A DNA stretch of 31,491 nt from a virus. Where the stretch lies: IMG/VR virus record IMGVR_UViG_3300025879_000007, positions 1-31,491 of that record. One strand, given 5' to 3'. Positions 1-31,491 of this stretch are shown in pieces. The notes under the pieces were generated by a model. That model made no database searches, was not told the origin of the DNA, and saw only the letters and a program-made list of their open reading frames with translations. A program made the translations under genes and the position numbers. The stretch's first letter is position 1; each line of letters begins with the position of its first letter.

Positions 1-127
1 CTACTACCCTTGTCTATTCTGTTTGTCCAATCTTTCTTAACCCTATCATCGTCATTGTAGTAAGTATTCCACGGCTCAATCCTCAATACCTTCTCTGTGT
101 CGTCTTTCTCAATTGTGAGATTAAACA
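1..127. repeat. terminal redundancy, copy 1 (circular contig overlap)
   Basis: These 127 bases are identical to 31365-31491. An exact 127-bp overlap at contig ends is what a de Bruijn assembler with k=127 leaves on a circular or circularly permuted molecule. It is therefore read as an assembly overlap, not a biological terminal repeat. Joining the ends gives a 31,364-bp circle and restores one intact gene across the junction. Confidence 0.93.
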
Positions 128-1517
128 TCGTGACCAATGAGTTAAAGAACTCTGTAGCCGCAATATCAGGCATCTGTATTTTGAGGTTCACATTACTCGT
201 CCCTTGTAGTGTCGGTGCTGTGTATAAATCCCACATTGTGGTATTCTCAAACTGATATCCAAATATCTGAACACCACCAAATACAGACCCTGCTGTAGTT
301 ATGAGTTCAAGGTATAGACCCACATACTCGTTTGAGTTTAGTGAACCCCCTGAAAAGAATACGTTAGCATCTTGAGGACCACCTATAGCCGCATAACCTG
401 AACCAGGTGTCTGATAGAATAAGGTCCCCGTTTGGTCTATGTTGTTAGGGCTTGTAGATTTGTAAGCCTTTATACGGAAATAGGTCGGAGCATATTGTGA
501 ACTTACTTGAGCGTAACTGAACTTGAGGTTAAAATAGTAATCACCCGATGTTGGAACGTTAAAGTAATTTTGGTAATCGTCAGGTGATGATGTTGACGGA
601 TAGTCATTATCCAATGTAAACGCATTTAACGGGTCATAACCATCAGGGTCAAAGGTGTTAAATACTAATGGTTTTCTAATGTCGTCCTCATCATAAACAT
701 AAGGAACAGCAGGACTTGGTCCGTATACCTTGAACTTGTTTCTGTTCTCCGTATCATCGTCCTCTCTTGTAATACCAATATCATCAGTGTTACTCAACGA
801 CATGTAGATACTCTTAAAGTAATCGGTATTAAAGAAATCACTTTGGTAAGAGTAAGTCGTGGCACTGAACATTCTGTCCAATACTGACTTGAGTTGAATT
901 GCTGGCTTGAAATACTCCTCAGGGACGGAGTTTGTTGCCCCTGTGAACGCACTGTCCCCACTCAGTCCAAAAGTGAACGAGGGGTTATCATTGCTATCGT
1001 AAATAAGACCGTAGTTGTAGAATGGGTATAGTATCTGACCATTGAATAGACCTGATGTTCCACCCGTGTATTCCCACGATGTGGTGATGTTGTCGTAAGT
1101 GTTGTCGTGGTCCAAATCTTGGTAATCAAAATCTGTTAAGGACAACCCTTGTATCTCTGAACTGAAATCAGAAATCTCCGTTAGGATATACACCTCGTAT
1201 TCAATATACTCGTCTTGTAAGATTACAGCATTCATACGGAGGTATCCCTCAAAGATGATATTACCACCGTTCTCAACAACACATTCAATCTTGGTTAAAC
1301 TATCAAAGTCAATTCCCACTACTGAGTAAAAACCCTTGAATACCTCGTTGTTATTTTTTGTTCCTGGTAAGGTAAAGGTCTTTGAGTATCTGTATGACGA
1401 ACTACCAATCTCTGTGATGTCCTCTTGTGAGATAACAACAGAAATCGGTAACTCCTGATATAGGTCCAACCCTAACCACGTGTTGTCGGGTCTTATTTTC
1501 AATCTTGTTTTCATCAT
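1..1517 (-). CDS. tail hub / tail-associated protein, N-terminal part (continues at 31364-30188)
   Basis: This is the first part of an 897-aa protein that runs off the window at base 1 and resumes at 31364, ending at 30188; the frame is continuous through the 127-bp overlap. Residues 45-57 carry Y-S-K-T-F-T-L-P-G-T-K-N-N-N, which I associate with baseplate-hub or Tal-like proteins of Bacteroidota phages. The rest is rich in aromatic residues, Asn and Ser, as in beta-rich tail proteins. Two consecutive Met codons lie at 1517 and 1514. The start at 1517 gives an ATGA overlap with the stop of the upstream 550-aa gene, so the two are translationally coupled. No peptidase or lysozyme motif is apparent. 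The hub assignment is inferred from the motif and from its place next to the tape measure gene. Confidence 0.8.
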   Translation of the reverse strand, partial: MMKTRLKIRPDNTWLGLDLYQELPISVVISQEDITEIGSSSYRYSKTFTLPGTKNNNEVFKGFYSVVGIDFDSLTKIECVVENGGNIIFEGYLRMNAVILQDEYIEYEVYILTEISDFSSEIQGLSLTDFDYQDLDHDNTYDNITTSWEYTGGTSGLFNGQILYPFYNYGLIYDSNDNPSFTFGLSGDSAFTGATNSVPEEYFKPAIQLKSVLDRMFSATTYSYQSDFFNTDYFKSIYMSLSNTDDIGITREDDDTENRNKFKVYGPSPAVPYVYDEDDIRKPLVFNTFDPDGYDPLNAFTLDNDYPSTSSPDDYQNYFNVPTSGDYYFNLKFSYAQVSSQYAPTYFRIKAYKSTSPNNIDQTGTLFYQTPGSGYAAIGGPQDANVFFSGGSLNSNEYVGLYLELITTAGSVFGGVQIFGYQFENTTMWDLYTAPTLQGTSNVNLKIQMPDIAATEFFNSLVTMFNLTIEKDDTEKVLRIEPWNTYYNDDDRVKKDWTNRIDKGS

Positions 1518-3166
1518 ATCAATTTGATGTTGTTAGAATAAGTGTAGGTAAGTTCAAGGTTTACAATCTCCTTGTTACCTTTGTTTTTACGGATATACTC
1601 CGTTGATGTAATGTTGATAGGGAATAAACTACCATCGGTTTCAATCAAGTAAACCTCAGGTGATGTATAACATTCCTCCAACCATACCATAGTTGCTTGA
1701 TTAACGAAGCCCGTATTGATGACGTGACTTTCACTAATATTCACATTGTAATCTGTTAGTCCTCTACTTATTCTTGTTTTTTGTGGGTCTGATGAACCCC
1801 ATGAAACTGGTATCTGTGTGTATGATTGTCTTTGGATATTCAGACCCTCACCCTTTCTCTTACTGAACTTGTAGTAATCAAAAGCACCATAACGGTTTTT
1901 CCATACCAACTGTTTGTTGTTCCAATAATCACAATCGTCCTCAATGTTGAATTGGAATGTCTCAGATATTGCCGTCATTGAGGTGATAGGACTACCCGAT
2001 GTTTCAATAATGTTAGGTGGACTTTCAGGTAATCCACCAAACTCTGTATCGTAACAAGCACTACAATCAGAACCATAACTTGTTCCACCCGTGAATACCT
2101 CACCACCAGGTCCTCCTGCCGCAGCCAAAAAGAAACAATCAGGGTTCCATTGGGATATACCATTCGGCCAGTAATACCTTGTTGAGGTCTCACCCGTAGG
2201 ATAACAGACAGGGATTTGATAACCAAATCCACAACTCTCAACATAACCTGCTAAATACCCTGTTGGACACCCAACCGACGATGATTGATTTTTACCCTTG
2301 AGGGTAACTTTATAATATTTTGTATTGGTCGGTATACCTATACTCTGTTCAACATTGTATGGACCTGAAGCCACATTTACCACATTGTAAGTGTAAGCAG
2401 ATGGGACAATCCCTATCTCATCATAACCCAATCCGTCCAATGAACTCAGAGGACCACCACCATTACTTGTAATGTTGTCCAATGTTGCTGAGGATAACTC
2501 CACACCAGAACTATCATAGAACTCATATAAGACCTGATAACCATAAGAGTTAAGGTCACCACCCAATTTGTAATTAAAGAACGACAGAGTGTGTCTATCG
2601 TTGATATCCACGTCCAATATACGTGGTGAGTTGGTTAGGAACAGACCTTGTTGGTATTGTGTAGGTTCTGTATCCAAAATATATGGGGTATTGATAAAAT
2701 CTTGTCTGTTACCGTAGATGTTTGTTGGGTATGTCCCGTTAAACACCTTTCTCTGTGTTGATTGTAGTGCTGGACTACCCTCACTATCACTAATTCCATT
2801 ATAGGTCACTACAGCGGCTGTAGGTGATGTTGCGTATTCCTCACCCAATACCACATAATAATCGTTGACCTCCCTATCCTTGAATAGAGAAAATCTTTCT
2901 GTCTGATGGATATACTGGCTTGAGATAGCGTCAGTAATCTCCACAGACGAATTAGTATAAGTTCTCAGTATCTCAGATACGTCAATAACTCCCAACCCCT
3001 CAGGGTTAGGTGTGGATTTCCCTTGAAATACTCGGACCCCATTTACGTAGACCCAAAATACGTATCTGTATTTATACTGACTTGTTTTTGTGGAACTCAA
3101 GGTATAGAACAACCCGTCAGTCATTGACGGCTGTAAATCACTTGGTTCTCTTACTATTGTAATCAT
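1514..3166 (-). CDS. putative distal-tail/baseplate structural protein (550 aa)
   Basis: This is a large beta-rich protein with many Tyr, Ser and Gly and no membrane segment. The N-terminal 100 residues look like a small structural domain (F-W-V-Y-V-N-G-V-R-V-F-Q-G). A central stretch (about residues 300-390) holds nearly all the Cys residues and is Gly-rich, resembling an inserted surface domain. The C-terminal part contains W-K-N-R-Y-G-A-F-D-Y-Y-K-F, a pattern I recognise from tail or baseplate proteins of uncultured phages. It overlaps the gp10-like gene upstream and the hub gene downstream by 4 bp each (ATGA), so the three genes form a coupled block. A role in the tail tip is inferred from position; a receptor-binding role is possible. 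Confidence 0.7.
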   Translation of the reverse strand: MITIVREPSDLQPSMTDGLFYTLSSTKTSQYKYRYVFWVYVNGVRVFQGKSTPNPEGLGVIDVSEILRTYTNSSVEITDAISSQYIHQTERFSLFKDREVNDYYVVLGEEYATSPTAAVVTYNGISDSEGSPALQSTQRKVFNGTYPTNIYGNRQDFINTPYILDTEPTQYQQGLFLTNSPRILDVDINDRHTLSFFNYKLGGDLNSYGYQVLYEFYDSSGVELSSATLDNITSNGGGPLSSLDGLGYDEIGIVPSAYTYNVVNVASGPYNVEQSIGIPTNTKYYKVTLKGKNQSSSVGCPTGYLAGYVESCGFGYQIPVCYPTGETSTRYYWPNGISQWNPDCFFLAAAGGPGGEVFTGGTSYGSDCSACYDTEFGGLPESPPNIIETSGSPITSMTAISETFQFNIEDDCDYWNNKQLVWKNRYGAFDYYKFSKRKGEGLNIQRQSYTQIPVSWGSSDPQKTRISRGLTDYNVNISESHVINTGFVNQATMVWLEECYTSPEVYLIETDGSLFPINITSTEYIRKNKGNKEIVNLELTYTYSNNIKLI

Positions 3167-3684
3167 TCTAATAAATCTCTTTGACTGCTTCCAGCAAACA
3201 ACCTGATGTCTAAAAACTCTTGTATCTGTTCAGCGTAAGCCTCACCAAATAGTTCAATACTCTCGTTCAGTGTTGTGTCTGTTGCTATCTTTGTAAAATC
3301 TGTCTTGTAACTACCTTTCTCCGCAATACTACGACCAATCATATATGCTTGTTGGTCCAACGTTGGGATTTTACCATTTACAGGAGCAAACGTTACAGGT
3401 TTATTTCTTATCCAACCTTTGATATCGTCAATAGGGGGGAAACCACCAGGTCTCCTCCCCTTATCAACCCAATACCAATAATCCTCCATAAAGATGACGA
3501 AACTCTCAGGGAGACCATTCTCGTCATACTCTATTTCGTAATCTATGTTGTTGTATAATGACGATGTTGCTCTCTTTGGACCTGACCCTCTTTTGAGTTG
3601 ACCTGAATAGGATTTACTCTGCCAGTTTTGGTCCAATGCCTTACGGACATTCTTTATCAGTAATTCTGCTATATCGTCAAACAT
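3163..3684 (-). CDS. HK97 gp10-like tail completion / neck protein (173 aa)
   Basis: The length and the motif Y-W-Y-W-V-D-K-G-R-R-P-G-G-F-P-P-I-D-D-I (about residues 69-88) fit the HK97 gp10-like family, which joins the tail to the head connector or completes the tail end. A tryptophan-containing helix (K-G-W-I-R-N-K-P) follows, as is usual there. The N-terminus is predicted helical. The gene starts a few bases after the fibre gene stop and overlaps the 550-aa gene by 4 bp. Finding it between a fibre and a tail-tip gene instead of next to the portal and connector is unusual. Confidence 0.72.
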   Translation of the reverse strand: MFDDIAELLIKNVRKALDQNWQSKSYSGQLKRGSGPKRATSSLYNNIDYEIEYDENGLPESFVIFMEDYWYWVDKGRRPGGFPPIDDIKGWIRNKPVTFAPVNGKIPTLDQQAYMIGRSIAEKGSYKTDFTKIATDTTLNESIELFGEAYAEQIQEFLDIRLFAGSSQRDLLE

Positions 3685-3690
3685 AATCTA

Positions 3691-4815
3691 TTAAATAGCG
3701 GATAATCCGTTCTCCTCAATAAGGTATACTCTTGAACCATCAAAGTAACCAGTGTAGTAAGACCATGCGTTATTAGATGGTGAGATTGTCCCTCCCTTAG
3801 CAAGCACATTACCACCTACACCGTTGATAGTCCCACCAGTTACGTTGTGAGCACCGTCATTGTATACTGAGAAAATAAAGTGTTGACCCGACCTTAAGTT
3901 TATAAAGTTAGGTTGTGTGTTTCCTGTTAAAGTAAAAATAAACGCCTCACCTGTAGACCCGTCAATATCAACAGTTCCCGATACATTACCTGCGTCAGTT
4001 ACCTTACTTGAGTGAGGACCGAAATTATGTATACCTCCTAAGTGTGCCGTCCAATTGTATAATGTGCTTTCACCAGCAACAGAGATTGCCGTTGAACCTT
4101 GTTTATCAACAGTAGCACCCGATGTTGCTAATGAACCACCAACATCAAAACCAGAGACACCATCACCTACGTTAAGGCTCTCAAAACCAAAGTGACCTTG
4201 TCTTGTTAAGTTGTTGATTTGTCCTTGTAAGTTATAACCACCACCGAAAAGGAAGTAAGAACCCGCTTGTTGTGTTGAAGCCTCACAAGCAATACCTACA
4301 GTTTTAGAACCGTCAATTGTAATTCCTTGAACACCGATAGCGGCATTATTATTACCACCAACTTGAGTTCCACCGATAGATGATAAGATTACATTCTCCT
4401 CACCACCTGTGATGTTCCCACCTTGATAAGAACCACCGATAAAGTTATTGTAACCACCTGAGATGATACAACCGTCAGAACCAACGATTGCTCCGTGTCC
4501 TGATGCTCCTGCTTGGATTTCACAACCTTGAGTTCCACCCAAGAAATGATTTTGTCCTCCGTCAATGTAAGAACCGTATGATGCCACAACTGCTGATGTG
4601 GTGTTAGAACCTCTCAATACATTGAAACCTAAACTACCATCAGTTGCTATAGCAATTGCGTTTAAGTTTGTTGTGCTTTCCGCTACATTATTTGTATTTC
4701 TCAATAATTTTGTAACGTCAATTTTGTTTGTAGCCAAACCATCAACAATCGGCAAAACATCAGTGAATGAATATGATGGAGCCGCTGGTAAGGCACTAAT
4801 TTTTGTATTAGCCAT
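3691..4815 (-). CDS. tail fibre or surface-display protein with repeats (374 aa)
   Basis: The N-terminus (M-A-N-T-K-I-S-A-L-P-A-A ... D-V-L-P-I-V-D-G) is a widespread phage attachment segment followed by a variable fibre body. Residues about 80-170 are a run of short Gly/Asn-rich repeats of the type G-G-x-N-N-x-I-G-G-S, resembling the trimeric beta-roll of YadA-like heads. The C-terminal third is a separate Gly-rich beta domain. No chaperone or peptidase signature was seen. It lies in the tail block between a small gene and the gp10-like gene. A trimeric fibre is the likely reading; a capsid decoration protein cannot be excluded. Confidence 0.68.
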   Translation of the reverse strand: MANTKISALPAAPSYSFTDVLPIVDGLATNKIDVTKLLRNTNNVAESTTNLNAIAIATDGSLGFNVLRGSNTTSAVVASYGSYIDGGQNHFLGGTQGCEIQAGASGHGAIVGSDGCIISGGYNNFIGGSYQGGNITGGEENVILSSIGGTQVGGNNNAAIGVQGITIDGSKTVGIACEASTQQAGSYFLFGGGYNLQGQINNLTRQGHFGFESLNVGDGVSGFDVGGSLATSGATVDKQGSTAISVAGESTLYNWTAHLGGIHNFGPHSSKVTDAGNVSGTVDIDGSTGEAFIFTLTGNTQPNFINLRSGQHFIFSVYNDGAHNVTGGTINGVGGNVLAKGGTISPSNNAWSYYTGYFDGSRVYLIEENGLSAI

Positions 4816-4826
4816 AATTTTTGTTT

Positions 4827-5063
4827 TTAATTTATTAATTCATTTAATTTTATATCCAATGTGGATAGGTCTGAATACTCTGAGTATTCTGTAGAATAAT
4901 CAAGGATATAACCACTCTCATATTCTCTAATCGTTCCATACCTCATCATGGGGACTAATTCATTTTCATTCATCTCCTGATTTAGTAGGTCCGTTTTAAG
5001 TTGTCCTATCAACACCGATAGGCTTTGTAATTGTTCTCTATTTGTTGAATACCAAAATCTCAT
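4827..5063 (-). CDS. hypothetical protein in tail block (78 aa)
   Basis: This is an acidic, Tyr- and Leu-rich helical protein with no family that I recognise. I place the start at 5063 (M-R-F-W-Y-S), 13 bp after the stop of the 866-aa gene. The frame is open further upstream, but a longer start would overlap the end of that gene by about 50 bp. It lies between the tail terminator fusion and the fibre gene and is presumably virion-related or a fibre chaperone. That is a guess from position only. Confidence 0.6.
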   Translation of the reverse strand: MRFWYSTNREQLQSLSVLIGQLKTDLLNQEMNENELVPMMRYGTIREYESGYILDYSTEYSEYSDLSTLDIKLNELIN

Positions 5064-5076
5064 ATCTATATTTTTT

Positions 5077-7677
5077 TTAAGGACTACAAGGGCTTTGAGG
5101 GTCAAAGAATAGGTTTTGTCCTCCACCACTTATATTATTCCAATCGTAGAACACACCTGCTTCTGAACTTACATCACATGTAAACCCATAAATCTCACTA
5201 CCTCCACTTATGGTCGTTCCACTCATATATCTATTACCTGGATAAGTTCCCGTATTGAAATTACCCATTCTCATTTCAACAGCAACAGGTGCTGATGCTG
5301 GTGGGATTTCGTCATACCATCTTGGTAATAACATTCTCAAGTTCTCACCACCATAAGAGGTTTGACCCCACTCATCAATTTGGATATCACCAAACAATTG
5401 TTGTCTCATCTCCATTGAGTTAAAGAACCCTACAGGGGTTTTAACAGAATTGTAATCAATGTAGTTGGTCGTGTATCCCGATGCCCTTCCGTCAGCCTCA
5501 GAGATGTCTATTGGATTACCATATTTGTAGTCAAGGTAAGTTTCCAATGTATCCCAATCACTATCGTTTAATACTCGGTCATATACAATACTCTCAAGGA
5601 ATATAGCATCACCATCACTGAAATTAGTAATACTTGAACCATTGTTATACACTTGATATCCATAAGTGAATGTGTCTCTGGTGGTTCCCGTAGTTCCCGT
5701 CATTGACGACCAACTATAGTGGTTCATATAAGTGTTGTTGTGTTCGTGTATTGGTAATTCATCAGAGACAAAGTTTATCCTTTGTGTATATCTAATGGTA
5801 TCCGCAAAGTATCTGTTTCTGATATCGTAATAATCACTCGTCATATTTACACCCACAACACCTTGTGAGAATGAACTACCATTGTATGAGAATGAATACA
5901 TACCCGTTGATGATGCGTATGACCTCGTGTTAAACAATGATGAACTCGTTGATGATAATAAGTTGTGATTGATTACTGGTATGGTCTTGTTTGACGGGTT
6001 ATGGTATTTCATAATATGAACTGCCGTGTATCCCGTGTAGTCGTGTGATGTATCACCAGTGATACCAAGATACCTTCTGTCGGCTGTTGTTGCCGTATCA
6101 ATGAACTTGGCACCCTGTGCTCCGTTGGTCTGACCCGTATGAGCGTGTCCCGTAAATCCAGTGATGTTTGTTTCTAATGTCGGGTAAGTATTACCACCTA
6201 TAGTATTTGTTAAGTCATATACCCCCGTGTATAGAGGTGCTTTGTTATCAATACCCGTGATGTAATCTGTTCCACCTGAACTCAATACACTCATCGTAGC
6301 GTCGTCTTGGAAATCATACCAATGAACCATACCACTTGGTGGCTGTGGTCCCGATGGTGGAGGTGGTAATGATGGTGTAGGGGTCGGTGTAAGTGTCGGT
6401 GAAGGTGTGATAGTTGGACTCGGTGTTATACTCACTGAAGGGGTAATCGTTGGACTTGGTGTTGGTGAAGGTATTGGACCACAATCAGGTTTACCTTGTA
6501 ATCTTACAATAAACTCTGTATCACCACTCAAAGTGAACGATGTGATAATCTCCTCAAAACAACTATTGTTCTCAACCTCAACACCATCAACCTCAAGGAT
6601 TGCCAATGTCTCATTTTCACCTACTCTACTATCTCTGATATACACCTCAACCTCATCTCCACTGGTAAACCATCTTGAGAAATCATAATCTATTTCAGAT
6701 GTTCTAATACCAATCCACTCTGGATTTGATGGATAGTTGTAAGTTCCATTGACTACCATTCTCCATTCAATAACTGCTGTTGATGGTGTTTCACCAGTTA
6801 AGATACCATCAGAGGTGATGATATGGAAATCAGGGAAGCCAGGACAAGTGGTCTCGGCTGTAAGAGTGTAATACCAATCGGTCTTACCATCACCCGTAAA
6901 TACTACATTTGGATTTACATCACAAGTCGTGGCACTATAAGGTTCAGAACCATTTAACAATTCAGTGCTCCAATATGGACTTGAGTTAGCCAGACTCAAA
7001 ATCGTCCAATAGTGAGTTGTAGGGTCAGCCGTTAATGGGACATTGAACTTGTAATTCTTTGGATATTCCTCAGACCTATCAACAAACTCTGCTGAACTAA
7101 AGATGACCTTTCCTGGAGGACCCGACATCGGGAACTCACCAACTATAGTCAGCATACCATAAGAACCCGTGATATCAGGGGTATCAGATTTGGTAAGGTC
7201 AAGATATAGTTGAGGACCCATATAGTCATTCAACTCACAGACATCTAAGTAATCACTCACTCTCAAATCAAGGTTAAGGGTCACACCCGCTAACACGTCA
7301 TTGAACCTCTCCAAGAAAGGCTGAGCACTCACACCAAAATCAAAGTCGGCTAAATACATAAAGTCCTCATTCAACTTGAATACTGAAATGAGGTCTCTTG
7401 AGATTTGGGACATGTCTGAGATGATTGATGTTGCCCCGTCATTATCGTTGTTCAATCGGTCAGCAAAGAATATCTGTAATGAATACACACTACTACTCTC
7501 CTCATAGGTGATGTTCTGTGGAACAACAAAGAGTAACGGATATAAAGGTGCCGTATTCTTAACATCTTTACCAAACTCTACAAGGTTCCCAAAACCAAAC
7601 GAATTGAGTTCAGGGTGTTTCCTCTGAAACTCATTCAGTTTTTCTATTAGTTTCTTAAATGTAATATTTTGTTCCAT
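5077..7677 (-). CDS. tail terminator-like protein fused to Pro/Thr linker and lectin-like domain (866 aa)
   Basis: Residues 1-165 look like a tail terminator or completion protein of Bacteroidota phages (long amphipathic start, L-Q-I-F-F-A-D-R-L, L-N-L-D-L-R-V). Residues 165-395 are a beta-rich region with several Cys. Residues about 399-446 are a flexible linker of P-[ST]-P-[ST] units ending in a run of Pro. After it, G-M-V-H-W-Y-D-F-Q-D begins a LamG/concanavalin-like domain (about 450-720) that closes with Y-D-R-V-L-N-D-S-D. A further 145 residues form a C-terminal domain. Tail terminators are normally around 150-200 aa, so this is a fusion that would expose a binding module at the tail. 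The start overlaps the chaperone fusion stop by 1 bp (TAATG). The terminator assignment is moderate; the linker plus lectin architecture is clear. Confidence 0.72.
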   Translation of the reverse strand: MEQNITFKKLIEKLNEFQRKHPELNSFGFGNLVEFGKDVKNTAPLYPLLFVVPQNITYEESSSVYSLQIFFADRLNNDNDGATSIISDMSQISRDLISVFKLNEDFMYLADFDFGVSAQPFLERFNDVLAGVTLNLDLRVSDYLDVCELNDYMGPQLYLDLTKSDTPDITGSYGMLTIVGEFPMSGPPGKVIFSSAEFVDRSEEYPKNYKFNVPLTADPTTHYWTILSLANSSPYWSTELLNGSEPYSATTCDVNPNVVFTGDGKTDWYYTLTAETTCPGFPDFHIITSDGILTGETPSTAVIEWRMVVNGTYNYPSNPEWIGIRTSEIDYDFSRWFTSGDEVEVYIRDSRVGENETLAILEVDGVEVENNSCFEEIITSFTLSGDTEFIVRLQGKPDCGPIPSPTPSPTITPSVSITPSPTITPSPTLTPTPTPSLPPPPSGPQPPSGMVHWYDFQDDATMSVLSSGGTDYITGIDNKAPLYTGVYDLTNTIGGNTYPTLETNITGFTGHAHTGQTNGAQGAKFIDTATTADRRYLGITGDTSHDYTGYTAVHIMKYHNPSNKTIPVINHNLLSSTSSSLFNTRSYASSTGMYSFSYNGSSFSQGVVGVNMTSDYYDIRNRYFADTIRYTQRINFVSDELPIHEHNNTYMNHYSWSSMTGTTGTTRDTFTYGYQVYNNGSSITNFSDGDAIFLESIVYDRVLNDSDWDTLETYLDYKYGNPIDISEADGRASGYTTNYIDYNSVKTPVGFFNSMEMRQQLFGDIQIDEWGQTSYGGENLRMLLPRWYDEIPPASAPVAVEMRMGNFNTGTYPGNRYMSGTTISGGSEIYGFTCDVSSEAGVFYDWNNISGGGQNLFFDPQSPCSP
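6338..6480. repeat. Pro/Thr linker-coding repeat
   Basis: About 140 bp of GGTGT/GGAGG-like repeats code residues 399-446 of the 866-aa tail protein on the minus strand. Confidence 0.75.
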
Positions 7678-8476
7678 TACCTTCTTGTTCTGTTTTTAAT
7701 CTTGTCCATTTCCCGTTTCTGTTGTTCATTACGGTCTTTGACCATAGATAAATAGTTAAGACACAACACGAGAGATTGTTTGTTTATTTTGTCCACCTTT
7801 GTAATATCCTCTTGAGCCAAGGCCATGAGACACGACCAATAAAATCGGGATATCGTTTGTAAAGGTGATATAGAGGGTTCATCATTCTCAACCTCGTCAA
7901 CGCTATCTCCTTCGTCCTCTGATATTCCAAAGAAGCCTTCGTATTTTTTGTATATGCTTTGACGAGATTGAAAAAAAAATTGGAAACACCCCAAAAGTCC
8001 TCCACAGGTAAATCCTTGAATATCTCTGCTCTTATCTCCATCTTATCGTGGTCATACTCCTCAATGATAAATCCTTTGGGGGTTTTCTCCACAATTGGTC
8101 TATACATTATTGCCATAATTTTCTCAATGTTCTTTTCCACACCATCGGTGGTCAAGAACTCAAGGTCCACCCACCCTCCAAAGTTTAGGGTATGTATCTC
8201 ACTCATCAGACCATACTCCACACCTTCGTGTTCAATGATGGGTTTGAGTTTGGTATCTTGTTTCCCCAAATATTGTTCTGTGAAAAATCTAAGGGCAAAC
8301 TCCATGTCGGCTCTGTTAGCGTATTTGATGTCTTTGGTGGATAGTCCACTCAAAGCAGATAAGAACCCCACAGGGTCTTTCTGTAGGTCATCAACCTTCC
8401 TGAGTTCTTGGTATTGACTGATGGATAGTTTCTCAGGTAACTCCACCTCTTTTGTTCCTACTTGTAATGTTATCAT
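7677..8476 (-). CDS. tail assembly chaperone frameshift product (gpGT-like, about 266 aa)
   Basis: The chaperone frame starting at 8476 overlaps a second frame that ends at 7677. Both read through a run of nine T on the coding strand (7979-7971). Slipping back one base there joins 168 residues of the first frame to about 98 residues of the second. This is the arrangement of lambda G/GT, where a minority -1 product carries an extra domain that contacts the tape measure protein. The extension begins with an acidic stretch (S-E-D-E-G-D-S-V-D-E-V-E) and ends in a basic helix. The second frame has no convincing start of its own apart from an ATG at 7994 inside the overlap. The frameshift itself is inferred. 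Confidence 0.72.
7784..8476 (-). CDS. tail assembly chaperone (gpG-like, 230 aa)
   Basis: This is the zero-frame product of the chaperone pair. The N-terminus (M-I-T-L-Q-V-G-T-K-E-V-E-L-P-E) followed by S-Q-Y-Q-E-L and a helical body is typical of tail chaperones in Bacteroidota phages. Such proteins bind the tape measure protein during tail assembly and are absent from the virion. The gene overlaps TerL by 4 bp (ATGA). After the slippery site the zero frame continues for about 62 residues ending in a Trp/Arg-rich tail. In this genome the chaperone sits directly after TerL and far from the tape measure gene, which is not the usual order. Confidence 0.72.
   Translation of the reverse strand: MITLQVGTKEVELPEKLSISQYQELRKVDDLQKDPVGFLSALSGLSTKDIKYANRADMEFALRFFTEQYLGKQDTKLKPIIEHEGVEYGLMSEIHTLNFGGWVDLEFLTTDGVEKNIEKIMAIMYRPIVEKTPKGFIIEEYDHDKMEIRAEIFKDLPVEDFWGVSNFFFNLVKAYTKNTKASLEYQRTKEIALTRLRMMNPLYHLYKRYPDFIGRVSWPWLKRILQRWTK
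7971..7981 (-). promoter_or_regulatory. -1 ribosomal frameshift slippery site
   Basis: On the coding strand the zero frame reads AAT TTT TTT TTC, which contains the classic slippery heptamer T-TTT-TTT. The -1 frame reads CAA TTT TTT TTT CAA and leads into the extension frame. I did not identify a convincing downstream stem or pseudoknot by eye. Confidence 0.72.
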
Positions 8477-9645
8477 ACTATAATGTATTTTCCTCTTGTA
8501 ATTAGATTATCTAAGAATTGTAATACCACATACCTTAACGCATCTATTGCGTGGTCATCTCCGATGGGTATGTTGGTGATGTTACCACTCCTATCTTTCT
8601 TAAACTTGTAATTGTTCCATTCCCTTATCAGGTTCTCACTGGTCTCGTTTATCATAATATTAAACGATTTCATTTTCTGTATCCCGTATAGGATACTACC
8701 CGCACCTTTCTTAACACCTATAACACTCAGACCTTCCCTGTTTAACTCTTGTATAGATTTGGGTTCACTACTATCTGCTACGACCACACTCTCTCTTGTA
8801 ATTCCCTTCTCCTTGAGTAAGAATGCTAAGTCCTGATTGGTTAGACCTTTTTCATATAATACCTCCTCACAATAGAGATTATTACCCTCTACGGTCACCT
8901 TGATGACGGCTGTAGGGTCTGAACTATAACCATAGTCAATCCCGTAGTATACCTGTTTGGTTTCTGTTGTATTCCCTGAGTATGTTTGGACCTCCCTAAA
9001 GATTTTCTCTCGGGGTTCAACAATCTTTCCTTCTGAATAAATCTCATAAAGGTCAGGGTTTGTGAGTTTCAAGTCACTAATGGCTTTCCTTGTTCTATCA
9101 TCTAAAAAACTATTTTGTCTCCAATTTGATATGAGTAATTTAGCATCCTCTCTCTGTTCGTATTTTAATATCCAATGGTCAGGGGTAAGTTCAGGGTTAT
9201 ACGGACACAATACCCAATCTGATAAACGGATATTGAGTTGCTCAAAGGGGTCAATGTCCACAGAGTTAATCTCGTCCACTAAGGCAATATCTGATTTCAT
9301 ACCCTTTAATCTACTGGTGGTATCGTCCATACCGATGAACCTGATGACTGAACCGTTGGGGAATGTGTAGACATTATCTACCTTATTGAATGTTCCCCAA
9401 TCCCATATTTCCATCGTATTCATTATCTCCTTGAAATCTACGAGGATTGTATTCTTTAATGATACTTGGGTGGCTCTGGCAATGGTGGCGGATATCCCTG
9501 CTCGTTTGAGACATTCTATTACGATGTATTGTATTGACGCTACGGTCTTACCTGAACGTGTTGACCCTCTTAGAAAGATATATCTGTTCCCTTCTTTGAT
9601 TGCGTCATCAATATCAACAAATACCTCAGTTGCCTGTATTCTCAT
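8473..9645 (-). CDS. terL: terminase large subunit
   Basis: This is the ATPase/nuclease motor that packages DNA into the prohead and cuts it. The Walker A motif G-S-T-R-S-G-K-T is at residues 27-34 and Walker B I-A-L-V-D-E at about 120-125. The RNase H-like nuclease begins at Y-Y-G-I-D-Y-G (catalytic Asp about 237). It continues with V-V-V-A-D-S-S near 293 and ends with D-D-H-A-I-D-A-L-R-Y, which supplies the last acidic residue. The length of 390 aa is normal for the PBSX-like terminase branch. It overlaps the methyltransferase upstream and the chaperone downstream by 4 bp each. All key motifs are intact. Confidence 0.95.
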   Translation of the reverse strand: MRIQATEVFVDIDDAIKEGNRYIFLRGSTRSGKTVASIQYIVIECLKRAGISATIARATQVSLKNTILVDFKEIMNTMEIWDWGTFNKVDNVYTFPNGSVIRFIGMDDTTSRLKGMKSDIALVDEINSVDIDPFEQLNIRLSDWVLCPYNPELTPDHWILKYEQREDAKLLISNWRQNSFLDDRTRKAISDLKLTNPDLYEIYSEGKIVEPREKIFREVQTYSGNTTETKQVYYGIDYGYSSDPTAVIKVTVEGNNLYCEEVLYEKGLTNQDLAFLLKEKGITRESVVVADSSEPKSIQELNREGLSVIGVKKGAGSILYGIQKMKSFNIMINETSENLIREWNNYKFKKDRSGNITNIPIGDDHAIDALRYVVLQFLDNLITRGKYIIV

Positions 9646-10601
9646 ATATCAAGTTTGGTTTGGTTCTCTGTATGAGCCTCAATTCGTTTTACCGCAATAT
9701 CCATATACTCCTCACTCATCTCCACACCTACAAAACTGAACCCATTATTCAATGCTGATATACCAGTGGTTCCCGTTCCCATAAAAGGGTCAAGGACAAT
9801 ACCACCTTTGGGTGTAATCATATTCACGAGGTAATCCATCAGTTTGATTGGTTTGATAGTTGGGTGGGTATTCTTATCCAATCCTTTTGTTTTCTCTTTC
9901 TTGGAGGGTTTGGCTACATAGAAATATCTTGATGTATTGTCTGTATGTTGGTCAAGGTTTTCTGCTGCCTCCTCACTCAATAGGACATTAGCGGGAAATC
10001 TACCTTCTTGATTATATTCTTTATGTGATGGGTCTGTATAATCGTGGGCTTGTTTCAATATCCAATCCTCATTGACTGACTTTCTTACTCTCGGTCTATC
10101 AAAATCAATCTTATCCATTTCCTCTGATTGATAAGGTATTCTACTCTCATCTACATTGATACCACCTGTTCCCCATTTGAGGACATTATCAACAATGGTC
10201 TTTTCTGATAGGGGTTTGCGTGCTAAGACAATCGGTTCGTGTGCTGGTTTGAGTGCCGTTCCCCAACCATTGTATTCAACAACCTTTTTCCCGATGTTAT
10301 GGGATTTCGGAAATCCGGACCCGTATATCCACATCAGTTGGTCTCTAATCTCAAACCCTGCGTCCTCAATATTCACAGCCATTCTGTGATAGGTTCTACT
10401 ACTGGCAAAAGATAAAAGGTGTCCTCCTGGCTTTAACACCCTCAAACACTCTTTCCATATCTCTGTTGAGGGGACATCATAGTCCCATTTTTCTGATTGA
10501 AACGATATACCATAAGGTGGGTCTGTTGTTATACTATCTATGGAGTTGTCCTCCATTTGTTTGAGTGCTTCAAGACACTCACTTAATATCAATTGTTTCA
10601 T
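9642..10601 (-). CDS. DNA methyltransferase, N4-cytosine/N6-adenine beta class
   Basis: The catalytic motif D-P-P-Y-G is at residues 27-31 and the S-adenosylmethionine-binding motif D-P-F-M-G-T-G-T-T-G at about 271-280. The catalytic motif therefore precedes the cofactor motif, as in beta-class enzymes that methylate N6 of adenine or N4 of cytosine. H-P-T-I-K-P shortly before the cofactor motif is also typical. The variable middle (about 130-220) would hold target recognition. No restriction endonuclease is adjacent, so this is an orphan enzyme, plausibly protecting phage DNA from host restriction or marking it for packaging. It lies between TerS and TerL, overlapping TerL by 4 bp. The target sequence cannot be read from the gene. 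Confidence 0.93.
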   Translation of the reverse strand: MKQLILSECLEALKQMEDNSIDSITTDPPYGISFQSEKWDYDVPSTEIWKECLRVLKPGGHLLSFASSRTYHRMAVNIEDAGFEIRDQLMWIYGSGFPKSHNIGKKVVEYNGWGTALKPAHEPIVLARKPLSEKTIVDNVLKWGTGGINVDESRIPYQSEEMDKIDFDRPRVRKSVNEDWILKQAHDYTDPSHKEYNQEGRFPANVLLSEEAAENLDQHTDNTSRYFYVAKPSKKEKTKGLDKNTHPTIKPIKLMDYLVNMITPKGGIVLDPFMGTGTTGISALNNGFSFVGVEMSEEYMDIAVKRIEAHTENQTKLDI

Positions 10602-10771
10602 TACCCTTGATACACATCAATCAGTTTATGGACAAAATCCTTCATAGACAATCCTTCTTTTGATGCCATCATTTTTATTTTATTTCTGGTTTCTGTGTTT
10701 ACCATCATAGTGCTGGTCTCGTATTCATAGACCGTTTCTTTCCCTTTGTAGTTGTGTCTAACTTTAATCAT
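10601..10771 (-). CDS. small ribbon-helix-helix-like DNA-binding protein (56 aa)
   Basis: A short beta strand (T-S-T-M-M-V-N-T-E-T) is followed by two helices (R-N-K-I-K-M-M-A-S-K-E-G and S-M-K-D-F-V-H-K-L-I-D-V), the layout of Arc/MetJ-type ribbon-helix-helix repressors. It overlaps the TerS stop by 8 bp and its TAATG stop overlaps the methyltransferase start, so it is translated within the packaging operon. It may regulate late genes or assist packaging. The fold call rests on pattern alone. Confidence 0.65.
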   Translation of the reverse strand: MIKVRHNYKGKETVYEYETSTMMVNTETRNKIKMMASKEGLSMKDFVHKLIDVYQG

Positions 10772-11192
10772 CTTTTGGTTTTATTATATCTACCTTTATC
10801 TCGTTTATGTTGTTGATGGACTTACCATCTGTCTTTACGTCTATGAGTTGTTCAACATCTTTCCATTCACTATCACGATATACGTTAGCAATGTAGTATT
10901 TCATAAAAGTCGTGTTCAATCCTTTTGCTCCGTCCTCACCCCATCTCTCTACAGCCTTGGATACAAACCATTGTTCTGATAGGGACAATGCTTCATTTAT
11001 AGTGCTCATAAACTCCTCAGACCTTTCCATCAATCTGTAGAGTGTATTACGTGATATTTTGAGTTCAATAGCAAAGTCAAGTTTGTTCTTACCCTGTCTG
11101 CCGAGGTCTAAGATGACCTCTTTCCAATTGGGTGGGAATATACCTCTCTCCACTAATAATTCTACGTTATATGGTTTCCTTCCTGTTTTCAT
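10764..11192 (-). CDS. terS: terminase small subunit-like protein
   Basis: This protein of 142 aa carries a helix-turn-helix at about residues 36-58 (L-D-F-A-I-E-L-K-I-S-R-N-T-L-Y-R-L). It is followed by a helical segment with W-F-V-S-K-A-V-E-R-W and N-T-T-F-M-K-Y-Y-I-A-N-V-Y-R-D, resembling the oligomerisation part of small terminases. Small subunits recognise phage DNA and load the large subunit. Its position upstream of the large subunit, in the same operon, supports the call. The start overlaps the preceding gene by 4 bp. Confidence 0.75.
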   Translation of the reverse strand: MKTGRKPYNVELLVERGIFPPNWKEVILDLGRQGKNKLDFAIELKISRNTLYRLMERSEEFMSTINEALSLSEQWFVSKAVERWGEDGAKGLNTTFMKYYIANVYRDSEWKDVEQLIDVKTDGKSINNINEIKVDIIKPKDD

Positions 11193-11437
11193 TTTAGTTT
11201 GTGGTAATCAAATACCTTTTGTAATTCGTGGTTTGCTTTCTTGTAGTCCACCTCTACTGAGTTTGGATATACCTCATAATATTTGTATCTTACAAAGTTT
11301 CTTTGGTCTGTGGTAAAATACTGAATGGTGGTATCACCAATGGTCTCTTGGTATTGACCATATATGTCTTGGACCAACCATCTTTCCTGTGCTCTGTTTG
11401 CTATACCCTTTGTGGTTCCTTTACAATTACAACCCAT
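11189..11437 (-). CDS. hypothetical protein (82 aa)
   Basis: A short N-terminal M-G-C-N-C-K-G is followed by a Tyr-rich mixed alpha/beta sequence with Y-G-Q-Y-Q-E and Y-K-Y-Y-E-V-Y. The N-terminal Cys pair is a motif seen in several small structural or assembly proteins of Bacteroidota phages, but I know no function for it. It overlaps TerS by 4 bp and follows the 71-aa gene by 1 bp, so it belongs to the start of the late operon. Confidence 0.6.
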   Translation of the reverse strand: MGCNCKGTTKGIANRAQERWLVQDIYGQYQETIGDTTIQYFTTDQRNFVRYKYYEVYPNSVEVDYKKANHELQKVFDYHKLK

Positions 11438-11438
11438 G

Positions 11439-11654
11439 TTATCTACTTACGTCTTTTATTTCCCAACGTCCTAATTCGTTGAGGTCTTTTATTATTGTCT
11501 CTGCTGATGCTTCCGTCTCAAAGATTATCCAATACAACTTTCTAAGGTAATCCATTTCTCTGTTGGTGATTACCTCGTCTTTAAGGACCACTCTGATGGT
11601 TTCTTTCACCAGTGATAGTTCCTTGTAACCTAAGTGTTTTGGTTTGTTTATCAT
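11439..11654 (-). CDS. hypothetical protein (71 aa)
   Basis: This is a small helical protein with charged residues throughout (L-S-L-V-K-E-T-I-R-V-V-L-K-D-E and Y-L-R-K-L-Y-W-I-I-F-E-T). No domain is recognised. It overlaps the 50-aa gene upstream by 4 bp (ATGA) and ends 1 bp before the next gene, so it is part of the same tight operon. Confidence 0.6.
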   Translation of the reverse strand: MINKPKHLGYKELSLVKETIRVVLKDEVITNREMDYLRKLYWIIFETEASAETIIKDLNELGRWEIKDVSR

Positions 11655-11803
11655 CTCTTAAATACGTTTTCCTTTGCCTTTGAGACACATACCGCATAAC
11701 GTTGAGATGCGTCAGGGTATTCACTAACCATTGTGGAGTTACCCATACATCTTGTTAGGTATTCGTCTCTACTTTCTCCTGTTCTCTTTGTTGGAATTGG
11801 CAT
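11651..11803 (-). CDS. small conserved-type phage protein (50 aa)
   Basis: The sequence M-P-I-P-T-K-R-T-G-E-S-R-D-E-Y-L then C-M-G-N-S-T-M-V then Y-P-D-A-S-Q-R-Y-A-V-C matches a pattern I know from many phages. There a short segment with two Cys and a D-x-x-Q-R-x-A-x-C motif occurs alone or inside head proteins. Its function is unknown. The start overlaps the preceding gene by 35 bp in another frame and the stop overlaps the next start (ATGA). Confidence 0.75.
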   Translation of the reverse strand: MPIPTKRTGESRDEYLTRCMGNSTMVSEYPDASQRYAVCVSKAKENVFKR

Positions 11804-12113
11804 AATCTTTATCTAATTTTCTTGTTTTCGTTTCCGTTGCGTTTATCAATCCTACTATAACATCACAGACCTCAAACTCGTTTTCATACTCTTTTTCCTC
11901 TTTTAACTGATTTAGGTAATCAAGGATATTGTAGTGTATTTCCAACGGTGTCTCTTGGGTTAGACCTTTGAGGGAGTTCTGATAAAAATCACTGTATACC
12001 GCATCCCATAAGACACTCACGATGTGTTCTCTTTCTGTTTGGGTGTAGTCAAAGTAATCCTTATTAACGTCCTCAAAGCCGAGGTCTTTGATGATTTCAT
12101 ACAGTATTCTCAT
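11769..12113 (-). CDS. hypothetical protein (114 aa)
   Basis: This is an acidic, helical protein rich in Tyr and Glu in its first 90 residues, with a basic Lys/Arg tail (E-N-R-R-K). No known domain is recognised. It lies 11 bp after the helix-turn-helix gene and overlaps the 50-aa gene by 35 bp. Position makes it an early member of the late operon. Confidence 0.6.
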   Translation of the reverse strand: MRILYEIIKDLGFEDVNKDYFDYTQTEREHIVSVLWDAVYSDFYQNSLKGLTQETPLEIHYNILDYLNQLKEEKEYENEFEVCDVIVGLINATETKTRKLDKDYANSNKENRRK

Positions 12114-12124
12114 ACTGATAAATA

Positions 12125-12469
12125 TTAAAACTCAACTATCATCTTTTTAATTTTTTTACCAGTCAAACTCTCAATGAACTTGATGAGGTAATATTTTTGG
12201 TCTAAATCTAATGCTTCTTTGTCGTCTACAATCTCTACTGATTTCATTGGGAGTGCGTCCCCAAAATCTCTGTAGTCGTTTGATTTGATTTGGTCTTTCA
12301 TAATGAAACTGTGTCTTTCTTTATTCCAACGTTGCCCGTTGGCAATCTTGGTGATGTGTTCTCTTGATACATTGAACATCTTTGAGATGTCCGTATGTGT
12401 TTTACCTAATTCAAGGAGGTCTTTGATAATTCTTACATCGTCCTCCGTCAGTTTGCTTGCTCCTACCAT
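12125..12469 (-). CDS. helix-turn-helix DNA-binding protein (114 aa)
   Basis: Residues 6-48 (K-L-T-E-D-D-V-R-I-I-K ... D-I-S-K-M-F-N-V-S-R-E-H-I-T-K-I) form a clear helix-turn-helix of the resolvase/NUMOD-like kind, followed by G-Q-R-W. The rest is acidic and helical and shows no nuclease motif. It is the first gene of the leftward operon and faces the replication gene across a 129-bp intergenic region, a typical place for a regulator of both directions. A transcriptional regulator is the best guess; a second small-terminase-like subunit is an alternative. Confidence 0.7.
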   Translation of the reverse strand: MVGASKLTEDDVRIIKDLLELGKTHTDISKMFNVSREHITKIANGQRWNKERHSFIMKDQIKSNDYRDFGDALPMKSVEIVDDKEALDLDQKYYLIKFIESLTGKKIKKMIVEF

Positions 12470-12499
12470 TTTAATTTGTTTTAATAATTTATTCTATTA

Positions 12500-12507
12500 T
12501 AAATATA
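12500..12507 (-). promoter_or_regulatory. possible leftward (late) promoter -7 element
   Basis: On the minus strand this reads TATATTTA, one base from TAnnTTTG and identical to the -7 box of the rightward promoter. It is positioned to give a leader of about 25 nt for the gene at 12469. No TTTG lies at the expected 19-20 bp upstream, so an activator may be needed. This is a weak call. Confidence 0.3.
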
Positions 12508-12540
12508 ACAAAGTTTCATTTTTTTTGTATAACAAAACTT
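12504..12540. repeat. direct repeat in divergent intergenic region
   Basis: TATAACAAA occurs at 12504-12512 and again at 12528-12536, 24 bp apart, each followed by a T-rich stretch. The pair lies between the divergent starts and just upstream of the rightward promoter, where an operator would be expected. AT-rich sequence makes a chance match possible. Confidence 0.35.
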
Positions 12541-12549
12541 TTTTTCTGG

Positions 12550-12581
12550 TTTGACGCAAAAAATCTTTTTTTTTATATTTA
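12550..12581 (+). promoter_or_regulatory. rightward Bacteroidota-type promoter for replication genes
   Basis: TTTG at 12550-12553 and TATATTTA at 12574-12581 are separated by 20 bp, the spacing of the Bacteroidota sigma consensus TTTG-N19/20-TAnnTTTG with one mismatch. The expected transcript start is near 12587, giving a leader of about 12 nt before the ATG at 12599. It is the only good plus-strand promoter seen and would serve all four rightward genes. Confidence 0.6.
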
Positions 12582-12598
12582 TACATAAAGAACATTAT

Positions 12599-13129
12599 AT
12601 GGACAATAGTTTTATCAAATTAAAAAGTTATGGGTTAGGTATAACGACCAACGCCATATACTCTTACATCATTGGGTGGGGAGATAAAGGAACCTACGCA
12701 ACCAATCAACAGATTGCTGATTTATTAGAGGTAAATGTTAGAACCGTAACAAGGTCGTTGAGGGAACTTAACGAGAAAGGTTACATCAAAATCATCAACC
12801 CCAACAAGAAAAGTCGTCAATTACATAAAGGACATAATGTCCCTCATCATGGACATAGTGACCATCAGTCAGGGACATCATGTCCATCAAGAGAGACAAA
12901 ATGTCCATCATTGGAGGACACAGTGTCCATCTATAAGATAGATAATATAGATAATAATATAGATGATAATATATCTAATAATATAGAAATCCAAAAAGAA
13001 AAAATTGAAATAAAAGATTATTGGGAATTAGTATCTGGTTTGATGTTACAAGAAAATATTAGTCAAGATGAAGCAGTAAAATTGATAAAAGAAAATTACG
13101 AAATCATTGAATATGAACAAACATTCTAA
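12599..13129 (+). CDS. replication initiator-like protein with winged helix (lambda O-like, 176 aa)
   Basis: Residues 16-70 form a winged helix-turn-helix of the HTH_36 kind (T-N-Q-Q-I-A-D-L-L-E-V-N-V-R-T-V-T-R-S-L-R-E-L-N-E-K-G-Y). Residues 76-110 are low-complexity and are encoded by a DNA repeat array. An Ile/Asn/Asp-rich stretch follows, then a helical C-terminal domain (D-Y-W-E-L-V-S-G-L-M-L) that could contact a host helicase loader. The architecture of DNA-binding head, origin repeats inside the gene, AT-rich segment and helical tail parallels lambda O. I choose the ATG at 12599 because the longer open frame would start upstream of the predicted transcript start. It leads the rightward operon. 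No helicase or polymerase gene is present, so host machinery would be recruited. Confidence 0.72.
   Translation: MDNSFIKLKSYGLGITTNAIYSYIIGWGDKGTYATNQQIADLLEVNVRTVTRSLRELNEKGYIKIINPNKKSRQLHKGHNVPHHGHSDHQSGTSCPSRETKCPSLEDTVSIYKIDNIDNNIDDNISNNIEIQKEKIEIKDYWELVSGLMLQENISQDEAVKLIKENYEIIEYEQTF
12830..12928. repeat. five iterons, candidate origin of replication
   Basis: Five 13-bp near-palindromes of the form GGACATnATGTCC start at 12830, 12851, 12873, 12894 and 12916. Copies 1 (GGACATAATGTCC) and 3 (GGACATCATGTCC) match the form fully, and copy 5 (GGACACAGTGTCC) is also self-complementary. Copies 2 and 4 are degenerate. Spacing alternates 21 and 22 bp, two helical turns, placing all sites on one DNA face. 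Because the spacing is not a multiple of three the copies are read in different codon frames, so selection is on the DNA and not on the protein. This is the layout of an initiator-bound origin. Confidence 0.72.
12931..13020. other. AT-rich segment beside iterons, candidate DNA unwinding element
   Basis: Directly after the iterons lies about 90 bp made almost wholly of A and T, with repeated ATAATATAGAT-like units encoding the Ile/Asn/Asp-rich stretch. In lambda the AT-rich unwinding region likewise follows the iterons inside gene O. The role is inferred from that parallel. Confidence 0.55.
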
Positions 13130-13146
13130 ATTATAAAAAAAATATA

Positions 13147-13398
13147 ATGAAATCAAAAAGAGTTAGAGAGGGTAAGTTCAGACATACCCAACACACAGAA
13201 AAGTTTATCAGAGAGGTAAACTCACCAACGCAAAATATTCAACAGCCTTTCAGAATATCTGATGAGAGATGGACCATTGGTAAGTTCAAGGGAATAAAGA
13301 TTGATGAAACACCAACGCATTACCTTCAATGGGTATTAGACAATTTCAAGCATCTGGCAAAATCTCATCAAAGTATTTTAGAAAAAAAATTAAATTGA
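13147..13398 (+). CDS. DUF3820-like small protein (83 aa)
   Basis: The C-terminal half, W-T-I-G-K-F-K-G ... P-T-H-Y-L-Q-W-V-L-D-N-F, matches the short module (G-K-[FY]-K-G, then P-x-x-Y-L-x-W) found in DUF3820/QSregVF proteins and at the end of some exonuclease X-type enzymes. The N-terminal 35 residues are basic and probably disordered. It follows the initiator gene by 17 bp in the same operon, so a role in DNA replication or processing is plausible. No catalytic residues are visible. Confidence 0.68.
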   Translation: MKSKRVREGKFRHTQHTEKFIREVNSPTQNIQQPFRISDERWTIGKFKGIKIDETPTHYLQWVLDNFKHLAKSHQSILEKKLN

Positions 13399-13411
13399 TA
13401 TATTTATTATC

Positions 13412-13489
13412 AAGGAGAGGGGGTTTTAGTATGACTTTGCTATTGTTATTCATTTCTTTTTTATTTTTACCCCTCTCCTTTTTCTTTAA
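13412..13489 (+). terminator. long-loop hairpin with U tract (terminator or structured RNA)
   Basis: An 11-bp perfect stem pairs AAGGAGAGGGG (13412-13422) with CCCCTCTCCTT (13470-13480), followed by a T-rich tract to 13489. The loop is 47 nt, far longer than in ordinary intrinsic terminators. It sits between the DUF3820-like gene and the zinc-finger genes. It could attenuate readthrough or shape a small RNA. Confidence 0.5.
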
Positions 13490-13495
13490 CTGATT

Positions 13496-13840
13496 ATGGG
13501 ACGCAAACATTTACCGCAGAAACGAATACTCTCTGACGAAGGCTGGTTATATTACTGTTCAATGTGTGAAGGGTATAAACCTGAGGAGGAGTTCAATAAA
13601 GATAGGAATAGACCCTTTGGTCGTTATTACATCTGTAAGGAGCACAGAAGGGAGAAATACAACGATAGGAACAACATTGACCCTGATGATGGTCTTGACC
13701 ATATTAAACTCGTATTCGTCAAGGATAGTGACGAGGAGGGTAAGGATAGATTTTTGGAGGGAATGGGTTATGATTTAACTGAGGATATTCATAAACAATT
13801 TATGAAACGAATACAACACAAGTATGGAAAAAGTTTGTAA
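13496..13840 (+). CDS. zinc-finger protein, endonuclease VII-like N-terminus (114 aa)
   Basis: Residues about 21-50 hold C-S-M-C-E-G-Y-K-P-E-E-E-F ... R-P-F-G-R-Y-Y-I-C-K-E-H, a four-ligand (CxxC...CxxH) zinc site of the kind seen in phage HNH/endonuclease VII-type proteins. The classical His-Asn-His catalytic core is not evident. The C-terminal half ends in F-L-E-G-M-G-Y-D-L ... H-K-Q-F-M-K-R-I-Q-H-K-Y-G, which is repeated in the next gene. Overlap with that gene is 17 bp. DNA binding or nuclease activity is possible, but function is not established. Confidence 0.68.
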   Translation: MGRKHLPQKRILSDEGWLYYCSMCEGYKPEEEFNKDRNRPFGRYYICKEHRREKYNDRNNIDPDDGLDHIKLVFVKDSDEEGKDRFLEGMGYDLTEDIHKQFMKRIQHKYGKSL

Positions 13841-14093
13841 CTGCTGCGGAATAGAAAAACCCTTGAGTGAGTATCACAATAGGTCAGTAGCCCCTGATGG
13901 GAAAGATACTCAATGTAGAGTATGTCGTAAGAAATATCTACGCAGTCCTTCAACTTTGGAACTATCTGATGATAAAGTAAGGATACCAGCCGAACAAGTG
14001 CTTACCGCTCTTGGTTATGAACTCTACAACGAGGACAATCCAGTCCATGAGCAATTTATCCAAAGGATTGCTACAAAATATAATTTCAAGTAA
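13824..14093 (+). CDS. zinc-finger protein, paralogue of preceding gene (89 aa)
   Basis: The N-terminus C-N-C-C-G-I-E-K-P-L-S-E-Y then D-G-K-D-T-Q-C-R-V-C-R forms a CxxC...CxxC zinc ribbon matching the first protein in spacing (K-P-x-x-E, then a basic residue and G, then C-x-x-[CH]). The C-terminus L-G-Y-E-L ... H-E-Q-F-I-Q-R-I-A-T-K-Y also matches. The gene is therefore a tandem duplicate that has diverged and lost about 25 residues. It is the last rightward gene and ends 27 bp from a convergent leftward gene. Confidence 0.68.
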   Translation: MEKVCNCCGIEKPLSEYHNRSVAPDGKDTQCRVCRKKYLRSPSTLELSDDKVRIPAEQVLTALGYELYNEDNPVHEQFIQRIATKYNFK

Positions 14094-14120
14094 TATATTT
14101 ATTATTACCTAATCAGTAGA

Positions 14121-14450
14121 TTATTCTATCACCTCCATTGTGGTTACTCCCATTTCCACTTTGGAGGTTTGTTTTTTTATGTCTTTCATCAATTTATCCA
14201 ACGACCTGAAATCCTTTGATGTAAGACGCTTTCCCTCAAGGGTATAGGTGTATCTATATCTTGTATCCATAACGGGCTTAAAACCGTTCTCTTGATGTCT
14301 ATAGGGTAATTTCTTGGAGTAACTACATACCTCCACCTCAAACTTTTCAATTTTAACCTTCAATACCCCACCAATCCATGTGGTATCCAATGTATTACGG
14401 AAGGTTCTCAAGTCCTTCTTACCAGTGATTATGTCGTTAATTGTTTTCAT
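14121..14450 (-). CDS. hypothetical early protein (109 aa)
   Basis: This is a basic, mixed alpha/beta protein with alternating strands (V-L-K-V-K-I-E-K-F-E-V-E-V and Y-R-Y-T-Y-T-L-E-G-K) and a C-terminal Lys-rich helix. No family is recognised. The candidate promoter at 14455-14486 would start the transcript at or next to the ATG (14450), so the message could be leaderless. It is the last gene of the leftward early array and is convergent with the zinc-finger genes. Confidence 0.62.
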   Translation of the reverse strand: MKTINDIITGKKDLRTFRNTLDTTWIGGVLKVKIEKFEVEVCSYSKKLPYRHQENGFKPVMDTRYRYTYTLEGKRLTSKDFRSLDKLMKDIKKQTSKVEMGVTTMEVIE

Positions 14451-14454
14451 ACAC

Positions 14455-14486
14455 CAAAGATAATAAAAAATCCCGAGACCACCAAA
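14455..14486 (-). promoter_or_regulatory. Bacteroidota-type promoter overlapping a terminator
   Basis: On the minus strand TTTG (14486-14483) and TATCTTTG (14462-14455) are 20 bp apart. The TTTG lies in the loop of the terminator hairpin just upstream, and the -7 box is followed within a few bases by the ATG at 14450. Confidence 0.65.
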
Positions 14487-14494
14487 CTCGGGAT
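14465..14494 (-). terminator. intrinsic terminator after the 70-aa membrane protein gene
   Basis: The stem CTCGGGA / TCCCGAG (14493-14487 with 14477-14471) has a 9-nt loop and is followed on the minus strand by six T. It lies about 40 bp after the stop at 14531 and overlaps the next promoter. Confidence 0.82.
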
Positions 14495-14530
14495 AAACAT
14501 ATACTTGGAAAGAACGGTGGTTTTAATATT

Positions 14531-14743
14531 TTACATTGAGAAGGCAATGAAACCTAAGAGAGCTATTCCTTGTAGGAAAAACATACCAATCATAATCTTC
14601 ATTACGATGTTTACGTTCTTTACTGTCTCCCACATCTTTGGTCCAAAGTTAGGGTAATCTCTACACAGTTGCTTCTCCATTTCAGAGTAAGGTTGTTGAA
14701 CTGGTGTTCCGTCTTGGTAAGTTGCGTTACTTTCTTTTAGCAT
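14531..14743 (-). CDS. small membrane protein, one C-terminal helix (70 aa)
   Basis: The first 45 residues are hydrophilic and contain two Pro-rich turns. Residues about 46-70 (I-V-M-K-I-M-I-G-M-F-F-L-Q-G-I-A-L-L-G-F-I-A) form one transmembrane helix reaching the C-terminus, so it is a tail-anchored type. Its own promoter (14783-14814) and terminator (14465-14494) make it a stand-alone unit. A host-membrane effector or a lysis-related role is possible, but nothing in the sequence decides it. Confidence 0.68.
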   Translation of the reverse strand: MLKESNATYQDGTPVQQPYSEMEKQLCRDYPNFGPKMWETVKNVNIVMKIMIGMFFLQGIALLGFIAFSM

Positions 14744-14782
14744 TGTCGTTATTGTTTTTATTGTTATTGTTTTAATGTTCTA

Positions 14783-14814
14783 CAAATATAGGTAAAGTTT
14801 CTATTCTACACAAA
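14783..14814 (-). promoter_or_regulatory. Bacteroidota-type promoter for the 70-aa membrane protein gene
   Basis: On the minus strand TTTG (14814-14811) and TATATTTG (14790-14783) are 20 bp apart. The TTTG lies in the last Phe/Val codons of the upstream 60-aa gene. The leader ends AATAACGACA before the ATG. Confidence 0.8.
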
Positions 14815-14988
14815 CTTTGAGAAATCTACTTTTCTCATTTGTTTAGTATTTCTGATTTTCTCAAGGGTCTCCCTTCTAAGTGGCAGATTACCTGTTTTAA
14901 TAATTTCATTTAATCTTTCTACACCAAACTGATTGCGGAAATCGTTAAAATCTTTCTCTATCAGTTTTACAAATTGTTTATTAGTCAT
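14806..14988 (-). CDS. hypothetical early protein (60 aa)
   Basis: This is a highly charged helical protein (F-V-K-L-I-E-K-D-F-N-D-F-R, then T-L-E-K-I-R-N-T-K-Q). I place the start at 14988 (M-T-N-K-Q). The longer open frame to 15117 would read back through the promoter at 15018-15049, so it cannot be the natural start. The gene has its own promoter, and its final F-V codons supply the -33 box of the next promoter. No family is recognised. Confidence 0.68.
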   Translation of the reverse strand: MTNKQFVKLIEKDFNDFRNQFGVERLNEIIKTGNLPLRRETLEKIRNTKQMRKVDFSKFV

Positions 14989-15017
14989 AGTCGTTATTGT
15001 TATTGTTATTAGTGATA

Positions 15018-15049
15018 CAAATATATGGAACGTATTTTTACTGGCCAAA
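15018..15049 (-). promoter_or_regulatory. Bacteroidota-type promoter for the 60-aa gene
   Basis: On the minus strand TTTG (15049-15046) and TATATTTG (15025-15018) are 20 bp apart. It begins about 12 bp after the T tract of the upstream terminator. The leader carries repeated AATAAC and ends in CGACT before the ATG. Confidence 0.8.
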
Positions 15050-15060
15050 CAATTCTGAAA

Positions 15061-15098
15061 AAAAATAAAAAAAACCCCTGAGACCGCAAACTCAGGGG
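15061..15098 (-). terminator. intrinsic terminator of the four-gene early operon
   Basis: CCCCTGAG (15098-15091 read on the minus strand) pairs with CTCAGGGG (15082-15075) around an 8-nt loop, followed by eight T, one A and five more T. It ends the operon 16065-15132. Confidence 0.88.
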
Positions 15099-15131
15099 TA
15101 TGTGTGAATAACGACAATATGTAGAGCGGTT

Positions 15132-15347
15132 TTATTTTCCTTTATACTGTTCTTGGATATACTCCTCATACCTGTCCATTGTCTCTCCTAAGTCCTTAGA
15201 GTAACCTTCTAAAGCAAACCTAACCATGAGGTCCGTTCCGAGAGCAATGTCCTTTAGAGAGGGACATATACCACACTGCTCAAAGTGTCGTTGAACCAAG
15301 TGTGATTGGTTCTGAAATACAATTGATTGTTCTTTAGTCCTGCTCAT
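15132..15347 (-). CDS. hypothetical early protein (71 aa)
   Basis: The sequence contains H-L-V-Q-R-H-F-E-Q-C-G-I-C-P and a long amphipathic helix ending Y-I-Q-E-Q-Y-K-G-K. The single C-x-x-C with two nearby His could bind a metal, but four ligands in a standard spacing are not clear. I choose the start at 15347 (M-S-R-T-K-E), 1 bp after the previous stop. It is the last gene of its operon, before a strong terminator. Confidence 0.62.
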   Translation of the reverse strand: MSRTKEQSIVFQNQSHLVQRHFEQCGICPSLKDIALGTDLMVRFALEGYSKDLGETMDRYEEYIQEQYKGK

Positions 15348-15348
15348 C

Positions 15349-15651
15349 TTATCTAACTTTATTATTCCACTCCTCAATATACTGACCCCTTATCTCCTCT
15401 TTCCTCTGATGAGATACAGGACCTGGCATCAGTTCAGGGTATTCTCTTTTAACTACACTGGCCGCAGCAACGAGTGAATGTTGATTTGGTAAGGTCTCAT
15501 TTAATGTATGTAAGATGACCTCATCTAATGTGTTCCAACCATTCATCTCACAGATGGTCTCTGAGATACGAACCCAAAGGGCTTGATTGTTCTCCCTTGT
15601 TTCAGGGTAATTCTCTAATGTTGCCTTAACAACACTTTTCCATTTAGACAT
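15349..15651 (-). CDS. hypothetical early protein (100 aa)
   Basis: This is a helical protein containing W-K-S-V-V-K-A-T-L-E-N-Y-P-E-T-R-E-N-N and a central S-L-V-A-A-A-S-V-V-K-R. The pattern of three helices with R-E-N-N and A-S-V-x-R recalls small phage proteins of unknown role that often lie near DNA metabolism genes. I cannot name a family. Spacing to its neighbours is 2 bp upstream and 1 bp downstream. Confidence 0.62.
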   Translation of the reverse strand: MSKWKSVVKATLENYPETRENNQALWVRISETICEMNGWNTLDEVILHTLNETLPNQHSLVAAASVVKREYPELMPGPVSHQRKEEIRGQYIEEWNNKVR

Positions 15652-15653
15652 AA

Positions 15654-15827
15654 CTATTTTATTTTTTTAATGTGTTCTGCTCGTGCGGATACTTGTTTGA
15701 TGATTAGCGGGGAGTTGTCCACACGAACTACATACTCCTCCCCGTTGATTTCCTCTATCACACCAGTCATACCTTTGATGGTGTTACCTACGATGAACTC
15801 TACTTTATCGTTGATTTTCATTTTCAT
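15654..15827 (-). CDS. small SH3/KOW-like protein (57 aa)
   Basis: K-I-N-D-K-V-E-F-I-V-G then G-M-T-G-V-I-E-E-I-N-G-E-E-Y-V-V-R-V-D reads as a small five-strand barrel of the KOW/Tudor type, where a Gly precedes the turn T-G-V-I. Such folds bind nucleic acid or protein. I take the start at 15827 (M-K-M-K-I), since the longer frame overlaps the previous gene. The fold is inferred from pattern. Confidence 0.62.
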   Translation of the reverse strand: MKMKINDKVEFIVGNTIKGMTGVIEEINGEEYVVRVDNSPLIIKQVSARAEHIKKIK

Positions 15828-15828
15828 A

Positions 15829-16065
15829 TTACTTATTAAACTTATCAGCAAATCGTTCACAAATCTCGTCAATGTATTCAATCATTGTCTTATCGTCAAT
15901 CTGACCACCACAAGCCATATCTACAATTTTGGTGATACCATCAATCAAGAATGGGTGGAGTGGGTGTCCTTGAATACAAGATAAGAACATTACTTTTTCT
16001 GCTACTGATTTGTAGTTTTTGACCTGACGTAGGACTTGAGGGACGATTACTGTTGTTGTTTTCAT
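15829..16065 (-). CDS. hypothetical early protein (78 aa)
   Basis: The sequence is M-K-T-T-T-V-I-V-P-Q-V-L-R-Q-V followed by helices, ending Y-I-D-E-I-C-E-R-F. It is faintly similar in layout to the 81-aa protein at 16760-17005 (short V-I-V strand, then a C-terminal Y-x-x-[IF]-I-D-E-[IM] helix). The start at 16065 lies behind a promoter and a leader that are identical over 36 bp to those of that gene, suggesting duplication. It leads a four-gene operon ending at the terminator 15061-15098. Confidence 0.65.
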   Translation of the reverse strand: MKTTTVIVPQVLRQVKNYKSVAEKVMFLSCIQGHPLHPFLIDGITKIVDMACGGQIDDKTMIEYIDEICERFADKFNK

Positions 16066-16097
16066 TGTCGTTGTTTTTATTATTTGATACAAATATA
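16062..16097 (-). repeat. 36-bp leader/promoter repeat, copy 1
   Basis: Bases 16062-16097 are identical to 17002-17037. They span the start codon, the A-rich leader and the TATATTTG box of two early genes. Exact identity over a non-coding leader points to recent duplication or to strong constraint. Confidence 0.92.
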
Positions 16098-16120
16098 CAA
16101 ATTATTCTGATACCTCCAAA
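16090..16120 (-). promoter_or_regulatory. Bacteroidota-type promoter for the four-gene operon
   Basis: On the minus strand TTTG (16120-16117) and TATATTTG (16097-16090) are 19 bp apart. It drives the operon 16065-15132. The TTTG lies inside the end of the upstream 97-aa gene. Confidence 0.8.
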
Positions 16121-16395
16121 TGTTCAAGTGATTTTCTTTGTAAAAAAAGTAAGAAATCTACAAACTCTGTGGTGGTCATCTCGTTCATATTACCCATTAC
16201 ATTCCATACAGCAGTTGCCGCTTTGATACCTTTGATAGTTGAGATGTCCTCGTGGAAAGATGGGATATCACCACGACCGAAAGCCAACATAGGGTCACCA
16301 CAACATGAACAAGGGTATAGTTCAATAAAGGTTTGGTCTGTTCCTACACAAAAGTTAGTGTGTGATAGTTTTTCAAGTTTTCTTTTAATAGTCAT
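16102..16395 (-). CDS. hypothetical early protein with Cys cluster (97 aa)
   Basis: The first half holds F-C-V-G-T-D ... Y-P-C-S-C-C-G-D-P-M-L-A-F-G-R-G-D, a tight Cys cluster that may bind zinc with the nearby His residues. The second half is helical (T-A-V-W-N-V-M-G-N-M, then F-V-D-F-L-L-F-L-Q-R-K). No family is recognised. It has its own promoter at 16426-16456 and the CGACA-ATG-ACT start context of the array. Confidence 0.65.
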   Translation of the reverse strand: MTIKRKLEKLSHTNFCVGTDQTFIELYPCSCCGDPMLAFGRGDIPSFHEDISTIKGIKAATAVWNVMGNMNEMTTTEFVDFLLFLQRKSLEHLEVSE

Positions 16396-16425
16396 TGTCG
16401 TTGTTGTTTTATCGTTATTGTTCTA

Positions 16426-16456
16426 CAAATATAAGAAGGATATTTTAATCTACAAA
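16426..16456 (-). promoter_or_regulatory. Bacteroidota-type promoter for the 97-aa gene
   Basis: On the minus strand TTTG (16456-16453) and TATATTTG (16433-16426) are 19 bp apart. TTTGTAGATTAAAA at the -33 end is shared with the promoter at 17249-17279. Confidence 0.8.
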
Positions 16457-16457
16457 A

Positions 16458-16748
16458 TTAAAAATCATATTTTTTCACATAACAAACACGATTTTCGTTT
16501 AAGTGTTGGTAAAGGGTTTGATATGCGTGTTCCCATTTACTTTCTTTACATACGCACCACGCTTGTAATGCTCCGTCAATAAGACCAATTACATCAACAC
16601 CATAACCTTTCTTTTCCCATTTATCGTAAAACCTTGTAGATGCGTTGATAACATCTTTAATTTTTTTTGGTGGGTGAGAGAATACCCCGACAATATCACC
16701 AGAGTATAAATAATCCGTAATAATTTCTTTTGTGTTTTTCATAGTCAT
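16458..16748 (-). CDS. hypothetical early protein (96 aa)
   Basis: This protein is Trp/Tyr-rich (F-Y-D-K-W-E-K-K-G-Y-G-V-D-V-I-G-L and A-W-C-V-C-K-E-S-K-W-E-H-A-Y-Q-T-L). No domain is recognised. Two in-frame starts (16748 and 16742, M-T-M-K-N) lie close together; the first keeps the array context AACA-ATG-ACT. It has no promoter of its own and follows the 81-aa gene by 11 bp, so the two share the promoter at 17030-17060. Confidence 0.62.
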   Translation of the reverse strand: MTMKNTKEIITDYLYSGDIVGVFSHPPKKIKDVINASTRFYDKWEKKGYGVDVIGLIDGALQAWCVCKESKWEHAYQTLYQHLNENRVCYVKKYDF

Positions 16749-16759
16749 TGTTGTTATTG

Positions 16760-17005
16760 TTAAAGTTCAATATCCATAACCATCTCATCAATGAATTGAT
16801 ATAGGTGGTCTGTGTATTTATTCATTTCCTCCATACACTTAAATCCGTAGTGCTCAAGGTGAGAAGGGAGATAAAATTGTGGAATACATATTTTATCTTG
16901 TTGATGTAGTGCTGAAATCAATGATTGGATTTGTTCCTCATTGAGGACTTGTGCTAAAGCCCATGTGTCTGTGTCTTGTTCGGTTACGATTACTTGTTTA
17001 GTCAT
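16760..17005 (-). CDS. hypothetical early protein (81 aa)
   Basis: M-T-K-Q-V-I-V-T-E-Q-D-T-D-T-W-A-L is followed by helices rich in Leu and Glu, ending Y-Q-F-I-D-E-M-V-M-D-I-E-L. The start at 17005 is preferred over the longer frame from 17032, because that extension is only the translated promoter/leader repeat. It is acidic and soluble, with no known family. It is transcribed with the 96-aa gene downstream. Confidence 0.65.
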   Translation of the reverse strand: MTKQVIVTEQDTDTWALAQVLNEEQIQSLISALHQQDKICIPQFYLPSHLEHYGFKCMEEMNKYTDHLYQFIDEMVMDIEL

Positions 17006-17037
17006 TGTCGTTGTTTTTATTATTTGATACAAATATA
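17002..17037 (-). repeat. 36-bp leader/promoter repeat, copy 2
   Basis: This is identical to 16062-16097. It covers the start codon, leader and -7 box. The bases beyond each end differ, which fixes the limits of the repeat. Confidence 0.92.
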
Positions 17038-17060
17038 GTGCTTTAGTTTTGTTTTACAAA
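17030..17060 (-). promoter_or_regulatory. Bacteroidota-type promoter for the 81- and 96-aa genes
   Basis: On the minus strand TTTG (17060-17057) and TATATTTG (17037-17030) are 19 bp apart. The TTTG is within the final F-V-K codons of the 60-aa gene upstream. Confidence 0.8.
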
Positions 17061-17225
17061 AAGTTTATGATAAAGATTTATTGTAAAATTACGATATTCC
17101 TCACTTGTAAGTGTTTGTGGGTTTATACCATTTTCCCAAAGGATATAATCTATAATGTCTTGGTTATTACCAGTTGATAATGCTTGTTCTTTTGTTAGTC
17201 GGTCTCTTTGGTTTTCCATAGTCAT
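17043..17225 (-). CDS. hypothetical early protein (60 aa)
   Basis: This is a small charged helical protein (R-D-R-L-T-K-E-Q-A-L, then D-Y-I-L-W-E-N-G-I-N-P). It has two possible starts, M-T-M-E-N at 17225 or the internal Met at 17219. The first has the array context ATG-ACT. It lies between two promoters and its last codons overlap the next -33 box. No function is suggested by the sequence. Confidence 0.62.
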   Translation of the reverse strand: MTMENQRDRLTKEQALSTGNNQDIIDYILWENGINPQTLTSEEYRNFTINLYHKLFVKQN

Positions 17226-17248
17226 TCTTGTTATTGTTATTAGTGATA

Positions 17249-17279
17249 CAAATATAGTGAAAGTTTTTTAATCTACAAA
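17249..17279 (-). promoter_or_regulatory. Bacteroidota-type promoter for the second array gene (60 aa)
   Basis: On the minus strand TTTG (17279-17276) and TATATTTG (17256-17249) are 19 bp apart. The TTTG is formed by the last F-V-D codons of the upstream gene. Confidence 0.8.
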
Positions 17280-17444
17280 CATATTGTAAAGTTCGGGGTC
17301 AAAATCTTTGATATCATTACCAAAGGTGTCGGACCAATCTTGTTGGACCTCCTCAATCACATCAGTGAGTTCCTCACCCTCAAATACCTGAAATACGTTT
17401 TTCCAAAGTTTATCTCCGTAGGTAATAGTCATAGTGTAAGTCAT
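17268..17444 (-). CDS. hypothetical early protein (58 aa)
   Basis: This is a very acidic small protein (E-G-E-E-L-T-D-V-I-E-E-V, then D-I-K-D-F-D-P-E-L). Strongly acidic early phage proteins of this size are sometimes DNA mimics or inhibitors of host enzymes, but nothing here proves that. The start at 17444 (M-T-Y-T-M-T) lies 24 bp after the promoter -7 box; the longer open frame reads back through the promoter and is rejected. It is the first gene of the early array. Confidence 0.65.
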   Translation of the reverse strand: MTYTMTITYGDKLWKNVFQVFEGEELTDVIEEVQQDWSDTFGNDIKDFDPELYNMFVD

Positions 17445-17467
17445 TGTCGTTGTTTTTAATTGTTCTA

Positions 17468-17499
17468 CAAACCTACAACAAAAAATCTTAACCACCAAA
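17468..17499 (-). promoter_or_regulatory. Bacteroidota-type promoter, first of the early array
   Basis: On the minus strand TTTG (17499-17496) and TAGGTTTG (17475-17468) are 20 bp apart. It begins 9 bp after the T tract of the late-operon terminator. Confidence 0.78.
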
Positions 17500-17507
17500 C
17501 ATCAGGC

Positions 17508-17533
17508 AAAAAAAAATCCCCAATTTCTTGGGG
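17508..17533 (-). terminator. intrinsic terminator of the late structural operon
   Basis: CCCCAA (17533-17528 on the minus strand) pairs with TTGGGG (17523-17518) around a 4-nt loop, followed by A and nine T. It lies 30 bp after the last gene of the operon and directly before the first early promoter. Confidence 0.88.
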
Positions 17534-17562
17534 ACCTTGAATAAACCAAAATAATTTTGAGT

Positions 17563-17727
17563 TTAGTTGTTCTTTCTGTCTTTGATTTTCATTACCGTGT
17601 AGACAATAGACACCACCAATGCTAATATTCTCAGCGTCATCTCAATGTCCGTAAAGGACAATCCTATACTGGCTACGTTCACCATCATCACTTTATCCAT
17701 AACAAATGTTCTCACCTCCGTTTTCAT
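17563..17727 (-). CDS. single-helix membrane protein (54 or 45 aa), holin-like candidate
   Basis: One hydrophobic helix (M-T-L-R-I-L-A-L-V-V-S-I-V-Y-T-V-M) is followed by a basic tail K-I-K-D-R-K-N-N, giving an N-out/C-in or tail-anchored small membrane protein. Two starts are possible. The ATG at 17727 overlaps the connector stop (TAATG) and gives 54 aa. The ATG at 17700 gives 45 aa and has GGAGGTGA about 11-14 nt upstream. It is the last gene of the late operon, a common place for a holin, but the lysis role is only inferred. Confidence 0.65.
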   Translation of the reverse strand: MKTEVRTFVMDKVMMVNVASIGLSFTDIEMTLRILALVVSIVYTVMKIKDRKNN

Positions 17728-18326
17728 TACTTACCAACTTGATACTGTCCTTTGTATGGGTAATCCTTACAACATGTAGGGTCATAGTCCTTAGAGAACA
17801 TTGGGGTATCCAATACAATAGATGATGTAAACCCGTCAGTGTGTGCTCCTGGTAACGAACCGTCAGTTGTTGAGGTTTCATACGCAGGGTATAAGTTCTC
17901 ATTATTGAACAAGTGCTCTCTTAACCTATTATCAAACCATTCAGCCCTGTCCTTAGCACCGTTCTTAATCATCTTAAAGGTATTGATATCCAACGGTGAC
18001 CCTTGTTCTGACTGACCTTGAACCAATCCAACATTCATAAACTTGTAGATGAAATCGTCCAACGCATAGAATAAAGAATATTGAATAACCACGTCAACCA
18101 CGTAATCGTCCAATAGGGTTTTGTAATTTGAGTTTGTGGAACCTGTAATCTCACCAGTGTCCACCAAATCTGCTAACTTATTATACAGTGAATTACCTAA
18201 GGTCTCGGTCAAATTAATGAGTTGGGCCGTTCTGATTGCCTGACGGAGCGACCCACTATCAACGTTGGCCGAAATATTTGAGTAATTCTTAAGTTGAGTT
18301 TCGGAGATAAAATATATTTGAGCCAT
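17727..18326 (-). CDS. head-tail connector-like protein (199 aa)
   Basis: The sequence M-A-Q-I-Y-F-I-S-E-T-Q-L-K-N-Y-S-N-I-S ... L-R-Q-A-I-R-T-A-Q then L-G-N-S-L-Y-N-K-L fits the DUF6712-like connector proteins of Bacteroidota phages, which sit below the portal ring. The mostly helical first half with a following variable Thr/Ser-rich C-terminus is typical. It overlaps the portal stop by 1 bp (TAATG), supporting the connector role. The C-terminus ends with a Cys pair (P-T-C-C-K-D), whose role is not evident. Confidence 0.75.
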   Translation of the reverse strand: MAQIYFISETQLKNYSNISANVDSGSLRQAIRTAQLINLTETLGNSLYNKLADLVDTGEITGSTNSNYKTLLDDYVVDVVIQYSLFYALDDFIYKFMNVGLVQGQSEQGSPLDINTFKMIKNGAKDRAEWFDNRLREHLFNNENLYPAYETSTTDGSLPGAHTDGFTSSIVLDTPMFSKDYDPTCCKDYPYKGQYQVGK

Positions 18327-19387
18327 TATGCTAATATGTTGTTTTGTATGATTTCCAAATCTATCGTCTCATCAGGGAACATCAGTTTCATAACAGGATA
18401 TATTCCGTCAATAAGTTCGTTCTGAATTGGTTTTATGGTCGTGTTTAAGAATACCCCAAATGATGTCTCAATCTGGTCAGCCTGTGAAGCCAAACCTGAT
18501 GGGTCAGGTAAACCAATCAACGATGGACTGGTAATCTTATGACCCGATAAGATTTGTTTTTGGACACTCTCAAAGATTGCCGAGTAATACTGGTCGTTAG
18601 TCGTAGGATTTAATGTGGTAATCTCAGGACCGTTATCAGGCTCCGAGTAAGACACAATGATTTTTCCAGCCGCTTGACTGCCCGTGTAGAGTTGCTCCAA
18701 CTTTCTTTTATTGTCTATTTGTTCTTTCTCTGAGCCAGGAGCTGAGTTCCTAAAATTGACCCACATACTTGGTGTGGCTCCATTCTGAATATTTGATAAA
18801 TGATGTATAGATATCTCGTGGTTCAATCTTACATCGTTGATTACCGACATATACGATGGCAGTCCGTAATAGTTGTAACCAGGTGAGTAAGCCTTGATAT
18901 GATAAATCTGTCTATCTGTGAAATTAGTAGGGTCTAATCTACTAAACTCTATTACTGATTTCCTTTTAGTGAAATCCTCTGAGTAATAGTATTTTTCAGG
19001 TTCCTGATATACAAAGTCGGTCTTACCCACTCTCATATATTTTGATGGAATGAAATACACCGACTTTAGGCCTTTAGTCCTATCGTTTGACCACACGGCC
19101 TCCAAAAAAACATTTCCTGTTGTTAGATACTCAAACGATATTTTTCTAAATAATTCGTTGAGGTCCTCAGTTTTGTTCATTTGGTATTCTCGTGTAAAAC
19201 CCTGTCCCACGACATTATCGGTCTTACTACGAAGGCAGACATTATGTATAGGGGAATAATCCACCATATCATAAAGGAAATCAAAGAACTCATCTTTAGG
19301 TCCTGCCATGACCCAATCCTTACCGTTTGAGATTTTTTCCTCAAACTTGTAGATGTCCTCTGATGAAAAGTTTACGCTATCTATCAT
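18326..19387 (-). CDS. portal protein (353 aa)
   Basis: The portal is the ring at one head vertex through which DNA enters and to which the tail is joined. Y-G-L-P-S-Y-M-S-V-I-N-D-V and H-H-L-S-N-I-Q-N-G-A-T-P-S are characteristic of PBSX-like phage portals. S-L-I-G-L and the helix near the C-terminus agree with that family. The length of 353 aa is at the short end but normal for this branch. It lies near the 3' end of the late operon, far from the terminase and the capsid gene, which is unusual. Overlaps are 4 bp upstream and 1 bp downstream. Confidence 0.88.
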   Translation of the reverse strand: MIDSVNFSSEDIYKFEEKISNGKDWVMAGPKDEFFDFLYDMVDYSPIHNVCLRSKTDNVVGQGFTREYQMNKTEDLNELFRKISFEYLTTGNVFLEAVWSNDRTKGLKSVYFIPSKYMRVGKTDFVYQEPEKYYYSEDFTKRKSVIEFSRLDPTNFTDRQIYHIKAYSPGYNYYGLPSYMSVINDVRLNHEISIHHLSNIQNGATPSMWVNFRNSAPGSEKEQIDNKRKLEQLYTGSQAAGKIIVSYSEPDNGPEITTLNPTTNDQYYSAIFESVQKQILSGHKITSPSLIGLPDPSGLASQADQIETSFGVFLNTTIKPIQNELIDGIYPVMKLMFPDETIDLEIIQNNILA

Positions 19388-19809
19388 TGTTCGTATATCT
19401 TATAATCATAATTATCACCTTCATAAGTTGGATTTGTTGTAGTTTGTGGAACCACATATCCAAAGGTCTCAATCACTTTATTGAAACTCTTATTAGGGTC
19501 AAGGTTAGTAGTTGATTTCTGTTCGTAAATGGATATCCAATAATCACCCTCTATAAGGTGAATATTACAATCTGTAGGTTCCGTGTTACCCGTCAATGAT
19601 TGTGACCTATCATAATCAATACTAATATAAAATGTATCAAATCTTGATAGATAGTCATTAGTCCAATCACCAACATGCGGTATTGCTCTCCACGTCTGAC
19701 CACTCAACTTATGGTAAAACGAGAAAAGATACGTAGGACTACTCAATTCCTTGTTACGACTGGCACTCTCTGAAACGATGTTTAGTTCTCCAATATTCAA
19801 TACAATCAT
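19384..19809 (-). CDS. hypothetical structural protein (141 aa)
   Basis: This is a beta-rich protein containing S-S-P-T-Y-L-F-S-F-Y-H-K-L-S-G and G-D-Y-W-I-S-I-Y-E-Q-K-S. The strand-turn pattern and F-T-Y-like repeats suggest a small Ig-like or beta-sandwich domain. Such proteins next to display genes in uncultured phages are probably virion parts, but I know no name for it. It overlaps the portal gene by 4 bp. Confidence 0.6.
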   Translation of the reverse strand: MIVLNIGELNIVSESASRNKELSSPTYLFSFYHKLSGQTWRAIPHVGDWTNDYLSRFDTFYISIDYDRSQSLTGNTEPTDCNIHLIEGDYWISIYEQKSTTNLDPNKSFNKVIETFGYVVPQTTTNPTYEGDNYDYKIYEQ

Positions 19810-19828
19810 AATCTATAAATAGTTTTTT

Positions 19829-20989
19829 TTATCTCGGACATGAGCCGCAACTCAAGTAGGTATTTATCACGTTGTCCTCCACAGGATTTGACGATGGACC
19901 TACCACCTCAAAACAACCATCTATAACGGATGCTCTTACCACCTTACCAATAGCAATAAATGCGTTAGAACCAAATACCCTTACCTCTAACGGATTATCA
20001 CAATTGGAAACCTCATAGACATATTGATACCCCGATGGTGATGGTGTCGGAGTAAGTGTCGGCGTTGTCGTTGGTGTCGGAGCAATACTACAACTACCAA
20101 TCAAAGTGATTGTAGAATGACCTCCTCTACTCTCCACTGAACCAGCACACGCACAAATCCTTAAGATAGTTCCTGGTCCGAGTGATTGTTCTTGAGATTG
20201 TTGATTACAATCCAACCAAGCAATAGTATCTACATTGAACTCTGTATTGTTGTTAACATCATATTCCAAACAATTACAATTCGTTGGTGATGGAGTTATA
20301 CTCGGAGTGATACTCGGTGTTATAGATGGTGTAGGAGTGGGAGATAGAGTTATAGATGGGGTAAGTGAGGGAGTGGGTGTTGGAGTGGGTGATGGTAAGG
20401 CGTCTGATGTCGGTGTGGGTGTTGGTGTGATACTTTCACAATTATCACCAACATATTCTATGCTGTATGAATATAAACCTTCACCTTCTCTTGGATAAGC
20501 AACCCCATTGTATACATCAAAATCAAATGAGGCACGACCAACAGCAATACTACCAATATCACTAACACCCCAATATAGAGGCTTCAATAGTGGATATGAA
20601 ACTCCAACACTTAAAAGTGTATAACCCTTCTCATTATTATCATAGAAAAGAAAAGTTCCACCTCCTGCGTTTCCTTGTCCCTGCCAACCAGTGAAGGTAT
20701 AACCCGATAGTTGAGTGTTTCTTGTGTAATTTCCAAAATCCCTATATCTGTCACCATCATAACCACCACCAAAATCGTTAAAATATACTGAACTCATTGA
20801 ACCACCACTGAAGGTATCCATATAGTATAATCTACCTATCTCAGAACCAGATTGTTTGATGACTATCTCTCTACTATAGTTAGCAGGAAAACAACCACCA
20901 TTCGGAACAACCTCATTACCATAAATCGGTCTATCATTACCAATAGGGTTATTTACAAAGTCGGTATTTCTAAATGGGACATTACTCAT
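19829..20989 (-). CDS. Pro/Thr-linked multidomain surface-display protein (386 aa)
   Basis: The N-terminus F-R-N-T-D-F-V-N ... D-R-P-I-Y-G-N-E-V-V matches that of the 309-aa protein downstream in coordinates but upstream in the operon, and is likely a virion docking segment. A beta domain (about 30-185) is followed by a first linker of Pro/Thr/Ser/Ile units (about 186-236), then a small Cys-rich domain (C-N-C-L-E-Y-D-V). A second linker (about 301-320) and a final Cys-containing domain (Y-E-V-S-N-C-D-N-P, ending S-C-G-S-C-P) follow. This beads-on-a-string form suits exposed binding domains on the capsid or tail. No enzyme motif is visible. Confidence 0.72.
   Translation of the reverse strand: MSNVPFRNTDFVNNPIGNDRPIYGNEVVPNGGCFPANYSREIVIKQSGSEIGRLYYMDTFSGGSMSSVYFNDFGGGYDGDRYRDFGNYTRNTQLSGYTFTGWQGQGNAGGGTFLFYDNNEKGYTLLSVGVSYPLLKPLYWGVSDIGSIAVGRASFDFDVYNGVAYPREGEGLYSYSIEYVGDNCESITPTPTPTSDALPSPTPTPTPSLTPSITLSPTPTPSITPSITPSITPSPTNCNCLEYDVNNNTEFNVDTIAWLDCNQQSQEQSLGPGTILRICACAGSVESRGGHSTITLIGSCSIAPTPTTTPTLTPTPSPSGYQYVYEVSNCDNPLEVRVFGSNAFIAIGKVVRASVIDGCFEVVGPSSNPVEDNVINTYLSCGSCPR
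20032..20089. repeat. Pro/Thr linker-coding repeat
   Basis: A degenerate GGTGTYGG-like 6-base repeat encodes a Pro/Thr/Ser linker on the minus strand. Similar tracts occur in three other display genes and could promote domain exchange. Confidence 0.75.
20283..20430. repeat. Pro/Thr/Ile linker-coding repeat
   Basis: About 148 bp of GGTGT/GGAGT-rich repeats encode P-T-P-T-P, P-S-I-T-P and similar units on the minus strand. It is the longest such tract here. On the plus strand it opens a spurious Gly/Val-rich frame. Confidence 0.8.
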
Positions 20990-21225
20990 TACACAAATGT
21001 ATTTATTATCCCATCAGGGAGGTATTGGACTTTATCTACGAGGTCTTGTGGGAGACAATGGTATTCGTCCTCAGAAACAAAAACTAAATACCCATACAAG
21101 GTATTATCTATCCACCAAATAGACATCAAAGGCTTACTTATCAACATCGGTCCATAACAATTTGTAATGACCCCAATCCAATAATATGCGTCCTCTAATG
21201 TATCAAATCTAATAACCTTTTTCAT
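20989..21225 (-). CDS. hypothetical protein between display genes (78 aa)
   Basis: The sequence contains F-D-T-L-E-D-A-Y-Y-W-I-G-V and W-W-I-D-N-T-L-Y-G-Y-L-V-F-V-S-E-D-E-Y-H. It is compact, mixed alpha/beta and soluble, with no family that I recognise. It starts 1 bp after the 309-aa gene and its stop overlaps the next start by 1 bp. It may be a chaperone or cap for the display proteins, which is a guess. Confidence 0.55.
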   Translation of the reverse strand: MKKVIRFDTLEDAYYWIGVITNCYGPMLISKPLMSIWWIDNTLYGYLVFVSEDEYHCLPQDLVDKVQYLPDGIINTFV

Positions 21226-21226
21226 A

Positions 21227-22156
21227 TTACCAACTTGTATAGTTCCATTTATTTTTCAAGTAATCCTCAACCTTTGTTATATCACTTGAGTTCAACAATC
21301 TATCGTATATCAACAATTCACCAAATACAATATCTGTTCCCGTTCCAGCACCACCCGTAAATGGACCTGGTAAGTATAAATAATCTATATCTACCATATT
21401 GAATACATCACTGATGGCACTCGTGTATGCTACATCATTTAACTCGGCATCAAATTGTCCGTAAGGGGTATTTGGATACCCAATCTGGCTCCATGCTAAA
21501 CCTCGTGGGAACTTAGACCAAGTGGTATAGTTATCAAACTCAGCACCAGGATATTGAGTTCTAATAAAATCACTACCCCCGTAGTTGTAGTAATTCGTAG
21601 CCTTGGTCTGATTGTTAGTAATACCATACAAATACATCATACTCCTCTCTGTGCTAACACCTGTAGGGTCAAACTTAAAGGTCATAAACCAAGTATAACC
21701 TGATGTGAATGTAATACCCAAACTTTGAGTGAATAGATACTCTCCATTGGCTCTACTAAACACAGCCGATTTCTGACCGACATTATTGGATATTGTATCA
21801 GCAGTCAATATAGGTCTTTGAGATGAGTTAGGAGCGTTGATATCAAGACCATTACCACTCCTATCATACGCCGTTAAGATTTCATTACCACTCAACGATA
21901 CATAACTACTATTACTGAAATCATACCACGCAGATAGACCCGATATAGTTGATGGGTCAAATGGTGGTGTAGGTGATGGTGTAAGTGATGGTGTAGGAGC
22001 AGGTGTGCTCGTAGGAGTGACCGATGGAGTTGGTGTTGGGGTCACAGATGGAGTTGGAGATGGGGAAGCAGGAACAACCACCTCATCACCATAGATGGGG
22101 CGGTCAGGGTCACCAAACAAGTTGACGAACTTTGTATTACGATATTCTATCCCCAT
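21227..22156 (-). CDS. Pro/Thr-linked lectin-like surface-display protein (309 aa)
   Basis: The N-terminal Y-R-N-T-K-F-V-N ... D-R-P-I-Y-G-D-E-V-V docking segment is shared with the 386-aa protein. A Pro/Thr linker (about residues 29-65) leads to a LamG/concanavalin-like domain beginning I-S-G-L-S-A-W-Y-D-F-S and ending I-Y-D-R-L-L-N-S-S-D ... Y-L-K-N-K-W. That ending also matches the lectin-like part of the 866-aa tail protein (Y-D-R-V-L-N-D-S-D). Such domains usually bind glycans, so host-surface or matrix binding is plausible. There are no Cys pairs and no enzyme residues. Confidence 0.75.
   Translation of the reverse strand: MGIEYRNTKFVNLFGDPDRPIYGDEVVVPASPSPTPSVTPTPTPSVTPTSTPAPTPSLTPSPTPPFDPSTISGLSAWYDFSNSSYVSLSGNEILTAYDRSGNGLDINAPNSSQRPILTADTISNNVGQKSAVFSRANGEYLFTQSLGITFTSGYTWFMTFKFDPTGVSTERSMMYLYGITNNQTKATNYYNYGGSDFIRTQYPGAEFDNYTTWSKFPRGLAWSQIGYPNTPYGQFDAELNDVAYTSAISDVFNMVDIDYLYLPGPFTGGAGTGTDIVFGELLIYDRLLNSSDITKVEDYLKNKWNYTSW
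21961..22070. repeat. Pro/Thr linker-coding repeat
   Basis: About 110 bp of GGTGT/GGAGT-like repeats code the linker of the 309-aa display protein on the minus strand. Confidence 0.75.
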
Positions 22157-22169
22157 AAATTAGATAGAG

Positions 22170-22490
22170 TTAGGGTGCTGCTTCTAATACCAATAAGTCA
22201 CCATTCTCAGCCTGTAGAATATCACTATTCTCAGCCAAGATGAAATACTGAACTGCTGGTGTAGCCGATGGTGTTGGGGTAATTGTTGGTGTCGGAGTAA
22301 CTGATGCCGTTGGAGTTACCGATGCTGTTGGACTTGGTGTTGGAGATGGACCTGGTGCGGTTCCACTACCCTCACCCAAGAAAAACTGAGCAACCAATCT
22401 CGGTTCCTTCTTTTCACCCAAAGGCTTCAAGAGTTGACGATAATCAGGATTTACTTTTGGTCTATAATTTGGTCGTCTAAAGTTAAACAT
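22170..22490 (-). CDS. small Pro/Thr-linked display protein (106 aa)
   Basis: The first 45 residues are basic (F-R-R-P-N-Y-R-P-K-V-N-P-D-Y-R) and probably anchor to the virion. A Pro/Thr/Ala linker (about 47-80) follows, then a short end domain with the duplicated motif I-L-A-E-N-S-D-I-L-Q-A-E-N-G-D-L-L. The ending resembles short Leu/Glu/Asn-repeat tags seen at the end of uncultured phage display proteins. It begins after the terminator at 22508-22533, so its expression depends on readthrough. A decoration role is inferred. Confidence 0.65.
   Translation of the reverse strand: MFNFRRPNYRPKVNPDYRQLLKPLGEKKEPRLVAQFFLGEGSGTAPGPSPTPSPTASVTPTASVTPTPTITPTPSATPAVQYFILAENSDILQAENGDLLVLEAAP
22257..22358. 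repeat. Pro/Thr linker-coding repeat
   Basis: About 100 bp of GGTGT/GGAGT-like repeats, including GATGCYGTTGG units twice, code the linker of the 106-aa protein on the minus strand. Confidence 0.75.
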
Positions 22491-22507
22491 ATGATTTATA
22501 TTAGGCT

Positions 22508-22533
22508 AAAAAGGAGGGGGATAAACCCCCTCC
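22508..22533 (-). terminator. strong intrinsic terminator after the tail-tube-like gene
   Basis: GGAGGGGG (22533-22526 on the minus strand) pairs with CCCCCTCC (22520-22513) around a 5-nt loop, followed by five T. It lies in the middle of the late operon and probably limits transcription into the display, portal and connector genes. Confidence 0.85.
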
Positions 22534-22552
22534 GATTTTATTGAAATATCAA

Positions 22553-23089
22553 TTACGCATTGAATGTGATACCAGCAAACGCTGTTGAGATATCATCAAT
22601 CTCAGCACTTGGAGATGGTTCACCACCTGCTAATACAAGTGCGTTAACACCGTTAAGGTCAGTCAAGCCAAGACCTGAAACCATTGAACCACTATCAGCT
22701 GATAGTCCGTTCTCTGGTGCTACTAACCAGTAACGACCGTTGTTATCTAATACTACTGCGTAGATTTCGTTTTGTTTAACCAACTCAAAGAAAGTGTTTC
22801 TAAGTGCTTGGTCTAATTTTGGGAATGATAAAGTCAATGTTGGAGTAAACGCTACAGATTGTGCTGTAGTGTTAACTGAGATTGCTTCCTCAAAAGATGA
22901 TGAAGCCTTAGCCAACTCAAACTTATACATTGTCCCTGTTCCTGAGATACTCGTGTATTTACCGTCAGCATCTTGAGTTGTAGATGAAATAGTGTTACCA
23001 CTGTCACCTAAAATCCAGATAGCCTTCAAGCCACCTAATGATGCGTTACGACAATCTAACGTATATCCTTCTGAAATATAACAAGACAT
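22553..23089 (-). CDS. major tail tube-like protein (178 aa)
   Basis: The sequence starts M-S-C-Y-I-S-E-G-Y-T-L-D-C-R-N-A-S-L-G-G and contains E-I-Y-A-V-V-L-D-N-N-G-R-Y-W-L-V near residue 125. This matches a family of about 180 aa found after the capsid gene of many Bacteroidota phages and thought to form the tail tube. The composition is beta-rich with Gly/Ser turns and no hydrophobic helix, which fits. It follows the capsid gene by 32 bp and is closed by a strong terminator, as expected for a highly expressed virion gene. A capsid decoration protein is the alternative. Confidence 0.65.
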   Translation of the reverse strand: MSCYISEGYTLDCRNASLGGLKAIWILGDSGNTISSTTQDADGKYTSISGTGTMYKFELAKASSSFEEAISVNTTAQSVAFTPTLTLSFPKLDQALRNTFFELVKQNEIYAVVLDNNGRYWLVAPENGLSADSGSMVSGLGLTDLNGVNALVLAGGEPSPSAEIDDISTAFAGITFNA

Positions 23090-23121
23090 AATTTATTTGT
23101 TTTAATTTTAACGTTTATTTA

Positions 23122-24042
23122 TTAGCGTGCTACTACGAAAGAAGCAATATCAAAAATACCCAAACCGTAAGTCATACGGCCGATAATTTTCACAGTATCA
23201 ACTCCCTCATCATAGAAAGCCTTGATAGACATACCATTGTCGTCAGTTGTATTCATACCTACTTGGAAATATGAAGCAGGACCAGCATACATTGTATTAG
23301 CAGGAACCCCTACTGATGGGATTACAGGAATACGTGTGCCAGGTGCGTATACTACGAACTCTTGACCGTCCATAGCACCTGCGTCGTCAAAGTTAAACAA
23401 GTTTAATGTAGAGTTGCTACGTAAAGAATTAACATAAGCACGATAGTCAGCGTAGTTAACCATCACGGCCAAATCCGACCTGTGAATTACGTTTGATGGA
23501 ATGTTCTCAATCAAAGTAGCAATACTGTCTACTGAAGCAGCAGAGTAAGTGATTTGAGTAGCACCGTTACCAGTTACCAACAATGCGTCAACACCGTCAA
23601 AGTCACCACCACCCAATTTTGTGCTCTGGAATAATTGTAATTCCATACGGTTACCCATACGGTTAGCAATATCCTGAACTAATTGTGTCTCAAATGGGAC
23701 CTCCTCTTGGAAATTAGATTGTCTCAATCTTTCCGTTAAGAAATAGTCATACAATTCGTAAGGACATAATTCCATGTTAATTTTTTCAGTTGTTGTTTCA
23801 ATTAAAACTTGGTCAATTGATGTTGAACCAGTTGCGTTGAAACCACAAGATTTACCGTCTTGGAATACCAAGTCGTTAGTCATAAATGGGACCTTTTCCG
23901 TTCCTCTTATGTTTGCTCTTACCGATGCGTATCTTGGGAGCGTTAGACCCAAAACCTCTTTCAATAGGATTTCGTCTGCTACCTCTCTCGTGTAAGTAGA
24001 TAAAGCAGTTAGGTCATAGTCAAACTTAAAGTTCTTTTTCAT
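23122..24042 (-). CDS. major capsid protein (HK97 fold)
   Basis: This protein of 306 aa has the expected order: basic/helical N-terminus, T-E-K-V-P-F-M, a central region with N-R-M-G-N-R-M-E-L-Q-L-F-Q-S (the long spine helix), and a C-terminal beta domain ending G-M-S-I-K-A-F-Y-D-E-G-V-D-T-V-K. The last strands with a short Phe-Val-Val-Ala-Arg end agree with HK97-type capsids. It follows the scaffold-like gene by 17 bp and precedes the tail-tube-like gene. No long N-terminal delta domain is present, so scaffolding is supplied by the separate gene upstream. Confidence 0.85.
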   Translation of the reverse strand: MKKNFKFDYDLTALSTYTREVADEILLKEVLGLTLPRYASVRANIRGTEKVPFMTNDLVFQDGKSCGFNATGSTSIDQVLIETTTEKINMELCPYELYDYFLTERLRQSNFQEEVPFETQLVQDIANRMGNRMELQLFQSTKLGGGDFDGVDALLVTGNGATQITYSAASVDSIATLIENIPSNVIHRSDLAVMVNYADYRAYVNSLRSNSTLNLFNFDDAGAMDGQEFVVYAPGTRIPVIPSVGVPANTMYAGPASYFQVGMNTTDDNGMSIKAFYDEGVDTVKIIGRMTYGLGIFDIASFVVAR

Positions 24043-24059
24043 AATACTTTAATATTTTA

Positions 24060-24653
24060 TTATTTTCTGTGTTTATTAAGGATACCTAATCTGTAATCAG
24101 AAAATCTATCTGATATATTCTCCTTTTCTGTAATGCCCTTGATTTGTGGGGCGGTCTTGAATGCTTCAACCTCGTTTTTCAATTCAGTTACCTGTTCTGA
24201 AAAATCAGCAGATTGAGCCTCCATTAATTTTAACATTTGTTCAATAGAGGATTTGATAGTGTTTAACTCCTCCTCAAAGTTGAAATCAGTTGTTTCTGTT
24301 GTTTCCTCTGCCATTTCCTCGTCAGATTTTGCTGCGTCTTCAACGACATCAGCAACGTCCTCAGATTGAGGGACACGGATTTCAATCAGGGTGCTTTCCT
24401 CGTCTAATACGATTACATACCCGTCTCTCAACATGTGCTCACCTGACGGTGCTGGACTTAGTTGTCCTTCCTCGTCAACTACATATACCTTGTCTCCAAT
24501 CTCAAAGTCACCTTCTTTATCGTTGGTTACTTTGGTTCCGTCCTCAAGTTCTGTAGCAGCAAATGTTTGCTCTGTTGTCTCCTCAACTTTTTCAGTTGAA
24601 AACTCAAGACCCAACATTTCTTTAATCTTATTGATTGCGTCTGTTGCGTTCAT
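24060..24653 (-). CDS. scaffold-like assembly protein (197 aa)
   Basis: This is a strongly acidic, Glu/Thr-rich protein with an N-terminal helix, an SH3-like stretch (D-F-E-I-G-D-K-V-Y-V-V-D-E-E-G), an acidic disordered middle and a C-terminal coiled coil (E-L-N-T-I-K-S-S-I-E-Q-M-L-K-L-M-E). A position between protease and capsid gene is the classic place for a scaffold. The final basic R-L-G-I-L-N-K-H-R-K could bind the capsid. The call rests on position, acidity and coiled coil. Confidence 0.72.
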   Translation of the reverse strand: MNATDAINKIKEMLGLEFSTEKVEETTEQTFAATELEDGTKVTNDKEGDFEIGDKVYVVDEEGQLSPAPSGEHMLRDGYVIVLDEESTLIEIRVPQSEDVADVVEDAAKSDEEMAEETTETTDFNFEEELNTIKSSIEQMLKLMEAQSADFSEQVTELKNEVEAFKTAPQIKGITEKENISDRFSDYRLGILNKHRK

Positions 24654-24656
24654 AAA

Positions 24657-26954
24657 TTACTTTATTTGAGTTATTATGTTTATTACCTCATTCAATAAAT
24701 ATTCATCTGTTTTGTGTTTGCTGAAACTCATATCAAAAAGACCCTCAACACTGACTGCCTTGATGAGACCCTTTTTTACATATTCATTCCATAGTTCGTC
24801 ATTACTGACTTTATATCCAACGACCCATGAACCCGATGGGACTTGTTCCTGAGTAAATCCATACTCATAAATCTTGTCCTGCTCGTCTCCCACAATCCAA
24901 CTTTCTACTAAGTAGATGTCGTCAAACTTTTTATCAGAGTGCTCGTAGTTAACGAACTCTGGCGTTGTCCTTCCCTCAGCCAAATACTTGTAGGCTCCAC
25001 GTTCAATGGCTTCACGAGAGAAACGGACAAAGTATTCCCCTTCCCCTGGCTCATAGCGTCTGATGAGTTTGTTAGGTATCATAGCAGGAGCGTAAATCAT
25101 TCTCTTTTCCTCATCGGTCTTGAACTCGTAGTTCTTACTACTGAACTCATTACTGTTCCTTGACCTACAAGGTCTGAAACTTTCCTTACCCATGTAGTCC
25201 ACTTTTTCGTAGATACCTTCACAACCCATTGCTTGTGATTTTGATTTTGCCTCTTGTTCTGTCTCATATACAGGGACACCTTGTAAGAACCCTACAGGGA
25301 CATCACCGTGTGATGAACAAGCCATAAATCCTTCTCCGTGTCTGTGTGTTCCCTCACAACCCAACTCAGAGGCTCTCTGTAATGCTTCCTCCTCCGTTGA
25401 ATAGACAGGTTCACCGTCAACATCACCAATAATATTGAACTTTTGTGTAGACATACTTTCCTCTCTCAACGTTGATGGATTTCTCTGACGGTTATATTGT
25501 GGAACCTCATTTAATTTACCTGCTTGACCTGGTGCGTCCATACTGATAATTGCGTCTTGTTCAGCAATTTGTTTGTTATTCTTAACTCTATCACCAGGAC
25601 TTAATGATAATTCAGTCCATCTGTGACGACAATTTGCTCCACCAGCATACAACCAACAATTTACAGAGGCTCCCTTAGGTCTTGGAATGATTTTGTAATC
25701 CCTATCCTCAGAGTTCAACTGAGTAGATAATAAGTTGATATCCTCAAATCTCCATACTAATTGTCTCTTACCCATCATTCTACGACAGAATTGTCTTGAT
25801 GTAGATATTAGGTCAGGTCCTCCCTGAGGGCCGATAGAATAAACATAACGTCTCAACCTAAATGGACTATCCAATAGAGACGGTTCGTTAGGTTTTGATG
25901 ATAATCTATAGAATTGTTCCTCTGTGATTTTCTTTTCACTGAAAGTTTCCTTATACTCAGAGACGATTTCTGAGGGGTCTATTTCTTTTGCCTCTGTGAT
26001 TACATATCCCATGTCTAAAAGGTCCTCTAACTCCACCGTATCGTCCCATAGATACGCTAAGTCAGGTCCACCTAAACCAATTCTTTCTAAGAATACGTCA
26101 AAATCGTAATCTATATCGTCATTCTCAAAATCTTTCAGGACCTGAATAGCCATCAAGGCTCTATTCTCAATATCCTCAACCTGTAATAACAAATCAACAA
26201 TACCGTCAATCATATCTTGGTCCTCGTTGAAATCCTCAGGTTTCTGTGTAACCCTCATATCTCCGTCAATATACTGACCAACAATCTTTCCATCTTTGGT
26301 CTCAATCAAGGCAACTGGCTTGTCCTCTGTTGCGGTTAGGGTCAAATCAGTATCAGGGATTTTTACCTCACCCTCAACTCTAATATCTTTCACTTGACCT
26401 CTACCTCTATCAGCATCGTCACCTCTACCAGCATACGTCCAACTTACATAGTCACCCACAGAAATACCTTGAGCACTATCCACAAAATCCTCTGTGATTG
26501 AACAACCACATTGAGACGACATTCTTTCCTTTTTGATTTGTTCCAACTTTCTCTGTGACCACGCTATTCCAGTATCACCACCCCAACTATCCCACATCAG
26601 TTTTCCACAACCTTCTCCATACGGGGTATCCTTGTTCTGTCTGTGTCTCTCAAATCCCGCCATTCGTGAAATTGTCTCCTCACTGATATTTTCACGATTA
26701 CACAATTGTGATGCTCTACGCTTCCCGACATCGGTTCCACAAGAACCCCAACCGTTCTCCTCAGCATATCTAACGGCTCTACAAGCCGCATCTGAAGCCG
26801 ATTGTGGATAATCGTTATAACTCTCAAATTGTTGTTCTGAGGAATTAAAGTAGACCCAATCCTGTTCAATTGCGGGAGAAAAAACCAAACCGATTTCTTC
26901 TATTTTAGTATCTCCCGATAGGAATGCGTCTATGTCTAAATCAATAATTTTCAT
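24657..26954 (-). CDS. multidomain head maturation protease/morphogenesis protein (765 aa)
   Basis: Residues about 50-145 form a Cys/Gly-rich region (W-G-S-C-G-T-D-V-G-K-R-R-A, then G-G-D-T-G-I-A-W). Residues about 160-245 resemble a DUF2945/Tudor barrel (I-S-V-G-D-Y-V-S-W-T-Y, then K-P-V-A-L-I-E-T-K-D-G). Residues about 360-480 resemble a MuF-like head protein (S-T-S-R-Q-F-C-R-R-M, W-L-Y-A-G-G-A-N-C-R-H-R-W). Two 40-residue repeats follow ([GV]-x-P-V-Y-x-T-E-x-E-A ... G-C-E-G). The C-terminal 150 residues match the XkdF/S78-like protease, with candidate His672 and Ser735 (A-V-S-V-E-G-L-F). The capsid and scaffold genes follow directly. The protease would mature the prohead; the roles of the other domains are inferred. 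Confidence 0.76.
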   Translation of the reverse strand: MKIIDLDIDAFLSGDTKIEEIGLVFSPAIEQDWVYFNSSEQQFESYNDYPQSASDAACRAVRYAEENGWGSCGTDVGKRRASQLCNRENISEETISRMAGFERHRQNKDTPYGEGCGKLMWDSWGGDTGIAWSQRKLEQIKKERMSSQCGCSITEDFVDSAQGISVGDYVSWTYAGRGDDADRGRGQVKDIRVEGEVKIPDTDLTLTATEDKPVALIETKDGKIVGQYIDGDMRVTQKPEDFNEDQDMIDGIVDLLLQVEDIENRALMAIQVLKDFENDDIDYDFDVFLERIGLGGPDLAYLWDDTVELEDLLDMGYVITEAKEIDPSEIVSEYKETFSEKKITEEQFYRLSSKPNEPSLLDSPFRLRRYVYSIGPQGGPDLISTSRQFCRRMMGKRQLVWRFEDINLLSTQLNSEDRDYKIIPRPKGASVNCWLYAGGANCRHRWTELSLSPGDRVKNNKQIAEQDAIISMDAPGQAGKLNEVPQYNRQRNPSTLREESMSTQKFNIIGDVDGEPVYSTEEEALQRASELGCEGTHRHGEGFMACSSHGDVPVGFLQGVPVYETEQEAKSKSQAMGCEGIYEKVDYMGKESFRPCRSRNSNEFSSKNYEFKTDEEKRMIYAPAMIPNKLIRRYEPGEGEYFVRFSREAIERGAYKYLAEGRTTPEFVNYEHSDKKFDDIYLVESWIVGDEQDKIYEYGFTQEQVPSGSWVVGYKVSNDELWNEYVKKGLIKAVSVEGLFDMSFSKHKTDEYLLNEVINIITQIK

Positions 26955-26967
26955 CTTAAATAAATAG

Positions 26968-29900
26968 TTAAATCTTTGATAGTTGTTGTAATCTCTTATT
27001 TACACTCTGACTATTGGTTATGTCTTGTTCTAATACGAATGCCTTGATAGGTTCTCTATTCTGTTTTGTGATGGCCTCAATCAATCTCGTATCGTCAAAT
27101 GATGATGATACAATCGGGGCTCCACCTGAACTCATGGATACCTCGTTGAGTAAGTTTCTGTAATCTATGGAACCTCTACGGTTAATGACCGCCTCGTTAC
27201 CCTCAGCAACGACACCACCACCTGCCAATGGTATACCTCCATATTCGTGAGATGGTCCTTGTAATAGTCCCCCACGTGCTAATGACCTTACCTGATTGAT
27301 TTGACTGGTAACAATACCAATCTGAGCCAAACCGATAGCCCCCGCAATACCTGCTAAAATCTGACCAACAATAGGACCCTCAGCCAATGCTTTAGTAACC
27401 GCCTCAGCAACGTTTGCTACCGCCTGTATCCTTGTAAGTTGTAATTGAGCCAACTGACCTTGTTTGGTAATTTCTTTTCTTTGGTTTTCGTAATCCTCTT
27501 GGACCTCCAAACGTTTCTGTTCTGCTTCCTCACTATCACCAACAATCTGGTCTAATACACGTTTCTCCTCCTCTTGTAATAGGGTAAGTTGTGTTGATAC
27601 ATATTCTTGGAATACCTGAACACCCGTCTGAGCCACTTGAGATACCTGTCTCAATCCTTCGGTCAATCCCTCAATACTGAAATCTAAGGCTTCCTCGTTT
27701 CCTTCTTTGTCCTCGTTTCTCTGTTGTTCCCTTTTTTGGTAATACTCCTCCCAAATCTTAAGTTGTTCATCAGTGCTAAACTCAGTAAGGTCTATACCCG
27801 CCAATATCAAGTCACTCTCAAACTTTGCTATCTCCTCAGCGGTAATCTTACGTTGGGTAAAGAACTTGTTGACCGCAGCCAATTGTTCGTCTGTGAAACC
27901 AACAAACTTACCTTTGATAAACTCCTCTAAATCCGCTCTCTGTTGAGCATTCAACCTGACCTTAGCCAAGTATTCATCGTCCAAATCAAATACGTCAGAG
28001 TAACTCTCAATCAATAATTCTGTATTGTTAAGAATGAACTGTCTGAAATATTCGTTCTGTGTGGTTAGGGTCGTTCCTCTCTTTTCTAAGATTTCACCTT
28101 CCAATGCTTGGGCTTGGAATAGGACACCTCTGATTTCCTCCTCTTGAGTAATAATACCTACAGACAATTCTCTCAACGATTGAACTCTGGCTAAACCAAT
28201 TCTTTGTATTTGGTCTGTGGTAAAGTTAGAGTTTTTAGTTAACTCCTCAGTGATACTCGTAAATATAGTTGCCTCAGCCTCACTAAGGTTTCCTGTAGCG
28301 TTGACCAACTCCTCAGTTTTAATCTTTGTTAGGTCTAACAATTCAATATTACCGTTAACCTCATCAAAGACAATCTGACCTGTTGATATTAAAAAGTTTT
28401 TAAGGTCGGTGTAATATGCGGTATCACCCAACACCCCTTTGATATCAGGGGTCTGAGTAATCAACTCATTCAACTTACCATATTCAGTGGTTAGAGTTTG
28501 GAATGCCACAAAGGTATCAATAGGTAAAATATCCTGTTGGGTTAGTAAGGCTAACGAACTTGATAATCTCGTTGTTACCTCCTCAATACTCTTAGCATTG
28601 AGTAATCCTTCAACATCTATTTGTAAGTCCTCTTTACCCACACGTCTTAATTCACTGTTTACCGTTTCAACAATCTGTTGGGCACTTTCCTTGAACTTAG
28701 CACCTTCAGTATCCCCAAATAGGGAAATAAAAATCAACTCTCTGGCTTCATCGTAGAACGTTCCAAAGATATCAGCAGGATTAGGTAATCCAATACCAAA
28801 GAACTCATTGACGGCCTCTTGGAATGTTTGAGGGTTCAACTGGTCATCTAAATCCCTAAGGTTCTTAACAACCTCACGTAGGTCCTCTAAGACCTTAGGT
28901 TCACCATAGTCAAATGTTAATGCTCTACCCATGGCTTGGATATCAGAAATCAATCGTTTCACATTCTCCTCACGAGCAGATATCAAGTTTCTCAATGCGT
29001 CCTCCGCTTTCTTGGTTTGTTTTTCTTGTTCTTTCAATCTCTTGATTGCGTCCTCTCTACCTTCGTCAACATCTTTCTGTATTCTCAATTCTGCTCTAAG
29101 GGCTTGTTCGTATTGTTTTGTTGCCTCTGTGATTTCATCTTGTAACCTTTTTTGGTCACCCAATGTATTTTCAACAGCAGTTCCAACATCTAAAATTGAT
29201 TTACGTGCTAAGTCACCACCAGCAACAATAAAGTTGTAGGTCTCCTCCCAAAATCCGATGTTGTCCTCCAATGATGAGTTTTGTTCCTCAACCAACTCTT
29301 GGGTTTTCTGAACGATAAATTGTTTTAGACCTTCAGTTTTAGCCTGTGCTATGGATAGTTGGATATTTCTTTCAATTGCTAAGTTAGCCTGTTTGATGGC
29401 TTCAACGTTGTCCAATTCCAATCCTTCCAATTCAGGTAAGATTTCTTTCAATCTGTTAAACGCTAACCTTCTATCCTCTAACGACATATTACCATCGTTG
29501 ATGGTCCCTTGTAGTAAAGTCAATTCTGTGGTATATCCTACGGTCTTAGCCTCGGCTTCCTCAATAGAATTGTTGACCTGTTCTTGGACACTAATCTGTT
29601 CCTCTTGTCTACTAATCAAATAAACAATACCCGCAGCCAATGCCGCAACAGCCGTAACGATAGCCGTGATTGGGTTTGCTGCCAATGTGGTATAGAATGC
29701 TTTGGTTATCGTGTTACCCGCCGTAGCCGCCGCATTGTAGGCAAATTGTGATACCGTTGTTGCCGCAACTTTCAATTGTAGACCTGCTTCCGCAATCTGT
29801 CTGGCTCCGACAGCCGCAGTCAATGCTTGAGTTACCGCCAACTGTGCGTTTTGGACATCTTCACTCTCCACACCAAAGGCTGTAAGGGCTGCCGTAGCAA

Positions 29901-30171
29901 TAGCAAATGACCCCGCAATACCCTCACCGAGTTTTACGAATGCCTCAGCCTTCTGTTGAGGTTCCAATCCCTCAAATGATTTGTTGAGGGTCTTTAACTT
30001 ACTCTCAGCGTTTTGTAATTCACCCGATAATTTCTTAAACTGGTCTGAACCAATATCAACTCCTTTTAATTCGGACTTGAGTTGTTCAATAGCACCTTCC
30101 AACTCGTTAATATTCTTAACTGCTGTATCGGTTCCGTTTACATTTATCCTAATTGCTACCTGTCTTGCCAT
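26968..30171 (-). CDS. tail tape measure protein
   Basis: This is the longest protein of the genome (1067 aa), mainly helical coiled coil (residues 20-70 and 190-900). It has hydrophobic segments at about 82-100 and 165-187 and again near 927-957, and a Gly-rich C-terminal motif G-P-S-H-E-Y-G-G-I-P-L-A-G-G-G ... E-G-N-E-A-V-I-N-R typical of tape measure proteins. It sets tail length; at about 1.5 A per residue the tail would be about 160 nm, in siphovirus range. It lies directly after the hub gene and before the head protease, reversed relative to the usual tape-then-hub order. The start is 16 bp after the hub gene stop. Confidence 0.9.
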   Translation of the reverse strand: MARQVAIRINVNGTDTAVKNINELEGAIEQLKSELKGVDIGSDQFKKLSGELQNAESKLKTLNKSFEGLEPQQKAEAFVKLGEGIAGSFAIATAALTAFGVESEDVQNAQLAVTQALTAAVGARQIAEAGLQLKVAATTVSQFAYNAAATAGNTITKAFYTTLAANPITAIVTAVAALAAGIVYLISRQEEQISVQEQVNNSIEEAEAKTVGYTTELTLLQGTINDGNMSLEDRRLAFNRLKEILPELEGLELDNVEAIKQANLAIERNIQLSIAQAKTEGLKQFIVQKTQELVEEQNSSLEDNIGFWEETYNFIVAGGDLARKSILDVGTAVENTLGDQKRLQDEITEATKQYEQALRAELRIQKDVDEGREDAIKRLKEQEKQTKKAEDALRNLISAREENVKRLISDIQAMGRALTFDYGEPKVLEDLREVVKNLRDLDDQLNPQTFQEAVNEFFGIGLPNPADIFGTFYDEARELIFISLFGDTEGAKFKESAQQIVETVNSELRRVGKEDLQIDVEGLLNAKSIEEVTTRLSSSLALLTQQDILPIDTFVAFQTLTTEYGKLNELITQTPDIKGVLGDTAYYTDLKNFLISTGQIVFDEVNGNIELLDLTKIKTEELVNATGNLSEAEATIFTSITEELTKNSNFTTDQIQRIGLARVQSLRELSVGIITQEEEIRGVLFQAQALEGEILEKRGTTLTTQNEYFRQFILNNTELLIESYSDVFDLDDEYLAKVRLNAQQRADLEEFIKGKFVGFTDEQLAAVNKFFTQRKITAEEIAKFESDLILAGIDLTEFSTDEQLKIWEEYYQKREQQRNEDKEGNEEALDFSIEGLTEGLRQVSQVAQTGVQVFQEYVSTQLTLLQEEEKRVLDQIVGDSEEAEQKRLEVQEDYENQRKEITKQGQLAQLQLTRIQAVANVAEAVTKALAEGPIVGQILAGIAGAIGLAQIGIVTSQINQVRSLARGGLLQGPSHEYGGIPLAGGGVVAEGNEAVINRRGSIDYRNLLNEVSMSSGGAPIVSSSFDDTRLIEAITKQNREPIKAFVLEQDITNSQSVNKRLQQLSKI

Positions 30172-30187
30172 GTCTATAAATATTATT

Positions 30188-31491
30188 TTAGTAAGTGTCT
30201 ATTGTTGCGTAAAGATTACCCGAAGCAGGGAAATACTGAGTTACGTCCAACTCGTAGTAATTGTTATCACCTGGCTGAGGTATTGCCAACCTACCATAAC
30301 TATCATCACCACTTGACGAGCCAAAGGTGATTTCCAAATTGTTTATTGAACCTCCGTAATTTCTGTATGTAAATCCACAGATAATTCTTAACTCACCAGA
30401 ATAGAAACCTACAGAACCACTACCCGATGAGAATGTCTGAACCAATGTTGATGATGTGGACACCTGACGAACCGTAAATGTTAATTCTGTAATGTTAGGG
30501 GAATACGAACCCAATAGGTTCTCCATATACCAATACAAAACATTAGTTGATGGTGATGGGTATGATTGGTTAGGTGTAACGTTATACACAGGTGCTGGTG
30601 GGGTCCTATCATAGAAACCTCCCAACTCCTTGAATAAGGATACCTCAGTCATCTTAGGGTTTACCAAATCAGCGTCCTCAACCTTCTCAATCCTCCAATA
30701 GTTATCCTTGATGAATATCTTATCGTTCAATTCAATCTTACCGACATCTAACGGTTCCAAATAAAATCTACCCTTCAACCTTCTGGCCTCTGATGAGTAT
30801 AGATTGTTGATGTAATCCTGCCAGTGGGTATTGTAGAGTGAGTAACTACTATATGGGTTTACCACATTGTTATTGGATACAAAGAAATCCCAATACGGTC
30901 TAAAGTTCAAGTCAGAAAACTCTGTATTAGCAATATTCTCCAATCGTGATAGGTGAGATACACAAGGGTAAGTATTCCACTCAACCTGTGTCCCACCACT
31001 ACTCAGATACCAACTACCTTGACCTGACCCGTTATCGTTCTTATACATAAATCTATTACCCACCCAAAAGAATAGATGAGGGTCTGTTGCCTCTGGCTTC
31101 TGTAATCCGTTGTCGTCAAGTTTGTAAGTCCTACCCATAATCACATAATCAGAACCTGGTATGGTATTCGTTGGGAACGGAGCAAATGGAATATCCAACT
31201 CCTGTTTACCCGTTAGGATATTAGAGGGTGATGTGTATAACTTATTACCAAAGATATTATCAAAATTATCCTCGTAGTATTTCCCCAATACAGCATCACC
31301 AGCACTTTGGTAAGACCACTGAACCTCTTTTGATAAAGAGAAATCTAACGGTTCAACACGGATACTACTACCCTTGTCTATTCTGTTTGTCCAATCTTTC
31401 TTAACCCTATCATCGTCATTGTAGTAAGTATTCCACGGCTCAATCCTCAATACCTTCTCTGTGTCGTCTTTCTCAATTGTGAGATTAAACA
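30188..31491 (-). CDS. tail hub / tail-associated protein, C-terminal part (begins at 1517)
   Basis: This is the second part of the 897-aa gene starting at 1517; bases 31365-31491 repeat 1-127. The Met at 31450 is internal, since the frame stays open through the junction to 1517. The segment contains Y-W-R-I-E-K-V-E-D-A-D-L-V-N-P-K-M-T-E-V (conserved in hub-like proteins) at the end of the core, then a beta-rich C-terminal domain of about 140 residues that begins after a Pro-rich turn (D-R-T-P-P-A-P-V-Y) and may be an added binding domain. Its stop lies 16 bp before the tape measure start. Confidence 0.8.
   Translation of the reverse strand, partial: FNLTIEKDDTEKVLRIEPWNTYYNDDDRVKKDWTNRIDKGSSIRVEPLDFSLSKEVQWSYQSAGDAVLGKYYEDNFDNIFGNKLYTSPSNILTGKQELDIPFAPFPTNTIPGSDYVIMGRTYKLDDNGLQKPEATDPHLFFWVGNRFMYKNDNGSGQGSWYLSSGGTQVEWNTYPCVSHLSRLENIANTEFSDLNFRPYWDFFVSNNNVVNPYSSYSLYNTHWQDYINNLYSSEARRLKGRFYLEPLDVGKIELNDKIFIKDNYWRIEKVEDADLVNPKMTEVSLFKELGGFYDRTPPAPVYNVTPNQSYPSPSTNVLYWYMENLLGSYSPNITELTFTVRQVSTSSTLVQTFSSGSGSVGFYSGELRIICGFTYRNYGGSINNLEITFGSSSGDDSYGRLAIPQPGDNNYYELDVTQYFPASGNLYATIDTY
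31365..31491. repeat. terminal redundancy, copy 2 (circular contig overlap)
   Basis: This is identical to bases 1-127. See the first copy: it marks the assembly junction of a circular 31,364-bp sequence. Confidence 0.93.

Follow-up and report, generated by a model that had tools for sequence, protein, structure and literature searches.

The segment 12830–13020 of the phage genome analysed here is very probably its replication origin, set in the linker-coding part of the initiator gene in the manner of phage lambda and the RepA_N plasmids and working by the mechanism proposed below. Origins inside initiator genes have long been known. The window, the whole stretch of 31,491 bp under study, comprises a phage genome that is complete and circular and carries a 127-bp repeat at its ends. 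Nearly all of its genes lie on the minus strand, apart from one short plus-strand block whose first gene, 12599–13129, encodes the 176-aa initiator. GC skew was dropped as an origin marker, because it tracks gene orientation and is hence uninformative.

Within this gene, a palindrome scan located five copies of GGACAnnnTGTCC at 12830–12928. These iterons are, in order, GGACATAATGTCC (12830–12842), GGACATAGTGACC (12851–12863), GGACATCATGTCC (12873–12885), AGACAAAATGTCC (12894–12906) and GGACACAGTGTCC (12916–12928), spaced by 21, 22, 21 and 22 bp. Three of them are perfect in both 6-bp arms, and the imperfect palindromes 2 and 4 keep 4 of the 6 arm pairs. The arrangement announced by the original prediction, five palindromes every 21 or 22 bp in a winged-helix gene, was recovered. 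Counted from the ATG at 12599, the palindromes fall in codon phases 0, 0, 1, 1 and 2 and therefore encode no protein repeat; the same phases yield precisely the five peptides listed earlier in support of a spacing out of step with codons. The array reaches a score of 26, compared with at most 11 in all other windows of the genome, and when the initiator gene was shuffled over synonymous codons, only 2 of 20,000 trials reached it. Across the whole genome, a single further site lies within two mismatches of GGACAnnnTGTCC (867–879), and no second comparable array was found elsewhere.

Directly behind the iterons comes an A/T-rich tract (12929–13020), the proposed DNA-unwinding element. In a nearest-neighbour stability scan of the 31.5-kb genome, the least stable 60 bp start at 12931 and the least stable 80 bp at 12932, 3–4 bp past the last palindrome. 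The tract of about 90 bp that had been predicted to follow the array is indeed present; with 86% A+T, its description as almost pure A/T was slightly overstated.

The encoded protein consists of an N-terminal winged helix, a linker and a C-terminal helical hairpin, as delineated by HTH_36 and PHROG matches and by a structure model computed from an alignment of 38 initiators. The HTH_36 profile matches with an E-value of 1e-6 (29 bits, for a cut-off of 25), and the PHROG matches are to a DnaD-like helicase loader (phrog_186, 9e-11), a replication initiation protein (phrog_270, 2e-9) and an O-like protein (1e-7). The winged-helix DNA-binding domain covers residues 14–70 approximately (12638–12808, plus strand) and is modelled with a pLDDT mostly of 84–97 per block of ten residues, the confident part of the model starting near residue 10. 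Its recognition helix spans residues 47–60 (12737–12778, plus strand) and includes Arg48 (12740–12742) and Arg52 (12752–12754). Arg52 is invariant across the 38 aligned initiators; this invariance and the covariation with the iteron described below lead us to propose both arginines as candidate readers of the iterons. Residues 71–130 form a linker of low model confidence and are probably disordered. The palindromes encode residues 78–110 and the A/T tract residues 111–141, so that most of the origin-like DNA lies within the linker. At the C-terminus, a helical hairpin (residues 134–169; 12998–13105, plus strand; pLDDT about 72–94) is proposed to contact the helicase or a helicase loader.

Fold searches with Foldseek and VIA-align returned generic winged helices only (CRP, LexA, MarR and DnaD-N), including the DnaD-N structure 2v79 among the weak Foldseek matches (E 0.1); neither RepA_N nor lambda O structures were among the matches listed. 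The Pfam DnaD_N match of the initiator stays below the cut-off, and its C-terminal hairpin showed no match. Phage_rep_O is absent from the 21 Pfam families that match the initiator up to E 1, and so is RepA_N. Judged by Pfam family, the protein is neither a lambda O nor a RepA_N initiator, and is classed as a member of the HTH_36 initiator group.

We infer the following course of events, from the binding of the initiator and its stoichiometry as a dimer to melting, recruitment of the helicase and initiation itself. The initiator, probably dimeric, would occupy every 13-bp palindrome with two winged helices, one per half-site, and because the five sites lie two helical turns apart, the dimers would stack along one face of the DNA. 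The stacked complex would then strain and melt the adjoining A/T tract, and the C-terminal hairpin would recruit the host replicative helicase, either directly or via a host loader. Host proteins are invoked because none of the phage proteins scanned was recognisable as a helicase, primase or loader, although many of them lack any match.

L005, the nearest relative of this phage, is about 69–76% identical to it in DNA across much of the genome, and only about 40% identical in the initiator. The linker DNA of L005 carries a different palindrome, GGCTCAnnnTGAGCC, in four copies spaced by 21, 21 and 23 bp, a number equalled in none of 100 shuffles, and the 80 bp of lowest stability in the 21-kb L005 locus start at 13466, directly past its own array. 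The recognition helices read NVRTVTRS in the window phage and SLSSVKRS in L005: Arg48 is replaced by Ser and Arg52 is kept, alongside a change of the iteron from GGACA to GGCTCA. The expectation that the palindromes would persist in relatives is thus borne out for their place, their spacing and the A/T tract, and fails for their sequence, which changed together with the recognition helix. When the initiator itself served as the protein query, no relatives turned up at first in viral contigs or in named phages, and a profile built from the two initiators recovered L005 alone.

We also looked for pairs of GGACAnnnTGTCC spaced by 20–23 bp in 2.9 million viral contigs, using no protein information. 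The scan returned 100 loci, for a rough expectation from base counts of less than one, and the backward pattern ACAGGnnnCCTGT gave a single match. A winged helix is encoded upstream in the same frame for 63 of the 84 viral arrays lying in open reading frames (ORFs); among the other long ORFs on these contigs, the count is 4 of 1028. Phrog_270, annotated as replication initiation protein, matches 36 of 95 array-covering ORFs, and the PHROG scans label many of the ORFs as replication initiation or O-like proteins; several array genes are annotated merely as hypothetical or as transcriptional regulators. In the non-redundant set (n = 36), the array starts at a median of codon 105 and more than one codon phase is used in 25 genes. 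The intervals measure 21–23 bp in 85 of 94 cases, close to two DNA turns, a range partly imposed by the search. DNA past the array is less stable than DNA ahead of it in 36 of 44 array genes (p 3e-6). Genome contigs with such genes bear titles such as Pantoea, Geosporobacter, Ectobacillus and Opitutales bacterium, among others; matches to the palindrome pair in genome contigs are mostly non-initiators, with initiators at 9 of 84. For an origin embedded in the initiator gene and an array bound as DNA, as predicted, the testable parts hold: an initiator-family winged helix, a disordered linker, adjoining DNA of least stability, the same architecture in L005 and many similar initiator arrays.

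The palindrome GGACTnnnAGTCC, chosen as a control, was rejected in this role, as a winged helix precedes 25 of its 28 in-ORF arrays and it marks another iteron class. Further iterons built on the same plan are GTGAACnnnGTTCAC, GTAAAGnnnCTTTAC and TCCCT..AGGGA, and in named phages GGTCAnnnTGACC (mEp460) and GTATCAnnnTGATAC (a Staphylococcus phage). Hafnia phage yong2 has a GGACA iteron, and the E. coli phage mEp460_4F5 one of the GGTCA type. GGACA as a universal iteron was likewise discarded, since few of the winged-helix genes drawn by family from four groups of bacteria contain it. When winged-helix genes are chosen on family membership only, an array is seen in just about 5%, in a sample that includes transcription factors and chromosomal genes. 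Two side observations belong here. Prevotella-type genomes (L144, L147, L175, L188, L201 and L212) hold several chromosomal CGGACAnnnTGTCCG arrays each, at about 22 bp and apparently non-coding, at which no initiator was recognised. Two clusters, together ten GGACA-type palindromes, make up the largest array seen, which belongs to a 326-aa ORF of L115 (about 10872–11142); the initiator profile gives no match to this ORF.

The iteron goes with the recognition helix beyond the pair of phages described above. Among non-redundant GGACA genes (n = 45), position 52 is Arg in 45/45 and position 48 is Lys or Arg in 44/45; the two features occur together in 13 of 74 winged helices that lack GGACA and were drawn by family from four groups of bacteria (Fisher 1e-19 against GGACA genes), a comparison in which the helix-aligning profile, built largely from GGACA genes, may favour similar helices. 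In named homologues picked by protein similarity, residue 52 is Arg and residue 48 is Ser, Ile or Asn, and their palindromes are of the GGTCA, GTATCA and AGCTCA type. Scans for GGTCA and GGCTCA pairs were run after the prediction on residues 48 and 52 made from these homologues had been written down. Arg52 is present in 30/30 GGTCA and 2/2 GGCTCA genes, and residue 48 is non-basic in 21/30 and 2/2, respectively, compared with 1/44 GGACA genes (GGACA against GGTCA, p 1.7e-10), all counts being taken over related sequences. Only three phylogenetically independent pairs are well supported, of which about 1.8 are concordant and none discordant, so that this comparison is underpowered. In the GGACTnnnAGTCC class, Lys or Arg occupies position 48 in 21 of 22 genes. 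A strict code, in which every GGTCA iteron would accompany a non-basic residue 48, was rejected, since 9 of the 30 genes carry Lys or Arg.

From these alignments, the association of Lys/Arg48 with GGA rather than GGT or GGC iterons appears strong, not strict, and Arg52 may go with the GG shared by the half-sites. We give about an even chance to a broader proposal, in which winged-helix phage initiators across several host phyla would have one origin module in common. Its DNA word would be readable from the protein (Arg52 with GG, Lys/Arg48 with GGA as in GGACA and GGACT, non-basic 48 with GGT or GGC), its origin would lie in linker-coding DNA, and iteron and helix would change together.

Several known systems resemble parts of this arrangement. 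In lambda, four iterons within gene O are occupied by dimers of the O protein, and unwinding takes place in the A/T tract next to them (PMC7466680). The O genes of lambda and the Stx phages have the same layout as the window initiator gene, with an N-terminal DNA-binding part, mid-gene iterons at 20–24 bp and an A/T tract past them (PMC7466680); their iterons are annotated at codons 116–144 approximately. However, the lambda iteron is a different and longer palindrome, the window initiator lacks Phage_rep_O and the window phage lacks a recognisable P-like loader. The forecast of a lambda-ori-like arrangement with a different sequence is supported, with iterons and A/T tract inside the initiator gene and an iteron unlike that of lambda. 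Lambda O was found neither by the initiator profile nor by the palindrome detector; as the latter does not call lambda iterons, it defines a narrower class.

The RepA_N plasmid pSK41 carries four Rep boxes in the centre of rep, where they encode a dispensable linker between N-terminal DNA-binding and C-terminal domains, both of them DnaD-like (PMC5703833). As in the window phage, the iterons lie in linker-coding DNA within the initiator gene. The window differs in being a phage and not a plasmid, in having no RepA_N Pfam match, in its iteron and in its much shorter C-terminal part (about 45 aa). In protein family, the likeness is to the HTH_36, DnaD-like or O-like phage initiators (PHROG 186, 270, 428 and 678), with profile matches of 9e-11 to 1e-7 over winged helix and linker and with relatives that have palindromic iterons at the same place; the annotations of these families, by contrast, name no iteron.

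The array could instead be mainly an intragenic operator, at which the bound protein would block RNA polymerase and limit its own expression while replication starts elsewhere. This winged-helix fold is typical of repressors, and the regulatory site of the SsoII/Ecl18kI methyltransferases, AGGACAAATTGTCCT, is a palindrome identical to the window iteron and is occupied by two proteins per site via their N-terminal DNA-binding region (PMC3978073). That site, however, is a single transcription-control operator without an array and is bound by another kind of protein, whereas five phased sites with adjoining least stable DNA, in the window phage as in L005, fit an origin better. The protein families are those of initiators and the genome has no second such array, and we hold a mainly regulatory role to be unlikely; autoregulation could coexist with origin function.

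A folded mRNA controlling translation or termination appears less probable still. None of 200 shuffled sequences is predicted to fold as well as the array transcript (12825–12935; z −4.7), but repeated palindromes fold by construction, which probably makes this fold their by-product, and a lone 13-mer leaves a loop of 1–3 nt at most. The near-two-turn spacing of most arrays, partly search-imposed as it is, and the link to DNA-reading residues point to DNA. Phased iterons bound by winged-helix proteins serve some partition systems too, and the array might on this ground be a centromere for plasmid-like maintenance. Such a role is the most improbable of all: no partition ATPase or GTPase is among the recognised phage proteins, the protein families are again those of initiators, and the A/T tract would be left unexplained. 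An origin read as DNA by its own initiator is the interpretation we retain.

Other parts of the genome deserve mention in their own right. Behind the initiator, two small tandem genes (13496–13840 and 13824–14093) match endonuclease VII and Lar-like restriction-alleviation families, the second more clearly. Between 14744 and 17475, about eight related repeats of 40–65 bp each precede a small minus-strand gene and have the appearance of an early promoter with its leader, present in several copies. Several contain the Bacteroidota-type promoter pattern TTTG...TAnnTTTG, exact matches to which number nine on the minus strand and three on the plus strand; these promoter-like repeats suggest a Bacteroidota host. 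Structural-region proteins encoded at 5080–7677, 19829–20989, 21227–22156 and 22170–22490 have long Thr/Pro/Ser-rich (TPTPSPT) stretches in common, apparently a reused linker module. A gene for a DNA N4/N6 methyltransferase (9642–10601) lies beside that of the large terminase.

In the literature covered, mostly non-subscription journals so that earlier descriptions are possible, no GGACAnnnTGTCC-type iteron is described for phage origins, and the six common palindrome forms appear solely in papers on the SsoII/Ecl18kI methyltransferases. What looks new is an iteron family that recurs across phyla and goes with two residues of the recognition helix; the intragenic arrangement of the origin is itself known.

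To our knowledge, the origins of most phages are unknown. As the palindrome-pair scan leads mostly to initiator genes, it can be used to mark origins where phage genomes lack annotation, and large numbers of such origins, if the broader proposal is true, could be called from sequence. An iteron that follows the residues of the recognition helix would allow the rise of new origins, and their incompatibility with old ones, to be tested directly and cheaply. It may also give a possible reason for the long disordered linkers of these initiators, where an origin can sit without harm to the protein.
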